A DNA stretch of 64,000 nt from Hufsiella arboris (GTDB lineage: Bacteria; Bacteroidota; Bacteroidia; Sphingobacteriales; Sphingobacteriaceae), in NCBI RefSeq assembly GCF_009834875.1, contig NZ_WVHT01000006.1:248001-312000 (forward strand). Direction: 5' to 3'. Below the pieces are notes generated by a model. The model was given only the letters and a program-made list of their open reading frames with translations, ran no database searches and was not told the origin of the DNA. Below, in pieces: positions 1-64,000 of the stretch (positions are counted from its first letter, which is position 1; every line of letters starts with the position of its first letter). Both the position numbers and the translations under genes were made by a program.

Positions 1-1828
1 GGTCCATTTCCAGGATAACGGTGCGTTTACCGGTCATCGCGAGACTGGCTCCAAGATTCAACGACACAAATGACTTACCTTCGCCGCTCATACTCGATGT
101 GAACAAAATGCTTTGAATGCCTTTGCCTGGCGATAAAAACGCAAGATTTGTTCGCAGCGCACGTATCTGTTCGGCTATGGCGGTTCGGCCGAGTTTGCTA
201 ACAACCAGCGCTTCCTTGTTATCTGTCTCAGCAATCTCTCCGATAATCGGTGCACTGGTAAATTTCTCGATTTCGCGGCGGTTACGAACACGATCGTTCA
301 TCAGATCCCGGCCGTAAACTACGCCAAATGGAACTATTAATCCCACCACAGCGAAAAGCAGGAATATATTTTTCTTCACTGGTTTCACGGGCAACACGCT
401 GCTTCGCGCTTTGTCAACGGTGCGACTATCGTAAACGGCGGAAGCGTAAGACAAGGCTGTTTCTTCGCGCTTTTTCAGCAGATAAGTGTAAAGATCATTT
501 TTTATCGCTTGCTGACGGCTGATGTCGACCAATGTTCGTTCCTTGACAGGAATGGTACGAATGGTCGACTCTATTCCCCTGTTTTGTGTTTCGAGCTGGT
601 CGCGGGTTATCTCGATATTCTTTTTCAGTGTTTGAATATTATCGTAGATATTGGCTTTTATACTGCGGATTTGATCGTCGAGCGATTGTACGATCGGGTT
701 GTCAGGTTTGATAATGCGGATTGTGCTTTGCCGCTGCGTTTGCAATTTAGTAAGCGTTTCAATCAGGCTCAGAAGCGTCGGATCGCTAACACCTAAAGTC
801 GCAGGAACGGTTCCTGAATTATCACCAGTTGAACTGACATACCTTTCGATGCTGTTCAACACGCCCTGCTGTATCTTGACCTGCGAAAGCTGCTGATCAT
901 TTTGCTGAACGTTTTGCAGGAATAATTGCGATTCTGTACTTATATCGGTAATTCCTTCACTCGATTTGAAGTTTTGCACGTTTTTCTCAACGCTGGTTAA
1001 TTCCTGCGATATCAGCTTTAAGCGTTCATCAACAAACACGAGTGTATTAGCTGCAACCTTGTTTTTATCCGCGAGGCCGGCATTGTTATAAGCGTCGACC
1101 AATTTATTCAAAATATCAACGCCTCTGGCTGGCACCGCATCCTGCAAATTAAGTAACAACACTGACGACATCTTGCTGCTTGTTTCAACGGTCAGGTTAT
1201 GGATATAATTTTCAACTACCCATTCGGTTTTCCTGAGTACGGCTTCAACTTCTTTTACATCGGGAGATTTGCCGCTTAGCTCGATGCGAAAAGTTCCGAA
1301 ACTGGTTTTAACAGGCGTGTTTAACGGCACTTTTGCATCATTAAGTTCGACAGTTTGCCGGTCAACAATTTTAATTTGCAGCGGCTTCTTATACGTTTCC
1401 CCGTTGTCTTTCAAAATATGTACATACACCGGTGAGTTCTTGTAAAGCTCTGTCTTCGTCAAACCTTCTTTCGAAAAATAGGAAGCCTGAAGGTTCAGAT
1501 TATTTACAACCTTTTCCATCAGCGTATAAGATTTTAAGATGACGATCTCATTATCTACAATCTTATTAGACGAAAAAATATCAAGCTCTTTCATGAGATC
1601 GTCTTCGCCTACTCCCTTATCCTGATCTTTAATCAGGATGCTGCTTTGAACGTTATATAAAGGTGTTTGCAATTTCAGGTAAACGAAGGCCAATACCAGG
1701 GCAAGCAAAATTGAAATGACGAACCATTTCCAGTAAGCCAGGTATTTTGAAATTAATTCCTTGAAATTAAATTCATTCTGAGGCTCTTCGTGCTGAAAGA
1801 AAAAAGAATCATTGGGCAGATTATTCAT
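1..1828 (-). CDS. Exopolysaccharide transport protein with C-terminal tyrosine autokinase domain (Wzc/GumC type), 3' end cut by window
   Basis: Inner-membrane polysaccharide co-polymerase that controls chain length and is predicted to autophosphorylate on tyrosine. The visible 609 residues begin MNNLPNDSFFF. A first membrane segment (about residues 28-50, YWKWFVISILLALVLAF) is followed by the Wzz-type periplasmic region and a long coiled-coil GNVR-like part. A second membrane segment (NIFLLFAVVGLIVPFGVVYG) precedes the cytoplasmic kinase. The BY-kinase Walker A appears as SSMSGEGKS near residue 580; Walker A', Walker B and the tyrosine tail lie outside the window. The gene starts 36 nt after the Wza-like gene on the same strand, so the two are probably co-transcribed. 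The family is clear; partner proteins and sugar are unknown. Confidence 0.9.
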   Translation of the reverse strand, partial: MNNLPNDSFFFQHEEPQNEFNFKELISKYLAYWKWFVISILLALVLAFVYLKLQTPLYNVQSSILIKDQDKGVGEDDLMKELDIFSSNKIVDNEIVILKSYTLMEKVVNNLNLQASYFSKEGLTKTELYKNSPVYVHILKDNGETYKKPLQIKIVDRQTVELNDAKVPLNTPVKTSFGTFRIELSGKSPDVKEVEAVLRKTEWVVENYIHNLTVETSSKMSSVLLLNLQDAVPARGVDILNKLVDAYNNAGLADKNKVAANTLVFVDERLKLISQELTSVEKNVQNFKSSEGITDISTESQLFLQNVQQNDQQLSQVKIQQGVLNSIERYVSSTGDNSGTVPATLGVSDPTLLSLIETLTKLQTQRQSTIRIIKPDNPIVQSLDDQIRSIKANIYDNIQTLKKNIEITRDQLETQNRGIESTIRTIPVKERTLVDISRQQAIKNDLYTYLLKKREETALSYASAVYDSRTVDKARSSVLPVKPVKKNIFLLFAVVGLIVPFGVVYGRDLMNDRVRNRREIEKFTSAPIIGEIAETDNKEALVVSKLGRTAIAEQIRALRTNLAFLSPGKGIQSILFTSSMSGEGKSFVSLNLGASLAMTGKRTVILEMD

Positions 1829-1864
1829 TTATTCCTTTTTAGATGTAAGAATTACGGGTGCAGA

Positions 1865-2650
1865 TTATTTCAAGATCACTGTCAGCAGAGATACTGCGCT
1901 GATCAGCAATGGCAATAACTGCACAAGTCTGTCGGTTGATGTCAACTTTCCACTTGAAGGCTCGACGTACACTACGTCGTTAGCATGCAGGTAATAATAC
2001 GGCGAGTTAAACATGTTCCGGCTGGTAAGATCAACGTGGCCGAACTCGCGTTTTCCATCGGTTTCACGCACAACCATTATATTTTTTCGTTTTCCGTAAA
2101 TAGTAAGATCGCCGGCAAGCGCTAAAGCTTGTGGGACCGTGATCTGCTCATTAGGTATCGTGTAAACCGATGGTCGTACAACTTCTCCCAAAATCGATAT
2201 CTTAAAATTTATCAGCCTGACATTTACGGTTGGCTGCTGCAGATATTTATCGAGCTTTTCAGTGATCAGATCGGTTGTTTGTTTAACGGTTAAACCGGAA
2301 ACCTTTAATTTTCCTACCAACGGCAAAGTGATATTTCCATCAACATCAATCAGATATCCTTCGGCGGCAGCCGGTGCGTTGTTGGTAATGTTTTGCGATG
2401 TGTTCGCTCTTGAAGCTTCAACGTAGGGATTAAACATCGAATTGGCTTCAGGACTCAAACTGTTCACCATCACAGAAAGTATATCACCTGTTTGCAGCTT
2501 AATAACATAGGCCTGTTGTACGTTCATTGCAGTCAAAGAATCTTTGGTGTTGGTGCTTTGAAAATATGTAACGTCTTTTTGGCTCACACATGAGAAAAAG
2601 CCAAAACTTATAAAAAGAAATAAAAAGTTTCTGAAAATCCTATTCTTCAT
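1865..2650 (-). CDS. Polysaccharide export outer-membrane lipoprotein (Wza/BexD-like)
   Basis: Predicted outer-membrane export protein for capsule or exopolysaccharide. The chosen start gives MKNRIFRNFLFLF followed by a lipobox-like GFFSC, a typical lipoprotein signal; an upstream in-frame ATG at 2698 would add 16 residues with no signal character. After the lipid-anchor Cys comes a Poly_export domain (KLQTGDILSVMVNSL; YLIDVDGNITLPLVGKLKVSGLTV) and an SLBB-like domain (ISILGEVVRPSVYTIP). The C-terminal segment LVQLLPLLISAVSLLTVIL is hydrophobic and may cross the outer membrane as in Wza. It sits directly upstream of the tyrosine autokinase gene, with which it should form the envelope-spanning export machine. 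Confidence 0.9.
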   Translation of the reverse strand: MKNRIFRNFLFLFISFGFFSCVSQKDVTYFQSTNTKDSLTAMNVQQAYVIKLQTGDILSVMVNSLSPEANSMFNPYVEASRANTSQNITNNAPAAAEGYLIDVDGNITLPLVGKLKVSGLTVKQTTDLITEKLDKYLQQPTVNVRLINFKISILGEVVRPSVYTIPNEQITVPQALALAGDLTIYGKRKNIMVVRETDGKREFGHVDLTSRNMFNSPYYYLHANDVVYVEPSSGKLTSTDRLVQLLPLLISAVSLLTVILK

Positions 2651-3492
2651 AAAATGATTAAAATGTCCATAATTTGAAAGCCGTTTAAAGGCTTTCATTG
2701 TTGGGAACGTCTCCCGAAATGCCAGTTAAAAAATGGCTCGGTCAATCATCTATGCAGTTTAAATGCAAGGCTTTCTGGCTTTTTAAGTAGCTGTTCATTA
2801 ATATGTTTTTCATAGGTAGTGGGCAAATTACTTACTAATCCACCAATTATTATTTTGACAATAAACCTTGGTTTCTTTACATCAATTTCAACCTAAACGG
2901 TCCTTTATAAGAAATATTTCAATAAAATGTTTTTTAATTAACTAAATCAAAATCGTGATTTACTCATTTTACTTAATTAATAGATGATTGGTTACGTTAA
3001 ATTTTAATAAAAGTATAAATGGCCGATAGTCACCGGAATAGGCGTGGCAAATAAAATTTAGTGTTAGAAAAAAAGCAAAGGGCTTTCAGTCAGATGTAAT
3101 TAAGAAAGGGAGTGTGAAATTGCCTAATGAAAATTAAACAAAGGTACAGACTGCTTTAGAAAATATAATATCGTTAATAAAATAAGCGATACACATACAT
3201 TCGCAATGATGTAAACATACAAATCTGAAGGGATTGCTACAGATACTTTTTGTTTGGTCTTTTTCTTGGTTAGCACGATCTGAAAAACTAAATGCAATTA
3301 ACAAAAAAAACGCCTTAAGCCGACCGGAAGATAACTTTTTACGTAACTTTTTACAAACAAGCCCGTTGGCTAATAAAAACCAAAAAAACATTTAATAAAA
3401 ATTAGATTTTGTTAATACAATTTACTTCCCGTGGAAGCGTTTCAAATTTTATCTACCGAATAAAACAAGTTTAAATACTGCTATCTACCCTT
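2651..3492. other. Long AT-rich intergenic region between divergent polysaccharide genes
   Basis: About 840 bases with no convincing gene. An 85-codon minus-strand ORF at 3134-3391 is rejected because it is low-complexity and lysine/phenylalanine-rich. The clearest signal is a minus-strand TACCTTTG (3139-3146), matching the Bacteroidota -7 consensus TAnnTTTG; it would give the wza-like gene a leader of nearly 490 nt. I see no good -33 TTG upstream of it. No exact TAnnTTTG precedes the plus-strand CapC-type gene at 3493. Several A/T tracts are present, but no strong terminator or long inverted repeat. Confidence 0.5.
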
Positions 3493-4257
3493 ATGTTAAA
3501 CATTTTCAGAAAAAAAATCTCAGAAATCAGTTTCGAAAATATCGGGATTGATATTCATTCTCACTTACTTCCGGGCCTTGATGACGGCTCAAAAACTATC
3601 ATTCAAAGCGTTGATTTTATCAAACGTTTGCAAAAGTTTGGTTTTGAAAAGTTTGTTTGTACGCCACATATCTTCATGGAGGTATATCCCAATAACAAAG
3701 AAACTATTTCTGCTGCCCTGGCGTCTTTAAATTCACTTCCTGAAATTAAGTCAATGCCTGTTACGGTTGAAGCTGCAGCCGAATACATGATGGATGAAAA
3801 CTTTGATGACCTATTATTGAACGACCAGGTGCTGTGTTTACCTGATAATCATGTGCTTATCGAAATGTCATACCAGGTTGAATCACGGAACATCAGCCAA
3901 TATGTTTTTAACCTGCTCGCGAAAGGATATAAGCCGATTTTAGCGCATCCGGAAAGATATACTTATTATCACGACAATATGCAGCCACTTATAGCGCTTA
4001 AAGACGCCGGATGTTTGTTCCAGCTTAACCTATTATCAGTAACAGGATATTACGGCAAACGGGTAAAAGCAGCCGCTGTTAAGTTATTGAGTGAAAAGCT
4101 CATTGATTTCGCTGGCACCGATCTTCACCACGAGAGACATTTAAGGATGTTTGAAGATATTACCAAATGGCAGGATTGCTATCATTATCTACGGAATTAT
4201 CCATTCAGAAACAGAGAATTATTTGGCATGTCATTGACATCTGTCAAAGCATCTTAA
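3493..4257 (+). CDS. CpsB/CapC-type tyrosine-protein phosphatase (PHP fold)
   Basis: Manganese-dependent PHP-family phosphatase that removes phosphate from the tyrosine tail of BY-kinases and so tunes polysaccharide export (EC 3.1.3.48 by family). The metal-binding N-terminal motif is seen as IDIHSHLLPGLDDGSKT, followed by CTPHI, a conserved mid-protein Glu/His region (LIEMSYQ; PILAHPERY) and the C-terminal GTDLHHERH. At 254 residues it has the usual length for YwqE/CapC proteins. It faces away from the autokinase and Wza-like genes across an 840-nt gap, so it is linked by neighbourhood but not by operon. Function is confident at family level; the substrate kinase is inferred to be the neighbour at 1-1828. 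Confidence 0.88.
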   Translation: MLNIFRKKISEISFENIGIDIHSHLLPGLDDGSKTIIQSVDFIKRLQKFGFEKFVCTPHIFMEVYPNNKETISAALASLNSLPEIKSMPVTVEAAAEYMMDENFDDLLLNDQVLCLPDNHVLIEMSYQVESRNISQYVFNLLAKGYKPILAHPERYTYYHDNMQPLIALKDAGCLFQLNLLSVTGYYGKRVKAAAVKLLSEKLIDFAGTDLHHERHLRMFEDITKWQDCYHYLRNYPFRNRELFGMSLTSVKAS

Positions 4258-4305
4258 TATTTCAAAACTATTCCCTTAATATTTAATTTGTTAACATTTG
4301 CAACG

Positions 4306-4313
4306 TATCTTTG
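4306..4313 (+). promoter_or_regulatory. -7 promoter box TATCTTTG upstream of mqo
   Basis: Exact match to the Bacteroidota -7 consensus TAnnTTTG, with a TTTG 15 nt upstream (4287-4290) as a possible, closely spaced -33 element. It places the transcript start near 4318 and the ATG at 4332. This is one reason for rejecting the in-frame TTG at 4311, which lies inside the box. Confidence 0.6.
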
Positions 4314-4331
4314 CGAACTCAACAACTTTTT

Positions 4332-5849
4332 ATGGGAAATACTGAAAAAACTTCGAAAAAAGATCCGGATGTAGTTCTTATTGGCGCCGGTATTATGAGC
4401 GCAACACTCGGTATTATGCTGAAAGAATTTCAGCCTGATATTAAGATCGAAGTTTTTGAACGACTGGATGTTATCGCTGGTGAAAGTTCCGATGCATGGA
4501 ACAATGCCGGCACAGGCCATTCTGCTTTATGCGAGCTAAATTACACTCCTCAAAAAGCTGACGGGTCGGTCGATATTTCAAAAGCTATAAAAATCGCAGA
4601 ACAATTTGAAGTATCGAAGGAATTCTGGGCATATCTTGTAAAAAATAAAATTGTTGGTTCTCCGGAGACATTCATTAGCAGCGTCCCGCACATGAGTTTC
4701 GTTTGGGGCGAAAAGAACGTTTCATTTCTCAAAAAACGCCATGAAGCGTTAACCCAAAACAACCTTTTTAAAGGGATGGAATATTCAGAAGATCACCAGC
4801 AGATATCCGAATGGATGCCATTGGTAATGGGTGGCCGTAAAAAGAGCCAGAAAGTTGCAGCAACAAAAATGGATATTGGTACCGACGTTAATTTTGGTGC
4901 ACTTTCACGTGAGCTATTCGATTACCTTGGAAAACTTGAAGGTGTAAAAATTAGCCTGAGCAGCGAGGTACGTGATATTTATCAAGATAAAAAAGGTAAG
5001 TGGCATTTGGAACTTAAAAACCTTCAAACAAAGAAAAAACGGCAGCTTTGCACACGTTTTATATTTGTTGGCGCAGGTGGCGGTTCACTTCCACTCCTGG
5101 AAAAATCTGACATTCCTGAAAGCAAAGGATATGGAGGCTTCCCGGTAAGCGGTCAGTGGTTGAAATGCACCAATCCTGAAATCATAAAAAAACATGAAGC
5201 TAAAGTATATGGAAAAGCTGCCGTTGGTTCTCCGCCAATGTCAGTTCCACACCTTGACACCCGTATGATTAACGGTGAAAAAGCGCTGCTGTTTGGTCCA
5301 TACGCCGGTTTTACTACGAAATTTTTGAAAAACGGATCGATACTGGATTTGCCTAAATCAATTAAAATAAGCAACATCCGCCCGATGCTGGCCGCAGGCC
5401 TTGATAATATCCCACTGACAAAATATTTGATTAACCAGGTTCGGCAAAGTCCTGAAGACAGGCTTAATGCGTTAAAGGAATATTTTCCGGAAGCAAAAAT
5501 GGAAGATTGGGAACTTGAGATCGCAGGACAACGTGTACAGGTAATCAAGAAAGACGAAAAGCAAGGCGGCGTTCTTGAATTTGGTACAGAAGTAGTCACC
5601 TCGTCTGATGGGAGTATTTCCGCATTGCTCGGTGCTTCTCCCGGCGCTTCCACTTCGGTTTCAATTATGTTTGAGCTTATCGAACGCTGCTTTAACAATC
5701 AGTTTAACTCGGAGGCTTGGCAACAAAAAATCAGGGACATGATTCCGACGTTTGGTAAATCATTAAACGATTCGGCCGAATTATGTGAGGAAACACGAAC
5801 TCAAACAAGCGACTTACTAAAACTACAGGTCGAGGAAAAAATGCATTAA
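4332..5849 (+). CDS. mqo: Malate:quinone oxidoreductase
   Basis: FAD-dependent peripheral membrane enzyme oxidising malate to oxaloacetate and passing electrons to menaquinone (EC 1.1.5.4), so it serves both the TCA cycle and respiration. The N-terminal dinucleotide-binding motif is VVLIGAGIMSATLG, followed by ERLDVIAGESSDAWNNAGTGHSALCELNYTP, a highly characteristic Mqo stretch. Later parts (FIFVGAGGGSLPLLEKS, GFPVSGQW, LLGASPGASTSVSIM) also match the family. From the ATG it is 505 residues, the normal length; a TTG seven codons upstream is discounted because it sits in the promoter. The gene stands alone on the plus strand and converges on the PQQ-dehydrogenase gene with 13 nt between the stops. 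Confidence 0.96.
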   Translation: MGNTEKTSKKDPDVVLIGAGIMSATLGIMLKEFQPDIKIEVFERLDVIAGESSDAWNNAGTGHSALCELNYTPQKADGSVDISKAIKIAEQFEVSKEFWAYLVKNKIVGSPETFISSVPHMSFVWGEKNVSFLKKRHEALTQNNLFKGMEYSEDHQQISEWMPLVMGGRKKSQKVAATKMDIGTDVNFGALSRELFDYLGKLEGVKISLSSEVRDIYQDKKGKWHLELKNLQTKKKRQLCTRFIFVGAGGGSLPLLEKSDIPESKGYGGFPVSGQWLKCTNPEIIKKHEAKVYGKAAVGSPPMSVPHLDTRMINGEKALLFGPYAGFTTKFLKNGSILDLPKSIKISNIRPMLAAGLDNIPLTKYLINQVRQSPEDRLNALKEYFPEAKMEDWELEIAGQRVQVIKKDEKQGGVLEFGTEVVTSSDGSISALLGASPGASTSVSIMFELIERCFNNQFNSEAWQQKIRDMIPTFGKSLNDSAELCEETRTQTSDLLKLQVEEKMH

Positions 5850-5862
5850 CAGGTTATATGGC

Positions 5863-8043
5863 CTATAAAGAATAGGCTACATAACTATCTCCCGATTTCG
5901 TTCCGAGTTTACCTCCGCCGCAGGCAATTACCACATATTGCTTTCCATTTACCTGGAAAATAGCCGGCGTAGCGAATCCAGACGCCGGTAAATTAAAAGT
6001 TGCGAGTAATTTCCCGTTACGCTTGTTAAATGCCCGGAGCTTCGAATCGCTGGTCGCGGCGATAAAAACGATTCCTCCTGCCGTAACAACCGGACCACCA
6101 TAATTTTCGGTACCTGTCGGAGCGCCATTATTTTTAAATCGCGCATCATTACCTAGCGGAATTTTCCACTCGAACTTACCGCTTTCCATATTAATCGCAT
6201 TTAATGTACCCCAAGGCGGACTAATTGCAGGATATCCTTCCTTACTTAGAAATTTATTATACCCGGTGTTTGTATAAGGCATATCCAGATAAGGGTCATC
6301 CGCCTTCGGCTGGGCTTTGAACGATTTGGATTGTAATCCTTTGTCGTCAAGAACAAAAGAGGCAATTGCATTCTTCTCTTCCTCATTTAACTGCTTAAAC
6401 GCGGGCATCATTCTGCGGCCGGTTGAAATAAGTTGTTTAAAGCTAACAAGATTGTATCGCTTATTTATTCCAATAAGGCTTGGATAATTTCCAGATCCTT
6501 CGCGCTGTGGGCCGTGACAGGCAATGCAATTTTGTAAGTACAGCGATTTCCCAGCAAGCAAATTGCTTTGCGAAACAGGCGATTCCTTTTTTATCGCGAT
6601 CATTTTCAGCACCCAGGGCATCTCATTCGCATTAACGTAAAGCAACTTACTTTTCGGATCGAACGCTGCGCCTCCCCACTCGCCGCCGCCATCAAATCCG
6701 GGGAATAAAACAGTGCCTTGTTTTGATGGCGGATTAAACATATTGCCATTTTTATAAGAGGCGAGCTGTTGTATTATTTCTCGTTGTGAATCTTCCGGCA
6801 ATAACTTGTTAACGTCTGCTTCAGTAAACTTTTGCCTCATAAACGGTTCAGGCAAGCTTGGTATAGGTTGGGTTGGCCAAAGTTTTTCCCCGTCAAGCTC
6901 GGTATCTGTTGGTACAGCCGTTTCTTTAACAGGATATAAAGGCTTGCCAGTTTCGCGATTTAACACAAAGACAAATCCTGTTTTAGTGGTTTGCGCCAGA
7001 GCATCAATCTCTTTTCCATCCTTATTTATTGTAAAAAGTACTGGCGGCGCCGGAAGATCGCGGTCCCAAACATCGTGGTGGATATCCTGGAAATACCAGA
7101 CAAGCTTCCCTGTTGAGGCATTGAGCGCGACCAGGCAATCAGCAAAAAGATTATAACCGGTTCGTTTACCACCGTAAAAATCAAATGATGCGGAACCTAT
7201 CGGAGCGTAAACGATGCCTCGCTTTTCATCAAGACTGAAACCGCTCCAGCAATTTGCTCCGCCAATATGTTTGTATGCCTCTTTATCCTCCCATGAGTCA
7301 TAGCCCTGCTCGCCGGGATGCGGAATAGTATGAAACAGCCATGCCAGTTTACCGGTTTTTACATCGAAGGCCCGTATATGCCCGGGAGCGGCGTTCGCGC
7401 CTTCATCAACACGTGAACCGAGGATCAGTAAATTGTTAAAAATAACGCCCGGAGTGGTGCAGCTTACAAAAAGATCTTTAACATCACGACCCAGCCCTTC
7501 ATGTAAATCCAGTTTCCCCTTTATACCAAAATCACTTACCGGCTTTCCCGTTTTAGCGTTAATAGCATACAGCTCAGAACCTGCCGTGTAAAAAATCCTT
7601 TTGTCCTGCTTCCCGTCCGTCCAGTATGTAACACCCCTGCAGTTGTTCAGAATAAAGAACATTTTTTTGTCGGAACTGAGAGAGTCAAAAGGATTAAACA
7701 TCCATTTTATTTTTCCAGTGGATGCGTTCAGGGCAAACAGCTTCATTTGCGGAGAGGTACCGTATAAAATACTGTCTATTACTATCGGGTTACATTGGAT
7801 TTGGGAATGATTTACTGTATCAGCATCGCCTGTATCAAATTGCCATGCTACTTTTAATTTTGATACGTTGCTGGTATCAATTTCATCAAGCGTTGAATAT
7901 TTGATATTTGTTTTAGAACCGTTGTAGACCTGCCAGGAATCATGTTTTTCAGTTGATGAATGGCAAGCAAATAAACAGCTCAAAGCGTAAATCGGGAGTG
8001 AAAACCTGAAAAGTTTTTCAGAACGAATACTAAATTTTATCAT
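5863..8043 (-). CDS. PQQ-dependent dehydrogenase lipoprotein with an inserted cytochrome c domain
   Basis: Predicted periplasmic or outer-leaflet quinoprotein dehydrogenase (alcohol or sugar oxidising by family) with its own haem c for electron exit. The start gives a signal ending LSCLFAC, a good lipobox. An eight-bladed PQQ propeller begins at WQVYNGSKTNIKYSTLDEID and runs through repeated GKLVW-type blade motifs. The haem motif CIACH lies at about residues 506-510, with an axial methionine candidate in GRRMMPAF. After the haem domain the propeller resumes (SPPWGTLNAINMESGKFEWKIPLG to the C-terminal VVIACGGGKLGTKSGD). The cytochrome is thus inserted between blades rather than appended. No PQQ biosynthesis genes are visible nearby. 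The substrate cannot be read from the sequence. Confidence 0.85.
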   Translation of the reverse strand: MIKFSIRSEKLFRFSLPIYALSCLFACHSSTEKHDSWQVYNGSKTNIKYSTLDEIDTSNVSKLKVAWQFDTGDADTVNHSQIQCNPIVIDSILYGTSPQMKLFALNASTGKIKWMFNPFDSLSSDKKMFFILNNCRGVTYWTDGKQDKRIFYTAGSELYAINAKTGKPVSDFGIKGKLDLHEGLGRDVKDLFVSCTTPGVIFNNLLILGSRVDEGANAAPGHIRAFDVKTGKLAWLFHTIPHPGEQGYDSWEDKEAYKHIGGANCWSGFSLDEKRGIVYAPIGSASFDFYGGKRTGYNLFADCLVALNASTGKLVWYFQDIHHDVWDRDLPAPPVLFTINKDGKEIDALAQTTKTGFVFVLNRETGKPLYPVKETAVPTDTELDGEKLWPTQPIPSLPEPFMRQKFTEADVNKLLPEDSQREIIQQLASYKNGNMFNPPSKQGTVLFPGFDGGGEWGGAAFDPKSKLLYVNANEMPWVLKMIAIKKESPVSQSNLLAGKSLYLQNCIACHGPQREGSGNYPSLIGINKRYNLVSFKQLISTGRRMMPAFKQLNEEEKNAIASFVLDDKGLQSKSFKAQPKADDPYLDMPYTNTGYNKFLSKEGYPAISPPWGTLNAINMESGKFEWKIPLGNDARFKNNGAPTGTENYGGPVVTAGGIVFIAATSDSKLRAFNKRNGKLLATFNLPASGFATPAIFQVNGKQYVVIACGGGKLGTKSGDSYVAYSL

Positions 8044-8122
8044 TTGGTTTATAGCTGATATTGAGAAATCAACCTTTGGTTGATCCTAAAATACAGCTAA
8101 TCCAGTACATGAAGAAAAATTG

Positions 8123-8977
8123 TTAACGTTCTTTCAAGATCCTGGTTCCAAGATATAAAACAACCAGATCTTCCATCAGACCTATTAACGGGTCAGGCAG
8201 ATTAGCTTGCTTTACAAGCCTTTTCCGCAGATAAAAAAACAGATATGTTGAACCAATTGCTGAAACTGCGCCAATTATGCCGCCAGCTAAGGCCGGCCTG
8301 TTTTGCTTTTTACTGATTACCGCGGCAGATAATGCTCCGGACAACACACGGGCTATTACGCCTCCAGCTTTTGTCCGGTTTGGCGTCCACGGAAGTTTAT
8401 CGCCAATAAATTCCAGCGCTACGTTTGTGCCGGTGATTGCCGACGTTACCGGTGACTCCATAAATTTAAAGTATGAATCCTGAAGCGATTTCGGGCTCCT
8501 TTGACAAAGGCGGCTTGTGAACGCCGGTGCTGCGGATGCGCGCATGCCTGCCATAATTCCGGCCAATATTTCATTCCTGAAGTTATTCTGCACAATTAAA
8601 ACACGACCATCTTCTGCGATCCATAGTTTGGCGTATTCCAGATCTGCGGTTTTAAAACCTTTAGATTGTCCGGGCACAATTGCTGTAAACGCATCTGAAA
8701 AATATTTGACCAAATCGTAATTACTGACAATAGCAATCCGGTTCCACTTTGAAAAATTTTGCAATCCCAGCTTTAGGTCGTTAAACCACGCGCCGAGACT
8801 GAAATTGGGAAGTTCCGTATCTATGAAAAGCAAAAAATTAATTTTTCCGGTCCGCGAGATCAGGTCATTAATGGCTGGAATAACAACTTTTTCATAGTCA
8901 TCTTTAGTCACCTGGCCAGTCGCCCGAAAACCGGCAGCGTTGGAAGGTAAATCATTGAACTGCTCTATCATAGTCAC
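8123..8977 (-). CDS. SpoIIAA-like (STAS/SEC14) domain fused to a DUF4126-like membrane domain
   Basis: A 284-residue single ORF with two apparently unrelated parts. Residues 1 to about 125 (MTMIEQFNDLPSNAAGFRA, VTKDDYEKVVIPAINDLI, FLLFIDTELPNFSLGAWFND, KWNRIAIVSNYDLVKYFSDA) match the small SpoIIAA-like/STAS-SEC14 family, usually a stand-alone protein of this size. From about 140 (GIMAGMRASAAPAFTS; EFIGDKLPWTPNRTKAGGVIARVLSGAL; IIGAVSAIGSTYLFFYLRKRL) it resembles DUF4126 membrane proteins, with several hydrophobic helices. No frameshift is needed to join them. Start options MTMIEQF and MIEQF differ by two residues; I chose the first. The function of neither half is established. Confidence 0.75.
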   Translation of the reverse strand: MTMIEQFNDLPSNAAGFRATGQVTKDDYEKVVIPAINDLISRTGKINFLLFIDTELPNFSLGAWFNDLKLGLQNFSKWNRIAIVSNYDLVKYFSDAFTAIVPGQSKGFKTADLEYAKLWIAEDGRVLIVQNNFRNEILAGIMAGMRASAAPAFTSRLCQRSPKSLQDSYFKFMESPVTSAITGTNVALEFIGDKLPWTPNRTKAGGVIARVLSGALSAAVISKKQNRPALAGGIIGAVSAIGSTYLFFYLRKRLVKQANLPDPLIGLMEDLVVLYLGTRILKER

Positions 8978-9107
8978 GTTTTTTAACTAACATTGAAATG
9001 CCGCTAATGTTGAAAACATTTGACAATCTTCAGCAGCTTTCCAGTTGGCAGACATTGGGATTTAATTAATTTCGCAGTCTGTTAACTACTTGATATTATT
9101 TAGTATT

Positions 9108-9980
9108 ATGAATAGATTTTTGTGCGCATCCTTATTTGTTGCCTCTACGGCTCTTCTCTCCTGCCAGACGGCTTCAACCACCACGGTTGCTTCGTCAGCT
9201 GATTCTGCAGTTGCGGAAAAAACTGACTCAGCAACATCGGAAACGGCTAAAGCTGCTGATCCATCAACGGTTAAAGTAGCAAGCGCCGCCACTATTCTTG
9301 CCCGCAAGCAAGTGCCTGTGCTTTGTTATCACCAGATCCGCGACTGGAAGCCGACTGATTCTAAAACTGCAAAGGACTATATCGTTCCAATCCAGGCATT
9401 TAAGGATCAGATTAAAATGCTGGCTGACAGTGGTTACCACACCATTTCAACCGATCAGCTTTACGATTACCTGAATACAGGTGCTGCTCTGCCATCAAAA
9501 CCGATTTTATTAACGTTTGACGATACCGATCTTGATCAGTATACGATCGCGGCTCCAACCTTAAAAAAGTACGGATTTAAGGCTATGTATTTTATTATGA
9601 CCGTATCGCTTGGTCGCCCGCATTATATGAGTTCGGAACAGGTAAAAGCCCTTTCTGACGAAGGAAATGAAATTGGAAGCCATACCTGGGATCATCACAA
9701 CTTTAAAAAATACCAGGGCAAAGACTGGGAAACTCAGATTGACAAGCCAACCAAGAAGCTTGAAGAAATAACCGGCAAAAAGATGAAGTATTTCGCTTAT
9801 CCATTTGGTTTGTGGAATGCTGAAGGAATTCCTGAACTTAAGAAACGCGGATTTTTAGCAGCTTTTCAACTCGCCGAAAAACGTGATCAAAATGATCCGT
9901 TATTCACTATCAGACGGATCATTGCAAGCGGCTACTGGGCGCCAAAAACATTACGCAACAGTATTGTAAACAGTTTTTAA
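9108..9980 (+). CDS. Polysaccharide deacetylase (NodB domain) lipoprotein
   Basis: Predicted cell-surface carbohydrate esterase family 4-type enzyme acting on N-acetylated glycans. The ATG at 9108 gives MNRFLCASLFVASTALLSC, a good lipoprotein signal; the longer ORF would begin at a TTG at 9090 and spoil it. After a Ser/Thr/Ala-rich linker the NodB domain starts at QVPVLCYHQIRD. The metal/catalytic motif ILLTFDDTD, the zinc-ligand motif SHTWDHH and the motif KYFAYPFG are all present, so it should be active. The PVLCYHQI opening resembles PgaB/IcaB-type deacetylases of poly-GlcNAc more than peptidoglycan deacetylases, but the substrate is an inference. The gene ends just before a strong terminator. 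Confidence 0.85.
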   Translation: MNRFLCASLFVASTALLSCQTASTTTVASSADSAVAEKTDSATSETAKAADPSTVKVASAATILARKQVPVLCYHQIRDWKPTDSKTAKDYIVPIQAFKDQIKMLADSGYHTISTDQLYDYLNTGAALPSKPILLTFDDTDLDQYTIAAPTLKKYGFKAMYFIMTVSLGRPHYMSSEQVKALSDEGNEIGSHTWDHHNFKKYQGKDWETQIDKPTKKLEEITGKKMKYFAYPFGLWNAEGIPELKKRGFLAAFQLAEKRDQNDPLFTIRRIIASGYWAPKTLRNSIVNSF

Positions 9981-9991
9981 AGGTTATTATT

Positions 9992-10034
9992 AAGATTTGT
10001 GGTTTGTCTAACACACAAACCACAAATCTTTTTT
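9992..10034. terminator. Strong hairpin terminator between convergent genes
   Basis: A perfect 16-bp stem (9992-10007 with 10015-10030) closes a 7-nt loop and is followed on the plus strand by a run of T. It lies between the deacetylase stop (9980) and the stop of the minus-strand peptidase gene (10033), and the A-rich left flank makes it usable in both directions. Confidence 0.85.
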
Positions 10035-10797
10035 ATCCGGGATGGAACATGCCGTTTAACATCTTATAGAGCTCCGGGTGCCGGCTCTCCAAAAGCTCCG
10101 ACCGCTCGAAAAAATATTCGGAAACAACCGCCAAAAACTCTCCTTCATTTTCGGCGGCGTAGGGATTAATATCTGACTTACCCTTCTCAATGTCTTTCAT
10201 TTCATGGTGCACCATTTTTAACCAGGGTATTGTATAACTGTGGCTTAACAGGATTTCGGGCACGCCATCCACCGTTCCATCGCTTTTATCCAGCAAATGG
10301 ACAAACTCATGCACACCGGTATTTTGCTTGTCATCCTTGTTTATGAAACCAGCTCTTAACGATGATTTCGACAAAATCATCTGGCCGTTCATATAACCCT
10401 CACCAACCATGCCCATCGTGTTGCGCCCAGAACCTTCATATTGAAACTCCTTGTCGAAAACGTCAGGATAAAGAATCACATTAGTTAGATTGTGATATCG
10501 CCAGTCTGGAAAACCAAAAATCGGGATAACGGCGCTCGCCGCAACCAATACCTTGTCAAGTTCTTCAATTTCAGTTCCTATAGCTTCAATTTTTGTGTGA
10601 GACAGGAACGTTACGATCTTCTGTTCGAAAATTGCCTTCTTATCTGCACCCAGCTTTTGGTAGAAGCCGACAAAAGTTTCAAGCAATAGCTTTATTTCCG
10701 TAAGTTCCTTTTCAGTTACCGGCTTCCCCGGTTTACCGCTGCGGAGATAAACTATGATAAAAATTATAAGTACTGCCGCGCAAATCAGGTAGATCAT
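10033..10797 (-). CDS. Zinc-dependent peptidase, MtfA/M90 family
   Basis: A 254-residue protein with one N-terminal membrane helix (MIYLICAAVLIIFIIVYL) and a metallopeptidase domain. The zinc site is visible as GVHEFVHLLDKSDGTVDG, the HExxH motif of the MtfA (DgsA anti-repressor) family, and the downstream NEGEFLAVVSEYFFE supplies the expected later acidic ligand. E. coli MtfA is soluble and linked to the glucose PTS regulator Mlc; the membrane anchor here suggests a different context. The gene overlaps the end of the SPFH gene by 4 nt, so the pair is translated from one message and the two products may work together at the membrane. Confidence 0.85.
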   Translation of the reverse strand: MIYLICAAVLIIFIIVYLRSGKPGKPVTEKELTEIKLLLETFVGFYQKLGADKKAIFEQKIVTFLSHTKIEAIGTEIEELDKVLVAASAVIPIFGFPDWRYHNLTNVILYPDVFDKEFQYEGSGRNTMGMVGEGYMNGQMILSKSSLRAGFINKDDKQNTGVHEFVHLLDKSDGTVDGVPEILLSHSYTIPWLKMVHHEMKDIEKGKSDINPYAAENEGEFLAVVSEYFFERSELLESRHPELYKMLNGMFHPG

Positions 10798-11723
10798 TTG
10801 TCTTTTAGTTGTTCCATTGCGTGTAGACTCATCATTTCTTTCATTGTGCGTTGCATCGCATCGCCCGATCCGTCAAGAAAGATAACGTTGCCTTTTGAAT
10901 TTTCAGAGAAATGTTTGATGGCTTCTGTCCACATCGTAAACAGAATTACTGAAGTGTCCATGTTAGCCTGCTCCATTTCTTTCGCGGCCAATGTCATACC
11001 TTTTGCAACTTCTTCGCGAAACAACGCGATACCCTGGCCACGGAGCTGTGCGGCCTGGCGTTCGGCCTCAGCGGCAATCTTAATCGCGTTTCCTTCCGCT
11101 TCGGCAGATTTAGTTTTAGTAATTAATAAAGCCTGGCCTTCGTTTTCTGCTGCGGCCTTTAAATTGTTGGACGCCACAACCTGACTCATTGATTTCATAA
11201 TAACATCATCAAACGTAATGTCATTTAACTGAAGATCCTGTAAATGATATCCCCAGCTCTCCAATATCTGGTCAATCTGTTCTTTTACGTGTTCAACAAT
11301 GTCGCGTCTTAAAATCAATACATCTGCCTGCTTTTTTGTAGCTACGAAAGCACGAATCGATCCTTCGACAGTGCGGATCAGCGCCTGCATAAGATTTCGC
11401 TCGTCGACAAACTTAAAAGCTACATTTTTAATACTTTGCTCATTATCATCCAAAACCGAATAGAGGAGCATTGCCTTAAAATAAACATTTGCCTGGTCAA
11501 CGGTTACCGCCTGGAACTCCAGTTCCACGGACCGGTTTTGAATAGAAATACGCGAATATATTTGTTCAATAAGCGGAATTTTGAAGTTTAATCCCGGTTG
11601 TAAAATCCGGCGATATTTGCCGAAAACAGTCACTACCGCGATTGTTCCCTGCTTCACGGTCACAAACGAAGAAAACAGGATCACAAGCACAACGAACAAG
11701 GAAATTGCTAAGGTTAAATTCAT
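10794..11723 (-). CDS. SPFH/band 7 (prohibitin-stomatin-like) membrane protein
   Basis: A 309-residue protein with one N-terminal membrane anchor (LTLAISLFVVLVILFSSFV) followed by an SPFH domain: TVKQGTIAVVTVFGKYRRILQPGLNFKIPLIEQI is a textbook start. The domain continues through LMQALIRTVEGSIRAF and the stomatin-type coiled coil rich in Ala, Glu and Lys (TKTKSAEAEGNAIKIAAEAERQAAQLRGQG). SPFH proteins form large oligomeric rings in the membrane and often partner with proteases; the downstream, 4-nt-overlapping MtfA-like peptidase fits that pattern. Upstream on the minus strand is TATCTTTA, one base from the -7 consensus, about 20 nt before the start. Confidence 0.87.
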   Translation of the reverse strand: MNLTLAISLFVVLVILFSSFVTVKQGTIAVVTVFGKYRRILQPGLNFKIPLIEQIYSRISIQNRSVELEFQAVTVDQANVYFKAMLLYSVLDDNEQSIKNVAFKFVDERNLMQALIRTVEGSIRAFVATKKQADVLILRRDIVEHVKEQIDQILESWGYHLQDLQLNDITFDDVIMKSMSQVVASNNLKAAAENEGQALLITKTKSAEAEGNAIKIAAEAERQAAQLRGQGIALFREEVAKGMTLAAKEMEQANMDTSVILFTMWTEAIKHFSENSKGNVIFLDGSGDAMQRTMKEMMSLHAMEQLKDK

Positions 11724-11856
11724 TGATTTGATTTTAATAACTAAAGATATTTTATTTATCTAAACTCAGATAGTTATGTAGAGTAATTATTTAAGACATA
11801 GCTGCAATCGGTTGCTATTCATCGAAAATTTTTAAAATTTAACAATTCGTTAACAC

Positions 11857-11883
11857 TTTGGCATTTTATATGCTTTATCTTTG
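11857..11883 (+). promoter_or_regulatory. Promoter with TTTG and TATCTTTG boxes
   Basis: TTTG at 11857-11860 and an exact TATCTTTG at 11876-11883, spaced 15 nt. Transcription should start near 11888-11891, at the foot of the first hairpin of the small RNA described next. Confidence 0.6.
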
Positions 11884-11889
11884 TATCAT

Positions 11890-11972
11890 ACAAAGGGAGA
11901 AATTCCTTTTCTATATTAGGTTTATAATTGGTTAGTTTGAAGCTTCTTGCCCATCAAGAAGCTTCTTTTTTT
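11890..11972 (+). ncRNA. Candidate small RNA or attenuated leader upstream of a methyltransferase gene
   Basis: Between a good promoter and an intrinsic terminator lies about 83 nt with no start codon of its own. At the 5' end, 11892-11898 and 11903-11909 form a 7-bp stem (one G-U pair) closed by a GAAA tetraloop. About 29 mostly unstructured nucleotides follow, and then the terminator hairpin at 11939-11965 with T7. This is the layout of a free-standing bacterial small RNA. The T tract ends exactly one base before the methyltransferase ATG, so it might instead be a leader that limits read-through. I cannot match it to a named RNA family. Confidence 0.5.
11939..11972 (+). terminator. Intrinsic terminator abutting a start codon
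   Basis: Perfect 11-bp stem (11939-11949 with 11955-11965, arms GAAGCTTCTTG and CAAGAAGCTTC), 5-nt loop, then seven T. The next bases are the ATG of the downstream gene at 11973. Confidence 0.85.
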
Positions 11973-12665
11973 ATGATGGATCCATTTTCTTCAGCATTAT
12001 CAGATTTCTATAACAAAAATAGCCAGGATATATTATGGCTTAATAACTCATATGGAGAACCGGAAAAAATGCCTGTTGAAGTCTTCTTTCGGGAAGAAGA
12101 AGATATTTCCGACCTTGAATATTATGCGCTGGAATTGTCAAGCGGTAGAATTCTGGATGTAGGTGCTGGTGCAGGCTGCCATTCACTTATTCTGCAGCAG
12201 TGGGAAGCTGATGTGACAGCGTTGGAGATTAACAAAGTTGCAGCGGAAATCATGAAAGATCGTGGTGTAAAAAATATACGCTGCGCTGATTTCTTCAATT
12301 ATAATGACGAAAAATTTGACACCCTGCTTCTTTTGATGAATGGCGTCGGGATTTGCGGCACATTAAAAGGCCTTTCAAATTTCCTTCAGCAAGCTAAAAA
12401 ATTACTTAATGTCGGCGGCCAGTTGCTATTCGACTCTTCCGATGTTTCATATCTTAAGGCAGATGGAAGTAAACTCAGCGAAAACTATTTTGGCGAGATC
12501 TCCTACCAATACGTTTACAAAGATATTGCAGGCGAATGGTTCGACTGGCTTTACGTTGATCAGAATGCGTTAACCGCTATCGCGCTACAAGCCGGATGGA
12601 ACACCGAGATAATGTACGAAGATGAAGACGATCAGTATCTTGCCAGGTTAACTCTTGCCGGCTAA
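11973..12665 (+). CDS. Class I SAM-dependent methyltransferase
   Basis: A 230-residue cytoplasmic enzyme of unknown substrate. The AdoMet-binding motif I is RILDVGAGAGCHSLIL, followed by the acidic loop VTALEINKVA and the motif-II/III stretch FDTLLLLMNGVGICGTLKGL and LLNVGGQLLFDSSD. The ORF extends upstream to a TTG at 11928, but that part is a terminator hairpin, so translation most likely begins at ATG 11973 or the adjoining ATG 11976. Because a terminator ends at the base before the start, expression needs either read-through or an unseen promoter. The 3' end overlaps the convergent beta-glucosidase gene by 18 nt. Confidence 0.8.
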   Translation: MMDPFSSALSDFYNKNSQDILWLNNSYGEPEKMPVEVFFREEEDISDLEYYALELSSGRILDVGAGAGCHSLILQQWEADVTALEINKVAAEIMKDRGVKNIRCADFFNYNDEKFDTLLLLMNGVGICGTLKGLSNFLQQAKKLLNVGGQLLFDSSDVSYLKADGSKLSENYFGEISYQYVYKDIAGEWFDWLYVDQNALTAIALQAGWNTEIMYEDEDDQYLARLTLAG

Positions 12666-13988
12666 AAAATCTCGATACCATTTTCCTGATGATTTAATAA
12701 TACGTGTCTGCGTGTCGAAGTCAATGTAAATAAGCCCGAATCTTGGGTGATAGCCTTCGGCCCATTCAAAATTATCGGTAAGCGTCCACACGAAATAGCC
12801 GTCGATTTTCAAACCCTCTTGTTTTGCTTTAACAACCTGGCTGAGATAATTTTCCAGGTAGCTTACGCGAAGTGGATCATCAACTTCTCCGTTCACAAGC
12901 TCATCGGGAAAGGCAGCGCCATTTTCGGTGATGATGATCTTTTTAACTTGGTTATACCCGTTAAACTTTTTAATCATCTCATAGATCGACTGCGGATAGA
13001 CTTCCCATTTCATGGCGGTTACCGGGACCTTTCGCTTAAGTGCGCCGACCAGCTTCGCATGCATGTATGGTGTAAACAACGAATATCTAACTACTTCCCT
13101 GGTGTAATTTTGCAGGCCAATAAAATCAAAATCGAATTTCAGCTTATCAGCATCATCAGGTTGAAAGTACTTTTCTATCTGCCTTAAAAATGGAATATCC
13201 TGGTAAGGATAGCCTAATCCAAGAGATGGCTCAATAAATAACCTGTTAAGTAACGCGTCAACTCTAGCCGCCGCGTTCACATCACGCTGCTTTTGAGAAA
13301 ATGGCTCTACCAGTGAGCAGGAAAATGTAGTGCCGATGTTTGCTTCGGGAAGTAAGTCGCGCAGCAATGCACCGCCCTGTGCCTGGCATAAAGTAGCGTG
13401 ATGAACTGCCGGTAAAAAATTTTTAAGGCCCGTTCTACCAGGCGCGTGAATTCCAAGGAAATAACCAGCACCGGTAAATACTAGCGGCTCATTTAAAACC
13501 ATCCAGTTTTTAACACGGTCGCCAAATTTATTGGCACATAGCTCAACATAATCCAGGAACCATGAAACGATATCCCTGTTCGTCCAGCCGCCTTTTAATT
13601 CGAGGGCATGCGGGAGATCCCAATGATAAAGCGTTAACCAGGGTTCGACGTTTTGCTCGAGGCAGTAATCGATTACTTTATTATAGTGATCAATTCCTTT
13701 CTGGTTTATCTGACCGGTCCCAGCAGGGAAAATACGTGACCAGGCAACCGAAAAACGAAAATTAGGAATATTAAGCTCGCGAATTAAATCGATGTCGCCT
13801 TCATAGGCGTTATAAAAATCACAAGCAGTTTGCGCATGATGATTCTGGTTTATCTTTCCTTTGATACCCGAAAATACGTCCCATATAGACAAACCTTTTC
13901 CATCACTGAGATGAGAGCCTTCCGTTTGATATGCAGCTGCCGATACCCCCCAGGAAAACTGGTCGCCGAATGAATTTTTAGTAAACAC
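12648..13988 (-). CDS. Glycoside hydrolase family 1 beta-glucosidase
   Basis: A cytoplasmic (no signal peptide) 446-residue GH1 enzyme. The N-terminal signature FSWGVSAAAYQTEGSHLSDGKGLSIWD is typical. The acid/base glutamate lies in WMVLNEP and the nucleophile in IITENGAAF, both intact. The C-terminal WTLTDNFEWAEGYHPRFGLIYIDF forms part of the sugar-binding pocket seen in GH1 beta-glucosidases, and favours glucosidase over 6-phospho-glucosidase activity, although the preferred aglycone cannot be read. Length is normal for the family. The gene is monocistronic, convergent with the methyltransferase gene, and followed upstream by about 180 nt with no recognisable promoter box. Confidence 0.93.
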   Translation of the reverse strand: MFTKNSFGDQFSWGVSAAAYQTEGSHLSDGKGLSIWDVFSGIKGKINQNHHAQTACDFYNAYEGDIDLIRELNIPNFRFSVAWSRIFPAGTGQINQKGIDHYNKVIDYCLEQNVEPWLTLYHWDLPHALELKGGWTNRDIVSWFLDYVELCANKFGDRVKNWMVLNEPLVFTGAGYFLGIHAPGRTGLKNFLPAVHHATLCQAQGGALLRDLLPEANIGTTFSCSLVEPFSQKQRDVNAAARVDALLNRLFIEPSLGLGYPYQDIPFLRQIEKYFQPDDADKLKFDFDFIGLQNYTREVVRYSLFTPYMHAKLVGALKRKVPVTAMKWEVYPQSIYEMIKKFNGYNQVKKIIITENGAAFPDELVNGEVDDPLRVSYLENYLSQVVKAKQEGLKIDGYFVWTLTDNFEWAEGYHPRFGLIYIDFDTQTRIIKSSGKWYRDFLAGKS

Positions 13989-14170
13989 TATTCCTGTTTA
14001 ACGTAGCGGCGATAATTTTTCAGTAGTAATATCTATACGGCCGAAAAAAAGAACGCATACTTCGTACGATTAACCACTTTTTGATTTTTTCCAAAAGCCT
14101 TCCCATAACCAACTATTTGTACAATCATACAAATCAACTATTAACTTATGGTTAGCTGAAGTTTAAGCTA

Positions 14171-14632
14171 TTAACTTATAAAGTGATACAGAAAAACTGC
14201 TTCGCCGGTAAAAGCTGGCTTTCTCTGATCTTTTATTTCAAGTTCAATACCAATATTCGCTTTCGTAACACCACGCAGATTGGCTATGGCAACAAGCTTC
14301 ACTTTTAAACGTACTTCGCTGTTTACCGTAACCGGCTGCGCGAAACGTAAGTGTTCGATACCGTAGTTGATCTCCATTTTTAAATTGCGGATATCAATTA
14401 TCTGTTTCCACAAATATGGAATTAGAGAAAGGGTTAGATAGCCATGTGCAATGGTAGATTTAAAGGGGCCTTCTTCTACCGCCCTGGTTTCATCCACATG
14501 GATCCATTGATGATCTAACGTAGCGTCGGCGAATTGGTTAATTTGCTGTTGGTTGATTTGGTGCCATTCAGAGACACCTAGCTCCTTACCTGCATGCGCA
14601 GCAAATTCGTCGTAATTATTTATTATAAGCAT
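14171..14632 (-). CDS. MaoC-like hot-dog dehydratase
   Basis: A 153-residue single hot-dog-fold protein of the R-specific enoyl-CoA hydratase/MaoC type. The active-site segment is INQFADATLDHQWIHVDETRAVEEGPFKSTIAHGYLTLSLIP; the Asp and His of the D-x(4)-H element are both present. Such proteins hydrate enoyl-CoA or enoyl-ACP intermediates, or act as nodulation-protein-N-like enzymes; which one applies cannot be told. It is the last gene of a tightly packed minus-strand group (DEAD helicase, mutarotase-like protein, MaoC) with gaps of 16-17 nt, so it is probably co-transcribed with functionally unrelated genes. Confidence 0.86.
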   Translation of the reverse strand: MLIINNYDEFAAHAGKELGVSEWHQINQQQINQFADATLDHQWIHVDETRAVEEGPFKSTIAHGYLTLSLIPYLWKQIIDIRNLKMEINYGIEHLRFAQPVTVNSEVRLKVKLVAIANLRGVTKANIGIELEIKDQRKPAFTGEAVFLYHFIS

Positions 14633-14648
14633 AGCTGGAAATAACAGA

Positions 14649-15518
14649 CTAATTTATCTTAATTGAAAAATCTGCTTCGAAAACGTGTCCTTTTTCAACT
14701 TTTTGAATATTTTCTTTTTGAGAGATATCCACTATTTTACCTTCTGTATCAGCGCAGCCCAGCCATGGTTCGATACAGCAAAATGGTGCACCTGGCTTGG
14801 CCCAAATTCCAAGGTAATTAAAATGAGGAAAAGTAACTTCTACAGAGTTATTGTGCTCTGTACTGCGTAAGCTGACTTTCCGTGATTGAATATTTTTAAA
14901 CACAAGGGCGTCATCATCAAACAAATGAGTTGTCAAATGAAGCTTGTTTCCCGTGGTAGCAACTTCCTTCGTTTCGCCGTTGAAGTAGCCATTTGATGAT
15001 AAGGAATGTGTATAAAGCGGTTCTTCCTTGTCAAATTCCAGATAATAATCTTCATAATTTTCCCCGGCAAAAAAAGGAACATTAAAAGCCGGATGCGCAC
15101 CTACAGAAAAATAAACGGCTTGTGTATCGCGGTTTATTATTTTATAGGTCTGTGTTAGCTCGCTTCCGGTAAGTTCAAACAGAACCTGAAATTCGAATTT
15201 ATAAGGATAATCCTGAAATGTATCTGCACTGTAATGCAGGGAAAGCTCCGCATAATCCGGCTTAGCTTCAAGTTTGGTAAATTGTGACTGCCGGGCAAAA
15301 CCATGTCGAAACATCGGATAAGATGCGCCGTTAATATGAATTTCATTATTAACGCACCCCCCTACAACAGGAAACAGATTTGGCGCCCGCCCGGCCCAAA
15401 TGTCCGGCTTACCGTACCAGATATGTTCGACGTTGTTGCGTTTATCAAAGATGGAGGTCAGCTCTGCTCCTTTTGAATTGATCGTTACTTTTAAGAGTTC
15501 GTTTTCAAGGTTAATCAT
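14649..15518 (-). CDS. Aldose 1-epimerase family protein (LacX-like)
   Basis: A 289-residue beta-sandwich protein of the galactose-mutarotase-like superfamily, LacX branch. Seen in order are the N-terminal LLKVTINSKGAELTSIFDKRNNVEHIW, the conserved PNLFPVVGGC and YPMFRHGFARQSQF, with the catalytic-type His in the HGFAR element, then SVGAHPAFNVPF with the second His, and a C-terminal FCCIEPWLGCAD that corresponds to the conserved Glu region. It lacks a signal peptide, so it should act on intracellular sugars. It lies 17 nt downstream of the DEAD helicase and 16 nt upstream of the MaoC gene. The actual sugar is unknown. Confidence 0.87.
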   Translation of the reverse strand: MINLENELLKVTINSKGAELTSIFDKRNNVEHIWYGKPDIWAGRAPNLFPVVGGCVNNEIHINGASYPMFRHGFARQSQFTKLEAKPDYAELSLHYSADTFQDYPYKFEFQVLFELTGSELTQTYKIINRDTQAVYFSVGAHPAFNVPFFAGENYEDYYLEFDKEEPLYTHSLSSNGYFNGETKEVATTGNKLHLTTHLFDDDALVFKNIQSRKVSLRSTEHNNSVEVTFPHFNYLGIWAKPGAPFCCIEPWLGCADTEGKIVDISQKENIQKVEKGHVFEADFSIKIN

Positions 15519-15535
15519 AATGTTATCATTAACTT

Positions 15536-16768
15536 CTAATTAGGCGTCTTGTTCTGCTGCTGCTGCGGTTTTTTCTTTTTCCAGTTGCGCCGTTTGTTGT
15601 TGTCGTTGCTTGATTTAGCCTTCGGATTATAAACCGGTGCATCACCGAAGCCTTCCGGTAACGACAGTTTGTCAATTTCGCGGCCAATTAAGTTCTCTAT
15701 ACTGGAAAACCGGCGCTGATCTTTTTCATTGATGAACGTAATAGCAGTTCCGGTCGATTCAGCTCTCGCCGTGCGGCCGATCCGGTGAATATAATCTTCA
15801 GGATCCGGTGGAACGTCGAAGTTAACTACAAGGTCGATCCCTGTGATATCGATACCGCGGGAAAGAACGTCGGTACCGATAATAACGCGAAGCTGCTTGT
15901 TTTTAAAAGAGCGCATGATAATTTCTCTTTCAGACTGATCCAAATCAGAGTGGAACGCTTTCGACTCAATTTTGATCTTTTTGAAGCTTTTTTCGAGATC
16001 TTTTACTTTGTCCTTTCGTGATGCGAATACGATGATACTTTTATATTCAGTGTCTTTGAGCAACGATTCTATTAGTGGGATCTTCTGCTCATCAAATACC
16101 ATATAAGCCTGCTGCAAAATTCCGCTTGCAGGCTGTGATATCGCGACGTTAATCTGCTCAGGTTCATGAAGCAACTTATTGGCAAGTGTCCGTATTTTAG
16201 GCGGCATAGTAGCCGAAAACAAAAGAGTCTGGCGTTTTTTGGGCAGATAACTTACGATTCGCATGATGTCATCGCTGAAACCCATATCCAGCATTCTGTC
16301 GGCCTCGTCCAGTACTAAATGCTGGAGATAATCAAGCTTAACAATTCCGGATACCAGGTGGGCAATCAGGCGGCCCGGAGTTGCGATGATAATATCTGTC
16401 CCATGTATTAATGCCCGGCGTTGCTGCTCATAAACACTTCCGTCGCCACCGCCATAAACGGCAATAGAACTTACGTCGGTGAAATAGGAAAATCCTTCAA
16501 CATGCTGATCTATCTGAACCGCGAGTTCTCTCGTTGGAACCAGGATCAGCGTACTTACATGCCGGTCTTTACTTTGAATTATGTGATGCATAACCGGCAA
16601 AATGAAGGATGCAGTTTTACCGGTACCTGTTTGCGCACAGGCAATCAGGTCTTTGTTTTGCAATATCGCGGGGATAGCTTGCTGTTGAATAGCGGTTGGC
16701 TGTTTGTAACCCATGTTACTCAGGCCTTCCATCAGCTGCCCGTCTAAGTTAAAATCGTCGAATGTCAA
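15536..16768 (-). CDS. DEAD-box RNA helicase (RhlE-like)
   Basis: ATP-dependent RNA helicase of 410 residues, probably in ribosome assembly or RNA decay. All canonical motifs are visible: the Q-motif (GYKQPTAIQQQAIP), [38 protein letters not shown] and HRIGRTAR. The C-terminal tail is short, basic and glutamine/asparagine-rich (NNKRRNWKKKKPQQQQ), a likely RNA-binding extension. It heads a minus-strand set with the mutarotase-like and MaoC genes. A second helicase of the same class is encoded at 31441-32688; the two share layout but not tails, so they are paralogues rather than a recent duplication. Confidence 0.93.
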   Translation of the reverse strand: MTFDDFNLDGQLMEGLSNMGYKQPTAIQQQAIPAILQNKDLIACAQTGTGKTASFILPVMHHIIQSKDRHVSTLILVPTRELAVQIDQHVEGFSYFTDVSSIAVYGGGDGSVYEQQRRALIHGTDIIIATPGRLIAHLVSGIVKLDYLQHLVLDEADRMLDMGFSDDIMRIVSYLPKKRQTLLFSATMPPKIRTLANKLLHEPEQINVAISQPASGILQQAYMVFDEQKIPLIESLLKDTEYKSIIVFASRKDKVKDLEKSFKKIKIESKAFHSDLDQSEREIIMRSFKNKQLRVIIGTDVLSRGIDITGIDLVVNFDVPPDPEDYIHRIGRTARAESTGTAITFINEKDQRRFSSIENLIGREIDKLSLPEGFGDAPVYNPKAKSSNDNNKRRNWKKKKPQQQQNKTPN

Positions 16769-16977
16769 TTTATTTATTTCAAGAATGGCCTTAAAATTAC
16801 TAAAATATTCCGACTAGGTTTTACTTAGCTTTAAGAAGATAAAGAAGCATGTAATTATTTCAGTTTAAATCACTTGCTATCAGCCATTTTTACAGGCGGG
16901 TCCGTTATTGAGCGACATATTTTCAGGTTTTTAAATCAAATAAGAAATGGTCGGTGTTTTGATAAAAAATGAGTACT

Positions 16978-19587
16978 ATGAATTTCAATAACTTTACGAT
17001 CAAAGCCCAGGAAGCAATTCAAAAAGCTTCAGAAATTGCTGCAGGAAATCAGCAGCAGGCAATTGAAACTGCTCATATATTAAAAGGATTACTTACTGTT
17101 GATGAGAACGTTGTAAGCTATCTCCTTAAAAAACTCAACGTAAATTTAAACCGTGTTAACAGCGTACTTGACGCGCAAATACAGAGCTTTCCGAAAGTAA
17201 GCGGCAGCGAAATTTATTTATCGTCATCCGCCAACAGCGCTTTACAGAAAGCACAATCGTACCTTAAAGAGTTTAAGGATGAGTTTGTATCCGTGGAACA
17301 TATTCTGCTTGGAATTTTAACCGTTGGCGATAAAACAAGTTCCATCTTAAAAGACGCTGGTGTTACAGAAAAAGACCTTAAAAAAGCCATTACTGAGCTG
17401 CGCGGCGACAGTCGGGTAACCGATCAAAATGCCGAAGCAACGTATAATGCATTGAACAAATATGCCCGCAACCTAAATGAATATGCGTCGAGCGGAAAGT
17501 TGGATCCGGTGATTGGCCGCGACGAGGAAATCCGCCGTGTAATACAGATATTAAGCCGCCGTACAAAAAACAACCCAATTTTAATTGGCGAACCGGGCGT
17601 AGGTAAAACTGCGATTGCAGAAGGAATCGCCTTTCGTATCATCAAGGGCGACGTTCCCGAAAATTTAAAAAGCAAGGTTGTTTACTCCCTTGACATGGGC
17701 GCATTAGTTGCCGGTGCCAAGTATAAAGGAGAGTTTGAAGAACGTTTAAAAGCAGTTGTTAAAGAGGTTACTCAAAGCGACGGTGAAATAGTTTTGTTTA
17801 TTGACGAAATACATACATTAGTTGGCGCTGGAGGTGGTGAAGGTGCAATGGACGCAGCAAACATCTTAAAACCCGCCCTTGCACGCGGTGAATTAAGGGC
17901 TATCGGTGCTACCACTTTGAACGAATACCAGAAATACCTTGAAAAAGACAAAGCTCTTGAGCGTCGTTTTCAAAAGGTAACGGTAGACGAACCTGACACA
18001 CAGGATGCAATTTCTATCCTGAGAGGTTTAAAAGAACGCTACGAAACCCACCATAAAGTGCGGATAAAGGACGAAGCAATCATTTCGGCTGTTGAACTAT
18101 CGCAACGTTATATTTCCGATCGTTTTTTACCTGATAAGGCTATTGACCTGATGGACGAAGCTGCTTCAAAACTCCGTCTTGAAATGGATTCAGTTCCTGA
18201 AGCGGTTGATGAACTTGAACGGCGTATCATGCAGCTTGAAATCGAACGGGAAGCGATTAAGCGTGAAAATGACGATAAGAAAGTAAACGACCTCTCGCTG
18301 GAAATTGCCAACTTATCGGCAGATCGTGACTCCGTCAAGGCCAGTTGGCAGGTTGAAAAAGATCTGGTCGACGCTATCAATGCGCATATCGAACAAATTG
18401 AAGGTTATAAACTCGAAGCCGAGCAGGCAGAACGCGCCGGCGATTACGGTAAAGTAGCCGAGCTTCGCTATGGAAAAATCAAGGAGGCGCAGGATGAGGT
18501 TGAAAAGCTTAAAAAAGAGCTGGATGAAAAGCAGCTGAACGGCCGCATGCTGAAAGAAGAAGTTACATCCGAAGATATTGCTGGCGTTGTTTCCAGGTGG
18601 ACCGGTATTCCGGTTACCAAAATGATCCAGAGCGAACGTGAAAAGCTGTTAAATCTCGAGGAAGAATTGCACAAACGTGTTGCAGGACAACAGGAAGCAA
18701 TTGAAGCTATTTCCGACGCTATAAGACGATCAAGAGCAGGTTTGCATGATAAACGTAAACCGATCGGTTCCTTTATATTTCTTGGAACAACAGGCGTCGG
18801 TAAGACCGAGCTTGCAAAAGCACTTGCCGAATTCCTGTTCAACGACGAACATTCGATGGTACGCATTGACATGAGCGAATACCAGGAAAGACATGCCGTG
18901 AGTCGCCTCATCGGTGCGCCTCCGGGATATGTCGGATATGATGAAGGCGGCCAGTTAACAGAAGCTGTAAGGCGCAAACCTTATTCGGTTATTTTGCTTG
19001 ATGAGATTGAAAAAGCACATCCGGATGTATTCAATATCTTGCTCCAGGTATTAGATGACGGTCGTTTAACTGATAACAAAGGCCGGGTGGTAAACTTTAA
19101 AAACACCATTATCATCATGACTTCTAATATCGGCTCGCATTTGATACAGGAAAATTTCAAGGAACTGAATGAGAACAATGAGGATGAGATCGTTGCTAAA
19201 ACCAAAAACGAGCTGTTCGATCTCTTGAAGCAAACCATTCGCCCGGAGTTTTTAAACCGTATTGATGATCTGATCATGTTCACGCCACTTGGTCGAAGCG
19301 AAATACGCGACATTGTCACTCTCCAGTTTAAAAATGTTCAGCAGTCTCTGGCTGAAATGGGAATAGAACTGGAAGCCTCGGGTGAGGCCCTGGATTGGCT
19401 CGCGCAATTGGGCTATGATCCTCAATTTGGTGCCCGCCCCTTGAAAAGGGTTATACAGAAACGTATTCTTAACGAGCTTTCCAAAGATATCTTAGCAGGA
19501 AAAGTTGATAAGGATAGCAAAATTAAGCTTGATGTATTTGATAATCACTTTGTATTTCTCAATGCGTCCGAGCAGGTTGAATCCTGA
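16978..19587 (+). CDS. clpB: ATP-dependent disaggregase chaperone ClpB
   Basis: Hexameric AAA+ disaggregase that threads aggregated proteins and works with DnaK. The N-domain ([17 protein letters not shown] to about residue 145) is followed by NBD1 with Walker A GEPGVGKT near residue 204, a long coiled-coil M-domain (about residues 400-525, [17 protein letters not shown] onward), and NBD2 with Walker [10 protein letters not shown] near 603 and the sensor/arginine region ending [11 protein letters not shown]. Length, about 870 residues, is normal. ATG 16978 is preferred by family alignment over the ATG three codons earlier (16969). It is monocistronic, with a strong terminator after the stop. 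No CIRCE-like repeat was seen upstream. Confidence 0.97.
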
Positions 19588-19601
19588 TTAAAAAATAAAT
19601 C

Positions 19602-19636
19602 AAAAACCATCCACATACCATGGATGGTTTTTTTTA
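19602..19636 (+). terminator. Intrinsic terminator after clpB
   Basis: Nine-bp stem AACCATCCA/TGGATGGTT (19605-19613 with 19621-19629), 7-nt loop, then a run of T on the plus strand, 15 nt after the clpB stop. Confidence 0.88.
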
Positions 19637-19700
19637 TGCTTATTTTTAAAAGTTGTTGCACCATCAATTTGCAGCGAACTAACATCATTACCTAATACCT

Positions 19701-20927
19701 ATGAGTACGGCTTTTAAAATCGCTGCTACGTTTCTGATTTTAAGCATATTATGGATCACACTAAGCGATTACGCGGTTTTGATGCTTCCGTTTGATATCA
19801 GGATACTCCAAATAATCAATATTTTTAAAGGGTATTTTTTCGTAACCATTACATCAATCCTTCTTTACCTGTTGATTAATAGCGGCAGCAAAAAACTTTT
19901 GCAAAAGCAAAAAATGCTTGCCGATGCACAGGAACTCGCCAAAGTCGGTGGTTGGGAATATAATATTACACGAAAAAAATTCAAGCTTTCACCCGAGCTG
20001 CAATCAGCGTTAAACGTGGTCGCCCCTAATGAATATTCGGAAGTTTCTTCAATTTGGGAGTACATTCATCCTGAAGATATTGAACGGGTAAAGACTGCAT
20101 TGGAGGAGACAATTGCTAAGGGAATTGACCTAAGAATCAATCACCGCATTGTTAAACCAGACGGGCAAATAAGGCATATCAGCGAGATCGGCAAACTGGA
20201 AACAGATCCCAACGGAGAAAGCTATATCTATGGCACAGCGCAGGACATAACAGAAACCATCCAGCTCCAAAACACACTGGAGCTCACGAGCGAAGAGAAT
20301 AGAATCTTCGGTGATATGCTCGACAAGGTTGAGAGTTTAATTATCATGACAGACATTAACGCCGTAACAACCTGGGTAAATTCGGCCTTTGAACGCGTCA
20401 GCGGTTATAATCTTCGCGACGTCAAGGGAAAACATATTGCAAGCTATTTGATCGATAAACAGATATCTGAAAACAATCTTAACAAACTAAACAACTGTAT
20501 CAGGCAAAAAAAATACTGCAATATCGAATTGCTCAACCATAAAAAAAATGGCGATGCATATTGGGTAGAAATGAATTTCAACCCCATGTTCGATAAAAAT
20601 GACAAACATATTGGCTACATCGCAATCGAAGCCGATATTACAGAAAGAAAAAACGCTGAGGAGAAAATCAGCGCACAGAATTCATTACTAAGAGAAGTTA
20701 CCTGGCTAACGTCGCATGAAATTCGCAGGCCGATATCTTCCCTGCTGGCGCTTCATGAATTGCTTAAAGACAGTAACAGCTTGATTGAAAAAGAAGAGTA
20801 TTTCGACATGATCGATTTATGTATCAGGGATATTGATAACATTGTAAAAAAAATCAACACAAATATTAATAAGATTGACAACAATTTGACTAACATCGAT
20901 GATCAATTCAAGAAGAACATTCATTAA
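19701..20927 (+). CDS. Membrane PAS protein with a histidine phosphoacceptor domain but no ATPase domain
   Basis: A 408-residue sensory protein. Two membrane helices at the N-terminus (about residues 5-25 and 38-60) are followed by a PAS_3-type domain (GGWEYNITRKKFKLSPELQ to GTAQDITE) and a second PAS domain (IIMTDINAVTTWVNSAFERVSGY to ADITERKNAEEK). Then comes a HisKA-like H-box, WLTSHEIRRPISSLLALHELL, with the candidate phosphoacceptor at His339. Only 69 residues follow and none resembles the N, G1 or G2 boxes of HATPase_c, so it cannot phosphorylate itself. It may accept phosphate from, or dimerise with, another kinase. Its last 29 nt overlap the next gene. Confidence 0.8.
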   Translation: MSTAFKIAATFLILSILWITLSDYAVLMLPFDIRILQIINIFKGYFFVTITSILLYLLINSGSKKLLQKQKMLADAQELAKVGGWEYNITRKKFKLSPELQSALNVVAPNEYSEVSSIWEYIHPEDIERVKTALEETIAKGIDLRINHRIVKPDGQIRHISEIGKLETDPNGESYIYGTAQDITETIQLQNTLELTSEENRIFGDMLDKVESLIIMTDINAVTTWVNSAFERVSGYNLRDVKGKHIASYLIDKQISENNLNKLNNCIRQKKYCNIELLNHKKNGDAYWVEMNFNPMFDKNDKHIGYIAIEADITERKNAEEKISAQNSLLREVTWLTSHEIRRPISSLLALHELLKDSNSLIEKEEYFDMIDLCIRDIDNIVKKINTNINKIDNNLTNIDDQFKKNIH

Positions 20928-21651
20928 ATCTGCAGCAATCGGCTCAATAGCCGGCTTACTGGTTCCTGAAATCGTTTCGGCGGCTAAAACGCCAAGCAAA
21001 CAAGGTAAAATAACTTTACAGGATAACGACATCATCTTGTTTCAGGGTGATTCGATAACCGATTCAGGCAGGCAAAAAAATAACGCCGAGAAAAATAACA
21101 ACTCTGCGCTTGGTAATGGCTACGCGCTGCTAACTGCCGCACGGCTGCTGCAAAAATATCCTGAAAAAAACTTGTCGATTTATAACCGCGGGATTAGCGG
21201 TAACAAGGTTTACCAGCTCGCTGAACGGTGGGAAGACGACTGCCTGAATCTCAAGCCTACAATCCTGAGCATCCTTATCGGTGTAAATGACTTCTGGCAT
21301 ACACTGACCGGTGGTTATAAGGGAACTGTAACTACTTATAAAAACGACTTTGAGGCTCTTCTCGATAAAACAAAACAGAAGCTTCCTAACGTTAAATTAA
21401 TTATCGGGCAGCCATTTGCGCTAACTGGCGTTAAAGCGGTTGACAGTTCGTGGTTTCCGGCCTTTACCGACTACCAAAATTCGGCCAGGGAGATCGCGGA
21501 TAAATACCAGGCACATTACATCCCGTACCAAAAAATATTTGATCAGGCCGCAAAAACCGGATCACCATCCTATTGGACGGGCGATGGCGTTCATCCAAGC
21601 TTGGCTGGTGGCCAGCTTATGGCTGAATCATGGCTTGATTTAATTAAATAG
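20899..21651 (+). CDS. Tat-exported SGNH/GDSL hydrolase
   Basis: A 250-residue secreted esterase or lipase-like enzyme. The N-terminus carries a twin-arginine signal, NSRRTFIKSAAIGSIAGLLVP, rather than a Sec lipoprotein signal, so the protein is probably folded before export. The catalytic Ser motif is ILFQGDSITDSG (block I), the Asn block is LIGVNDFW (block III), and the Asp-His pair is in GDGVHPSLAG (block V). Family members deacetylate polysaccharides or cleave short acyl esters; the substrate is unknown. The start overlaps the PAS gene by 29 nt, suggesting translational coupling. A hairpin with arms GGGTGA/TCACCC just after the stop (21659-21680) may end both this gene and the opposing one. 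Confidence 0.87.
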   Translation: MINSRRTFIKSAAIGSIAGLLVPEIVSAAKTPSKQGKITLQDNDIILFQGDSITDSGRQKNNAEKNNNSALGNGYALLTAARLLQKYPEKNLSIYNRGISGNKVYQLAERWEDDCLNLKPTILSILIGVNDFWHTLTGGYKGTVTTYKNDFEALLDKTKQKLPNVKLIIGQPFALTGVKAVDSSWFPAFTDYQNSAREIADKYQAHYIPYQKIFDQAAKTGSPSYWTGDGVHPSLAGGQLMAESWLDLIK

Positions 21652-21664
21652 GAGAAATGGGTGA

Positions 21665-21970
21665 TTATGATAAGTCACCCTCTTTTGTTCCTCCTACATT
21701 CTCTGAATGTGAAATTTGCTTTCCGGTTGGAATTTCCGGATGCGGTTTTTCAGATTCAGGGTTATGAAATGGTTCGTTCCTGGTTTCATAAAGTCCTTCC
21801 GTTCTTGAAGTATGGCTTTCGTTGTTCTCGGCAAAACCTGTCGGATTTGAGTGCGGATCCTTTATGGTTCTGCGTTTGCGATACTCCTCTTCAGTTTCTG
21901 ACCCCGCAGTGCCAAAATTGTTATTGGCGGTTAGCGGATCTTCGTCTTCTTTGTGCTTATTAGATTCCAT
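21665..21970 (-). CDS. Small hydrophilic protein of unknown function
   Basis: A 101-residue protein starting MESNKHKEDEDPLTANNNFG. It is very rich in Glu, Lys, Asn, Pro, Ser and Thr, has almost no large hydrophobic residues and is probably disordered. The opposing plus-strand ORF of equal length is hydrophobic and irregular and is judged its shadow; composition favours the minus strand. Small proteins of this kind are common in Sphingobacteriaceae and sometimes stress-related, but I do not recognise a family. It converges with the SGNH hydrolase gene. Confidence 0.55.
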   Translation of the reverse strand: MESNKHKEDEDPLTANNNFGTAGSETEEEYRKRRTIKDPHSNPTGFAENNESHTSRTEGLYETRNEPFHNPESEKPHPEIPTGKQISHSENVGGTKEGDLS

Positions 21971-22061
21971 AATTTGTTTTTAATAAGTACAAGTCAAACA
22001 TCCAGTGGTTTTAAAAAAATAAAACTGTCGTCAATGCTGCGTGTTGAATTTAAAAATCCCT

Positions 22062-22379
22062 ATGAAAACTATTAAATTCTCCATTGCTGCCTTTTTGATC
22101 GCTATCGCGTTTCAGTCAATGGCTCAAACCAAACAACCGAAAGATAGCGTTGCAAATAACAAGAGCGGTGTGAAAAGAACCCCTGAAAACACCTCTCACC
22201 ACCTGCAATCGTCGCCCGGTACATCTGACAGTGTTACGAAAGCAGTTTCGTCCGATAAAGATCATAATTCCCGCGGTTCGGCGAAAGATGCCATGAAAAA
22301 AGCAAATCCGGATTCGGTTAATGGCAAAAAACGTGTGACCGGTTATCCCGGCAATTCACCTAAACCTAAGAAAGACTAG
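22062..22379 (+). CDS. Small secreted protein of unknown function
   Basis: A 105-residue protein with a clean Sec signal peptide from the chosen start (MKTIKFSIAAFLIAIAFQSMAQ, cleavage after AQ). The mature part is hydrophilic and low in complexity (Lys, Ser, Asn, Pro, Asp), with no recognisable domain, and is likely disordered in the periplasm. An in-frame codon seven residues upstream is discounted because it would bury the signal. It lies 21 nt before the aldehyde dehydrogenase gene and could be co-transcribed with it, though nothing links them functionally. Confidence 0.65.
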   Translation: MKTIKFSIAAFLIAIAFQSMAQTKQPKDSVANNKSGVKRTPENTSHHLQSSPGTSDSVTKAVSSDKDHNSRGSAKDAMKKANPDSVNGKKRVTGYPGNSPKPKKD

Positions 22380-22400
22380 TTCAAACTTAAGAAAGCATTT

Positions 22401-23765
22401 ATGGCCATACAGTCGGTTAATCCGGTAAACGGAAAGATGATTAAAAAGTATTCGTCGCATACCCCGGCCCAGGTGTTAAAAAAAATCGGACAAACCCATA
22501 AAGCCTGGCAAAGCTGGAAATTAACAACGTTGCAAGAACGGGCGGCTTGTTTAAAAAACATCTCTTCTGTTCTTTACAAGCAACGTGACGAGCTCGCAAA
22601 ATTAATGGCGCTTGAAATGGGTAAACCCCTGAAAGCCGGAATCGCCGAAATTGAAAAATGTGCTGTTGCCTGCGACTATTACGCACAGCATTCGGAGGAA
22701 TTTCTGAAAGATGAATTCATCAAAACCGATGCATCAAAAAGTTTTGCAACTTTCGAACCGCTGGGCGTTGTTTTAGCTATCATGCCCTGGAACTTTCCTT
22801 TCTGGCAGGTATTCAGGTTTCTTGCTCCCGCACTAATGGCCGGCAATTGCGGCTTATTGAAACATGCTTCAAATGTACCGGGTTGTGCCTTGGCTATTGA
22901 AAACATTATCAATGAAGCTGGCTTGCCAAAATTTGTCTTTCAAACGTTATTGATCAGTGGCGAAGAAGTAGCATCGGTAATCGAAAATCCGATGATTAAA
23001 GCAGTTACACTGACCGGAAGCACCGAAGCTGGAATGAAAGTAGCTTCAAAAGCAGCTTCATTGATAAAGAAAACGGTTCTGGAGCTGGGAGGAAGCGATC
23101 CATACATTATACTTGAAGATGCTGATCTAGAACTTGCAGCAACAACCTGCGTGGAAAGTCGCCTGATTAACAGCGGACAAAGCTGTATTGCCGCCAAGCG
23201 ATTTATTCCTGTTAAAGCCATTGAAAAAGAGTTTATTGCACTGTTCAAAGAAAAAATGCTGGCAAAAGTTATGGGTGATCCATTGGAAGAAGGCACAGAT
23301 ATCGGTCCTCAGGCCCGTGCCGACCTGCGTGATCAGCTTCACGAACAAGTTACTAAAAGCATTGAGGCAGGAGCGAAATGTATTATTGGCGGGAAGGTGC
23401 CGGCAGGGAAAAATGCCTTCTATCCGCCTACTATCCTCACAAACATAAAAAAAGGGATGCCTGCATTTGATGAGGAACTTTTTGGTCCGGTTGCTTCTAT
23501 CATTCCAGCAAAAAACGAAGAAGAAGCTATAAAAATCGCTAACGATTCAACATTCGGGCTTGGAGCGGCAGTATTTACCCGGGACTTGAAACGTGGTGAA
23601 GGGATTGCAAAGCAGCTGGACGCAGGTTCGTGTTTTATCAATGAGCTGGTTAAATCTGATCCGCGTTTACCTTTCGGCGGCATTAAACAATCCGGCTACG
23701 GACGTGAACTGGGTTCGTTTGGAATCAGGGAATTTGTGAATATTAAAACTATTTATGTGAAATAG
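22401..23765 (+). CDS. NAD(P)-dependent succinate-semialdehyde dehydrogenase family protein
   Basis: A cytoplasmic 454-residue aldehyde dehydrogenase. It opens MAIQSVNPVNGKMIKKYS, typical of the GabD/YneI (Sad) branch. The cofactor region contains IMPWNFPFWQ and TGSTEAGMKVA, the general-base Glu lies in VLELGGSDPYI, and the catalytic Cys in INSGQSCIAAKRFI. The C-terminal LPFGGIKQSGYGRELGSFGIREFVNIKTI also fits. The short length (about 455 rather than 480) and lack of an N-terminal extension are normal for the YneI type. Substrate is most likely succinate semialdehyde but other short aldehydes are possible. It overlaps the convergent DUF3307 gene by 13 nt. Confidence 0.88.
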   Translation: MAIQSVNPVNGKMIKKYSSHTPAQVLKKIGQTHKAWQSWKLTTLQERAACLKNISSVLYKQRDELAKLMALEMGKPLKAGIAEIEKCAVACDYYAQHSEEFLKDEFIKTDASKSFATFEPLGVVLAIMPWNFPFWQVFRFLAPALMAGNCGLLKHASNVPGCALAIENIINEAGLPKFVFQTLLISGEEVASVIENPMIKAVTLTGSTEAGMKVASKAASLIKKTVLELGGSDPYIILEDADLELAATTCVESRLINSGQSCIAAKRFIPVKAIEKEFIALFKEKMLAKVMGDPLEEGTDIGPQARADLRDQLHEQVTKSIEAGAKCIIGGKVPAGKNAFYPPTILTNIKKGMPAFDEELFGPVASIIPAKNEEEAIKIANDSTFGLGAAVFTRDLKRGEGIAKQLDAGSCFINELVKSDPRLPFGGIKQSGYGRELGSFGIREFVNIKTIYVK

Positions 23766-24481
23766 GCGAAGCTTGTTTGCACAAGGAGGCCGATAACGAA
23801 CGACGCTGAAAAACTCATCAGGGTACCAATTAATACGTATTCCGTTTTACGCTGAGTGTTGTCTTTATCGCTGAAACGCAAAACCGATTTTGCTGCTATT
23901 AAAAACCCGATCGCGGTATACTGATTAATTAAAATAAACGTCAGGATTAAAAAACGCTCGAATAAACCGATCCACATTCCTGCTTGATCGAGTCCTTCCG
24001 CGTTTACCTGGGCTTGATTTCGCCATTTTTCAGTCGCCATTCCTATCAGGTAACCAAGCGGCCAGCCGGCAAGAATATAAGCGGCTGCAATCAGTATAAA
24101 TCTCGGACCAGATATAAATTGAAAAACAGTAGCTAGAACTTGCGCACCGTTATTAAACAGTAAAATCCAGCTTACCAATAATATAAGGAGGTGGAACAGC
24201 TGGTCCAGAATGAAAAACTTAACACGAGCCGGTTTATAGCTTTTCCAGATATCAATAGCCAGGTGACTTATCCCGATTAATAAAGGCAGCCACCATGCGC
24301 CCCATATTCCTGAAAAAAAATAGGCAACTACCGCAGTCACCACAATGTGTGCATACAGCTTCGGTGATTTATATTTTTTTAAGCTTCTCTCCTTCACCCA
24401 CGAGGCTGGCTGAAAGACAAAATCGGTTAGCAAATGCGCTAAAATCAGCCGTATTAAAACAAGGACTTCTTGCTGCATCAA
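23753..24481 (-). CDS. DUF3307 integral membrane protein
   Basis: A 242-residue polytopic membrane protein. The N-terminal motif LIRLILAHLLTDFVFQPASWVKERSLKKYKSPKLYAHIVVT is the hallmark of DUF3307, with conserved His-Asp and His residues facing the first helices. About six hydrophobic segments can be counted. Its start overlaps the stop of the SatD gene by 4 nt, so the two are made together; this pairing recurs widely in Bacteroidota and suggests SatD controls or senses for the membrane protein. No biochemical role is established. Confidence 0.85.
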   Translation of the reverse strand: MMQQEVLVLIRLILAHLLTDFVFQPASWVKERSLKKYKSPKLYAHIVVTAVVAYFFSGIWGAWWLPLLIGISHLAIDIWKSYKPARVKFFILDQLFHLLILLVSWILLFNNGAQVLATVFQFISGPRFILIAAAYILAGWPLGYLIGMATEKWRNQAQVNAEGLDQAGMWIGLFERFLILTFILINQYTAIGFLIAAKSVLRFSDKDNTQRKTEYVLIGTLMSFSASFVIGLLVQTSFAYFT

Positions 24482-25104
24482 TTGTAAGATTTCAGGGTAT
24501 CAATTAAATAATTTATTGTTTGTTCTATACTTTTCCATTTGGACAAGCGAATCCGGTTATTGACAGCCGATTGGCCAATGCCTAATTCTTTGGCTATTTG
24601 CTGCTGAGTTTTATTTTCTATAATCTCAAATATAACGGCTGCCTGCCCCGTTGTCCAGCTTTCGATAACCAGATTCATTAAATTGGTGATTACGTCCAAT
24701 TGGCGATTAAGTTCCGTATTGGCTGTTATGATCTTCAATTTCTCGCCATCCAATGCGTCAAAGCTGCGGCCGGAAAGGTGAAACGCTTCTCCGTCCGAGT
24801 CGTGAACCGTTGTGCCAATATAATCAACTGCACCTAAACCTATAGCCATTTTAGCATCTAAAACCGGCTTTTGTTGATCTGGTGAGCTTTTAATAAACCA
24901 GCATCTTATTTGAATCATTCGTTTAAGCGCAGTTTCGACATCGCTGAATAGTAGCTGAAAACTATCACCCCTGAATATTTCGGCATAGCCCGGATGTTCC
25001 TGCCAGATAGCAAACAGCTTTTTAGTTTGCTCCGTTAGTTTCCGCCGGGATGTATCCTTTAATTTTGTAAAACCTGTTAAATCACCTGTGATTACTATAG
25101 ACAT
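24478..25104 (-). CDS. SatD-family protein: cyclase-like N-terminal domain with C-terminal helix-turn-helix
   Basis: The ATG at 25104 gives MSIVITGDLTGFTKLK, the usual SatD start; an ATG 11 codons upstream gives an unlikely extension. The N-terminal part (residues 1 to about 145) has GDLTGFT, then FRGDSFQLLF, then IGLGAVDYIG and AFHLSGRSFDAL. The order and spacing recall the class III nucleotide-cyclase fold, where two Asp residues bind metal; this is my inference, and activity is not shown. The C-terminus has a helix-turn-helix, TQQQIAKELGIGQSAVNNRIRLSKW, so it should bind DNA. Tandem palindromes just upstream (25158-25204) are candidate operators. It is coupled by a 4-nt overlap to DUF3307. 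Confidence 0.8.
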   Translation of the reverse strand: MSIVITGDLTGFTKLKDTSRRKLTEQTKKLFAIWQEHPGYAEIFRGDSFQLLFSDVETALKRMIQIRCWFIKSSPDQQKPVLDAKMAIGLGAVDYIGTTVHDSDGEAFHLSGRSFDALDGEKLKIITANTELNRQLDVITNLMNLVIESWTTGQAAVIFEIIENKTQQQIAKELGIGQSAVNNRIRLSKWKSIEQTINYLIDTLKSYN

Positions 25105-25157
25105 TATGTGGTGTAGTGTTATACAATTATACATCATTTAATCGATAAAACAAGATA

Positions 25158-25204
25158 ATCTATCAAATAATAGATATATATAAAATATCTACCATATAAT
25201 AGAT
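25158..25204. promoter_or_regulatory. Tandem palindromes (ATCTAT-N6-ATAGAT type) between satD-like gene and mnmA
   Basis: Two near-identical dyads, ATCTAT-N6-ATAGAT (25158-25175) and ATCTAC-N6-ATAGAT (25187-25204), start 29 bp apart, close to three helical turns. The inner half-sites also form a dyad, TAGATA-N9-TATCTA (25171-25191), so four half-sites alternate in orientation. They lie 54-100 bp upstream of the satD-like start and end 56 bp before the mnmA -7 box. The likely reader is the HTH of the SatD-like protein, by proximity only. Confidence 0.5.
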
Positions 25205-25259
25205 AAGTATGTTTACGATAAGCTGACTGTTTCAAGTGATAAGATAGCCCGCGAAACCT

Positions 25260-25267
25260 TATCTTTG
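25260..25267 (+). promoter_or_regulatory. -7 box TATCTTTG of mnmA
   Basis: Exact TAnnTTTG match ending 8 nt before the mnmA ATG. With a start of transcription 4-5 nt after the box, the 5' untranslated region would be only 3-4 nt. Confidence 0.65.
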
Positions 25268-25275
25268 CAGCTTCG

Positions 25276-26364
25276 ATGAGCAAGCACGGAAGAATATTAG
25301 TAGCCATGAGTGGCGGTGTTGACAGTTCTGTAGCGTCTGTTATGTTACATGAGCAGGGCTATGAAGTAATAGGCTTGACCATGAAAACATGGGATTATGC
25401 ATCTGCCGGCGGATCATCCAAAGAAACAGGCTGCTGCAGCCTTGATAGCATTAATGACGCCAGAGCCTTAGCTGTCGGCTACGGATTTCCTCACTATATT
25501 CTTGATATCAGGGATGAATTCGGCGATTTTGTAATAGATAATTTCGTTGATGAATATTTGGCGGGACGAACTCCTAACCCATGCGTGTTATGTAACACTC
25601 ATATAAAATGGGACGCATTGCTAAAACGTGCCGACAAACTTGATTGCGAATTTATCGCCACCGGCCACTATGCAAACATACGGCTGGAAAGTAACGACAG
25701 GTACGTTATCTCTAAAGGTCGCGACGAAAACAAGGATCAGTCATACGTATTGTGGGGCGTTTCACAGAAAAATCTTGCCAGGACTAAATTTCCCTTAGGC
25801 AGTTTTACAAAGGCTGAAATCAGGCAAATGGCCCTTGATATGGGGCAGCTTGAACTAGCGAATAAAAGTGAAAGCTATGAAATATGCTTTGTTCCAGATA
25901 ATGATTACCGCTCATTTTTGAGACACAAGGTTGAGAACCTCGACGAAAAAGTAGCAGGTGGAGATTTCGTTTTAACTGATGGTACTATCATCGGCAAACA
26001 TCAGGGTTATCCATTTTATACTATCGGGCAGCGAAAAGGCTTGGGTATCGCTCTAGGACATCCTGTGTTTGTAACACATATTAATCCGCAAACGAACACG
26101 GTTACGTTAGGTACTCATGAAGATTTACAACAAAAAACTGCCTACGTTAAAAACGCTAATCTGGTTAAATATGCGAGTATTACCGAACCGATCGAAGCTG
26201 TAACAAAAATCCGCTATAAAGACGCAGGGGCGTTAAGCCATATTGTTGAAGAAAACGGCTTAATTAAGGTTGATTTCCATCATTCGGTAAGCGGAATAGC
26301 TCCCGGCCAATCGGCAGTATTTTACGAAGGGAGCGACTTGCTTGGCGGCGGTTTCCTCGCTTAA
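25276..26364 (+). CDS. mnmA: tRNA 2-thiouridine(34) synthase MnmA
   Basis: Adenylates and thiolates U34 of Lys, Glu and Gln tRNAs (EC 2.8.1.13). The PP-loop ATP motif is AMSGGVDSSVAS at the N-terminus. The two catalytic cysteines are visible as Cys103 in PNPCVLCN and Cys204 in SYEICFVPD. The region DYRSFLRH, GTIIGKHQGYPFYTIGQRKGLG and the C-terminal VDFHHSVSGIAPGQSAVFYEG match the tRNA-binding domains. At 362 residues it is full length. A WDYASAGGSSKETGCCSLDS insertion typical of Bacteroidota MnmA is present. It is probably monocistronic, with a very short leader, and diverges from the satD/DUF3307 pair. Confidence 0.96.
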   Translation: MSKHGRILVAMSGGVDSSVASVMLHEQGYEVIGLTMKTWDYASAGGSSKETGCCSLDSINDARALAVGYGFPHYILDIRDEFGDFVIDNFVDEYLAGRTPNPCVLCNTHIKWDALLKRADKLDCEFIATGHYANIRLESNDRYVISKGRDENKDQSYVLWGVSQKNLARTKFPLGSFTKAEIRQMALDMGQLELANKSESYEICFVPDNDYRSFLRHKVENLDEKVAGGDFVLTDGTIIGKHQGYPFYTIGQRKGLGIALGHPVFVTHINPQTNTVTLGTHEDLQQKTAYVKNANLVKYASITEPIEAVTKIRYKDAGALSHIVEENGLIKVDFHHSVSGIAPGQSAVFYEGSDLLGGGFLA

Positions 26365-26485
26365 AAAGCTTCGCCCCTCCTAACAAAAACCAGTTACCGC
26401 GGTTACACACAATAAGTGTCAAATTACTTTCAGATTTGGCATTACCTTATTAAATGATTTTATTTGCGCAAAACAGGGTTACTGA

Positions 26486-29029
26486 ATGGCTAAAAATTTA
26501 CTTATTGTCGAGTCTCCGGCTAAAGCAAAAACAATCGAAGGATATTTAGGAAAAGATTTTTTGGTGAAGTCGAGTTACGGCCATATCCGTGATCTGGTAA
26601 AAACCGACGATGCAATTGATACGCAAAATAATTTTGCACAGAAATATGAAGTTCCGGCTGATAAGAAAGCAGTAGTAAGTGAATTAAGAAAACTTGCAAA
26701 GGATGCAGAAATGGTATGGCTCGCATCCGATGAGGACCGCGAGGGAGAAGCGATTTCCTGGCACCTGTTTGAAACTCTTTCTTTAAAAGATGACAGTACT
26801 AAACGCATAGTTTTTCACGAGATCACTAAACCGGCGATTTTAAAAGCTATCGATAACCCGCGCAAAATCGATTATAATCTTGTAAACGCCCAACAGGCCC
26901 GACGTGTGCTCGACAGGTTGGTGGGATTTGAATTGTCGCCGGTTCTGTGGAAAAAGATAAAACCCTCTTTATCAGCGGGTCGCGTACAATCTGTCGCGGT
27001 AAGATTGATAGTTGAGCGTGAAAGGGAGATAAATCAGTTTAAAACCAAAGCAGATTATAAGATCTCGGCAATATTCTCAACCGGAAAAGCAAGGGAACTT
27101 TTCAAAGCCGAATTGTCTCAGCGATTTAACACACAAGAGGAAGCTCAGACATTTTTAAATGCCTGCATCGATAGTAAATTTCGGGTTAAAAATCTCGAAA
27201 CTAAACCTTTAAAGCGAAATCCGGCGCCGCCTTTTACCACGTCGACACTACAACAGGAAGCAAGCCGCAAACTTGGTTTCTCTGTTTCAAGAACTATGAG
27301 TATTGCCCAAAAGCTCTACGAACACGGGAACATAACTTATATGCGTACCGATTCGGTTAACCTTTCGGAAACGGCATTAGCGGCGGCAGCAGCCGAGATC
27401 AACTCTGCATACGGTGAAAAATATCATCAGGCAAGAAAATATAAAACAAAAGCCGCAGGCGCTCAGGAAGCTCACGAAGCCATTCGTCCGACATATTTCG
27501 ATCAACATACCATAAACGGTGACAATTCTGAAAAAAGGCTTTATGAATTGATCTGGAAACGGGCAATTGCATCTCAAATGAGTGAAGCGCAGTTTGATAA
27601 AACAGTTGTTAAAATCGACATATCAAACAGGAACGAAGATTTCATCGCAAATGGCGAGGTAATGAAGTTCGATGGTTTCCTGAAAGTTTATATTGAGTCG
27701 ACAGACGAAGAGGTTCAGTTAGAAGAAGGTGAAGATAACGCCATTCTACCGCCGCTTTCTATAAATCAGGATCTAATTCCAAATGAAATAACGGCCACGG
27801 AGCGCTACAGCCGCCCGCCGGCCCGATACACAGAGGCGAGCCTTGTAAAAAAACTGGAAGAATTAGGTATCGGACGACCGTCAACCTATGCGCCAACGAT
27901 ATCAACCATTCAAAACAGAGGATACGTAATTAAAGACGACCGCGACGGAAAACCGCGGGACTTTAATGTATTACAACTTGTAAATGGCAAAGTAAGCTCA
28001 ACCGTTAAATCGGAAAATTTTGGCGCTGAAAAAGCGAAGCTGTTCCCTACCGATATCGGCGGTGTTGTAAATGATTTCCTGGTAGACCACTTCAAAGGTA
28101 TCGTGGATTTCAATTTCACGGCGTCAGTTGAAAAGCAATTTGATGAAATTGCACAAGGCCTTAAAGAATGGACACAAATGATCAAGTCGTTCTATAGCCC
28201 ATTTCACCAGGAAGTTGAGACGACTTTACAAACTGCCGACCGCGCCACGGGAGAACGCTTATTAGGCCTTGATCCATCTTCCGGAAAAAACGTTTACACC
28301 AAAGTGGGAAAATTCGGACCACTGGTTCAAATCGGCGAAGCAGACGATGAAGAAAAGCCACGTTATGCAAGTCTTCTAAAATCGCAGTCGGTATCAACAA
28401 TAACCCTGGAAGAAGCATTAGAACTATTTAAATTACCGTTCCAACTGGAAGATTACGAGGGAAAAGAGGTATCCATTGGCATCGGACGTTTTGGTCCATA
28501 CGTAAAATGGGGGGAAGCCTTTATTTCGATTCCCAAAAATGTCGATCCTTTAACTATCGACCAGCAAGCCGCAATTGGATTTATCAATCAGAAAATCGAT
28601 GCCGATGCGCCGGTTGCCCATTATGAAAGCCTTCCGGTAACGAAAGGAAAAGGACGTTTCGGACCATTCATTAAATGGAACGATTTGTTTATCAATGTTC
28701 CAAGAGCGTATAATTTCGACAATCTTTCACAAAAAGATATCGATGAACTTATCGGCAAAAAAGTAGAAAAGGAAGCTAACAGATTTATCCAGAACTGGGA
28801 AACTGAAAAGATAGCGATTGAAAACGGCCGCTGGGGACCATTCATTCGATTTGGAAAGCTGATGCTGAAGCTAGGCAAAAATACTTCGACCGGACAGAAA
28901 TATACACCGGAAGAACTGCAATCAATCAGCCTGGATGAAGTTAAAGCGTTCATTAAGGAACAAGTTCCGAACGCGTTCGAAACCAAGGCTAAAAAAACTG
29001 CAAAAAAAGCTGTCGCAAAAAAGAAATAA
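26486..29029 (+). CDS. topA: DNA topoisomerase I
   Basis: Type IA topoisomerase relaxing negative supercoils (EC 5.6.2.1). The Toprim domain opens MAKNLLIVESPAKAKTIEGYLG and includes SDEDREGEAISWH. The active-site tyrosine is Tyr285 in YMRTDSVNL. The middle part (GIGRPSTYAPTISTIQNRGY) is conserved. After about residue 600 the usual zinc-finger cysteines are absent; instead four repeats of the kind FGPYVKWGEAFISIP / RFGPFIKWNDLFINVP / RWGPFIRFGKLMLKL are found, the C-terminal repeat form common in Bacteroidota. The tail is a lysine/alanine run (KKTAKKAVAKKK). Length 847 is normal. Confidence 0.96.
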   Translation: MAKNLLIVESPAKAKTIEGYLGKDFLVKSSYGHIRDLVKTDDAIDTQNNFAQKYEVPADKKAVVSELRKLAKDAEMVWLASDEDREGEAISWHLFETLSLKDDSTKRIVFHEITKPAILKAIDNPRKIDYNLVNAQQARRVLDRLVGFELSPVLWKKIKPSLSAGRVQSVAVRLIVEREREINQFKTKADYKISAIFSTGKARELFKAELSQRFNTQEEAQTFLNACIDSKFRVKNLETKPLKRNPAPPFTTSTLQQEASRKLGFSVSRTMSIAQKLYEHGNITYMRTDSVNLSETALAAAAAEINSAYGEKYHQARKYKTKAAGAQEAHEAIRPTYFDQHTINGDNSEKRLYELIWKRAIASQMSEAQFDKTVVKIDISNRNEDFIANGEVMKFDGFLKVYIESTDEEVQLEEGEDNAILPPLSINQDLIPNEITATERYSRPPARYTEASLVKKLEELGIGRPSTYAPTISTIQNRGYVIKDDRDGKPRDFNVLQLVNGKVSSTVKSENFGAEKAKLFPTDIGGVVNDFLVDHFKGIVDFNFTASVEKQFDEIAQGLKEWTQMIKSFYSPFHQEVETTLQTADRATGERLLGLDPSSGKNVYTKVGKFGPLVQIGEADDEEKPRYASLLKSQSVSTITLEEALELFKLPFQLEDYEGKEVSIGIGRFGPYVKWGEAFISIPKNVDPLTIDQQAAIGFINQKIDADAPVAHYESLPVTKGKGRFGPFIKWNDLFINVPRAYNFDNLSQKDIDELIGKKVEKEANRFIQNWETEKIAIENGRWGPFIRFGKLMLKLGKNTSTGQKYTPEELQSISLDEVKAFIKEQVPNAFETKAKKTAKKAVAKKK

Positions 29030-29086
29030 CGGCTTTATTCCATAGCGAACCTTAAAACAAGAGCGAATAAGCTCAGTTAATTACTT

Positions 29087-29491
29087 ATGAAAAAAGATCT
29101 TCCGGAAAATATAGTTGAAGACATTTCCGTCGCTGTTGTCCTCGAGAAGGACTCACCGTCCGGCAAAGCATGGAATGTTTATCTGATCAACTATAAGTCG
29201 GAGGCTATCAATACAGTCCTGGTAAGTTCAAAAGGTTATGGTACAAAAGATGGCGAAGATGTTAAAACTTCTGTTCTTCGTCATTCAATCGGTGATATTC
29301 CGTCTCATCATTACGCGCTGATCGAGGCAATTGACGAACAGGTGTTCGGCCTGACGAACGAATACTGGCTAAGCTATTACATCAACGGAACTATTTTCGA
29401 TAAAAAATTCATCTTCCTACCCGAAAGCATTGTCGATTCAAACCTGATTCGTATTCCATTAGTAAATAAACCAGGCGTGATGATAGGCTAG
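29087..29491 (+). CDS. Conserved hypothetical protein
   Basis: A soluble 134-residue protein starting MKKDLPENIVEDISVAVVLEKD. The sequence is well-mixed with alternating strands (AWNVYLINYKSEAINTVLVSSKGYG; EYWLSYYINGTIFDKKFIFLP), suggesting a small beta-rich fold. It lies 57 nt after topA on the same strand. I recall proteins like this in Sphingobacteriaceae, sometimes mislabelled as tRNA-synthetase subunits, but no synthetase motif is present. I cannot assign a function. Confidence 0.72.
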   Translation: MKKDLPENIVEDISVAVVLEKDSPSGKAWNVYLINYKSEAINTVLVSSKGYGTKDGEDVKTSVLRHSIGDIPSHHYALIEAIDEQVFGLTNEYWLSYYINGTIFDKKFIFLPESIVDSNLIRIPLVNKPGVMIG

Positions 29492-29642
29492 TTCACCGCT
29501 ATCATTATTTCTCATTTTACTTAACAAAAAAACATCAGTTTAAAAACACAGCTTTTAGTTGTTTGTTAAATGCTCGATTTAAGCTTAGATTCGCTCAATT
29601 TATCGATTGCATCGCTTAAAAAACATCCAAATCTTTAAAATC

Positions 29643-31379
29643 ATGCACGAATTAGAACCATCAGTTTCAGAAAAAATCAATCAGTGGCTACAAGGAAATT
29701 ATGATGCCGACACAAAAAAAGCAATTCAGGATCTTGTTGATCAAGGCGCAAATACCGAGCTCACTGACTCATTTTACCGGGATCTGGAGTTTGGAACAGG
29801 AGGACTTCGCGGAACGATGGGTCCAGGCTCAAACCGTGTAAATAAATATACCATTGGAACGGCGACTCAGGGTTTAGCAAACTACCTTAAAAGAACATAT
29901 CCCGGCGAAAAAATTAAAGTTGCCATAGCGCACGATAGCCGCAATAAATCAGATTATTTTGCAAAAATAACGGCTGACGTTTTCTCTGCGAACGATATCT
30001 ACGTATACTTTTTCAGCGAACTAAGACCAACACCCGAACTTTCATTTGCCATCCGCCAGCTTGGATGTAAAAGCGGCGTGATGATCACCGCATCTCACAA
30101 TCCGAAGGAATATAACGGCTACAAAGCTTACGGAGCTGATGGCGGCCAGTTTGTTTCGCCTCACGACAAGAATGTAATGGCGGAGGTAAGCGCCATTAAA
30201 TCAATAGACGACGTGAAGTTTGATAGGGTTGATTCGAACATCGAAACAATCCTGGAAGATATTGACAACTCGTATCTGGAAAAAATCAAGGCGTTATCAG
30301 TGTCACCGGATGCAATAAAACGCCAAAGCGACCTGAAAATAGTTTATTCCCCTATTCATGGAACTGGTATTACCCTAGTTCCAAAAGCTCTCGCTCAGCT
30401 TGGATTTACCAACGTAACACTGGTTGAAGAACAAACAACTCCAGATGGCAATTTCCCTACCGTAGTTTATCCAAACCCGGAAGAGAAGGAAGCTTTAACA
30501 CTTGCTCTTAAAAAAGCCAAAGAAATCGATGCCGACCTTGTGCTGGCAACTGATCCTGATGCCGACCGTGTAGGTATCGCAGTCAAAAACACAGAAGGCG
30601 AATTCGTTTTACTCAACGGTAATCAAACAGGAACGCTCCTGATTAATTATATGCTGACTGCATGGGAAAAAGCAGGAAAGCTTACAGGGAAAGAGTACAT
30701 CGTTAAAACGATCGTGACATCATATCTGATTGACAAAATTGCTGAATCTAAAAATGTGACTTGCTATAATACGCTGACAGGCTTTAAATACATCGGGGAA
30801 CTGATGACTAAATTTCAGGGCGAAAAGACGTTTATAGCTGGCGGAGAAGAGAGTTATGGCTACCTTGTCGGTGAACTGGTGAGAGATAAAGATGCAATCG
30901 TGTCAAGCGCTTTTATTTCGGAGATGACCGCATATTATAAAGATCAGGGTAGCAGTTTGTTCAGCGCTTTACTTAACATGTATCGCGAATACGGTTTTTA
31001 CAAGGAAAAACTGGTATCGATAACTAAAAAGGGAAAATCAGGTGCTGAAGAGATTCTGGCTTTGATGGATAAATTTCGGAATAATCCTCCGGCAACACTG
31101 GGCGGATCTAAAGTGACTAAGCTAAAAGATTACGAACTACGAAAAGAAACGGATATCGCCAGCGGCTCGATCTCAGAAATCGAATTGCCAAAATCAGATG
31201 TACTGCAATTTATAACAGAAGACGGAAGTATAATCAGCGCTCGCCCGTCAGGTACCGAGCCTAAAATCAAATTTTACTGCAGTGTAAACGGTAAACTTGA
31301 TGATGTTACAAAATTCCACGCCGCAGATGCAGAAATGGAAAGTAAAATCACTTCGATTATGAACGATCTGGGTGTTTAA
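29643..31379 (+). CDS. Phosphoglucomutase/phosphomannomutase (phosphohexomutase)
   Basis: Interconverts hexose-1- and -6-phosphates. The four domain signatures are in order: GTGGLRGTMGPGSNRVNKYT near the N-terminus, the phosphoserine loop GVMITASHNPKEYNGYK, the magnesium loop ATDPDADRVGIA, the sugar-binding GGEESYGYL and the phosphate-binding RPSGTEPKIKFY. From ATG 29643 it has 578 residues, the length of the PgcA-type long mutases. The ORF continues 12 codons upstream to a TTG, which I discount. Products feed UDP-glucose and cell-envelope sugars. The gene ends in front of a strong bidirectional terminator. Confidence 0.93.
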   Translation: MHELEPSVSEKINQWLQGNYDADTKKAIQDLVDQGANTELTDSFYRDLEFGTGGLRGTMGPGSNRVNKYTIGTATQGLANYLKRTYPGEKIKVAIAHDSRNKSDYFAKITADVFSANDIYVYFFSELRPTPELSFAIRQLGCKSGVMITASHNPKEYNGYKAYGADGGQFVSPHDKNVMAEVSAIKSIDDVKFDRVDSNIETILEDIDNSYLEKIKALSVSPDAIKRQSDLKIVYSPIHGTGITLVPKALAQLGFTNVTLVEEQTTPDGNFPTVVYPNPEEKEALTLALKKAKEIDADLVLATDPDADRVGIAVKNTEGEFVLLNGNQTGTLLINYMLTAWEKAGKLTGKEYIVKTIVTSYLIDKIAESKNVTCYNTLTGFKYIGELMTKFQGEKTFIAGGEESYGYLVGELVRDKDAIVSSAFISEMTAYYKDQGSSLFSALLNMYREYGFYKEKLVSITKKGKSGAEEILALMDKFRNNPPATLGGSKVTKLKDYELRKETDIASGSISEIELPKSDVLQFITEDGSIISARPSGTEPKIKFYCSVNGKLDDVTKFHAADAEMESKITSIMNDLGV

Positions 31380-31425
31380 GCTTTTGGAAATATCAGTTAC
31401 CGGCTTAAAACCAGTAACTGAATCT

Positions 31426-31458
31426 AAAAAAGGAGCAATATTAATTGCTCCTTTTTTT
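31426..31458. terminator. Bidirectional terminator between phosphohexomutase and DEAD helicase genes
   Basis: A 14-bp stem (31426-31439 with 31444-31457), 4-nt loop, T tract on both strands. It overlaps the last codons of the minus-strand helicase gene. A second dyad, CAGTTAC/GTAACTG (31394-31420), lies just upstream. Confidence 0.85.
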
Positions 31459-32688
31459 ATAAAATACTCTTTTCTTGTTCTTATGGCCGGAAGTTGGTGA
31501 ATTTTTATGATTCGATTTCGGCTTTTCGAGTTCCTTGGAGGTAATATTTCCAAATTTTGCCTGCCACTGGTGTTCTCCGGAATCAATAGTTTTGGCAATC
31601 AATTTTTGGATGTCCTTTAAAAACAGTCGTTCTTCGTCATCGCAGAATGATAAAGCGATTCCATCCGCCCCTGCTCTGCCGGTACGGCCTATACGGTGTA
31701 CATAAGTTTCAGGAACATTCGGCAACTCATAATTAATTACGTGAGTTAAGTCGTCGATATCAATTCCCCTTGCAGCGATATCAGTCGCTACCAGAACTCT
31801 TGTGTCCTTGGATTTGAAATTCGTTAAGGCTCGCTGACGAGCGTTTTGAGATTTATTGCCGTGAATAGCTTCGGCTGTGATGTTTGCTCTTACAAGATCC
31901 TTAACCACTTTATCTGCCCCATGCTTTGTCCGGGTGAACACCAGCAAAGTTTGAATGGCGTTATCTTTCAAGATATCAATGAGCAGGTGTTTCTTATTTT
32001 GCTTCTCTACAAAATAAACTAGCTGTTGGATTTTCTCGGCAGTTGAAGATACGGGAGTCACCTCAACCTTAACAGGATCTGTTAATATCGTATTTGCAAG
32101 TTTCTGAATTTCAGTTGGCATCGTGGCCGAGAAAAACAGCGTTTGCCGCTGATGCGGTATTTTAGCGATAACCTTTTTTACGTCGTGGATAAAGCCCATA
32201 TCCAGCATGCGGTCTGCTTCATCCAAAACAAAAATCTGAAGATGCTTTAGATCGATGAAACCCTGACCCATGAGGTCTAAAAGTCGGCCGGGAGTAGCGA
32301 CAAGAATGTCGATTCCTTTTTTTAAAGCGTTTGTCTGCGCTAATTGAGAAACCCCGCCAAATATAACGGTATGTTTCAGGTCGGTATATTTTCCGTACGC
32401 TTCAATGCTTTCGCCAATCTGGATGGCAAGCTCGCGAGTCGGCGTCAGAATCAAACTATGTATAACACGGTGATTTTTTGGCTGGTATTTCGTTTTTGAA
32501 AGCAACTGCAGAATCGGAACAGAAAACGCTGCTGTTTTTCCGGTACCGGTTTGGGCACAGCCCAGTAAGTCTCTGCCTTGTAATACCACCGGAATTGCTT
32601 GCTGTTGTATCGGGGTGGGAACTTCGTATCCCTCTGATTTAAGAGCTTTTAAGATCGGCTCTATAAGTTGTAAATTGTCAAATGTCAT
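31441..32688 (-). CDS. DEAD-box RNA helicase
   Basis: A second RNA helicase in the window, 415 residues. Motifs: Q-motif [51 protein letters not shown] and HRIGRTGR. The C-terminal tail is short and basic ([23 protein letters not shown]). The RhlE-like core suggests a role in ribosome assembly or cold growth. Its leader carries a GAACGCT/AGCGTTC hairpin (32703-32726) between the start and a -7 box at 32738, which could be a structural control element. The stop codon lies within the shared terminator. Confidence 0.93.
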
Positions 32689-32737
32689 TTATGAATACTA
32701 AAGAACGCTTGTTATTACAGCGTTCCAATTTAAGCTG

Positions 32738-32745
32738 CAAAGGTA
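32738..32745 (-). promoter_or_regulatory. -7 box TACCTTTG of the DEAD helicase gene
   Basis: Exact TAnnTTTG on the minus strand 49 nt before the helicase start; no good -33 TTG was found. The resulting leader of about 45 nt contains a 7-bp hairpin. Confidence 0.45.
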
Positions 32746-32800
32746 ACTTTAAAAAAGCGTTTAAAAATCATCCTTATAACATCATTTATACCGGCGCAAA

Positions 32801-32831
32801 TTGCGATAACCAATAGCTAACTATATCTTTG
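32801..32831 (+). promoter_or_regulatory. Promoter of the SCO/cytochrome c pair
   Basis: TTG at 32801-32803, a 20-nt spacer and an exact TATCTTTG at 32824-32831, a model Bacteroidota promoter. The leader to the ATG at 32851 is about 15 nt. Confidence 0.7.
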
Positions 32832-32850
32832 GAAAATCGAACGGACTTAC

Positions 32851-33492
32851 ATGAAATATTTCGGCGCACTTATCATTTCACTTACTGCATTTATATCCTG
32901 CACACAACCGGAAAAAAAACTTCCGATATTAGGTAATCGCGAACCAGTAGAAAAAACTGTTGACGGAAAAGTAGTGGTCGATACAGTTTACCAAACAATC
33001 CCATCATTCAATTTTATTAACCAGGATAGCGTTCAGGTAAGCGATAAAAATTTTGCCGGAAAGGTTTATGTAGCCGATTTCTTTTTTACCTCGTGCACCA
33101 GTATTTGCCCGATAATGCATCGGAACATGCTGAAGGTTTACAACCAATATAAAAGTAATCCGGAAGTAAAACTTCTTTCACATAGCATCGATTCAAAATA
33201 CGACACACCTTCCCAGCTAAAAAAATATGCTGACAAACTTGGCGTGAAGGGCGATATGTGGGAATTTGTAAACGGGCCTCATGACGCAATTTATGGTATC
33301 GCTGAAAAAAGCTACCTGGTTTCCGTTGCAGCCGACAGTAAGGATCCTGCAAATTTCATTCACCAGGGTTGGTTTGTTTTAGTTGATAAAGACAAGAGGC
33401 TCCGTGGTGCTTATGATGGCACTGATCCTAAACAGGTTGATCAGTTGACCAGCGACATTCAGACATTGCTGGACGAGTATCATACAAGATGA
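32851..33492 (+). CDS. SCO1/SenC family lipoprotein
   Basis: A 213-residue thioredoxin-fold lipoprotein that delivers copper or redox equivalents for assembly of cytochrome oxidase CuA. The signal MKYFGALIISLTAFISC ends in a lipobox. The metal-binding pair is in FFFTSCTSICPIMH (CxxxC), and the third ligand is the His in NFIHQGWFVLVD. It shares its message with the small cytochrome c that overlaps its stop by 4 nt, which fits a role in respiratory chain assembly. No oxidase subunit is in the window. Confidence 0.9.
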   Translation: MKYFGALIISLTAFISCTQPEKKLPILGNREPVEKTVDGKVVVDTVYQTIPSFNFINQDSVQVSDKNFAGKVYVADFFFTSCTSICPIMHRNMLKVYNQYKSNPEVKLLSHSIDSKYDTPSQLKKYADKLGVKGDMWEFVNGPHDAIYGIAEKSYLVSVAADSKDPANFIHQGWFVLVDKDKRLRGAYDGTDPKQVDQLTSDIQTLLDEYHTR

Positions 33493-33905
33493 AAAAAATT
33501 GTTTCAGCGAGTGTATTTCTGTTGTTGATCTTCCTTTATGCCTGTCAAAGCGACAAGGAAATAGAGCAGCAGCGGTACTTTGTTAACGGAAAAAGTATTT
33601 TCGAACAGCATTGCCAGAACTGCCACGGTGCGAACGGCGAAGGGCTTGGCGAACTTTATCCCCCGCTTACTGATACCGTTTTTATGAGATCCAATAAAAG
33701 CAAAATTGCCTGCATCATAAAAAACGGCTCCAATACCGCGTTGATGGTTCACAACAAGAAATATGAAGGTAAAATGCCGGCTGAATCCGATCTTTCCGAC
33801 ATTGAAATAGCGGAAATCGTAAATTATATAACCAATTCATTCGGCAATAAACTTGGCGATTATGATGTAAATAACGCCGCGGCAGATTTGAAGAATTGTC
33901 AATAA
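33489..33905 (+). CDS. Class I cytochrome c lipoprotein
   Basis: A 138-residue lipoprotein (MKKIVSASVFLLLIFLYAC) with one haem-binding motif, CQNCH, and a plausible axial Met in YEGKMPAESDLSD. The arrangement FEQHCQNCHGANGEGLGELYPPL is that of small electron carriers. It overlaps the SCO gene by 4 nt (ATGA), so it is translationally coupled to it. It probably shuttles electrons to a terminal oxidase or to the periplasmic haem dehydrogenase encoded earlier, but the partner is not shown. Confidence 0.9.
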   Translation: MKKIVSASVFLLLIFLYACQSDKEIEQQRYFVNGKSIFEQHCQNCHGANGEGLGELYPPLTDTVFMRSNKSKIACIIKNGSNTALMVHNKKYEGKMPAESDLSDIEIAEIVNYITNSFGNKLGDYDVNNAAADLKNCQ

Positions 33906-33924
33906 AATGAAAAACGTATCTTTG
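33896..33924 (+). promoter_or_regulatory. Promoter of rnpB
   Basis: TTG at 33896-33898, 18-nt spacer, exact TATCTTTG at 33917-33924. It overlaps the last codons of the cytochrome c gene and places the start at about 33928, the first paired base of the RNA. Confidence 0.75.
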
Positions 33925-33927
33925 CCG

Positions 33928-34305
33928 GGCAAGCCGTTCTATCGCTTCAATTAATTTTGAAGAGGAAAGTCCGGGCAACACAGAGCATCCTGCTTCCTAA
34001 CGGGAAGGATCCTGGTTAACAGGAGACGGAAAGTGCCACAGAAAATAAACTACTGCTGATTTCTGATCGGCAGAAAAGGTGAAAACGTGAGGTAAGAGCT
34101 CACGGCTTTGAATGGCGACATTCATCGCGGTAAACCCCAGGAGTTGAAAGACCAAATAAACCCCGGTTACGGAGCTGCTCGTTCCTAATACTTGTATTAC
34201 CGGGAAGGGTAGGTCGTTTGAGCGTATCAGCAATGATACGCCTAGATAAATGATAGAAGCCCCCGATTTATCGTGGGAACAGAACCCGGCTTACAGGCTT
34301 GCATT
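33928..34305 (+). ncRNA. rnpB: RNase P RNA
   Basis: Catalytic RNA that matures tRNA 5' ends. The signature GAGGAAAGTCCGGGC lies at 33962-33976, the core GACGGAAAGTGCCACAGAAA follows at about 34026-34045, and the 3' element ACAGAACCCGGCTTA is at 34279-34293. The two ends pair as helix P1, GCAAGCC (33929-33935) with GGCTTGC (34296-34302). The total of about 375 nt suits a bacterial type A RNA. A T-rich run follows directly and probably ends transcription. A 41-codon N-terminal extension that could be drawn for the downstream regulator overlaps this RNA and is not real. Confidence 0.96.
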
Positions 34306-34395
34306 TTTTACTTTTCCTCAAAACAATCACCAAACAAATTCGTTAAATGTCCAGTAAAAAGAACACTTTTACGAATAACCTCGCAAAAAGACTTT

Positions 34396-35784
34396 ATGAC
34401 AAAAATCCTCATCATTGACGATGAACGTGCCATTCGCAATACTTTAAGAGAAATTTTAGAATACGAAGATTACCTGGTTGAAGATGTCGATAACGGTATC
34501 GACGGGCTGGACCTTATACGTAAAAACGACTATAACCTTATCCTTTGCGACATAAAAATGAACCGCATGGATGGTATGGAAGTCCTGACTGAGGGCCTTG
34601 CAATAAAACCTGATCTGCCTTTCATCATGATCTCCGGGCACGGAAACATTGAAACTGCCGTTGAGGCCAGCAAAAAAGGAGCGTTCGATTTCATTTCCAA
34701 ACCACCGGATCTGAATAGATTGTTAATCACGGTACGCAATGCACTTGAACGTGGAAGTTTAGTTACCGAAACGAAGGTTTTAAAAAGAAAAACCAGCAAA
34801 ACGCGGGAAATTCTTGGTGACTCGCCGGCAATAGGAAAGATTAAAGAAACGATCGAACGGGTTGCTCCTACCGATGCACGTGTATTAATCACCGGTGCCA
34901 ACGGAAGTGGAAAAGAATTAGTTGCAAGGTGGCTACATGAAAAATCAAACCGGGCGAGCGGTTCGCTTATAGAAGTAAATTGCGCCGCAATACCTTCCGA
35001 ATTAATTGAAAGTGAACTTTTCGGTCACGAAAAAGGGTCTTTTACTTCCGCGATGAAACAGCGCATAGGGAAATTTGAGCAGGCCAACGGTGGAACGCTT
35101 TTTCTTGACGAGATCGGTGATATGAGCCTTTCAGCCCAGGCAAAGGTTTTGCGCGCTTTGCAGGAAAACAAAATAACGCGTGTCGGGGGCGAAAAGGAAA
35201 TTGAGGTGAACGTACGTGTTGTCGCAGCGACAAATAAAGATCTGCTTAAAGAAATTGAAAGCGGAAACTTCCGAATGGACCTTTACCATCGCTTGAGCGT
35301 TATCCTTATTCATGTCCCTTCTCTGATTGAACGGAAAGATGATATCACCATCATTGCTCAAAGCTTTTGCGAGGAAATCTGTAACGATTATGGCATCCCT
35401 ACAAAAAAGTTTACTGTTGGCGCAATTGAAGCTCTTAAATCGTTGCCGTGGACAGGTAATATCCGTGAACTGCGAAACATGGTTGAAAGGTTGATTATTC
35501 TAAGTGATAAAACCATCACCGAAAATGATGTTAGTACTTTTGCCAATCCGTCGGGCCCGGTTACTGCAACACCGGCCGCTACAATCGGCGCTCCGGTTCA
35601 AAACAACTACGATAGTTTCGCAAATTTTCAGGAGTATAAAGATTATGCTGAGCGCGAATTTATCAAGTATAAGCTGGAAAAAAACAATTGGAACGTATCT
35701 AAAACGGCCGACGATATTGATATTCAGCGAAGTCACTTGTACAGCAAAATTGAAAAATACGGCCTGAAGCGGACCACCGAATAG
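34396..35784 (+). CDS. NtrC-type sigma-54-dependent response regulator
   Basis: A 462-residue response regulator. The receiver domain has the phosphoacceptor Asp52 in LILCDIKMNRMDG. The AAA+ domain carries a Walker A variant GANGSGKE near residue 167, LFLDEIGDM (Walker B) and RVVAATNKDL. The loop that contacts sigma-54 is GSFTSA (residues 214-219) in place of the usual GAFTGA. The C-terminal Fis-type HTH is NNWNVSKTADDIDIQRSHLYSKIEKY. The ATG at 34396 is chosen because the ORF upstream of it runs through rnpB. No partner kinase is adjacent. A terminator follows. Confidence 0.93.
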   Translation: MTKILIIDDERAIRNTLREILEYEDYLVEDVDNGIDGLDLIRKNDYNLILCDIKMNRMDGMEVLTEGLAIKPDLPFIMISGHGNIETAVEASKKGAFDFISKPPDLNRLLITVRNALERGSLVTETKVLKRKTSKTREILGDSPAIGKIKETIERVAPTDARVLITGANGSGKELVARWLHEKSNRASGSLIEVNCAAIPSELIESELFGHEKGSFTSAMKQRIGKFEQANGGTLFLDEIGDMSLSAQAKVLRALQENKITRVGGEKEIEVNVRVVAATNKDLLKEIESGNFRMDLYHRLSVILIHVPSLIERKDDITIIAQSFCEEICNDYGIPTKKFTVGAIEALKSLPWTGNIRELRNMVERLIILSDKTITENDVSTFANPSGPVTATPAATIGAPVQNNYDSFANFQEYKDYAEREFIKYKLEKNNWNVSKTADDIDIQRSHLYSKIEKYGLKRTTE

Positions 35785-35796
35785 ACGTAAAAGACC

Positions 35797-35829
35797 AGGG
35801 CTGATAGTTTTTTCTATCGGCCCTTTTTA
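35797..35829. terminator. Terminator between response regulator and ClC channel genes
   Basis: An 11-bp stem with one G-T pair (35797-35807 with 35814-35824), a T6 loop and TTTTT on the plus side. It touches the end of the minus-strand gene. Confidence 0.8.
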
Positions 35830-37611
35830 TTGGTGATACTCAGACTGTCTCAACAGCAGCGCACGGTATTTTGAGAATATCGCTGACTTGGACACAAAAC
35901 CGATATACTTATTATCATAATCAACAACCGGAAGCATCCAAACATCTTCTCGCTCCATCATTGACATGACCTTGCTCATATCGTCATTGATATTGAGCAC
36001 ATCGATTGGCGGCTGTGCTAATTTTTCGACTGTAATGTTTTTCTTCTCATCAAACATCGTCTCAAAAAGTTGCTCGCTGTAAACTATCGAAACAAGAACG
36101 CCATCATTGTCGATTACCGGAAATACATTTCGTTTAGATTGAATTATGTCACTCTTCCTGGTCTCCGGCGTATCGTTTAAATGAAGAACAACAAAGTTTT
36201 TATCAACGAGATATTTGAGTTTCATCATTTGCAAAACGGTTTTATCCTTGTCTTCATGGGATAGAAGTTCACCTTTTTCCGCAAGCGCTTTTGTGTAAAT
36301 ACTGTATTTCTGGTTGGCTTTACTGATAAAATAGCTGATTGACGATACAACCATTAACGGAACCATTAACTCATAACCACCGGTGATCTCAGCGATAAGA
36401 AAAATGCCGGTCAAAGGAGCGTGCATAATTCCGCTTAAAGCGCCGGCCATCCCGGCGACGATGAAATTTGGTACGCTCAGATGAAACAATCCGGTTAAAT
36501 TAAACCCATAGGAAAAAACAAAACCCAACAGGCCTCCCATAACCAGGCTAGGCCCGAAAACACCTCCGTTACCGCCGGCGCTTAACGTAACCAGCGAGGC
36601 AAGCGCCTTTCCGAAAGCGGTTAAAAGAGCAAATGTCACAACGAAAATGGCACTGTCCGAATACGCTGAAAACTGGCTTGACCTGACAATAGATGTATAA
36701 TTTCCGGCAAGGAGCTCTTTTATCGTGATATACCCCTCGCCATATAATGCCGGAAAAATAAACACAAGCAGGCCAAGCGTCATTCCACCAATAACAATCT
36801 TGTAATACGGGTTATGGATTTTCTTAAAGCTGCCTTTAATGAGGTGTGTGATCCTGGTAAAGAAAATTGAAAAAAAGCCTAAAACCACCGCAAAGACCAG
36901 GTAAAATAAAACGGCGTTTAGCTTCCATCCTTCGGTGATCAGGTAAAACAATTGCTCATTAAAAATAAGTTTCCCTATCACAGATGCAGTGGCAGCGGAT
37001 AACAACAACGGAATAAACGCAGGAATGGAAAATTCAGGAAGTAAAATTTCAATAGCGAAAACCACGCCTGCAACAGGGCTGTTAAAAGCCCCGGCAATAG
37101 CAGCCGCAGCCCCGCATGCCAGCAGCATAGTTGTTTCGCGATAATTTAAGCCGAAAAAACGACCAATATTTGATCCGATGGCCGATCCGCTGTAAACAAC
37201 TGGCGCCTCCAAACCTGTTGAACCGCCAAAGCCAACAGTGACTGCACTTGTTATTAGCTGAGAATAAATATTATGCAGATCAATTCGACTGGATTGCTTC
37301 GAAATGCTATAAAGAATTGGTGTCAAACCTGATTCGAACTTGCTTTTTTTAATAAATTGACGAACGTAGGTAACGGCCAGCAACATACCGATTGACGGGA
37401 ACAAAAGATAGACGATAAATTTATATTTCCACTGCACATCTTCCTGCAGAAACTGCTCGATGTGGTGTGTCATAACTTTTAGAACTCCCGCCGCTGCTCC
37501 GGCGAAAACACCTACAATCAACGCGGCGATGATCATAAAGGTGGTATTGGACATTTTTCTTCGCCGGTAGCTGTTTGCTTCGTTCAAAAAGGCTTTTAAC
37601 CGTTCTGTCAT
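35827..37611 (-). CDS. ClC-family chloride channel/transporter with CBS pair
   Basis: Polytopic anion channel or H+/Cl- antiporter of 594 residues. The gating glutamate motif is GGSTGLEAPVVYSG, and the ion-pathway motif GGNGGVFGPSLVMGG is intact. The proline-rich IP motif is seen in EFSIPAFIPLLLSA. The cytoplasmic C-terminus (from about 440) has two CBS domains (VLQMMKLKYLVDKNFVVL... and PPIDVLNINDDMSKVMSMM...), usually sensors of nucleotides or ionic strength. ATG 37611 is preferred to the TTG at 37635 that overlaps the upstream gene. It lies 10 nt after the Gfo/Idh gene, so the two are probably co-transcribed. Confidence 0.92.
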   Translation of the reverse strand: MTERLKAFLNEANSYRRRKMSNTTFMIIAALIVGVFAGAAAGVLKVMTHHIEQFLQEDVQWKYKFIVYLLFPSIGMLLAVTYVRQFIKKSKFESGLTPILYSISKQSSRIDLHNIYSQLITSAVTVGFGGSTGLEAPVVYSGSAIGSNIGRFFGLNYRETTMLLACGAAAAIAGAFNSPVAGVVFAIEILLPEFSIPAFIPLLLSAATASVIGKLIFNEQLFYLITEGWKLNAVLFYLVFAVVLGFFSIFFTRITHLIKGSFKKIHNPYYKIVIGGMTLGLLVFIFPALYGEGYITIKELLAGNYTSIVRSSQFSAYSDSAIFVVTFALLTAFGKALASLVTLSAGGNGGVFGPSLVMGGLLGFVFSYGFNLTGLFHLSVPNFIVAGMAGALSGIMHAPLTGIFLIAEITGGYELMVPLMVVSSISYFISKANQKYSIYTKALAEKGELLSHEDKDKTVLQMMKLKYLVDKNFVVLHLNDTPETRKSDIIQSKRNVFPVIDNDGVLVSIVYSEQLFETMFDEKKNITVEKLAQPPIDVLNINDDMSKVMSMMEREDVWMLPVVDYDNKYIGFVSKSAIFSKYRALLLRQSEYHQ

Positions 37612-37621
37612 GCAGGATGTG

Positions 37622-38632
37622 TTAATTTGATTCAAGAATGCTTAATTGCAGCAATATCTGGTCTTTCGTTATTGGATATGTAACACCGAGTCGTATTGCG
37701 TTATGCACAGCCTCAAATAACTGTTTGTAATCCCCTTTCGGTGGTTCAAGGTTCGATCTAATGCGTTCTCCATCTTCTCCTATGGTCGTTAAAATTCCCT
37801 TGTCTCCATCGACGCCGTAATTATTGTCAAAGGGAGAAATTTCCTTATCGAGCTGCGCTTCCTGAACATCACTGCGATGTTTACTAAAAGAACCAGTTGT
37901 TCCATGGGCCACAAACGATGGTAACGGATCAGCGGTCAGCAAACTCGCTGTAACAAAAACATTAATTTGATTAGGATATTGAAGAACAATCGAAAGGTAA
38001 TCGTCTACCTGAGAATTTGGCCGGTAAACACCCTTTGTTTTTTTGAAGGAAAGCGGTTCTCCAAAAACGCTTATTACCTGGTCGAGTAAATGCGGACCAA
38101 GGTCATACGTAATTCCGCTGGCAGGCATTGGAGTTTCCTTAAAAGCCTTCGGCCCGATCTGCATTTTGTAACGATCAAAGCGAAAATGAACTTCAATTAA
38201 ATTTCCAAGCTGCCCGCCGGTTATCATTTCCTTAAACAGCAAGAAATCAGAATCCCAGCGTCGATTTTGATAAACCATGATCTTACAGCCGTTGCCTTCA
38301 GCAATAGTAAATAACTCGAGGGCCTGGGATTTTGTAGCCGTAAACGGTTTTTCAACCAGCACATGCTTTCCTTTTTCCAGCGCTGCTTTTGCAAACTCGT
38401 AATGTGTGTAGTTGGGAGTATTTACAATAACAAGTTCGACGGTTTTATCCGACAATAATTCTTCTACGGATTCATAGCTGATGATTTCCGGATACCTGAG
38501 ATGAGCTTTTTTGGTAGTACGTTCTGTGACCGCATGAAGCTTAAAGCCAAGACGTTCGTCGATGAAAGGTGCATGAAATAACCTTCCTGACATTCCATAC
38601 GAAAGAATGCCCGTTATTATAGGAGTCTGCAT
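37622..38632 (-). CDS. Gfo/Idh/MocA family oxidoreductase
   Basis: A 336-residue NAD(P)-dependent sugar or inositol-type dehydrogenase. The Rossmann motif is TGILSYGMSGRLFHAPFI, followed by ELVIVNTPNYTHYEFAKAALEKGKHVLVEKPFTAT, the family hallmark with the catalytic Lys of EKP. The substrate-domain stretch SGITYDLGPHLLDQ bears the conserved Asp-His pair. Substrate unknown. A -7 box ends only 4 nt before the ATG, so the message is probably leaderless. It is followed by the ClC gene. Confidence 0.9.
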   Translation of the reverse strand: MQTPIITGILSYGMSGRLFHAPFIDERLGFKLHAVTERTTKKAHLRYPEIISYESVEELLSDKTVELVIVNTPNYTHYEFAKAALEKGKHVLVEKPFTATKSQALELFTIAEGNGCKIMVYQNRRWDSDFLLFKEMITGGQLGNLIEVHFRFDRYKMQIGPKAFKETPMPASGITYDLGPHLLDQVISVFGEPLSFKKTKGVYRPNSQVDDYLSIVLQYPNQINVFVTASLLTADPLPSFVAHGTTGSFSKHRSDVQEAQLDKEISPFDNNYGVDGDKGILTTIGEDGERIRSNLEPPKGDYKQLFEAVHNAIRLGVTYPITKDQILLQLSILESN

Positions 38633-38636
38633 ATCG

Positions 38637-38644
38637 CAAATATA
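38637..38644 (-). promoter_or_regulatory. -7 box TATATTTG directly before the Gfo/Idh start
   Basis: Exact TAnnTTTG, then CGAT, then ATG. With a start site 4-5 nt after the box the ATG is at or next to +1. Confidence 0.55.
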
Positions 38645-38651
38645 CGGTCAT

Positions 38652-38678
38652 AAAAAAGGGGATGCAATTTGCGTCCCC
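38652..38678 (-). terminator. Terminator of the DUF4142 gene
   Basis: Stem GGGGATGC/GCGTCCCC (38658-38665 with 38671-38678, one G-T pair), 5-nt loop. On the minus strand it is followed by six T (38657-38652). It lies just upstream of the Gfo/Idh promoter and separates the two units. Confidence 0.8.
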
Positions 38679-38702
38679 AATATCATCGTATTATTACTTG
38701 AA

Positions 38703-39299
38703 TTATTTTAAAGAGCCGGAAATCGCTTTGGCGGAATCAAGATGCGTTTGTACAACCGGAAGTGTTTTGGCTGCAAAAGCTTTTACATCAGCATCACGGT
38801 TTTGCGTGCCTTTATTAAGTAAATCCACTACGTCCTGGTGCCCCTTTACCATCATCTCAATGTATTGCTTGTCAAAGTCTGCGCCTTTCATTTTTTCGAG
38901 CATGTCAATATGTGATTTGTGCTCTGCGTCAACAGTTGTTGGCAACTGAACCTCTTTATTTTTTGCCAGAGCCCCTAACTCATTTGCAGCTTTAGTATGA
39001 TCAGCAACCATCATAGCACCGAAGTTTTTCACACGACTGCTTTTTCCATTTTCCTGGGCATATTTCCCAAGTTCTATTTCGGTCATACCGGCAACCGCTA
39101 CTTTATCCATGAAAGTTTTCGAGTCGCCTTCCACATCAGTTTCCTGAGTCACTTGCCCGCTATTATCAAGACTATCATGTGTTGGATCTGATGCCGCAGT
39201 ATCCTCCAGCGATCCTTTGTCGCCAGACTTACCGCCATTACAAGCCTGCATCAGCCCTACAGAGGCAGCAAGCAATACTATTAAAGTAATTTTTTTCAT
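38703..39299 (-). CDS. DUF4142 lipoprotein
   Basis: A 198-residue lipoprotein: MKKITLIVLLAASVGLMQAC, then a low-complexity linker rich in Gly, Asp and Ser. The rest is an alpha-helical ferritin-like DUF4142 domain: FMDKVAVAGMTEIELGKYAQENGKSSRVKNFGAMMVADHTKAANELGALA. Glu and His residues that could bind metal (E, H, E, H patterns) are visible but I cannot say whether metal is bound. Members are common in Bacteroidota and Proteobacteria with no firm role. It has its own terminator. Confidence 0.88.
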   Translation of the reverse strand: MKKITLIVLLAASVGLMQACNGGKSGDKGSLEDTAASDPTHDSLDNSGQVTQETDVEGDSKTFMDKVAVAGMTEIELGKYAQENGKSSRVKNFGAMMVADHTKAANELGALAKNKEVQLPTTVDAEHKSHIDMLEKMKGADFDKQYIEMMVKGHQDVVDLLNKGTQNRDADVKAFAAKTLPVVQTHLDSAKAISGSLK

Positions 39300-39395
39300 T
39301 TTAGATGTTTTATAGTTAGATACTGAGTAAACAAGGAAGCACTTGTTATGTTTTTACTGGCAAATTGAACTAAAGCGGATTTACTATAAAAGCAA

Positions 39396-39426
39396 ATAGG
39401 CACAAGTATTTTGTACTTGTGCCTAT
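39396..39426 (-). terminator. Hairpin after ppc
   Basis: A perfect 13-bp stem (39396-39408 with 39414-39426) and 5-nt loop, 19 nt after the ppc stop on the minus strand, followed by TTTGCTTTT. It is the likely ppc terminator. Confidence 0.7.
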
Positions 39427-39444
39427 CCATTCAGATAAGTACTA

Positions 39445-42021
39445 TTAAGCCAGGTTCCTGCCCGCGTTAACAATTCCGTAAACAGACCGAATTACAAGTT
39501 TATCATAAATCGCGTTCTGTTCTTCGGTCATTTTACCCGATTGAAGTTGCTGGAGGGCGTAATGCTGGATAATAACCAACGGCAATACAATGCGCTCACG
39601 AATACCGATAGAACGGCGTTCTACTGGATACTTCTCCATTAAAACCGTCGTTTCGCTTAAGTCGAGTATCATTTTTTCGGTAAGCTCAAATTCATCTTTC
39701 AGCTTATGCCAGAAGGCGCCAAAAGTTTCATTATCCTGCAGATAGGCTGTGATCCGGAAATCCGACTTTGACATCGACATCATGCAGTTGTCGATGATAG
39801 TTTTAAACTGCCCCGAAGTGCGATAAAGACTTTTCACCTCGTCCCACTGCCCTGCCTCTTTTATGTCTTTCAACGCTGTACCAACCCCGTAAAAGCCCGG
39901 TATATTTTGTTTAAGCTGACTCCAGGCTGTAACGAAACTAATAGCCCTTAAATCTTCCAGTTTAAGTTCAGAACCAGAGTTGCGCTTCATCGGTCTGCTG
40001 CTGATATTGATCTGCGATAATAATTTTAGCGGGCTAAGACTTTCCAAATATTTAATGAACAACGGATCTTCCCGTAGTTCGACAAATGAGTGATGGCTGT
40101 CGACCGCCATTTTTTCGAATAGCTCTTTCTGATCAGGCGACATGGTGTCTTTTTCTGACTTCTCTACAGCAGAGATAATGCCCGCGCTAATCAACTGTGA
40201 GATGTTAAAATAGGCCGTATCAAACGATCCGTATTGACTGCTGATTGTCTGCCCCTGAATAGTTAATTGAATATGTTCATTCGCAATTTCTTTACCCATA
40301 CTCGCGTAAAAACGCTGGGTTTTACCTCCACCACGCGCAGGCGGGCCGCCTCTCCCATCAAAGAAAGTTAGCTGAATATTATGGTTGCGCGCCATTTCCG
40401 TTAGTTCAATCTTTGCCTTATAGATCGACCAGTTTGCCATCAGGTAGCCGCCGTCCTTCGTACTATCCGAAAAGCCGAGCATAATGGTTTGCCTATTTTC
40501 GCGGGAGGCTAGATGCGCTTTATAGAACGGATTAGTATATAATTTCCGCATTACCTCAGCCGCAACAGACAAATCCTGAACGGTTTCAAACAAAGGAACA
40601 AAGTCGATAGTCAATTCATTTTTCTTCCAGCCCGACCATAAAAATAAGTTGATAAGCTGTAAGATATCGGATGCCTGCTGGCAGTTACTAATTATAAACC
40701 GATGCGAAGCCTTTTCGCCTCCCGATTGCTGCATCGACTTCATGAGCCGGATAGTCTCAATCGTATCCTTTATAAGCGGATCATCACCTTCGGAAGTCTT
40801 GTAATCATTTTCTGTAAAAGCGAGTTTCTCTAGTTTTTCCTCTTCAGTCAATTCATCATATCCGGATGAAAAATCATCAACCAGGCCAAGCTTCTCTCTA
40901 AGATGCTGATGTGTCTTACGTAAAATGCGGCTGTCCTGCCTGACGTCGAGGGAGGCGAAGTAACAGCCGTACAATTGAACCTTCCGGATCATGTCATCCA
41001 CGATTTCAACAAACAGGCCGTCATGATCCCAGTGCAAAACCTGCTTAACAGCATTCAGATTATCCAGGATTTCGCTTTGTAGATTAGTTGGACTTTCGAC
41101 ATCAGTAAAACTGTTTATATAAAACAAATCATAAAGCCGGTTCATGTATGATTCTACTCCGCGGAATGTTATACGACGTTTTAAGACTCTAAAATCGCGG
41201 TAGTAACATCTGAATAAAACTTTACGAAGCATTTCGGAAACTTCTTTGGTGCTTTCAGTTGTAACATTTGGATTTCCGTCCCTGTCTCCACCCGGCCAGA
41301 AACCTAATTCAAGCAACTGATGACGGCTTAAAGCAGGCGAATCAAACTCATTTTCTATCTGCGACTGTATTGTTGCCGATACCTGATAAAATACATTTTC
41401 CAGGAACCAGGCCAGGCTGCGAGCTTCGTCGACAGGAGTCGGTTTATCTTTATTAAAAAATGGGGTTTTCCCAAGCTGCTGCAATAACTCATTAACCAGC
41501 GTAATATCATCGTGCTTTACGGCCTCTGTCAAATCGGTGATGATTGACAATACCGGACCGGGATAGAATTGCGTGGGATGGGCCGTTAAAACCAACCTGA
41601 GTGACAAATCGTCAAGTTTCTGCAAAACGGTTTCCTTAAAATCCGGATTGGATGATATCTGCCGCAGTAATACTTCGAGGGAACCTGCGTCTTCAGAACG
41701 GCTTGTCTTATTAAAAGCGGAATCCTCAACAGCATCAAATAAAACGACCTGCCTTTCAATATATCGTATTATTCGGAACAGTAAATCGAAACGATCGGCC
41801 TCCTGAACATATTGCTCATATTGGCCAAAAAAGCTTTCAATAATATCAACAGGCGTCATTTGTTGCTTAACACCTTCTTCGCAATGTGAGCTGAAAAAAG
41901 GAAGCAGAATACCGGTGTGCTTTACCTGGTAAAAGGGCAAGGTTAAAAAAAGACTGTTATAAAGCTCGAAGCGCGTTACAACTTCACTGTTAAAATTTGT
42001 TTCTTTCTGGCTTAGTTTCAT
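39445..42021 (-). CDS. ppc: Phosphoenolpyruvate carboxylase
   Basis: Carboxylates PEP to oxaloacetate (EC 4.1.1.31), refilling the TCA cycle; mqo in the same window uses the same pool. The catalytic His motif is LVLTAHPTQFYPG. Further conserved parts are GFWPGGDRDGNPNVT, MLGFSDSTKDGGYLMANW and the glycine-rich loop FFDGRGGPPARGGG, whose PPA differs from the SVG of well-studied enzymes but keeps the arginines. The C-terminus ends with the asparagine motif GIVNAGRN. Length 858 is within range. A minus-strand TATTTTTG (42056-42063) may be its -7 box. Confidence 0.95.
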   Translation of the reverse strand: MKLSQKETNFNSEVVTRFELYNSLFLTLPFYQVKHTGILLPFFSSHCEEGVKQQMTPVDIIESFFGQYEQYVQEADRFDLLFRIIRYIERQVVLFDAVEDSAFNKTSRSEDAGSLEVLLRQISSNPDFKETVLQKLDDLSLRLVLTAHPTQFYPGPVLSIITDLTEAVKHDDITLVNELLQQLGKTPFFNKDKPTPVDEARSLAWFLENVFYQVSATIQSQIENEFDSPALSRHQLLELGFWPGGDRDGNPNVTTESTKEVSEMLRKVLFRCYYRDFRVLKRRITFRGVESYMNRLYDLFYINSFTDVESPTNLQSEILDNLNAVKQVLHWDHDGLFVEIVDDMIRKVQLYGCYFASLDVRQDSRILRKTHQHLREKLGLVDDFSSGYDELTEEEKLEKLAFTENDYKTSEGDDPLIKDTIETIRLMKSMQQSGGEKASHRFIISNCQQASDILQLINLFLWSGWKKNELTIDFVPLFETVQDLSVAAEVMRKLYTNPFYKAHLASRENRQTIMLGFSDSTKDGGYLMANWSIYKAKIELTEMARNHNIQLTFFDGRGGPPARGGGKTQRFYASMGKEIANEHIQLTIQGQTISSQYGSFDTAYFNISQLISAGIISAVEKSEKDTMSPDQKELFEKMAVDSHHSFVELREDPLFIKYLESLSPLKLLSQINISSRPMKRNSGSELKLEDLRAISFVTAWSQLKQNIPGFYGVGTALKDIKEAGQWDEVKSLYRTSGQFKTIIDNCMMSMSKSDFRITAYLQDNETFGAFWHKLKDEFELTEKMILDLSETTVLMEKYPVERRSIGIRERIVLPLVIIQHYALQQLQSGKMTEEQNAIYDKLVIRSVYGIVNAGRNLA

Positions 42022-42314
42022 TGATTTTATTTCACTGCGGTGGTAATCGCGAGAGCAAAAATAACAGGATAAATTAGCTGCGAAAATTATGTACGAAAAA
42101 ACAAGTATCCTTTGGATCCGTGATTTATTAAAGATAGATAATTTTTAATTCTTTATTAATTGCAATACTTTCTTTCGAATTGAAACTTAGCTCAATTTCC
42201 CTTCGCCAGTTTAAAAAAAGACGTTTACTTTTAAAAACCAAATCCCACTGTTTTTAAGTGGCCTGCGTTAATTATTCCAGCAAGACAGGTTGAAAGCGTC
42301 TTGTATAAATAACA

Positions 42315-43049
42315 ATGAACGATAAAAAAACTCCAGAACTGTACATAGTTGGAGCGGGACCTGGTGATCCCGACCTAATTACGGTAAAAGGCTATAAGAT
42401 ATTACAACAGGCAAAAGTTATTCTTTATGACAATTTGGCCAATAAATCGTTATTAGACCTTGCCCCAGCTGATTGCGAAAAAATTTATGTTGGAAAACAT
42501 CCGTATGGTAGTTACACGCCGCAGGAAGATATTCACGAGTTAATTAAAACCAAAGCTTTCGAAAAAGGCCAGGTTGTTCGTTTAAAAGGCGGCGACCCCT
42601 TCATTTTCGGCCGTGGCTTTGAAGAAGTGCTGTTTGCACGAAAGCATGGCATAAAAACACAATTTATTCCGGGCATTACCAGTATGCAAACAGCCGGCAT
42701 GAATGATATACCGCTTACTCATCGCGCTTTAAGTGAGGGAATGTGGATTGTAACCGGTACGAAAAAAGATGGTTCTTTGTCTGCGGATTTAGCACTTGCT
42801 ATGCAGAGTAATACGACTGTAATTATCTACATGGGGATGAAAAAAGCCGGATACATCGCACAGGCCTACATTGCGAACGGAAAAGGCGAAACGCCGGTAG
42901 CAATTATCCAGCATGCTTCGTTACCGAATCAAAAAGCGGCGAAAGGCCTCGTGAAAGATTTGGAAACGATTATTGGCGAAAATCACTTAACCCACCCAGC
43001 GATCATTATTATCGGACAAGTAGTTAATATTCCAACCGATTCTGTGTAA
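42315..43049 (+). CDS. cobA: Uroporphyrinogen-III C-methyltransferase
   Basis: SAM-dependent bis-methylation of uroporphyrinogen III to precorrin-2, first step to sirohaem for sulfite or nitrite reductase (EC 2.1.1.107). It opens with LYIVGAGPGDPDLITVKGYKIL and has the conserved VVRLKGGDPFIFGRGFEE and FIPGITSMQTAGMNDIPLTHR. At 244 residues it is a single-domain CobA. A second, more divergent copy is at 55497-56291. The 293 nt upstream hold two small dyads (CCACT/AGTGG; CAAGAC/GTCTTG near 42247-42305) and a 19-codon ORF without cysteine codons; I see nothing like the attenuator of the second copy. Confidence 0.93.
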   Translation: MNDKKTPELYIVGAGPGDPDLITVKGYKILQQAKVILYDNLANKSLLDLAPADCEKIYVGKHPYGSYTPQEDIHELIKTKAFEKGQVVRLKGGDPFIFGRGFEEVLFARKHGIKTQFIPGITSMQTAGMNDIPLTHRALSEGMWIVTGTKKDGSLSADLALAMQSNTTVIIYMGMKKAGYIAQAYIANGKGETPVAIIQHASLPNQKAAKGLVKDLETIIGENHLTHPAIIIIGQVVNIPTDSV

Positions 43050-43160
43050 TTATTTACCCATTTTTCTACACCAAAGGGATAATAAAACTCAGAATTTCAA
43101 ACGCTTAGCTTTTAAAGGACATTGGCAAGCGACAATTTGAGTTGGCACCTGGTTTGTATT

Positions 43161-43190
43161 AAAAAAAATGCCTCACCAAAGAGGCATGTT
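43161..43190 (-). terminator. Hairpin with long T tract on the minus strand
   Basis: Stem ATGCCTC/GAGGCAT (43168-43174 with 43181-43187), 6-nt loop, T7 to T8 on the minus strand. It would end the minus-strand small-protein gene at 43241; weaker T content on the plus side. Confidence 0.75.
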
Positions 43191-43208
43191 TTTCATAGGT
43201 AGATGTAG

Positions 43209-43241
43209 AGCCGGATGCTTTTAGCCTCCGGCTTATTTTTT
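43209..43241 (+). terminator. Intrinsic terminator on the plus strand
   Basis: Stem AGCCGGA/TCCGGCT (43209-43215 with 43227-43233) with inner GC pairs, then TATTTTTTT. It is about 160 nt downstream of cobA. Confidence 0.75.
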
Positions 43242-43522
43242 TAAGCTGCAGCTACAGAGTTTTGCTCTACATAATCAGGTTCAAAAACTGCAAGCTGATC
43301 TAATAAATTGTAATGTAGCGTTCCGAAAAAATTCAATAATGTTCCGGCATTATTTCTTGCCTGGATTAAAACACGCTCCTTAAAAATTTCTTTGCAGGAC
43401 TTTTCTTGATTAGATAAAATCATTTCTTCGTCCTGAATAGTAAAATCTGACTGATCAACAGCGAATTGTTTTAATAATTCGTTGAAACTGATTCCTTTAA
43501 GCAACACTTCTTTTAATTTCAT
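43241..43522 (-). CDS. Small protein of unknown function
   Basis: A 93-residue soluble protein from ATG 43522 (MKLKEVLLKGISFNELLKQF); the longer ORF starts at 43546 with an unlikely MKFLITIT extension. It is predicted mostly helical, with QDEEMILSNQEKSCKEIFKERVLIQARNNAGTLLNFFGTLHYN in the centre. I recognise no domain. A perfect 15-bp palindrome lies 93 bp upstream and may regulate it. It ends next to a terminator pair. Confidence 0.6.
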   Translation of the reverse strand: MKLKEVLLKGISFNELLKQFAVDQSDFTIQDEEMILSNQEKSCKEIFKERVLIQARNNAGTLLNFFGTLHYNLLDQLAVFEPDYVEQNSVAAA

Positions 43523-43614
43523 AGTGATCGTAATTAAAAATTTCAAACGGAGCGTTTAATCCATTATCAAATATAAAACCGAACAATCTATAAAACGAAT
43601 AATTCAAACAAATC

Positions 43615-43629
43615 GTGAAATAATTTCAC
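43615..43629. promoter_or_regulatory. 15-bp palindrome GTGAAATAATTTCAC
   Basis: Perfect dyad with a one-base centre in the 225-nt gap between the DUF4403 gene and the small-protein gene. The same gap has a direct repeat GTGTACG-N5-GTGTACG (about 43726-43744). A candidate operator; no regulator is identified. Confidence 0.35.
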
Positions 43630-43747
43630 ATATTTCAACAAAAAAGCTAGTTACTTAAAAATATTACATGCAAAAACTTGATACTTTACAAAAACAGGTC
43701 ATCCTGCTGTATATATTATCAGAAAGTGTACGCAAGAGTGTACGGCA

Positions 43748-45145
43748 TTATTTCAATCCATCAATCGCTATTGCAACTTTCCCTTTAGCCGCGATCATAG
43801 CGACAATCGCATTAGGCGTAAGAAAGATCTTGTTTGGAGCTAACTGAGTCATCGAGCCATTAACTTTTACACCTGGCACCGGTTGGTAATTAGATAAATA
43901 AGTAGCCATCGTTTTTTGTCCATCCTGCAATTGTTCGGCAATCGAAAACTTACAATTGTCCTGAATTTTCTTAGCGATTATTCCGTGAACTAGCCAGTCG
44001 CCGGCTCTCAATAATTTATTTTTTGAATCGAGAACAAAATCAACCTGGTCGAGGTAAACTTCTTTAGTTTCGGCGTTATATTTTGGTATCCCTGATAAAT
44101 AAAAATCACCGTTAACTGAACCAGCCATTGTAGCTTGAACAACCAGTTTATCATCCTTGCCCCATAAATCAATTTTGTTAATTGTTACCGAACGACTCCC
44201 CGATTCAAATTTCTGGCCTGCGAAATTCTTTTGCATCAACTCTGAAGCATTAGCATATTTTACGACACCCGCGATATTAGCACTGAACTCGCTAGGCATT
44301 TTATCAACTGCCATCAATTGTAACTTGTTAGCGTCGAATTTTAAAGTCGGCTGCGATCCTACTGTCGTTTCAAGATAAGCTTTCATACCGAGGTTAACCG
44401 TAATTTTTTTATTTGCAATAGTTGCCTTCGTAGCATATAATTCCAGTGGCTGCATACCAAACCATGTATGATACTCAGTGCTTACCTCCATTGGCTTACT
44501 AACTTCCTGAAGTGCAGAGATCACGTACGGTTTAATGTCAAGCGACTGCTCGATCGTTTGGTCAATCATTGTAGCCAAACGCCCTTTTAATAAAGAAATA
44601 GCAGGATTTACCAGGTAAGTTATCGGCACGCTACGTCCCGCTATTAATATTGACGGGCTTTCATTCCACTCAATTGCGTCAATACTTGTCGTTGTGTTCA
44701 ATTTCCAGTTCGATAGGTTGGCGGTTGTGCTTAATTTAACTTTACCGTTAAGGCCGAGGTCACGTGTATCGTAGGCAGACAAGCCGAACTTTTCAATTCC
44801 ATATCGTACCCTGGCCCAAATCTTCAACGGAATTTCAATCTGAAGTTTGCCGTTTTTTTCGTTTACTACGATTGGAGCCTGCTTCCAAACTTTCATAATC
44901 AGGTTGTCTCCTTCCAGATTATTATCTTCATAGATCAACCCGTTCAAATATTTGTTGGTTTGGCTTTGTATATCAGTCACCGAAATCTCTACAGGTAGAT
45001 TAACGTAGGACAATTGCTTGTCATAAACCACATTACCCGTGTTATAGCTGGCCGCCGGCTTTAACGCAGCAATCTTTTTGGATGTTGCGCAGGATGAAAG
45101 GATCAAAATAGCTGAACCTAAAAAAAATATAAAATTACGTTTCAT
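43748..45145 (-). CDS. DUF4403 lipoprotein
   Basis: A 465-residue lipoprotein: MKRNFIFFLGSAILILSSC with a good lipobox. The body is beta-rich with the DUF4403 layout, such as SYVNLPVEISVTDIQSQTNKYLNGLIYEDNN and IPLKIWARVRYGIEKF, then TWFGMQPLELYATKATIANKKITVNLGMKAYLET and a C-terminal repeat of the same kind. The fold resembles lipid-binding tubular-barrel domains in general appearance, but that is only an impression. Abundant in Bacteroidota and without assigned function. A near-consensus TATCTTCG on the minus strand about 20 nt upstream may be its -7 box. Confidence 0.87.
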   Translation of the reverse strand: MKRNFIFFLGSAILILSSCATSKKIAALKPAASYNTGNVVYDKQLSYVNLPVEISVTDIQSQTNKYLNGLIYEDNNLEGDNLIMKVWKQAPIVVNEKNGKLQIEIPLKIWARVRYGIEKFGLSAYDTRDLGLNGKVKLSTTANLSNWKLNTTTSIDAIEWNESPSILIAGRSVPITYLVNPAISLLKGRLATMIDQTIEQSLDIKPYVISALQEVSKPMEVSTEYHTWFGMQPLELYATKATIANKKITVNLGMKAYLETTVGSQPTLKFDANKLQLMAVDKMPSEFSANIAGVVKYANASELMQKNFAGQKFESGSRSVTINKIDLWGKDDKLVVQATMAGSVNGDFYLSGIPKYNAETKEVYLDQVDFVLDSKNKLLRAGDWLVHGIIAKKIQDNCKFSIAEQLQDGQKTMATYLSNYQPVPGVKVNGSMTQLAPNKIFLTPNAIVAMIAAKGKVAIAIDGLK

Positions 45146-45215
45146 TATGTTTGTACAAAAAAGCGAGCGAAGATAAGATTGATTTTAAGCATAATCAATC
45201 AGCGCTTTGTAAATC

Positions 45216-45368
45216 ATGAGCATTACACCTTTTATCTTTTTGATTATCGGGATTTTTGGAACCTATTATTTTAAACGATTCACGGAGAATCAAAAAAAAT
45301 GGATCAAATATGCATTAGGAATACTGTTTATTGCAGCCTGGTGTTATATCATAGTCAGAGTAATTTAA
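45216..45368 (+). CDS. 50-residue membrane protein in front of yciI and murI
   Basis: Sequence starts MSITPFIFLIIGIFGTYYF and ends AAWCYIIVRVI: two hydrophobic segments (about residues 4-19 and 33-49) joined by a basic, polar hairpin (KRFTENQKKWIK). The positive-inside pattern fits a two-pass protein with the loop in the cytoplasm. The stop TAA is immediately followed by the ATG of the YciI gene, and that in turn overlaps murI by 4 nt, so the three are one translated unit. No family is recognised. Support is position, composition and start/stop adjacency rather than homology. Confidence 0.6.
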   Translation: MSITPFIFLIIGIFGTYYFKRFTENQKKWIKYALGILFIAAWCYIIVRVI

Positions 45369-45659
45369 ATGAAACAGTATCTTATTACAGCCAAAGATTT
45401 TACCGATGAAAATGCCTTGGAACGACGTCTTAAGGCTCGTCCTTTACATTTTGAAAATGCCAGGAGGCTAAAACTAACCGGAAATTTTATTTCCGGCGGT
45501 GCCGTACTTGACGAGCACGACAAAATGATCGGTTCGATGATGGTTTTGCAATTCGATTCAGAAAGTGAAGTTGATAAGTGGAAAGAATCTGAACCCTATC
45601 TTACCATGAAAGTTTGGGAAAACATTGACATAAGGCCGTTTAAACTAGCTGATGTATGA
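45369..45659 (+). CDS. YciI family protein
   Basis: A 96-residue ferredoxin-like dimeric protein of the YciI/YCII family. It shows the usual pattern KQYLITAKDFTDENALERRLKARPLHFENARRLK, then FISGGAVLDE and the conserved GSMMVLQFDSESEVDKW. Family members include dehydrochlorinase-like and muconolactone-isomerase-like enzymes, but most have no known substrate. It begins at the base after the small membrane protein and overlaps murI by 4 nt. Confidence 0.87.
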   Translation: MKQYLITAKDFTDENALERRLKARPLHFENARRLKLTGNFISGGAVLDEHDKMIGSMMVLQFDSESEVDKWKESEPYLTMKVWENIDIRPFKLADV

Positions 45660-46483
45660 GTGAAAAGTTTCCGATAGGCATTTTTGACTCAGGATATGGC
45701 GGTTTAACTGTATTCAAAGAGATTCTAAAAAAACTCCCCCAATACGATTACATTTATTTAGGCGATAATGCTCGCGTACCCTACGGTAACCGGTCTTTTG
45801 AAACGGTTTATCAATATACCTGGCAGTGTGTTCAACAGTTATTTGATAAAGGCTGCAGGTTAGTTGTTTTGGCATGTAACACAGCGTCGGCGAAGGCGTT
45901 GAGGAGCATCCAGCAAAAAAATCTGCCGCAACTTTCTGATACCAGACGAGTGCTTGGAGTTATCCGGCCAACAACCGAAATAGTGGGCGATTTAACACAA
46001 AGCCGGTCTGTCGGTATCCTGGCGACAAACGGAACAGTTTCGTCGCGCTCCTATCCTATTGAAATATCGCATTTTTATCCTGATATCCAGGTATTCCAGG
46101 AGGCTTGCCCGATGTGGGTTCCATTAGTTGAAAATAATGAACACCAAAAGCCAGGGGCTGACTATTTCATTAAACAGCACATGGATAACCTGTTAAATCA
46201 ATCGGGTGACATAGATACGGTCATTCTCGGCTGCACGCATTATCCATTGCTTATAAACAAAATCATGCAATATATCCCTGATTCTATCAGACTGATCTCG
46301 CAGGGTGAAATTGTAGCGGAAAAGCTCGCTGATTATTTAGTGAGACATCCCGAGATTGAAGGATTATGTAGCAAAAATGGAAATTACTCCTTTTACACAA
46401 CAGAATCCGTAGAGGAATTTGATAAAAAAGGGGCAATTTTTTTCGGAAGCCAAATTAGCTGCGAGCACCTGGAAGTTCAGTAA
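45656..46483 (+). CDS. murI: Glutamate racemase
   Basis: Makes D-glutamate for peptidoglycan (EC 5.1.1.3). The substrate motif is IGIFDSGYGGLTVFKE. The two catalytic cysteines are both present: Cys74 in LACNTASAKAL and Cys193 in LGCTHYPLL. Length 275 is normal. It ends a plus-strand trio with the small membrane protein and YciI gene, and converges with aroQ (8 nt apart). Confidence 0.95.
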   Translation: MSEKFPIGIFDSGYGGLTVFKEILKKLPQYDYIYLGDNARVPYGNRSFETVYQYTWQCVQQLFDKGCRLVVLACNTASAKALRSIQQKNLPQLSDTRRVLGVIRPTTEIVGDLTQSRSVGILATNGTVSSRSYPIEISHFYPDIQVFQEACPMWVPLVENNEHQKPGADYFIKQHMDNLLNQSGDIDTVILGCTHYPLLINKIMQYIPDSIRLISQGEIVAEKLADYLVRHPEIEGLCSKNGNYSFYTTESVEEFDKKGAIFFGSQISCEHLEVQ

Positions 46484-46491
46484 GCCGGCAG

Positions 46492-46911
46492 TTACTTAGA
46501 AAGTAAACTTTCTATCGCGAGTTTGTAACCGTTTAAACCGAAGCCTGTTAAAACGCCCTTGCAATTTTTGCCGGTTAATGATACGTGCCTGAATTCCTCG
46601 CGGGCATAAATGTTAGAAATATGAACTTCTACTACCGGGGTGTTTATGCCGGCAATCGCATCAGCTATAGCAACTGAGGTATGGGTATAGCCTCCGGCAT
46701 TTAGAATAATACCTTCGAAGCTAAATCCAATTTCATGGAGCTTATTGATGATTTCGCCCTCTACATTGCTCTGAAAATAGCTTATTTCGATATCGGCATA
46801 TTGAGAACGCAAGCCTTCCAGGTATCCGTCAAAGCTGGCATCTCCATAAATTGATTTTTCGCGAACTCCGAGAAGGTTTAAATTAGGGCCGTTAATTATT
46901 TGTATTTTCAT
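46492..46911 (-). CDS. aroQ: Type II 3-dehydroquinate dehydratase
   Basis: Dodecameric shikimate-pathway enzyme (EC 4.2.1.10). The start MKIQIINGPNLNLLGVRE is canonical, with the Tyr-containing IYGDAS loop following and then YFQSNVEGEIINKLHE, ILNAGGYTHTSVAIADAI and VHISNIYAREEFRH, which provide the active-site Asn, His and Arg. ATG 46911 gives 139 residues; a start ten codons upstream is not supported. A -7 box lies 28 nt before the start. It is transcribed away from xerD with a very short shared interval. Confidence 0.95.
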   Translation of the reverse strand: MKIQIINGPNLNLLGVREKSIYGDASFDGYLEGLRSQYADIEISYFQSNVEGEIINKLHEIGFSFEGIILNAGGYTHTSVAIADAIAGINTPVVEVHISNIYAREEFRHVSLTGKNCKGVLTGFGLNGYKLAIESLLSK

Positions 46912-46938
46912 TGAGCTGTGGTTGTAACAATCAAGCTT

Positions 46939-46946
46939 CAAACTTA
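46939..46946 (-). promoter_or_regulatory. -7 box TAAGTTTG of aroQ
   Basis: Exact TAnnTTTG on the minus strand, 28 nt upstream of the aroQ ATG. It lies inside the alternative 5' extension of the xerD ORF, which argues that xerD starts further downstream. Confidence 0.5.
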
Positions 46947-46962
46947 CATAAAAACAAAAACA

Positions 46963-47859
46963 TTGAGCTGGGAAAGCACTATCAAAGGATTCAAAGCCTA
47001 CTTACGTTTGGAACGATCAGCATCGCCAAATACGCTGGAAGCCTATTTAAGGGATGTTGAAAAACTTAGGCAATACGCTGAAACTATTGGTTCAAAAAAA
47101 CCCACCGAATTACTGAAATCGGATTTAAAGAATTTCCTTATCTGGATCAACGAACTTGGTGTGTTACCTTCCTCGCAAGCACGCATCATTTCAGGCATTA
47201 AGAGCTTTTTTAAATTCATGATGCTGGAAGAAATGATCACAATTGATCCCGCTTCATTAATCGAGACACCGAAACTCAGCAAAAAGCTTCCCGACGTTTT
47301 AAGCGTTGAAGAAATCGACAAGCTTATCGGAGGCATTGATCTTTCCTCGCCAGAAGGAATGCGGAACAAAGCTTTACTGGAAGTTTTATATAGTTGCGGC
47401 CTGCGCGTTTCGGAGCTGGTAAACCTTAAAATGTCTAATTTATTTCTTGATGTCGAGTTTATCAAAATAATCGGTAAAGGAAATAAAGAGCGACTTGTTC
47501 CTATCGGAGGTGAGGCGATAAGGTATCTGATGATTTATAAAGAAGAGATACGTAAATCTGTTGAAGTTTCCAAAGGAGCTGAAGATTTCCTCTTTTTAAA
47601 CCGTCGCGGTTCACCCCTTTCCCGCGTGATGATTTTTATAATTATAAAAGATCTTGCTGCGAAGGCAGGACTAAAAAAAACGATAAGTCCGCACACTTTC
47701 CGGCATTCTTTTGCCACTCACCTCGTTGAAGGAGGCGCCGACTTACGCGCAGTACAGGACATGCTCGGCCATGAAAGTATCACGACAACGGAAATTTACA
47801 CGCATCTTGACCGTAACTATTTAAAGCAGGTAATCACGCAATACCATCCAAGAAGCTAA
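46963..47859 (+). CDS. xerD: Tyrosine recombinase XerD
   Basis: Resolves chromosome dimers at dif together with XerC, and acts at the septum. The core-binding domain begins SWESTIKGFKAYLRLERSASPNTLEAYLRDVEKL. The catalytic residues are in place: Arg in SCGLRVSELVNL, Lys in IIGKGNKERLVPIG, HTFRHSFATHL with HxxR, and the nucleophile Tyr in TTEIYTHL. The start is probably the TTG at 46963, giving 298 residues as in other XerD proteins; the GTG at 46918 would add 15 unmatched residues and overlaps the aroQ promoter. Confidence 0.9.
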   Translation: MSWESTIKGFKAYLRLERSASPNTLEAYLRDVEKLRQYAETIGSKKPTELLKSDLKNFLIWINELGVLPSSQARIISGIKSFFKFMMLEEMITIDPASLIETPKLSKKLPDVLSVEEIDKLIGGIDLSSPEGMRNKALLEVLYSCGLRVSELVNLKMSNLFLDVEFIKIIGKGNKERLVPIGGEAIRYLMIYKEEIRKSVEVSKGAEDFLFLNRRGSPLSRVMIFIIIKDLAAKAGLKKTISPHTFRHSFATHLVEGGADLRAVQDMLGHESITTTEIYTHLDRNYLKQVITQYHPRS

Positions 47860-47874
47860 CAGCCAGTTTAACGT

Positions 47875-48741
47875 TTACAAACGGCTAGCTTTAATCATCC
47901 TGTCTTTTCCGTTAATATCTTTCCGCAAAACAACGTCCTTAAATCCTTTTTGTGAAAGCATATCAGATACTTCTTTTCCGAAATGTTCATTTATTTCAAA
48001 AAAAAGCCGGCCGTTTGTTTCGAGATTGATAAAAGCAAAATCAGCGATTGCCCGGTAAAACAGCAGCGGATCGTCGTCAGGAACAAACAGGGCGGTAGAA
48101 GGCTCAAACTGCAAAACATTGTGATGCATTGACGACTTTTCCGAATCCGTTATGTATGGCGGATTGCTTACAATCAGTGTGTAAGGTTGTGCAATAAAGC
48201 TGTCCGGATTTAAAATATCCGATTCAAAAAAATCGACATTTACGTTATTAATATCCGCATTCTTTTTAGCGATTTCTAAAGCCGCCTCTGAAATATCAAT
48301 TGCAGATATTTCGAGCTGGGGACCCACGCTTTTGAGGCTGACCGGAATACAGCCGCTGCCGGTTCCGATATCGAGTACTTTAATCTTTCTTTCCGCAAAA
48401 CCAGGAAACTCCTGTATTTCGTCAGCAATCCAGGCAACAAGTTCTTCTGTCTCTGGGCGTGGTATTAAAACCGCCTCAGTTACTTTAAATTTCAAACCAT
48501 AGAAATCCGCTTCGCCGATAATATATTGCAAAGGCCGGCCTGTTTTAAGCTGCCCCAAGACATTGAAAAGCCGTCCGGAATGCGCTTCCGAGGCTTTATC
48601 GTCCCGCTTTGCCAGCATCATGGCCTTATCAAGGCCGGTAACATGCTCTATAGCATAACGGGCGATTTGCAGGGCTTCTTCTCTATCATATAAATTCTGC
48701 AACGTTTCAATGAAGGATGTCTCTATCTGCCGGAAAATCAT
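47875..48741 (-). CDS. prmC: Release factor glutamine N5-methyltransferase
   Basis: Methylates the GGQ glutamine of peptide chain release factors (EC 2.1.1.297). The AdoMet motif is KVLDIGTGSGCIPVSL and the substrate motif NPPYI is intact (LIVSNPPYITDSEK). The N-terminal helical domain starts at MIFRQIETSF from ATG 48741; a 9-codon longer reading from 48768 is not supported. 288 residues is normal. It diverges from ribD across about 80 nt. Confidence 0.93.
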   Translation of the reverse strand: MIFRQIETSFIETLQNLYDREEALQIARYAIEHVTGLDKAMMLAKRDDKASEAHSGRLFNVLGQLKTGRPLQYIIGEADFYGLKFKVTEAVLIPRPETEELVAWIADEIQEFPGFAERKIKVLDIGTGSGCIPVSLKSVGPQLEISAIDISEAALEIAKKNADINNVNVDFFESDILNPDSFIAQPYTLIVSNPPYITDSEKSSMHHNVLQFEPSTALFVPDDDPLLFYRAIADFAFINLETNGRLFFEINEHFGKEVSDMLSQKGFKDVVLRKDINGKDRMIKASRL

Positions 48742-48812
48742 TTGCCAAAAATAAGATATCAGCAACAATTGGAGTTACCGGTTAATTTTAAACTTCTGAT
48801 CGTTGCATTACT

Positions 48813-48820
48813 TACATTTG
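48813..48820 (+). promoter_or_regulatory. -7 box TACATTTG directly before ribD
   Basis: Exact TAnnTTTG, then CGCA, then the ribD ATG: the same TAnnTTTG-N4-ATG spacing as at 38632 and 56448, suggesting a leaderless message. Confidence 0.55.
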
Positions 48821-48824
48821 CGCA

Positions 48825-49877
48825 ATGATCGATCACGAAAAATACATGAATCGCTGTATTGAACTGGCTTTGCTTGCCGCGGGAAATGTTAGTCCAAATC
48901 CCATGGTTGGCGCGGTGATCGTTCACCAGGATCGGATTATAGGCGAAGGATTTCACCAGCAGTTCGGCGGTCCTCATGCCGAAGTAAATGCAGTAAACGG
49001 TGTTTTAAAAAACCACGAAAATGCAGCGGAACTCCTCAAAGAAGCAACGATTTATGTTTCACTCGAACCTTGTGCACATTTTGGGAAAACACCACCATGT
49101 GCAGATCTGATCATAAGGCATGAAATTCCAAACGTTGTGATTGGCTGTCGTGATCCGTTTGATGCGGTGGACGGCAAAGGTATTGAGAAGTTACAAGCTG
49201 CCGGCATTAAGGTAACAGTGGGAGTTCTTGAGAATGATTGTAAATGGATAAACCGCCGTTTCTTTACTCGCGTAAAAAAGCAGCGTCCTTATGTTATTCT
49301 AAAATGGGCACAAACCAGCGATAATTACTTCGCTCCTGAGGATGGCAGTCAGCGCTGGATTAGCTCTGCAGCTTCAAAAAAATTAGCTCATAAATGGCGT
49401 TCTGAAGAAGATGCTATCCTGGTTGGCTTCAACACGGCCCGAATCGATAATCCGGAACTGACCGTACGTGAATGGTCGGGAAAAAATCCAAAACGGATCG
49501 TTATCGATAAAGACCTATCGCTAAACGATAGCTTAAACCTGTTTAACGACGCCGCCGAAACCATTGTATTCAATTCAAAGAAAACTGATATACAGGGTCA
49601 TATTAAGTTTCTGGAAGTAGAAAACTTTGATCATTATCTGCCTCAGCTGATTTTGTACCAGCTTTACCTGATGGACGTCCAATCAATAATAATTGAGGGC
49701 GGTATAAAAACGCTCAAGACCTTTATCGAAAATAATCTGTGGGATGAAGCCAGGATATTTACCTCGAACGCTAGTTGGGCAAATGGCATAAAAGCCCCGC
49801 AAATTGATGGGATACTTCAAACAACCGACCCGATAGATACCGATTTCTTAAAAATATATTACGCTCCGAATTCATGA
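48825..49877 (+). CDS. ribD: Bifunctional riboflavin biosynthesis deaminase/reductase
   Basis: Converts diaminohydroxyphosphoribosylaminopyrimidine to the ribitol derivative in two steps (EC 3.5.4.26 and 1.1.1.193). The deaminase zinc ligands are in PHAEVNAV and LEPCAHFGKTPPCADLI. The reductase domain follows (KQRPYVILKWAQTSDNY; FNTARIDNPELTVR; SIIIEGGIKTLKTFIE). Length 350 is normal. The start may be ATG 48825 or seven codons later; promoter spacing supports 48825. It overlaps the following transporter gene by 4 nt and opens a plus-strand operon. Confidence 0.94.
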   Translation: MIDHEKYMNRCIELALLAAGNVSPNPMVGAVIVHQDRIIGEGFHQQFGGPHAEVNAVNGVLKNHENAAELLKEATIYVSLEPCAHFGKTPPCADLIIRHEIPNVVIGCRDPFDAVDGKGIEKLQAAGIKVTVGVLENDCKWINRRFFTRVKKQRPYVILKWAQTSDNYFAPEDGSQRWISSAASKKLAHKWRSEEDAILVGFNTARIDNPELTVREWSGKNPKRIVIDKDLSLNDSLNLFNDAAETIVFNSKKTDIQGHIKFLEVENFDHYLPQLILYQLYLMDVQSIIIEGGIKTLKTFIENNLWDEARIFTSNASWANGIKAPQIDGILQTTDPIDTDFLKIYYAPNS

Positions 49878-50734
49878 TTTACGTTTTTCTAAGCATTTGC
49901 TGCAGTGTCGTCGTATCTGTTTTACTTAAAATGGCCAAACGATACCAAATCGATATATCTCAGGCTGTAACCTGGAATTACCTGGCTGCAATTTTATTGA
50001 CGCTCGTTTTCTTCCGCCCAAATTTGGGTGTTTCAGTAACCAGTGGGCCGCTCTCGATCTATCTTCTTCTTGGGATTTTACTGCCCTCACTTTTCATGAT
50101 TATTGGCTTAGCAATACGCTTTACAGGAATCGTCAGAACGGATGTCGCACAACGACTATCATTATTTGTTCCGTTGCTGGCTTCATTTTTTTTCTTCGGA
50201 GAATCACTTAACGCCTTAAAGCTTACCGGAATCATCGTTGGATTAACAGCAGTTGTCTGCTCAATCCCCTGGACCGAGAAATCAACGAGAAATGAAAATT
50301 CCAGCTATTCAATAATCTTGTTACTGACCGTTTTTATTGGAATGGGCCTCATAGATGTACTTTTTAAACAAGTTGCCCTAAACAAAACTGTTCCATATAC
50401 CAGTTCATTGCTTTACATCTATCTCCTATCGTTCATCATTTCTATGATTATTCTTGTCTCATTATTTTTAGCTAAGAAAATCAGGTTTCATTGGATAAAC
50501 GTTTTTTGCGGGTTGATTTTGGGCCTGTTTAATTTCGGTAACATTTTATTCTATCTGAAAGCGCACCAGGCAGAGTCGGCACGGCCATCGCTGATTTTCA
50601 CGTCAATGAATATTGGTGTCATCGCGATTGGAGCACTTGTCGGCCTGATTATTTTTAAAGAAAAATTAAGCACGCTTAACAAAGTCGGAATTGCTTTAGC
50701 CTTAATTTCAATAATTATCTTATCTTTTTCCTGA
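49874..50734 (+). CDS. EamA/DMT-family transporter
   Basis: A 286-residue inner-membrane protein with about ten hydrophobic helices and the internal repeat of the drug/metabolite transporter superfamily. Second halves of the repeats are visible in LSLFVPLLASFFFFGESLNALKLTGIIVGLTAVV and TSMNIGVIAIGALVGLIIFKEKLSTLNKVGIALAL. It overlaps ribD by 4 nt and shares one base with the YigZ gene. The position next to ribD suggests, but does not show, a link with a flavin or purine-type metabolite. Confidence 0.86.
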   Translation: MIYVFLSICCSVVVSVLLKMAKRYQIDISQAVTWNYLAAILLTLVFFRPNLGVSVTSGPLSIYLLLGILLPSLFMIIGLAIRFTGIVRTDVAQRLSLFVPLLASFFFFGESLNALKLTGIIVGLTAVVCSIPWTEKSTRNENSSYSIILLLTVFIGMGLIDVLFKQVALNKTVPYTSSLLYIYLLSFIISMIILVSLFLAKKIRFHWINVFCGLILGLFNFGNILFYLKAHQAESARPSLIFTSMNIGVIAIGALVGLIIFKEKLSTLNKVGIALALISIIILSFS

Positions 50735-51348
50735 TGCTTTTTGAAGATACTTATAAAACTATCGCATCCGTTTCCGAGGGCATCTTTCGGGATAAAGGAA
50801 GCAAATTTATTGGCTTTGCTTATCCGGTTAAAAATGAACTGGAGGCTCGCGAAATTCTAAAAACTTTACGGTCTCTGCACCCGAAGGCAAACCATCACTG
50901 CTGGGCGCTTCGTCTTTCACCCGATCGTTCTATATTTAAATTTAACGATGATGGCGAACCTTCGGGAACTGCTGGCAGGCCTATTTTAAACACGCTTTTA
51001 TCAAACGACTTAACGAATGTGCTGGTGGTTGTAGTGCGCTATTTCGGGGGAACGCTGCTAGGAGTGCCAGGTTTGATAAACGCCTATAAAAATGCGACTA
51101 CCGAAGCGCTTAAATCAGCGCAGACCATTGAAAAAACGGTAAATGATCGTTACAGGATCAACTTTTCATACGACAGGATGAACGATGTTATGAAACTCCT
51201 AAAAGATGAAGATCTGTCCGTAATAAACCCCGCCTATAGCAGCGAATGTTCATTGGAAACAGAAATCCGTAAATCGCGGATAAATTCAATTTTATCGCGA
51301 TTGGAGAAACTCGAAGATGTTAAAGCACAATACCTGACAACTTGCTAA
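50734..51348 (+). CDS. YigZ/IMPACT family protein
   Basis: A 204-residue UPF0029 protein. The N-terminal IMPACT domain shows EGIFRDKGSKFIGFAYPVKNE, then HPKANHHCWALRLSPD and FNDDGEPSGTAGRPILN, the family signature, followed by VVVVRYFGGTLLGVPGL. The C-terminal DUF1949 domain has an EF-G-like ferredoxin fold. Bacterial YigZ binds nucleic acid in vitro and has proline-dipeptidase-like reports in other species; its role here is unknown. Its ATG overlaps the previous stop by one base. Confidence 0.91.
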   Translation: MLFEDTYKTIASVSEGIFRDKGSKFIGFAYPVKNELEAREILKTLRSLHPKANHHCWALRLSPDRSIFKFNDDGEPSGTAGRPILNTLLSNDLTNVLVVVVRYFGGTLLGVPGLINAYKNATTEALKSAQTIEKTVNDRYRINFSYDRMNDVMKLLKDEDLSVINPAYSSECSLETEIRKSRINSILSRLEKLEDVKAQYLTTC

Positions 51349-51351
51349 ATT

Positions 51352-52212
51352 ATGATGATAGCAGAAACCGATTTAATCTTAAATGCAGATGGCAGCATTT
51401 ACCATTTGAACCTTTTACCTGAAGATATAGCAGAGACGATAATCACTGTCGGCGATCCGGAAAGAGTCGGCGATGTCAGCAAATACTTTGATCGCATTGA
51501 AGTAAAAAAGGGGAAACGAGAATTCATCACTCATACCGGCTACATCGGCAGCAAGCGTATAACAGTTGTTTCAACGGGAATTGGCACAGACAACATCGAC
51601 ATCGTTTTTAATGAGCTTGACGCACTGGTTAACATCGATTTTAAAACACGTACCGTTAAGCCAGACCTTACCAGATTGGAAATAGTACGTATTGGTACAT
51701 CTGGAACTATCCAACCCGATATACCAATCGACAGCATCCTTGTTTCCGAATATGCTTTGGGCCTGGACAACTTGATGACATTTTATGTTTCAGATCTATC
51801 GGAAAAGGATGATGGTTTAGCACAAAGCTTAAAACAGCATGTCCAAAGCTTTCAGTTGCCCGAGCCTTATGTTGCGTCTTGTAACTCAAACTTACTTGAA
51901 AAAATAGGCGACGGTTTAATTAAAGGAATCACGCTTACCGCCCCAGGGTTTTATGCGCCACAGGGCCGCGAGGTCAGAGCAAAAAACGTTTTTAAAAATT
52001 TTATTGAAATTTTCCAGTCGTTCAATTACCAAGGCACCAGGGTAACCAACCTGGAAATGGAAACCGCCGGAATTTACGCGCTTGCCGGCATATTAAATCA
52101 CAAAGCATTGTCAGTTAACGCAATTTTAGCAAGCAGAGCTAAATTAGAATTTAGCAAAAAGCCATATAAAGTTGTCGATCAGGCAATTAAGCACGTACTC
52201 GAAAAATTATAA
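51352..52212 (+). CDS. Uridine phosphorylase-like nucleoside phosphorylase
   Basis: A 286-residue member of the PNP/UDP phosphorylase superfamily. Phosphate-binding and ribose-binding motifs are seen in IITVGDPERVGDVSKYF, VVSTGIGTDNIDIVFNEL and IVRIGTSGTIQPDIP; the nucleoside site is in VTNLEMETAGIYALAGILNHK. This best fits uridine phosphorylase-type enzymes used in pyrimidine salvage, though base specificity cannot be told. An alternative ATG is one codon later. It ends the ribD operon, 3 nt after the YigZ gene. Confidence 0.88.
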   Translation: MMIAETDLILNADGSIYHLNLLPEDIAETIITVGDPERVGDVSKYFDRIEVKKGKREFITHTGYIGSKRITVVSTGIGTDNIDIVFNELDALVNIDFKTRTVKPDLTRLEIVRIGTSGTIQPDIPIDSILVSEYALGLDNLMTFYVSDLSEKDDGLAQSLKQHVQSFQLPEPYVASCNSNLLEKIGDGLIKGITLTAPGFYAPQGREVRAKNVFKNFIEIFQSFNYQGTRVTNLEMETAGIYALAGILNHKALSVNAILASRAKLEFSKKPYKVVDQAIKHVLEKL

Positions 52213-52280
52213 CTTTGCTAATTTTTAAAATGTGACAAACCGCTATTTGCAATTTTTGTTCATGTTAAAAAAACCAGACT

Positions 52281-52556
52281 ATGAAAGCTTTAATCCTCCC
52301 AACTCCCGCCAGCAACAGACTTGTTGATTTTTTTAAAATGATGATTCCCGATCCACCTGATGGCTATGAAATTGATGATGACGACGACTTCGAAGATGAT
52401 GATATTATCGAGGACGACAAAGCAGACTTTGACGAAGATGAAATAGAAACCGATGACGAAGATATTGTTGAGGAAGATGATTATGTAGACGATGACGAAG
52501 ACGACGATGATCCACTTGGTGAACTAAGAGGATCTGAAATTGATCGCCCGTACTGA
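52281..52556 (+). CDS. Extremely acidic small protein of unknown function
   Basis: A 91-residue protein. After an ordinary start (MKALILPTPASNRLVDFFKMM) and PDPPDGYEIDD, roughly residues 32-80 are almost entirely Asp and Glu, in uneven repeats such as DDEDIVEEDDYVDDDEDDDD. The composition implies no stable fold and a very low isoelectric point. I know of no matching family; such acidic tails act elsewhere as nucleic-acid mimics, cation buffers or chaperone interaction sites, none shown here. It lies after the nucleoside phosphorylase gene and before a large inverted repeat. Confidence 0.6.
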   Translation: MKALILPTPASNRLVDFFKMMIPDPPDGYEIDDDDDFEDDDIIEDDKADFDEDEIETDDEDIVEEDDYVDDDEDDDDPLGELRGSEIDRPY

Positions 52557-52561
52557 AGAAC

Positions 52562-52648
52562 TTAGCCTCTTTAAAAAAAATTTATAAGCGCTGTTACTTT
52601 TCGGTAGCAATTTGCGTCTTACTTATAAATTTTTTATGAAGAGGCTAA
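52562..52648. repeat. Large inverted repeat overlapping a small ORF start
   Basis: Two 27-nt arms, 52562-52588 and 52622-52648, pair at 25 of 27 positions and enclose 33 nt. The arms open TTAGCCTCTT and close AAGAGGCTAA. The loop contains further short dyads (GCTGTTAC with GTAGC; CGC with GCG). The ATG of the small membrane protein at 52636 is inside the right arm. It could act as a terminator for the acidic-protein gene, as a translation block, or be a remnant of a small mobile palindrome. Confidence 0.7.
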
Positions 52649-52776
52649 ACAATTTTTTAAAGCTGTTATTCCTTGGATTATTTTTATTCATAAGTGGTTG
52701 GGTGATTTATGCTAAGTTCACCGCTAATGTTTATTTGAATAAAACACAAACAGCTGTTCTTGATTCTGACAGCTAA
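52636..52776 (+). CDS. 46-residue membrane protein
   Basis: A basic start (MKRLNNFLK) precedes one strong hydrophobic helix (LLFLGLFLFISGWVIYA) and a short polar tail (KFTANVYLNKTQTAVLDSDS). This is the appearance of a single-pass membrane protein with the N-terminus inside, or of an uncleaved signal-anchor. Its ATG lies in the right arm of an 87-nt inverted repeat, so its translation may be repressed by RNA structure. The last 4 nt overlap the 3' end of mqnA on the other strand. No family is recognised. Confidence 0.5.
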   Translation: MKRLNNFLKLLFLGLFLFISGWVIYAKFTANVYLNKTQTAVLDSDS

Positions 52777-53498
52777 TCCAGCTCCTTTACCATCGTCAAA
52801 AATCTATTCAAAGCTTCCCGTTTTTCGGCAGTCAGATCATAATCGATACGGCTCATGAGATAATCATCCAAGTCAAAGTCATTACGCTTTGGCAGTTCTG
52901 CAATTACTTCCTTTCGATGATTTAATCCAAATTTCAGCACTTCGTTAAATTCGGTGACAAAAGAATTAGAAACCGGTTTATTTGAAGCCCAAACAGCAAA
53001 CGCAAATGGCAACCCTGTAAATTTCATCCATTCTTCAGCCAGGTCATACTCGTACGCATAACTACCTTTCTTGCCGAATGTACGGTCGCCGATCTCAACG
53101 AACGCGTCAGCTTCTGCAGTTTCTACGATAGCCGGATGTTTCTTCCAGTAGTTTTTCAGTAATACTCGGGCAAGATTATTGGAAGTTCTTGATTGTTTAT
53201 CTAACCGTATTGTTTGGATGTCTTCGATCGGTTTGCTACTGAAGATAAAAACTGAATTGACCGGCCCTACTGCGCCAATGCAATAATCTGAAATAATATG
53301 ATAATCAGGTATTTTCAACAACGCGGCAACAGGAACGAGGCCGATATCTGCTTTATCGTCAATTAGTTTCTGTGCGCATTCGGCAGGTATGTCGAGGCTT
53401 AAATCAATTTTCTCTAAAAATTCCGGGTGCTTTAATAATCCGTAAACAAAAGGCTTGGTATTTGTATAGGAAACGGCTGATATTCTAATCTTGCTCAC
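52773..53498 (-). CDS. mqnA: Chorismate dehydratase MqnA
   Basis: First committed enzyme of the futalosine route to menaquinone (EC 4.2.1.151), forming 3-[(1-carboxyvinyl)oxy]benzoate. The periplasmic-binding-like fold is recognisable: RISAVSYTNTKPFVYGLL, AECAQKLIDDKADIGLVPVAAL, SVFIFSSKPIEDIQTIRLDKQSRTSNNLARVLL, and the C-terminal EVLKFGLNHRKE. 241 residues is normal. It overlaps the histidine phosphatase gene by 14 nt; mqnE lies further upstream on the same strand. No canonical menaquinone (menFDHCBEA) gene is in the window. Confidence 0.92.
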   Translation of the reverse strand: MSKIRISAVSYTNTKPFVYGLLKHPEFLEKIDLSLDIPAECAQKLIDDKADIGLVPVAALLKIPDYHIISDYCIGAVGPVNSVFIFSSKPIEDIQTIRLDKQSRTSNNLARVLLKNYWKKHPAIVETAEADAFVEIGDRTFGKKGSYAYEYDLAEEWMKFTGLPFAFAVWASNKPVSNSFVTEFNEVLKFGLNHRKEVIAELPKRNDFDLDDYLMSRIDYDLTAEKREALNRFLTMVKELD

Positions 53499-54162
53499 TT
53501 TTCTTTTTAGTCTGTAAATTCTTTAAATGATCGGTGTTGTTAAATTCGACGATTGTAAAGCGAGTTCCATCGTATTCAACCTTATATAACGTAGTATTTT
53601 GATGCGGAAATTTATCCATATTATAAAGCGGCTCGTCTGTCAGCAGGCAAAGAAAGAGGCGCATTGCACGGCCGTGCATACATATCAGGATTGTTTTGTC
53701 ATCATTTTTTTCAATCAGGTTTTCGAGAATCTCCAATTGACGCTCCTTCACATCAAGCGGACTTTCACCCTGATCAAATTTCAACTGAAGATCGCCATCT
53801 TTCCAGCTTTTCATCATCGCCCTAAAAGCCGACCTGGTATCTTCCGTACTTTCCTGGCCTTCAAAAACTCCCCATGCCAGCTCATCTAAACCAGCGTATT
53901 GAATCCATGGAATTCCGTCGTCAATAAAATGTTGTACCGTTTGATGTGTACGCTTAAGCGTCGATGTGTAAAGCTTATCAAAAGGCACATTTTTGTACAT
54001 CTGATAAAACGCTTCCCCCTGCATTCTGCCTGTTTCATTCAAATCCGTATTCATTCCCCTGCCCTGCACAATTCCACGTTTGTTCAGATCTGTTTCGCCA
54101 TGGCGGATGATGTAAATAGTTTTCAGGGCACGTTGGTTGTTTTGGGAGTTTGATTCAGTCAT
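53485..54162 (-). CDS. Histidine phosphatase family protein
   Basis: A 225-residue phosphoglycerate-mutase-fold phosphatase. The catalytic motif is IYIIRHGETDLNKRGIVQGR with the nucleophilic His, the second His is in ILICMHGRAMRLF, and the charged middle part has LDELAWGVFEGQ. Such enzymes act on small phosphates in many pathways; the specific substrate is unknown. Its stop overlaps the mqnA start by 14 nt and it lies 49 nt below mqnE, so it is probably expressed with menaquinone genes. Confidence 0.9.
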   Translation of the reverse strand: MTESNSQNNQRALKTIYIIRHGETDLNKRGIVQGRGMNTDLNETGRMQGEAFYQMYKNVPFDKLYTSTLKRTHQTVQHFIDDGIPWIQYAGLDELAWGVFEGQESTEDTRSAFRAMMKSWKDGDLQLKFDQGESPLDVKERQLEILENLIEKNDDKTILICMHGRAMRLFLCLLTDEPLYNMDKFPHQNTTLYKVEYDGTRFTIVEFNNTDHLKNLQTKKKSEQD

Positions 54163-54211
54163 TATGATTTAATACGGTTATTAGCCGGTTAATATGTAAG
54201 TGTAGCAGAAC

Positions 54212-55405
54212 TCAGGAGATAATCGGAAGCTTGTAAAATTTGGGCTTTTCATCATCCGCAAACTCAAAATCAGAGTAATCTGTTACAACATTGTAGAGTG
54301 TATCGCGCTCAATTGGCTTTCTTCCAACCTGTTTGATCAGCTCGACAAGTTCACGGGTGCTCATACCAGGCTTTTGTTCTTCAGCGCCAGCCATTGAATA
54401 AATCTTGGTAGTGTCATCCAAAGTCCCATCAATATCATCAACACCAAAATTTAACGCTAATTGCGCGGTATTCCGGCTAATCATTGCCCAATAAGCTTTA
54501 ATGTGGTCAAAATTATCCAGGTAAATACGTGCGATAGCGTAGTTCCTTAAATCTTCTGTAACTGTCGATTCAGGAACATGCGACATCTGGTTATCCTGGT
54601 TTCTAAATTTCAACGGTATAAAGGTTTGAAATCCTCCGGTACGATCCTGCAACTGTCTTAGTCGTTCCATGTGATCAACACGGTGCCAAAACTCTTCGAT
54701 ATGGCCATAAAGCATGGTGGCATTTGACCGCATTCCCAGCTTATGCCATTCCTCGTGAATGTCCAGCCATTGATCCGCTGTACATTTATCTTTCGAAATC
54801 TGTTCGCGAATTTCAGGATGGAAAATTTCAGCGCCACCTCCGGGAATTGAGTCTAGCCCTGCCTCCTTCATCATTCTCATACCCTCAGTGTAGCTGATTT
54901 TGGCTTTCTTGAAGATGTAATGATATTCGACAGGCGTTAACGCTTTTACGTGAAGCTCTGGCCTGTGAATGTGTATCTTTCTAAAAAGTTCGGCATAAAA
55001 AGGAGCGTCGTACTGTGGCAAAACGCCTCCCACGATATGTACTTCGGTAACCGGCTGCCCATCGTATTTTTTTACGATATCAAGCATCTCCTCCATGCTA
55101 TATTCCCAACCTTCCGACCGTTGCTTTAACAGACGGGAGTATGAGCAGAATTTGCAATCGTAAACACAAAGATTGGTGGGCTCAATATGAAAGTTGCGAT
55201 TGAAATAGGTGTTATCGCCGTGTCGTTTTTCGCGAATATAGTTGGCAAGTGTCCCAACAAAAGCAAGTTCGCCTTTTTCATATAGCAACACACCTTCGTC
55301 AAAAGTAATTCGCTGGCTGTTTTTAACTTTCTCGGCTATGTATTTAAGTTCGGCTGATAGATTGGGATCGCTCAGCAAAACATTAAGGGTATATTCAGCG
55401 GCCAT
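54212..55405 (-). CDS. mqnE: Aminodeoxyfutalosine synthase MqnE
   Basis: Radical-SAM enzyme joining the enolpyruvyl benzoate ether to AdoMet-derived adenosine (EC 2.5.1.120). The cluster-binding motif CxxxCxxC is seen in NLCVYDCKFCSYSR. Further parts, such as TEVHIVGGVLPQYDAPFYAELF, GLDSIPGGGAEIFHPEIREQI and SNATMLYGHIEEFWHRVDHM, match MqnE rather than the related MqnC or CofH. Length 397 is normal. The start MAAEYTLN lies 17 nt after a -7 box at 55422. It forms an operon-like group with the phosphatase gene and mqnA. Confidence 0.92.
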   Translation of the reverse strand: MAAEYTLNVLLSDPNLSAELKYIAEKVKNSQRITFDEGVLLYEKGELAFVGTLANYIREKRHGDNTYFNRNFHIEPTNLCVYDCKFCSYSRLLKQRSEGWEYSMEEMLDIVKKYDGQPVTEVHIVGGVLPQYDAPFYAELFRKIHIHRPELHVKALTPVEYHYIFKKAKISYTEGMRMMKEAGLDSIPGGGAEIFHPEIREQISKDKCTADQWLDIHEEWHKLGMRSNATMLYGHIEEFWHRVDHMERLRQLQDRTGGFQTFIPLKFRNQDNQMSHVPESTVTEDLRNYAIARIYLDNFDHIKAYWAMISRNTAQLALNFGVDDIDGTLDDTTKIYSMAGAEEQKPGMSTRELVELIKQVGRKPIERDTLYNVVTDYSDFEFADDEKPKFYKLPIIS

Positions 55406-55421
55406 TCATTATTGTTTGCAA

Positions 55422-55429
55422 CAAAAATA
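55422..55429 (-). promoter_or_regulatory. -7 box TATTTTTG of mqnE
   Basis: Exact TAnnTTTG on the minus strand, 16 nt before the mqnE start. No clear -33 TTG at the usual distance. Confidence 0.45.
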
Positions 55430-55496
55430 CAATAATGAAGATAAATCATTTATCACGATGTTGTAACAAAGTTGGCGGTCGAGAACCTGCGGCTCG

Positions 55497-56291
55497 TTAT
55501 AACGCTATTTCCTGTGCTTCGTAAAACTCTCTAATCGGCTGAAACAATGGATGTAATCCTACTACGGCGCCAATAACGATCAAAGCGGGCGATCCAATAT
55601 TTTTTTCTTCGACGGCTTCAGCAATAGTCTTTATATTACCAACAACAACCTTTTCATCCTTTGTTGAGCCGTGCTGAATGACTGCCACCGGCATGCGGCT
55701 TCTGCCCTCTTTTTGATAAATTCCGACGATTTCAGCTACCTTTTCGATACCAAGCATAATAACAACCGTTGCATCGGTCTTTGCAGCTGTATATAAATCC
55801 GGCGATAAATTCCCTTTAGAATCAGTAGCTGAAATAATCCATAGGCTATCACTCATACCACGATGTGTAACCGGAACTCCCTGAAGCCCGGGAACTGAAA
55901 CAGCGCTGGAAATGCCGGGGATAATTTCGGTTTGAATGCTGTAAGATGCTGCATTATCAAGTTCTTCATATCCACGGCCGAAAACGAACAGATCGCCTGT
56001 TTTTAACCGGACAACATGGCCGAAATTTAAAGCGTAGTCGATGATAAGCTTGTTAACAGTTTCCTGCGAATAGGTATCGTCATCAACCGGGCTGCCGACA
56101 AATATTTTAGTTGCATGCTCAGGTGCATAATCCAATAAACTCTTATCAATATTCGCGTCGTATAAAATTACATCTGCGGATTTAATAGCATTGATGCCTT
56201 TCAAACTGATTAGTTCCGGATCTCCCGGCCCTGCGCCAACTAATGTAATCTTCGGCTCTTTTACTGTAGTTGATTGTGCTGATAAAATCAT
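55497..56291 (-). CDS. cobA: Divergent uroporphyrinogen-III C-methyltransferase paralogue
   Basis: A 264-residue tetrapyrrole methylase. The opening ITLVGAGPGDPELISLKGINAI is conventional and the VPVTHRG and FVFGRGYEE motifs are retained, but the SAM-site loop reads RLKTGDLFVFGRG where the first copy (42315-43049) has RLKGGDPFIFGRG. It has a 12-residue N-terminal and a C-terminal extension. Presumably it makes precorrin-2 for sirohaem in sulfite reduction. Its leader carries a cysteine-codon uORF and terminator that suggest control by cysteine supply, in line with a dedicated sulfur-assimilation copy. Enzymatic competence of the altered loop is unproven. Confidence 0.85.
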   Translation of the reverse strand: MILSAQSTTVKEPKITLVGAGPGDPELISLKGINAIKSADVILYDANIDKSLLDYAPEHATKIFVGSPVDDDTYSQETVNKLIIDYALNFGHVVRLKTGDLFVFGRGYEELDNAASYSIQTEIIPGISSAVSVPGLQGVPVTHRGMSDSLWIISATDSKGNLSPDLYTAAKTDATVVIMLGIEKVAEIVGIYQKEGRSRMPVAVIQHGSTKDEKVVVGNIKTIAEAVEEKNIGSPALIVIGAVVGLHPLFQPIREFYEAQEIAL

Positions 56292-56312
56292 TTTATAAAA
56301 CTTTTATATGAT

Positions 56313-56345
56313 AAAAAAGCCTCTTCTGTAGCAGAAGAGGCTTTT
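56313..56345 (-). terminator. Intrinsic terminator (attenuator) before the second cobA
   Basis: A 14-bp stem (56345-56332 with 56328-56315, core GCCTCTTCTG/CAGAAGAGGC), 3-nt loop and T6 on the minus strand, 21 nt upstream of the cobA ATG. The 5' arm holds CTCTTCT, which can pair instead with AGAAGAG (56370-56364) directly after the uORF stop codon. Confidence 0.85.
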
Positions 56346-56370
56346 AAACTATGATTAATTATACTCTTCT

Positions 56371-56448
56371 TTATAAACGATACCGCGAACAACAAGTATT
56401 GCACATAATCATGTAATTGAACTTGCCGTGTGTTTTATTTGATACCAT
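56371..56448 (-). CDS. Cysteine-rich leader peptide, 25 residues
   Basis: Short ORF from ATG 56448 to TAA 56373-56371; its C-terminal part reads MIMCNTCCSRYRL. Three cysteine codons (56403-56401, 56394-56392, 56391-56389), two of them adjacent, fall 5 to 10 codons before the stop. The ATG is 4 nt after a TATATTTG box, so the message is probably leaderless; internal ATGs at 56412 and 56406 are alternatives. A ribosome halted at the TGT-TGT pair would leave the post-stop AGAAGAG strand free, while a ribosome at the stop would cover it. I infer a regulatory rather than a functional peptide. Confidence 0.6.
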   Translation of the reverse strand: MVSNKTHGKFNYMIMCNTCCSRYRL

Positions 56449-56452
56449 GTCA

Positions 56453-56483
56453 CAAATATATAAAATCTATCAACTTAATAGAT
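56453..56483 (-). promoter_or_regulatory. Promoter and palindrome of the cobA leader
   Basis: Minus-strand TATATTTG (56460-56453) is an exact -7 box; no TTG occurs at -33. Instead the palindrome ATCTAT-N7-ATAGAT (56465-56483) covers about -17 to -35 relative to the start. It resembles the dyads at 25158-25204, so it may bind a related regulator. Confidence 0.5.
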
Positions 56484-56522
56484 TATCTATAAAAATATTT
56501 TTTAATTCTTTTTAAGCATTGT

Positions 56523-57659
56523 TTACAAAGGTTTTTTAGAACTCTCCTCTTTTAGTTCGTGTTGCACCTCATCGCTGGTACTTCGTAATTCTGGGGTTGT
56601 CATCGGGCTATTCTCTGGTTTTTCATCTCCAAGTAAAACTCCCCATTGTTTAAAAGATTCGGTCCTGTCGAAAATAACTTTTAATACGGCGATGGTTGGA
56701 AGGGATAAAAACATACCTGATACTCCTGCAAGTAAACCGCCGACGAAAACTCCTACAAGCGTTCCTAAGGCATTTATTCTGACTTTAGAGCCTACTATTC
56801 TTGGCATCAGGATATTATTATCGAGAAACTGAACGCCCGCAATAACCAGAAGGACTGTAATAACAGGCCATAGTTCATTAGATGACGACAATGTTAGCAG
56901 CACGGCAATAATGTTTCCGAACAAGGCGCCGATGTAGGGTATCAAGTTCAGAATCGCGAAAATGACACCTATCAGCAATGCGTGCTTTATACCGATAATC
57001 ATCAGTATACCGCCAAGCAAGATCGTCATGTATGTAACTTGTATCAACAGGCCAACCAGGTAGCTTTTGATTATATTTTCGGTTTCACGCATCGAATCCT
57101 CCACTTTTTTATGATCCTCGGGTTTAAACCACATGAAAATAAACCGTAAAAGAAGATTCTTATAAAACATCATAAGGAAAATGTAGATAGGCAAAAGCCC
57201 TACAAACACCAGAACGGAAGAAACGGAGCCTGCTGTGGTACTTAAAAAGCTGCCGGCGAAATCCATTAGTTTATTATTCTGCTCATTAATAATCTGAATC
57301 TGCTCTTTTGTAGAATAGTGCGTTAGCCTGCTTATCCAGTTACTTAATGAAGTAAGATGGTTGTTTACGTTAGCCTTAATTTGTGGAAAATCCCTTACCA
57401 TAATCCCGATCTGCGTGGAAAGGAAATAAACTATTAACCCTACTAAAATGGCGAGACATAAAATCGACAGAACTATCGCCAATACCTCTGGAATTCTTTT
57501 TTTTCGCAGCTTCCTGTAAATTGGAAGCAATACAACACTCATAAAAAATGCCATCAGCAATGGCATTACAATACTATTTCCTAAAACTACAAGCAAACCA
57601 AGAAGGCAAAGTCCAAGTAATTCAACAGATCGTTTAACGGTTAGCGGCAATTCGTTCAT
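56523..57659 (-). CDS. AI-2E family transporter (YhhQ/PerM-like)
   Basis: A 378-residue polytopic membrane protein of the AI-2E/PerM family. About eight hydrophobic segments, including GLCLLGLLVVLGNSIVMPLLMAFFMSVVLL and IPLLLGGILMIIGIKHALLIGVIFAILNLIPYIGALFGNI, and the signature DNNILMPRIVGSKVRINAL. Despite the name, most members have no demonstrated link to autoinducer-2; some are Na+/H+ or small-molecule exporters. It ends 178 nt before the second cobA on the same strand and may feed into the leader described there. The C-terminal tail is polar and charged. Confidence 0.88.
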   Translation of the reverse strand: MNELPLTVKRSVELLGLCLLGLLVVLGNSIVMPLLMAFFMSVVLLPIYRKLRKKRIPEVLAIVLSILCLAILVGLIVYFLSTQIGIMVRDFPQIKANVNNHLTSLSNWISRLTHYSTKEQIQIINEQNNKLMDFAGSFLSTTAGSVSSVLVFVGLLPIYIFLMMFYKNLLLRFIFMWFKPEDHKKVEDSMRETENIIKSYLVGLLIQVTYMTILLGGILMIIGIKHALLIGVIFAILNLIPYIGALFGNIIAVLLTLSSSNELWPVITVLLVIAGVQFLDNNILMPRIVGSKVRINALGTLVGVFVGGLLAGVSGMFLSLPTIAVLKVIFDRTESFKQWGVLLGDEKPENSPMTTPELRSTSDEVQHELKEESSKKPL

Positions 57660-57763
57660 GGGAAGATGATTTATCTGTTAACAATACTTTAACAACATCG
57701 TTTCATTAATACTTGGTGTTTTAATTAAGATTTAATAACTATGCCCATCTGTAAAAATTAGTT

Positions 57764-58891
57764 ATGAAGTTAGAAACTATCGCCATACATTCCGGGAACA
57801 GAATCGATGAGACTACGAAGGCAGCAATACAGCCAATTACGCTTTCAACAACATTTGAGCGCGGTGCTGACGGTGATTATCCCGGAGGCTATATTTACAC
57901 ACGTTCTGATAATCCTAATAGAGCTTCGCTTGAAGATGTGCTTGCAAAATTAGAGAACGGGGCAGATGCCTGTGCCTTCTCGTCAGGCAATGCAGCGGGT
58001 GGATCGGTTTTCCAGGCCTTAAAGCCCGGAAGTCATGTAATTGCCCCTTCTGATATGTACCATGGCTTAAGAAACTTGCTGCTCCAGGTTTATCAGGGTA
58101 TTTTAACGGTCGACTTCGTTGATCAATCAGCTATTGAAAATATTAAGGCCGCAATAAAGCCTGAAACGCGATTAATATGGATCGAAACACCGTCTAATCC
58201 ATTGTTAAAAATTACAGACATCAGATCAATTACCAAACTTGCAAAAGAACAAGGAATTTTTGTCTGCTGTGATAATACGTTTGCCACTCCTGTTTTACAA
58301 AGTCCCTTACTTTTAGACGCCGATTTGGTAATGCATTCAACAACTAAATATTTAGGCGGACACAGCGATGTCTTGGGAGGTGCATTAATCACAAAAGAAA
58401 AATCTGATTTCTGGCAGCGTATACGTGATATCCAGGGATTATCGGGTGCAGTACCCTCTCCTTTTGATTGCTATATGACTGTTCGCGGCATTAAAACTCT
58501 GCCGTATCGAATGAAAGGGCACGTAGAAAATGCGCAAAAACTAGCCGAATTTTTAAGCACGCACGACGATATTGAAGCTGTTTTTTATCCTGGTCTGCCA
58601 AGCCACGAAAATCATTCGGTGGCTGCTTCGCAAATGAATGGCTTTGGTGGAATGCTGTCGTTTTTGGTTAAAGGCGACGAACAAGCAGCGAAAAAGGTTG
58701 CCAATGCGACTAAGATATTCACACAGGCAACCAGCTTGGGTGGTGTCGAAAGCCTCATCGAACATCGCGCATCGGTTGAAGGTCCGGATACAAAAACGCC
58801 CGTTAATCTGTTAAGAGTGTCCGTTGGGCTGGAAAATATCGACGATCTGGTGGAAGATATATCACTGGCAATCAGAACGTTGAAAAACTGA
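57764..58891 (+). CDS. Trans-sulfuration PLP enzyme (cystathionine gamma-synthase type)
   Basis: A 375-residue Cys/Met-metabolism PLP enzyme. It starts MKLETIAIHSGNRIDETTKAAIQPI and has ADACAFSSGNAAG, WIETPSNPLLKITDI, and the PLP lysine in HSTTKYLGGHSDVLGGAL. The C-terminal GGVESLIEHRASVEG differs slightly among CGS, cystathionine beta-lyase and methionine gamma-lyase, so the exact reaction is open; gamma-synthase or gamma-lyase is most likely. It is read toward the SAM-riboswitch-controlled metY operon but has no riboswitch itself. Confidence 0.87.
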   Translation: MKLETIAIHSGNRIDETTKAAIQPITLSTTFERGADGDYPGGYIYTRSDNPNRASLEDVLAKLENGADACAFSSGNAAGGSVFQALKPGSHVIAPSDMYHGLRNLLLQVYQGILTVDFVDQSAIENIKAAIKPETRLIWIETPSNPLLKITDIRSITKLAKEQGIFVCCDNTFATPVLQSPLLLDADLVMHSTTKYLGGHSDVLGGALITKEKSDFWQRIRDIQGLSGAVPSPFDCYMTVRGIKTLPYRMKGHVENAQKLAEFLSTHDDIEAVFYPGLPSHENHSVAASQMNGFGGMLSFLVKGDEQAAKKVANATKIFTQATSLGGVESLIEHRASVEGPDTKTPVNLLRVSVGLENIDDLVEDISLAIRTLKN

Positions 58892-58903
58892 TAAAAATTT
58901 AAT

Positions 58904-58935
58904 TTTGCAAATAGCGATCTAACTAAATATATTTG
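58904..58935 (+). promoter_or_regulatory. Promoter of the metY leader
   Basis: TTTG (58904-58907), 20-nt spacer, exact TATATTTG (58928-58935). It starts the riboswitch-bearing leader at about 58940, just after the preceding gene. Confidence 0.7.
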
Positions 58936-58989
58936 AAACATTATTTGGCGATTAAACCAATCTATCAATAACCCGTAAAAAGGTCTTTG

Positions 58990-59098
58990 ATTTATAAAGA
59001 AGTGGCGAGAGACAGGCTCTATGACCCACTGGCAACCCTGAAGTCTGACTTCAGAAGGTGCCAATTCCTTTCCCGGAATTTTTAGGGAAGCTATAAAT
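58990..59098 (+). promoter_or_regulatory. SAM riboswitch (SAM-I type) of metY
   Basis: S-adenosylmethionine sensor. Visible elements are the GGCGAGAGACAGGC core, ATGACCCACTGGCAACC, hairpin P3 (CTGAAGT/ACTTCAG, about 59038-59054), AGGTGCCAATTCC, and a P4 (AATTCC/GGAATT). The ends pair as P1, ATTTATA (58990-58996) with TATAAAT (59092-59098). The order and spacing match the SAM-I class. No strong terminator follows, so its expression platform is unclear; it may act through the uORF and structures downstream. The controlled genes metY, metX and hom make methionine, as expected. Confidence 0.88.
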
Positions 59099-59107
59099 TT
59101 TAAAACC

Positions 59108-59221
59108 ATGAATAAAAAAGAAATCTCTCCGTTACGGGGAACAACTCCCTTCAAAACACGCACAACAGACGCGATATATCATTGCCGTCGATATTCCATG
59201 TGCGCTTGCTGCTGCTGTTAA
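59108..59221 (+). CDS. Leader peptide ending MCACCCC, 37 residues
   Basis: Short ORF from ATG 59108 to TAA 59219-59221, in the metY leader between the SAM riboswitch and the gene. The last codons encode MCACCCC: five cysteine codons, four of them consecutive (59207-59218) and ending at the stop. An internal ATG at 59198 would give just that 7-residue peptide. Four consecutive Cys codons in non-coding DNA are improbable by chance, and their place before the sulfur-assimilating metY points to ribosome stalling when Cys-tRNA is short. Not a functional peptide, I infer. Confidence 0.6.
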   Translation: MNKKEISPLRGTTPFKTRTTDAIYHCRRYSMCACCCC

Positions 59222-59225
59222 CGCT

Positions 59226-59290
59226 TCTTTCATAGTCGCATGAAAGATTAATGCCTGATGCATTAAGGAATAACTTCAATCGTTGTTCCC
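59226..59290 (+). promoter_or_regulatory. Hairpins downstream of the metY leader peptide
   Basis: Three dyads lie between the uORF stop and metY: TCTTTCAT/ATGAAAGA (59226-59233 with 59240-59247), TTAATGC/GCATTAA (59248-59254 with 59260-59266) and GGAATAAC/GTTGTTCC (59267-59274 with 59282-59289, one G-T pair). The last strand can instead pair perfectly over 9 bp (59282-59290) with GGGAACAAC in the uORF (59137-59145). No T run follows, so control by translation or Rho is more likely than intrinsic termination. Confidence 0.5.
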
Positions 59291-59324
59291 ACCAAACTTA
59301 AAGTTCAAATCACTAAAATCTTAA

Positions 59325-60629
<1,305 letters not shown>

Positions 60630-60643
60630 TTTACCAGATACGA

Positions 60644-61705
60644 ATGAGTAACTTTCATCTCTATAAACATAACAAGTCGCTTAAATTAGAAAGTGGTAAA
60701 AGCATTCAAAATCTTGAAATCGCTTATCACACGTATGGCACATTAAACAAGAAAAAAGATAACGTCGTCTGGGTTTGTCACGCTCTTACTGCCAATTCTG
60801 ATGTATTTGACTGGTGGAAAGGGTTATTTGGTGACAATGACCTTTTTAATCCCAAAGATTACTTCATTATCTGTCCAAACACCTTAGGTTCACCATACGG
60901 CACAACCAATCCGTTAAGCATTAATCCGGCTACGGGCAGTTCTTATTTCCTGTCTTTTCCGCAATTTACGGTGAAGGACATGGCGCTGATCCACCAGATT
61001 CTGGCCGATCATCTTTCCATCCAGACAATCCAGGTTTTAATCGGAGGATCACTGGGTGGACAACAGGCTCTTGAATGGGCGATAGAAAAACCCAAAAAAA
61101 TAAAAAAATTGATTTTGCTTGCAACGAATGCCTTCCACTCGCCGTGGGGTATTGCAAATAATGAAAGTCAGCGTCTTGCTATAGCTGCCGATCGTACTTT
61201 TTATGCTAATTCAGCAGACGGTGGCAAAAAAGGTCTCAAAGCAGCCAGAAGTATGGCCCTTCTTTCCTATAGAACGTATGAGACATACGGAATTTCACAG
61301 CAAGAAATTTCAACAGATAAAAAAGATGATTTCAGAGCATCATCCTATCAAAATCACCAGGGAGATAAATTAGTTATTAGGTATAATGCGTTTAGTTACT
61401 GGTACTTAACAAAAGCTATGGATAGTCATAATTTAGGTAGAAAGCGTGAAAGTATTGAATATGCTCTGCGTTTGGTTGAATCTCAGACTTTAGTTGTTGG
61501 TGTCAGATCAGATTTACTTTTTCCACCAGACGAACAGAAGTATTTAGCTAAGCATATCCCAAATGCAGACTACGTGGAGATTGATTCCTTCTATGGCCAT
61601 GATGGATTTTTAGTTGAAACAGAATTATTAACCAGGGAGATGGCTGCTTTTTTAAAGCAATCTCCCGAAGAAAAGGACATCAGAACACTACATAAGATCG
61701 CTTAA
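60644..61705 (+). CDS. metX: Homoserine O-acetyltransferase
   Basis: Acetylates homoserine with acetyl-CoA (EC 2.3.1.31), giving the substrate of MetY. An alpha/beta-hydrolase with the nucleophilic Ser in IGGSLGGQQALEWA, the conserved SPYGTTNPLSINPATG near the N-terminus and the catalytic Asp-His in the C-terminal half (GVRSDLLFPPDEQ; FYGHDGFLVETE). 353 residues is normal. Acyl specificity (acetyl versus succinyl) is inferred from family and metY; the sequence does not prove it. One base separates its stop from hom. Confidence 0.94.
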   Translation: MSNFHLYKHNKSLKLESGKSIQNLEIAYHTYGTLNKKKDNVVWVCHALTANSDVFDWWKGLFGDNDLFNPKDYFIICPNTLGSPYGTTNPLSINPATGSSYFLSFPQFTVKDMALIHQILADHLSIQTIQVLIGGSLGGQQALEWAIEKPKKIKKLILLATNAFHSPWGIANNESQRLAIAADRTFYANSADGGKKGLKAARSMALLSYRTYETYGISQQEISTDKKDDFRASSYQNHQGDKLVIRYNAFSYWYLTKAMDSHNLGRKRESIEYALRLVESQTLVVGVRSDLLFPPDEQKYLAKHIPNADYVEIDSFYGHDGFLVETELLTREMAAFLKQSPEEKDIRTLHKIA

Positions 61706-61706
61706 T

Positions 61707-62945
61707 ATGGCAAAAAAACTTACAATAGGTTTATTCGGATTCGGAGTTGTCGGGCAGGGACTATACGACATTATACGCACAAAAGACCTTAATCTTGAAA
61801 TAAAAAAAATAGCTATTAAACACCCCGAAAAACAGCGCAGCCTGCCGTCTGAATTGTTTACTACTAACGCAAAAGAAATTCTGAATGACCCGGCAATAAA
61901 TACGGTTATTGAATTAATCAACGATGCTGAAGCCGCGTTTGAAATTGTTTCTGTGGCATTAACAAAAGGGAAAAATGTAGTTTCAGCCAACAAGAAAATG
62001 ATCGCAAATCACCTGGAAGAACTTATTGACCTTCAGGAGGAATTTGGCGGTTCTCTACTTTACGAAGGTGCAGTTTGCGGAAGCATTCCTATCATAAGAA
62101 ATCTTGAAGAATACTATGACAATGAACTTTTGTACTCTGTTCGAGGAATTTTCAATGGATCTTCGAATTACATACTCTCAAAGGTTTTTTCAGAAAATTT
62201 AAATTACAATACCGCCTTAAAGCAAGCGCAGGATTTGGGCTTCGCGGAGACAGATCCAACACTGGATGTTGGCGGATTCGACGCAAAGTTTAAGCTGGTA
62301 ATCGCTACGGCCCATGCATATGGACTGATTATCAATCCTGACGATGTAATAAACATCGGTATCCAAAATTTGTCAGAAAAAGACATACGGTATGCAAAAG
62401 AGAAAGGCTATAAAATAAAACTCATACCAACGGCGCGTAAGATAAATGATCAGCAGGTCGTGCTATACGTTTTGCCTAAACTAATTCAGCCGGAAGATTT
62501 TCTTTATAATGTAGAAAATGAATACAATGGTGTTATTGTTCAGGCGGCTTTCGCTGACCAGCAATTCTTTTTTGGAAAAGGCGCTGGCGGTCACCCTACG
62601 GGCTCTGCTGTACTTTCTGATATTGCCGCGCTTAGGTACGATTATCATTACGAATACAAGAAATATCATCAGCCACGTGCACCTGAATTAACTAATGCCT
62701 TTCTGGTAAATGTTTATCTCCGCTATCAGGATGAAAAAATCATTAAACTGCTTGGCTTTGAAGATATTTCAGAGCGTTTATTCACGCACAACTTTAACTA
62801 CTTAATAGGCACTGTCTCACTCCAAAATATCCTCGACAATGCTGAAGAATTGAGCAAAGAAGGCATTTTTATAGCCGAAATAGGAAACAAAAATATCGCA
62901 ATAGAACATCAGCAAACGCTGGAATCAATTGAATCAGTATTTTAA
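61707..62945 (+). CDS. hom: Homoserine dehydrogenase
   Basis: Reduces aspartate semialdehyde to homoserine (EC 1.1.1.3), feeding metX and the threonine branch. The NAD(P) fold is IGLFGFGVVGQGLYDII, followed by KNVVSANKKMI, with the catalytic Lys in GFAETDPTLDVGGFDAKFKLVI, and the signature GIFNGSSNYILS. A C-terminal ACT-like region appears after about residue 330. 412 residues is normal for the monofunctional enzyme; it is separate from aspartokinase. It is the last gene of the metY-metX-hom operon and is followed by a strong terminator. Confidence 0.94.
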   Translation: MAKKLTIGLFGFGVVGQGLYDIIRTKDLNLEIKKIAIKHPEKQRSLPSELFTTNAKEILNDPAINTVIELINDAEAAFEIVSVALTKGKNVVSANKKMIANHLEELIDLQEEFGGSLLYEGAVCGSIPIIRNLEEYYDNELLYSVRGIFNGSSNYILSKVFSENLNYNTALKQAQDLGFAETDPTLDVGGFDAKFKLVIATAHAYGLIINPDDVINIGIQNLSEKDIRYAKEKGYKIKLIPTARKINDQQVVLYVLPKLIQPEDFLYNVENEYNGVIVQAAFADQQFFFGKGAGGHPTGSAVLSDIAALRYDYHYEYKKYHQPRAPELTNAFLVNVYLRYQDEKIIKLLGFEDISERLFTHNFNYLIGTVSLQNILDNAEELSKEGIFIAEIGNKNIAIEHQQTLESIESVF

Positions 62946-62965
62946 AGTTAGCAGCATATCAATGC

Positions 62966-62994
62966 AAAAAGGGTGTTTAAATAACACCCTTTTT
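62966..62994 (+). terminator. Terminator of the metY-metX-hom operon
   Basis: A 12-bp stem (62966-62977 with 62983-62994, arms AAAAAGGGTGTT and AACACCCTTTTT), 5-nt loop, T-rich run. It sits 20 nt after hom and may also serve the opposing OmpA-family gene. Confidence 0.88.
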
Positions 62995-63003
62995 GTTTCT
63001 CCC

Positions 63004-64000
63004 CTAATATTCAAGGATTGTGAATTCCGTACGACGATTTAACTGGTGATCGGCTTTCGTGCATTTGACACCGTTGGCGCAGCGATTAAGCAATTTCGTT
63101 TCGCCGTAGCCTTTTGCTTTTAAACGATCACTGCTGATACCTTTGGAAATTATGTAATTAACGGCAGATTTCGCCCTGCGCTGAGACAGATCAAGGTTAT
63201 AAATATCAACACCTCTTGAATCCGTGTGAGAAGCCAGCTCAATTTTAAGTGTTGGATTCTCTTTCATGATTTGCACCAGTTCATCCAAAACTTTTGCGGC
63301 ATCATGTCGAATTACCGTTTTATCGAAGTCGTAATAAATATTTTTAAGATTGATTTTCTTGCCAACAGCAAGCTCGAGTGGTTCCAGTTTTAAGTCAACG
63401 TTCATAACTTTTGACTTATTAATTCCCTGTGTGTTTAAGTTCGCCGAATCTGCGTAAAACCCTTTTGCACTACCGCTAACTGTGTAATTGCTATTCTTAT
63501 CTAGATCAAACCTGAAATAGCCGTTTTCGTCTGTCTTAGATGTCACCTTATCCGACAAATTAACTAATGAATTCAGCAAAGGCTCTCCGGTTTTTTTATT
63601 ATAAACATGACCTTCTAATGCAATAACAACCGGCGTATAATCAATTTTTTGGAAGGAATAAATATCATCGCCTCCCATACCACCGCTCCTGTTCGATGAC
63701 ACGAAACCATTATCCTGGCCATTAACGGTAATAAAAGCGAAATCATCCCCTGGCGAATTAACAGGATATTGCATATTTACAGGTTTCGTCCACTTATCCG
63801 TGCTTCCCTTGGCTGAGAACACATCTAAACCGCCCATACCGGGCAGGCCGTCACTGGAAAAATATAAAGTGCCGTCAGCAGCCATTTCCGGAAACTTCTC
63901 ATCTCCGTTTGAATTGATCTGTGCACCTGCATTCTGAGGTTTACCCCAGCTCCCATCATCCTGAAGTTGCGAGAACCAAATATCTGTTCCACCATAACCT
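63004..64000 (-). CDS. PD40/CRD/OmpA-domain outer-membrane protein (PorE-like), 5' end outside the window
   Basis: The visible 332 residues open in PD40 (WD40-like) repeats (GYGGTDIWFSQL; GTLYFSSDGLPGMGGLDVFSA; DDFAFITVNGQDNGFVSSNRSGGMGGDDIYSF), then a carboxypeptidase-regulatory-like domain (LEGHVYNKKTGEPLLNSLVNLSDK). An OmpA C-terminal peptidoglycan-binding domain follows, with ELASHTDSRGVDIYNLDLSQRRAKSAVNYI and KAKGYGETKLLNRC. This order is that of the type IX secretion system protein PorE and related anchors. The reading frame is open to the window edge, so the N-terminus, including any signal and TPR part, is missing. Confidence 0.85.
   Translation of the reverse strand, partial: GYGGTDIWFSQLQDDGSWGKPQNAGAQINSNGDEKFPEMAADGTLYFSSDGLPGMGGLDVFSAKGSTDKWTKPVNMQYPVNSPGDDFAFITVNGQDNGFVSSNRSGGMGGDDIYSFQKIDYTPVVIALEGHVYNKKTGEPLLNSLVNLSDKVTSKTDENGYFRFDLDKNSNYTVSGSAKGFYADSANLNTQGINKSKVMNVDLKLEPLELAVGKKINLKNIYYDFDKTVIRHDAAKVLDELVQIMKENPTLKIELASHTDSRGVDIYNLDLSQRRAKSAVNYIISKGISSDRLKAKGYGETKLLNRCANGVKCTKADHQLNRRTEFTILEY

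Follow-up and report, generated by a model that had tools for sequence, protein, structure and literature searches.

A probable cysteine-responsive transcription attenuator before a cobA gene of Hufsiella arboris, with related leaders in Bacteroidota

Organization of the cobA leader

The stretch of Hufsiella arboris DNA analysed here (64 kb, hereafter the window) carries two copies of cobA, both of which encode TP_methylase proteins (PF00590). One copy is located at 42315-43049, and the other is preceded by a leader in which a promoter box, a short upstream ORF (uORF) with three Cys codons, a putative antiterminator strand and an intrinsic terminator follow one another (Table 1). The promoter box, the 25-codon ORF, the AGAAGAG strand after its stop codon and the 14-bp hairpin with its T6 tract had already been located in a first-pass annotation made from the sequence, and every coordinate proved correct; the sequence also agrees with its statement that AGAAGAG is the exact complement of CTCTTCT in the 5' arm of the terminator.

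Table 1. The second cobA gene of the window and the elements of its leader
Feature	Position	Strand	Basis
Leader of the second cobA, 148 nt	56460-56313	minus	sequence
-7 box of the Bacteroidota primary sigma factor (TAnnTTTG), TATATTTG	56460-56453	minus	sequence; consensus from PMC7366714
TGAC between the TATATTTG box and the uORF ATG		minus	sequence
uORF of 25 codons, MVSNKTHGKFNYMIMCNTCCSRYRL and stop, probably leaderless (TTTG-N4-ATG)	56448-56371	minus	sequence
Cys codon 16 of the uORF (TGC)	56403-56401	minus	sequence
Tandem Cys codons 19 and 20 of the uORF (TGT TGT), presumed stall site	56394-56389	minus	sequence; spacing statistics
AGAAGAG, predicted antiterminator 5' strand, directly 3' of the uORF TAA	56370-56364	minus	7-bp complement of 56339-56333
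CTCTTCT, predicted antiterminator 3' strand, common to the terminator 5' arm	56339-56333	minus	sequence
Terminator hairpin of 14 bp, AAAAGCCTCTTCTG-CTA-CAGAAGAGGCTTTT, loop CTA	56345-56315	minus	sequence and fold
T6 tract of the terminator	56318-56313	minus	sequence
cobA, uroporphyrinogen-III C-methyltransferase, the putatively regulated gene	55497-56291	minus	TP_methylase PF00590, Pfam E 4.6e-43
Inverted repeat AATCTA-TTAAGTTGA-TAGATT (AATCTA-N9-TAGATT), candidate Rrf2-type operator over the -33 region/promoter	56484-56464	minus	

The elements of the leader are closely packed. Only 4 nt separate TTTG of the promoter box from the ATG of the uORF, the first and second TGT codons lie 24 nt and 21 nt from the antiterminator strand, and an 18-nt spacer parts AGAAGAG from the terminator hairpin. 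The 148-nt leader folds at -38.9 kcal/mol as against -24.5 kcal/mol in shuffled sequences (z -4.4; 0 of 200 shuffles), and the terminator hairpin accounts for about -20 kcal/mol (-19.8 to -20.2). The consensus terminator scanner run on the window did not call this terminator, presumably because the stem takes up four of the six T residues; the sequence together with the fold leaves no doubt about it. When all promoter-proximal short ORFs of the window were considered, namely those whose start codon is no more than 14 nt from a TAnnTTTG box (n=21), the cobA uORF was the only one followed by a terminator (1/21). The first-pass annotation had also raised the possibility of a cobA promoter downstream of the terminator, and the 21 nt that separate the terminator from the gene contain no further TAnnTTTG box. 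No Rfam family scored above its gathering threshold at the cobA leader, which places it outside the known Rfam leaders and riboswitches. Elsewhere in the window, a SAM riboswitch (RF00162, 78 bits; 58989-59099, plus strand) stands before the O-acetylhomoserine sulfhydrylase / homoserine acetyltransferase genes; a riboswitch on the methionine branch and a leader peptide on the cysteine branch are thus found 2.5 kb apart.

Conservation of the leader in relatives

The search for CobA covered the host family and a set of named genomes. The complete arrangement of box, Cys uORF, antiterminator and terminator was found at ten cobA genes from two other genera (L007, L008, L009, L014, L016 and L222-L226), which together with the window give a set of 11 leaders from three genera. 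Genes for CobA located inside a sulfite reductase operon have no leader of their own, and at five other cobA genes of the host family (L011, L012, L013, L015 and L020) the promoter and an operator-like repeat are present with no attenuator. The TAnnTTTG box is found at the matching place in all 11 leaders, and the gap between TTTG and the start codon is exactly 4 nt in 10 of them. Because of this short gap and the location of the box at -7 (PMC7366714), from which the start site was placed, the uORF is probably leaderless or nearly so.

The encoded peptides differ from leader to leader (for example MKTRNQHKAVFNNNVCMCVQLMCYAHC, MRPTNLYMNCMCNLSTS and MQKINLHMNITCYGIKKCMCFLFPA, each followed by a stop codon), and Cys codons are present in 11 of 11, with 25 among the 276 codons where shuffles give 6.2 ± 2.4; two leaders (L008 and L226) have a single Cys codon. 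Met makes up 11.6% of the residues. Cys codons conserved in an otherwise divergent peptide are what the first-pass annotation had predicted for related leaders, and its further expectation of covarying stems was borne out for the antiterminator helix across the same set.

In every one of the 11 leaders, a strand that starts at most 6 nt past the uORF stop pairs with the terminator 5' arm. When the core antiterminator helix is aligned in register, 97% of the cells are paired, as against 38-62% in slid registers, and four of its six pairs have changed on both sides, a result that none of 500 shuffles comes near (AGAAGAG/CTCTTCT, GGGGAGG/CCTCCCC and GTGAAGG/CCTTCAT are examples). The support from covariation is good but not overwhelming, the 11 sequences from three genera being few and related. 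Among the leaders, predicted stabilities are -7 to -19 kcal/mol for antiterminator hairpins and -14 to -28 kcal/mol for terminators. The window antiterminator is among the weakest (-7.2 as against -20.2 kcal/mol for its terminator) and could therefore act only kinetically; as the antiterminator would form first during transcription, such a role is plausible. A strong regulatory response in Hufsiella arboris should not be taken for granted.

Cysteine leaders before sulfite reductase operons

A scan of the CobA loci also turned up poly-Cys uORFs followed by a terminator ahead of operons for sulfite reductase or PAPS reductase. They occur in Pedobacter caeni and in Bacteroidota MAGs, among them one from the Crocinitomicaceae and one from the Flavobacteriales; an example is MFKSIFFMFNQVIDQCCCCCCCMCFAQVDQGNRFR followed by a stop codon. 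The upstream regions of 134 Bacteroidota sulfite reductase genes were collected, and a Cys-cluster uORF followed by a terminator was present in 47 of them, as against 5.7 ± 2.1 (maximum 11 in 100 runs) when the sequence upstream of each terminator was randomised. With at least three Cys within seven codons, the count is 30 regions and the shuffled value 0.9. Clusters of Met are the sole other class with comparable enrichment (27 regions as against 5.4 in shuffles; 17 as against 0.5 for at least three Met within seven codons), and Met stands beside Cys in several of these leaders, as in MMCC and MCMCC. At 12 loci, two poly-Cys uORF/terminator units are arranged in tandem before a sulfite reductase or cysH operon. 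A DNA pattern search for poly-Cys codons with T6 over the phylum returned noise only.

The genes that follow the Cys leaders (sulfite reductase, sirohaem and PAPS reductase genes) lead to cysteine. The sulfite reductase operon of Hufsiella arboris itself (G000:C45:228504-230579 and downstream), which encodes sulfite reductase, a precorrin-2 dehydrogenase-like protein and an Rrf2 regulator, has no Cys leader, whereas many relatives have one at this place, which would leave cobA as the gene of the pathway under attenuator control.

Position of the antiterminator relative to the Cys codons

When the sequence beyond the last Cys codon is matched against the terminator 5' arm, the best complement scores 15.7 over 76 leaders; when arms are swapped among the leaders the score falls to 12.6 ± 0.3 (maximum 13.5 in 200 swaps), and shuffled segments give 11.6. 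For the 62 of these 76 leaders with a clear antiterminator, the median distance to its start is 16 nt, counted from the first base of the last Cys codon, with an interquartile range of 14-21 and a standard deviation of 5.0 as against 13.4 for random placement; relative to the stop codon its position is scattered (standard deviation 12.2). Since the footprint of a bacterial ribosome extends about 12-13 nt downstream, counted from the first base of its A-site codon, the antiterminator begins about where a ribosome stalled at Cys would end, irrespective of the position of the uORF stop. In the window the stop codon adjoins AGAAGAG, so that a ribosome at the stop would cover this strand. Spacing between Cys codons and antiterminator is the strongest support for a model of ribosome stalling.

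A candidate Rrf2-type operator

A TCTA-N9-TAGA repeat is exact in 8 of the 11 attenuated cobA leaders and has one mismatch in the other three, and is always located 5-8 nt before the -7 box. Weaker forms of the repeat occur before sulfite reductase, and a pattern search of the Hufsiella arboris genome found operator-like repeats before a TauE/SafE-like permease gene (G000:C23:86841-86870) and before susC. The regulator gene of the sulfite reductase operon in the same genome belongs to the Rrf2 family (PF02082), and an Rrf2 homologue is encoded within 6 kb at 20 of 80 CobA loci. At two loci, L014 (726-1202) and L016, the cobA leader has an Rrf2 regulator gene (E 2.3e-38) as its immediate upstream neighbour, the L016 protein being assigned by a C-terminus near-identical to that of L014; the L014 protein is 61% identical over 90 residues to the Rrf2 regulator of the Hufsiella arboris sulfite reductase operon. 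CymR, a regulator of cysteine metabolism in Firmicutes, is also a member of the Rrf2 family. A second layer of control at the promoter, through an Rrf2-type operator, is likely, and the Rrf2 regulator may bind the TCTA-N9-TAGA repeat.

Proposed mechanism and alternative explanations

We interpret the cobA leader as a ribosome-mediated transcription attenuator responsive to charged tRNA-Cys, with a probability of roughly 0.86. It has a 5'-proximal uORF, cognate codons in a divergent peptide, an intrinsic terminator, an antiterminator that shares a strand with it, and a suitable geometry. From these parts, with the order, spacing, conservation and covariation described above, the following course of events may be proposed. 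Transcription would start at or a few nucleotides from the uORF ATG, and a ribosome would load at once on the leaderless uORF. When cysteine is ample, the ribosome would pass the Cys codons, reach the stop codon and cover AGAAGAG, whereupon the 14-bp terminator would form and RNA polymerase would stop after about 136 nt. When cysteine is scarce, the ribosome would stall at TGC or at the TGT-TGT pair with its leading edge short of AGAAGAG, and the free strand could pair with the emerging CTCTTCT, delaying the terminator and allowing cobA to be transcribed. More cobA expression would mean more sirohaem for sulfite reductase and hence more cysteine synthesis, and the Rrf2-type regulator would probably add control at the promoter. 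The first-pass annotation had proposed a ribosome-mediated cysteine attenuator at this place; the comparisons support this core and extend the same logic to sulfite reductase in many families, with the amendments that the uORF is probably leaderless, that an antiterminator of only 7 bp must win kinetically, that an Rrf2-type layer is likely and that the signal may include Met.

The last of these amendments touches on an alternative in which the leaders sense sulfur amino acids in general, by stalling at both Met and Cys codons or as a read-out of sulfur starvation. The enrichment of Met clusters next to Cys before sulfite reductase and the Met content of the cobA uORFs favour it; however, the tight spacing of the antiterminator was computed relative to Cys codons, the TGT pair of the window uORF is closer to the antiterminator than are its Met codons 13 and 15, and internal ATGs may stem from a recurring ATGTGT context or serve reinitiation. 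We regard this broader sensor as unlikely. It is very unlikely that the same uORF acts through Rho or through translation of cobA rather than through an intrinsic terminator. Mycobacterial poly-Cys uORFs are predicted before cys operons without terminators (PMC1262725), translation attenuation by them is cited in PMC13236596, and the uORFs found before susC (see below) also have no terminator, but at cobA a strong intrinsic terminator is combined with a matched, covarying antiterminator.

The hairpin might, in principle, simply end the transcript of the upstream AI-2E transporter gene (57659-56523), which shares its strand and has its end about 180 nt upstream, and the uORF would then be a product of chance. 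However, the -7 box and the uORF stand between that gene and the hairpin, and neither the Cys enrichment nor the covariation is in keeping with this explanation. Moreover, the unit stays with cobA when the upstream gene varies, from AI-2E in the window to an Rrf2 regulator (L014, L016), an unrelated protein (L007, L008, L222-L226) or a gene on the opposite strand (L009), and we therefore rejected it as highly improbable. A switch set by a specific nascent chain, as in arrest peptides, or by a ligand bound to the RNA, as in riboswitches, also seems hardly credible. The uORF RNA can indeed adopt a fold that places the Cys codons in a stem, but in most leaders this stem is no more stable than in shuffles (z -1.1 in the window), the peptides diverge except for Cys, and the Rfam search was negative. 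A search of the 11 cobA leaders for a conserved pause hairpin within the uORF found none.

Relation to known attenuators

Ribosome-mediated attenuation is a classical mechanism, known from the trp, his and leu types of Proteobacteria. The cobA leader resembles these in its short leader ORF with codons for the end product and in a mutually exclusive antiterminator and intrinsic terminator, between which the position of the ribosome would decide. It differs from them in that it would read Cys for sirohaem synthesis and sulfite reduction, in a uORF that is probably leaderless, and in an antiterminator that is a copy of the terminator 3' arm beside the stop codon, with no conserved 1:2 pause hairpin seen. 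Bacteroidota have a sigma factor of their own and make little use of Shine-Dalgarno sequences. To our knowledge, leader-peptide attenuation is hardly documented in the phylum, and the control of its sulfate assimilation is poorly known. Canestrari et al. in 2020 are said to have shown leaderless poly-Cys attenuators of mycobacteria. The cobA leader shares with the mycobacterial uORFs the runs of Cys codons, control of cysteine biosynthesis and, probably, a leaderless or near-leaderless start; unlike them (they are translational or Rho-dependent), it has a terminator whose antiterminator covaries.

The predicted motif uORFC-8-2, found exclusively before cysS in Rhodobacterales (PMC8632094), also combines a short uORF that carries tandem Cys codons with an intrinsic terminator downstream. 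The cobA leader is set apart from it, on the basis of the gene and the published description, by phylum, gene (cobA as against cysteinyl-tRNA synthetase) and structure, and was not assigned to that motif. Within Bacteroidota, leader-peptide attenuation before amino acid biosynthesis operons has been suggested for Flavobacterium psychrophilum, where the main text describes no cysteine leader (PMC9723704). No report of a cysteine leader in Bacteroidota was found in the open-access literature. A cysteine attenuator in this phylum thus appears undescribed in that literature, in line with what the first-pass annotation had supposed. A compact, Cys-coded and probably leaderless attenuator present in many families, and in tandem in several, offers a directly testable mechanism, and its interest lies more in the spread through the phylum and the link to sulfatases than in the single cobA site.

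Poly-Cys leaders before susC-sulfatase loci

A susC gene of Hufsiella arboris, followed by susD and two sulfatase genes, is preceded by the uORF MSKRIRRFFKANKMDTLAQINRATYSKCCRCWCCCRM (G000:C45:401008-401121), which ends in CCRCWCCCRM before its stop codon and has a TCTA-N9-TAGA repeat upstream. A protein search with this second poly-Cys peptide gave no true homologues, and the downstream SusC was used instead. Among 28 homologous susC genes of the host family, 13 have a uORF with a C-terminal Cys cluster and 10 of these the exact CCC-stop end (shuffles give 0.19 and 0.00, respectively), and the exact operator repeat occurs at 12; sulfatases are encoded in 18 of the 20 neighbourhoods fetched. 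No T-tract terminator was seen in the poly-Cys susC leaders, so that their mechanism must differ from that of the cobA attenuator.

We consider it somewhat better than an even chance that these leaders belong to a cysteine regulon that extends across the Bacteroidota and is based on poly-Cys leader peptides. Such a regulon would comprise attenuators of the terminator type, frequently arranged in tandem, before sulfite reductase, sirohaem and sulfate operons, and a second class of uORFs with CCC-stop or RMRMC-type ends before SusCD-sulfatase loci that scavenge sulfate. Both would share the Rrf2-type TCTA-N9-TAGA operator, and a single cysteine signal acting at promoter and leader would link sulfur assimilation to the use of sulfated glycans; the CCC-stop leaders in particular would tie cysteine status to sulfated-polysaccharide use. 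In the leaders of the sulfatase-linked susC genes (L347-L363), a conserved element, CAATTGGCGTTG, occurs together with a GC-rich hairpin that has no T-tract, possibly representing another form of RNA control.
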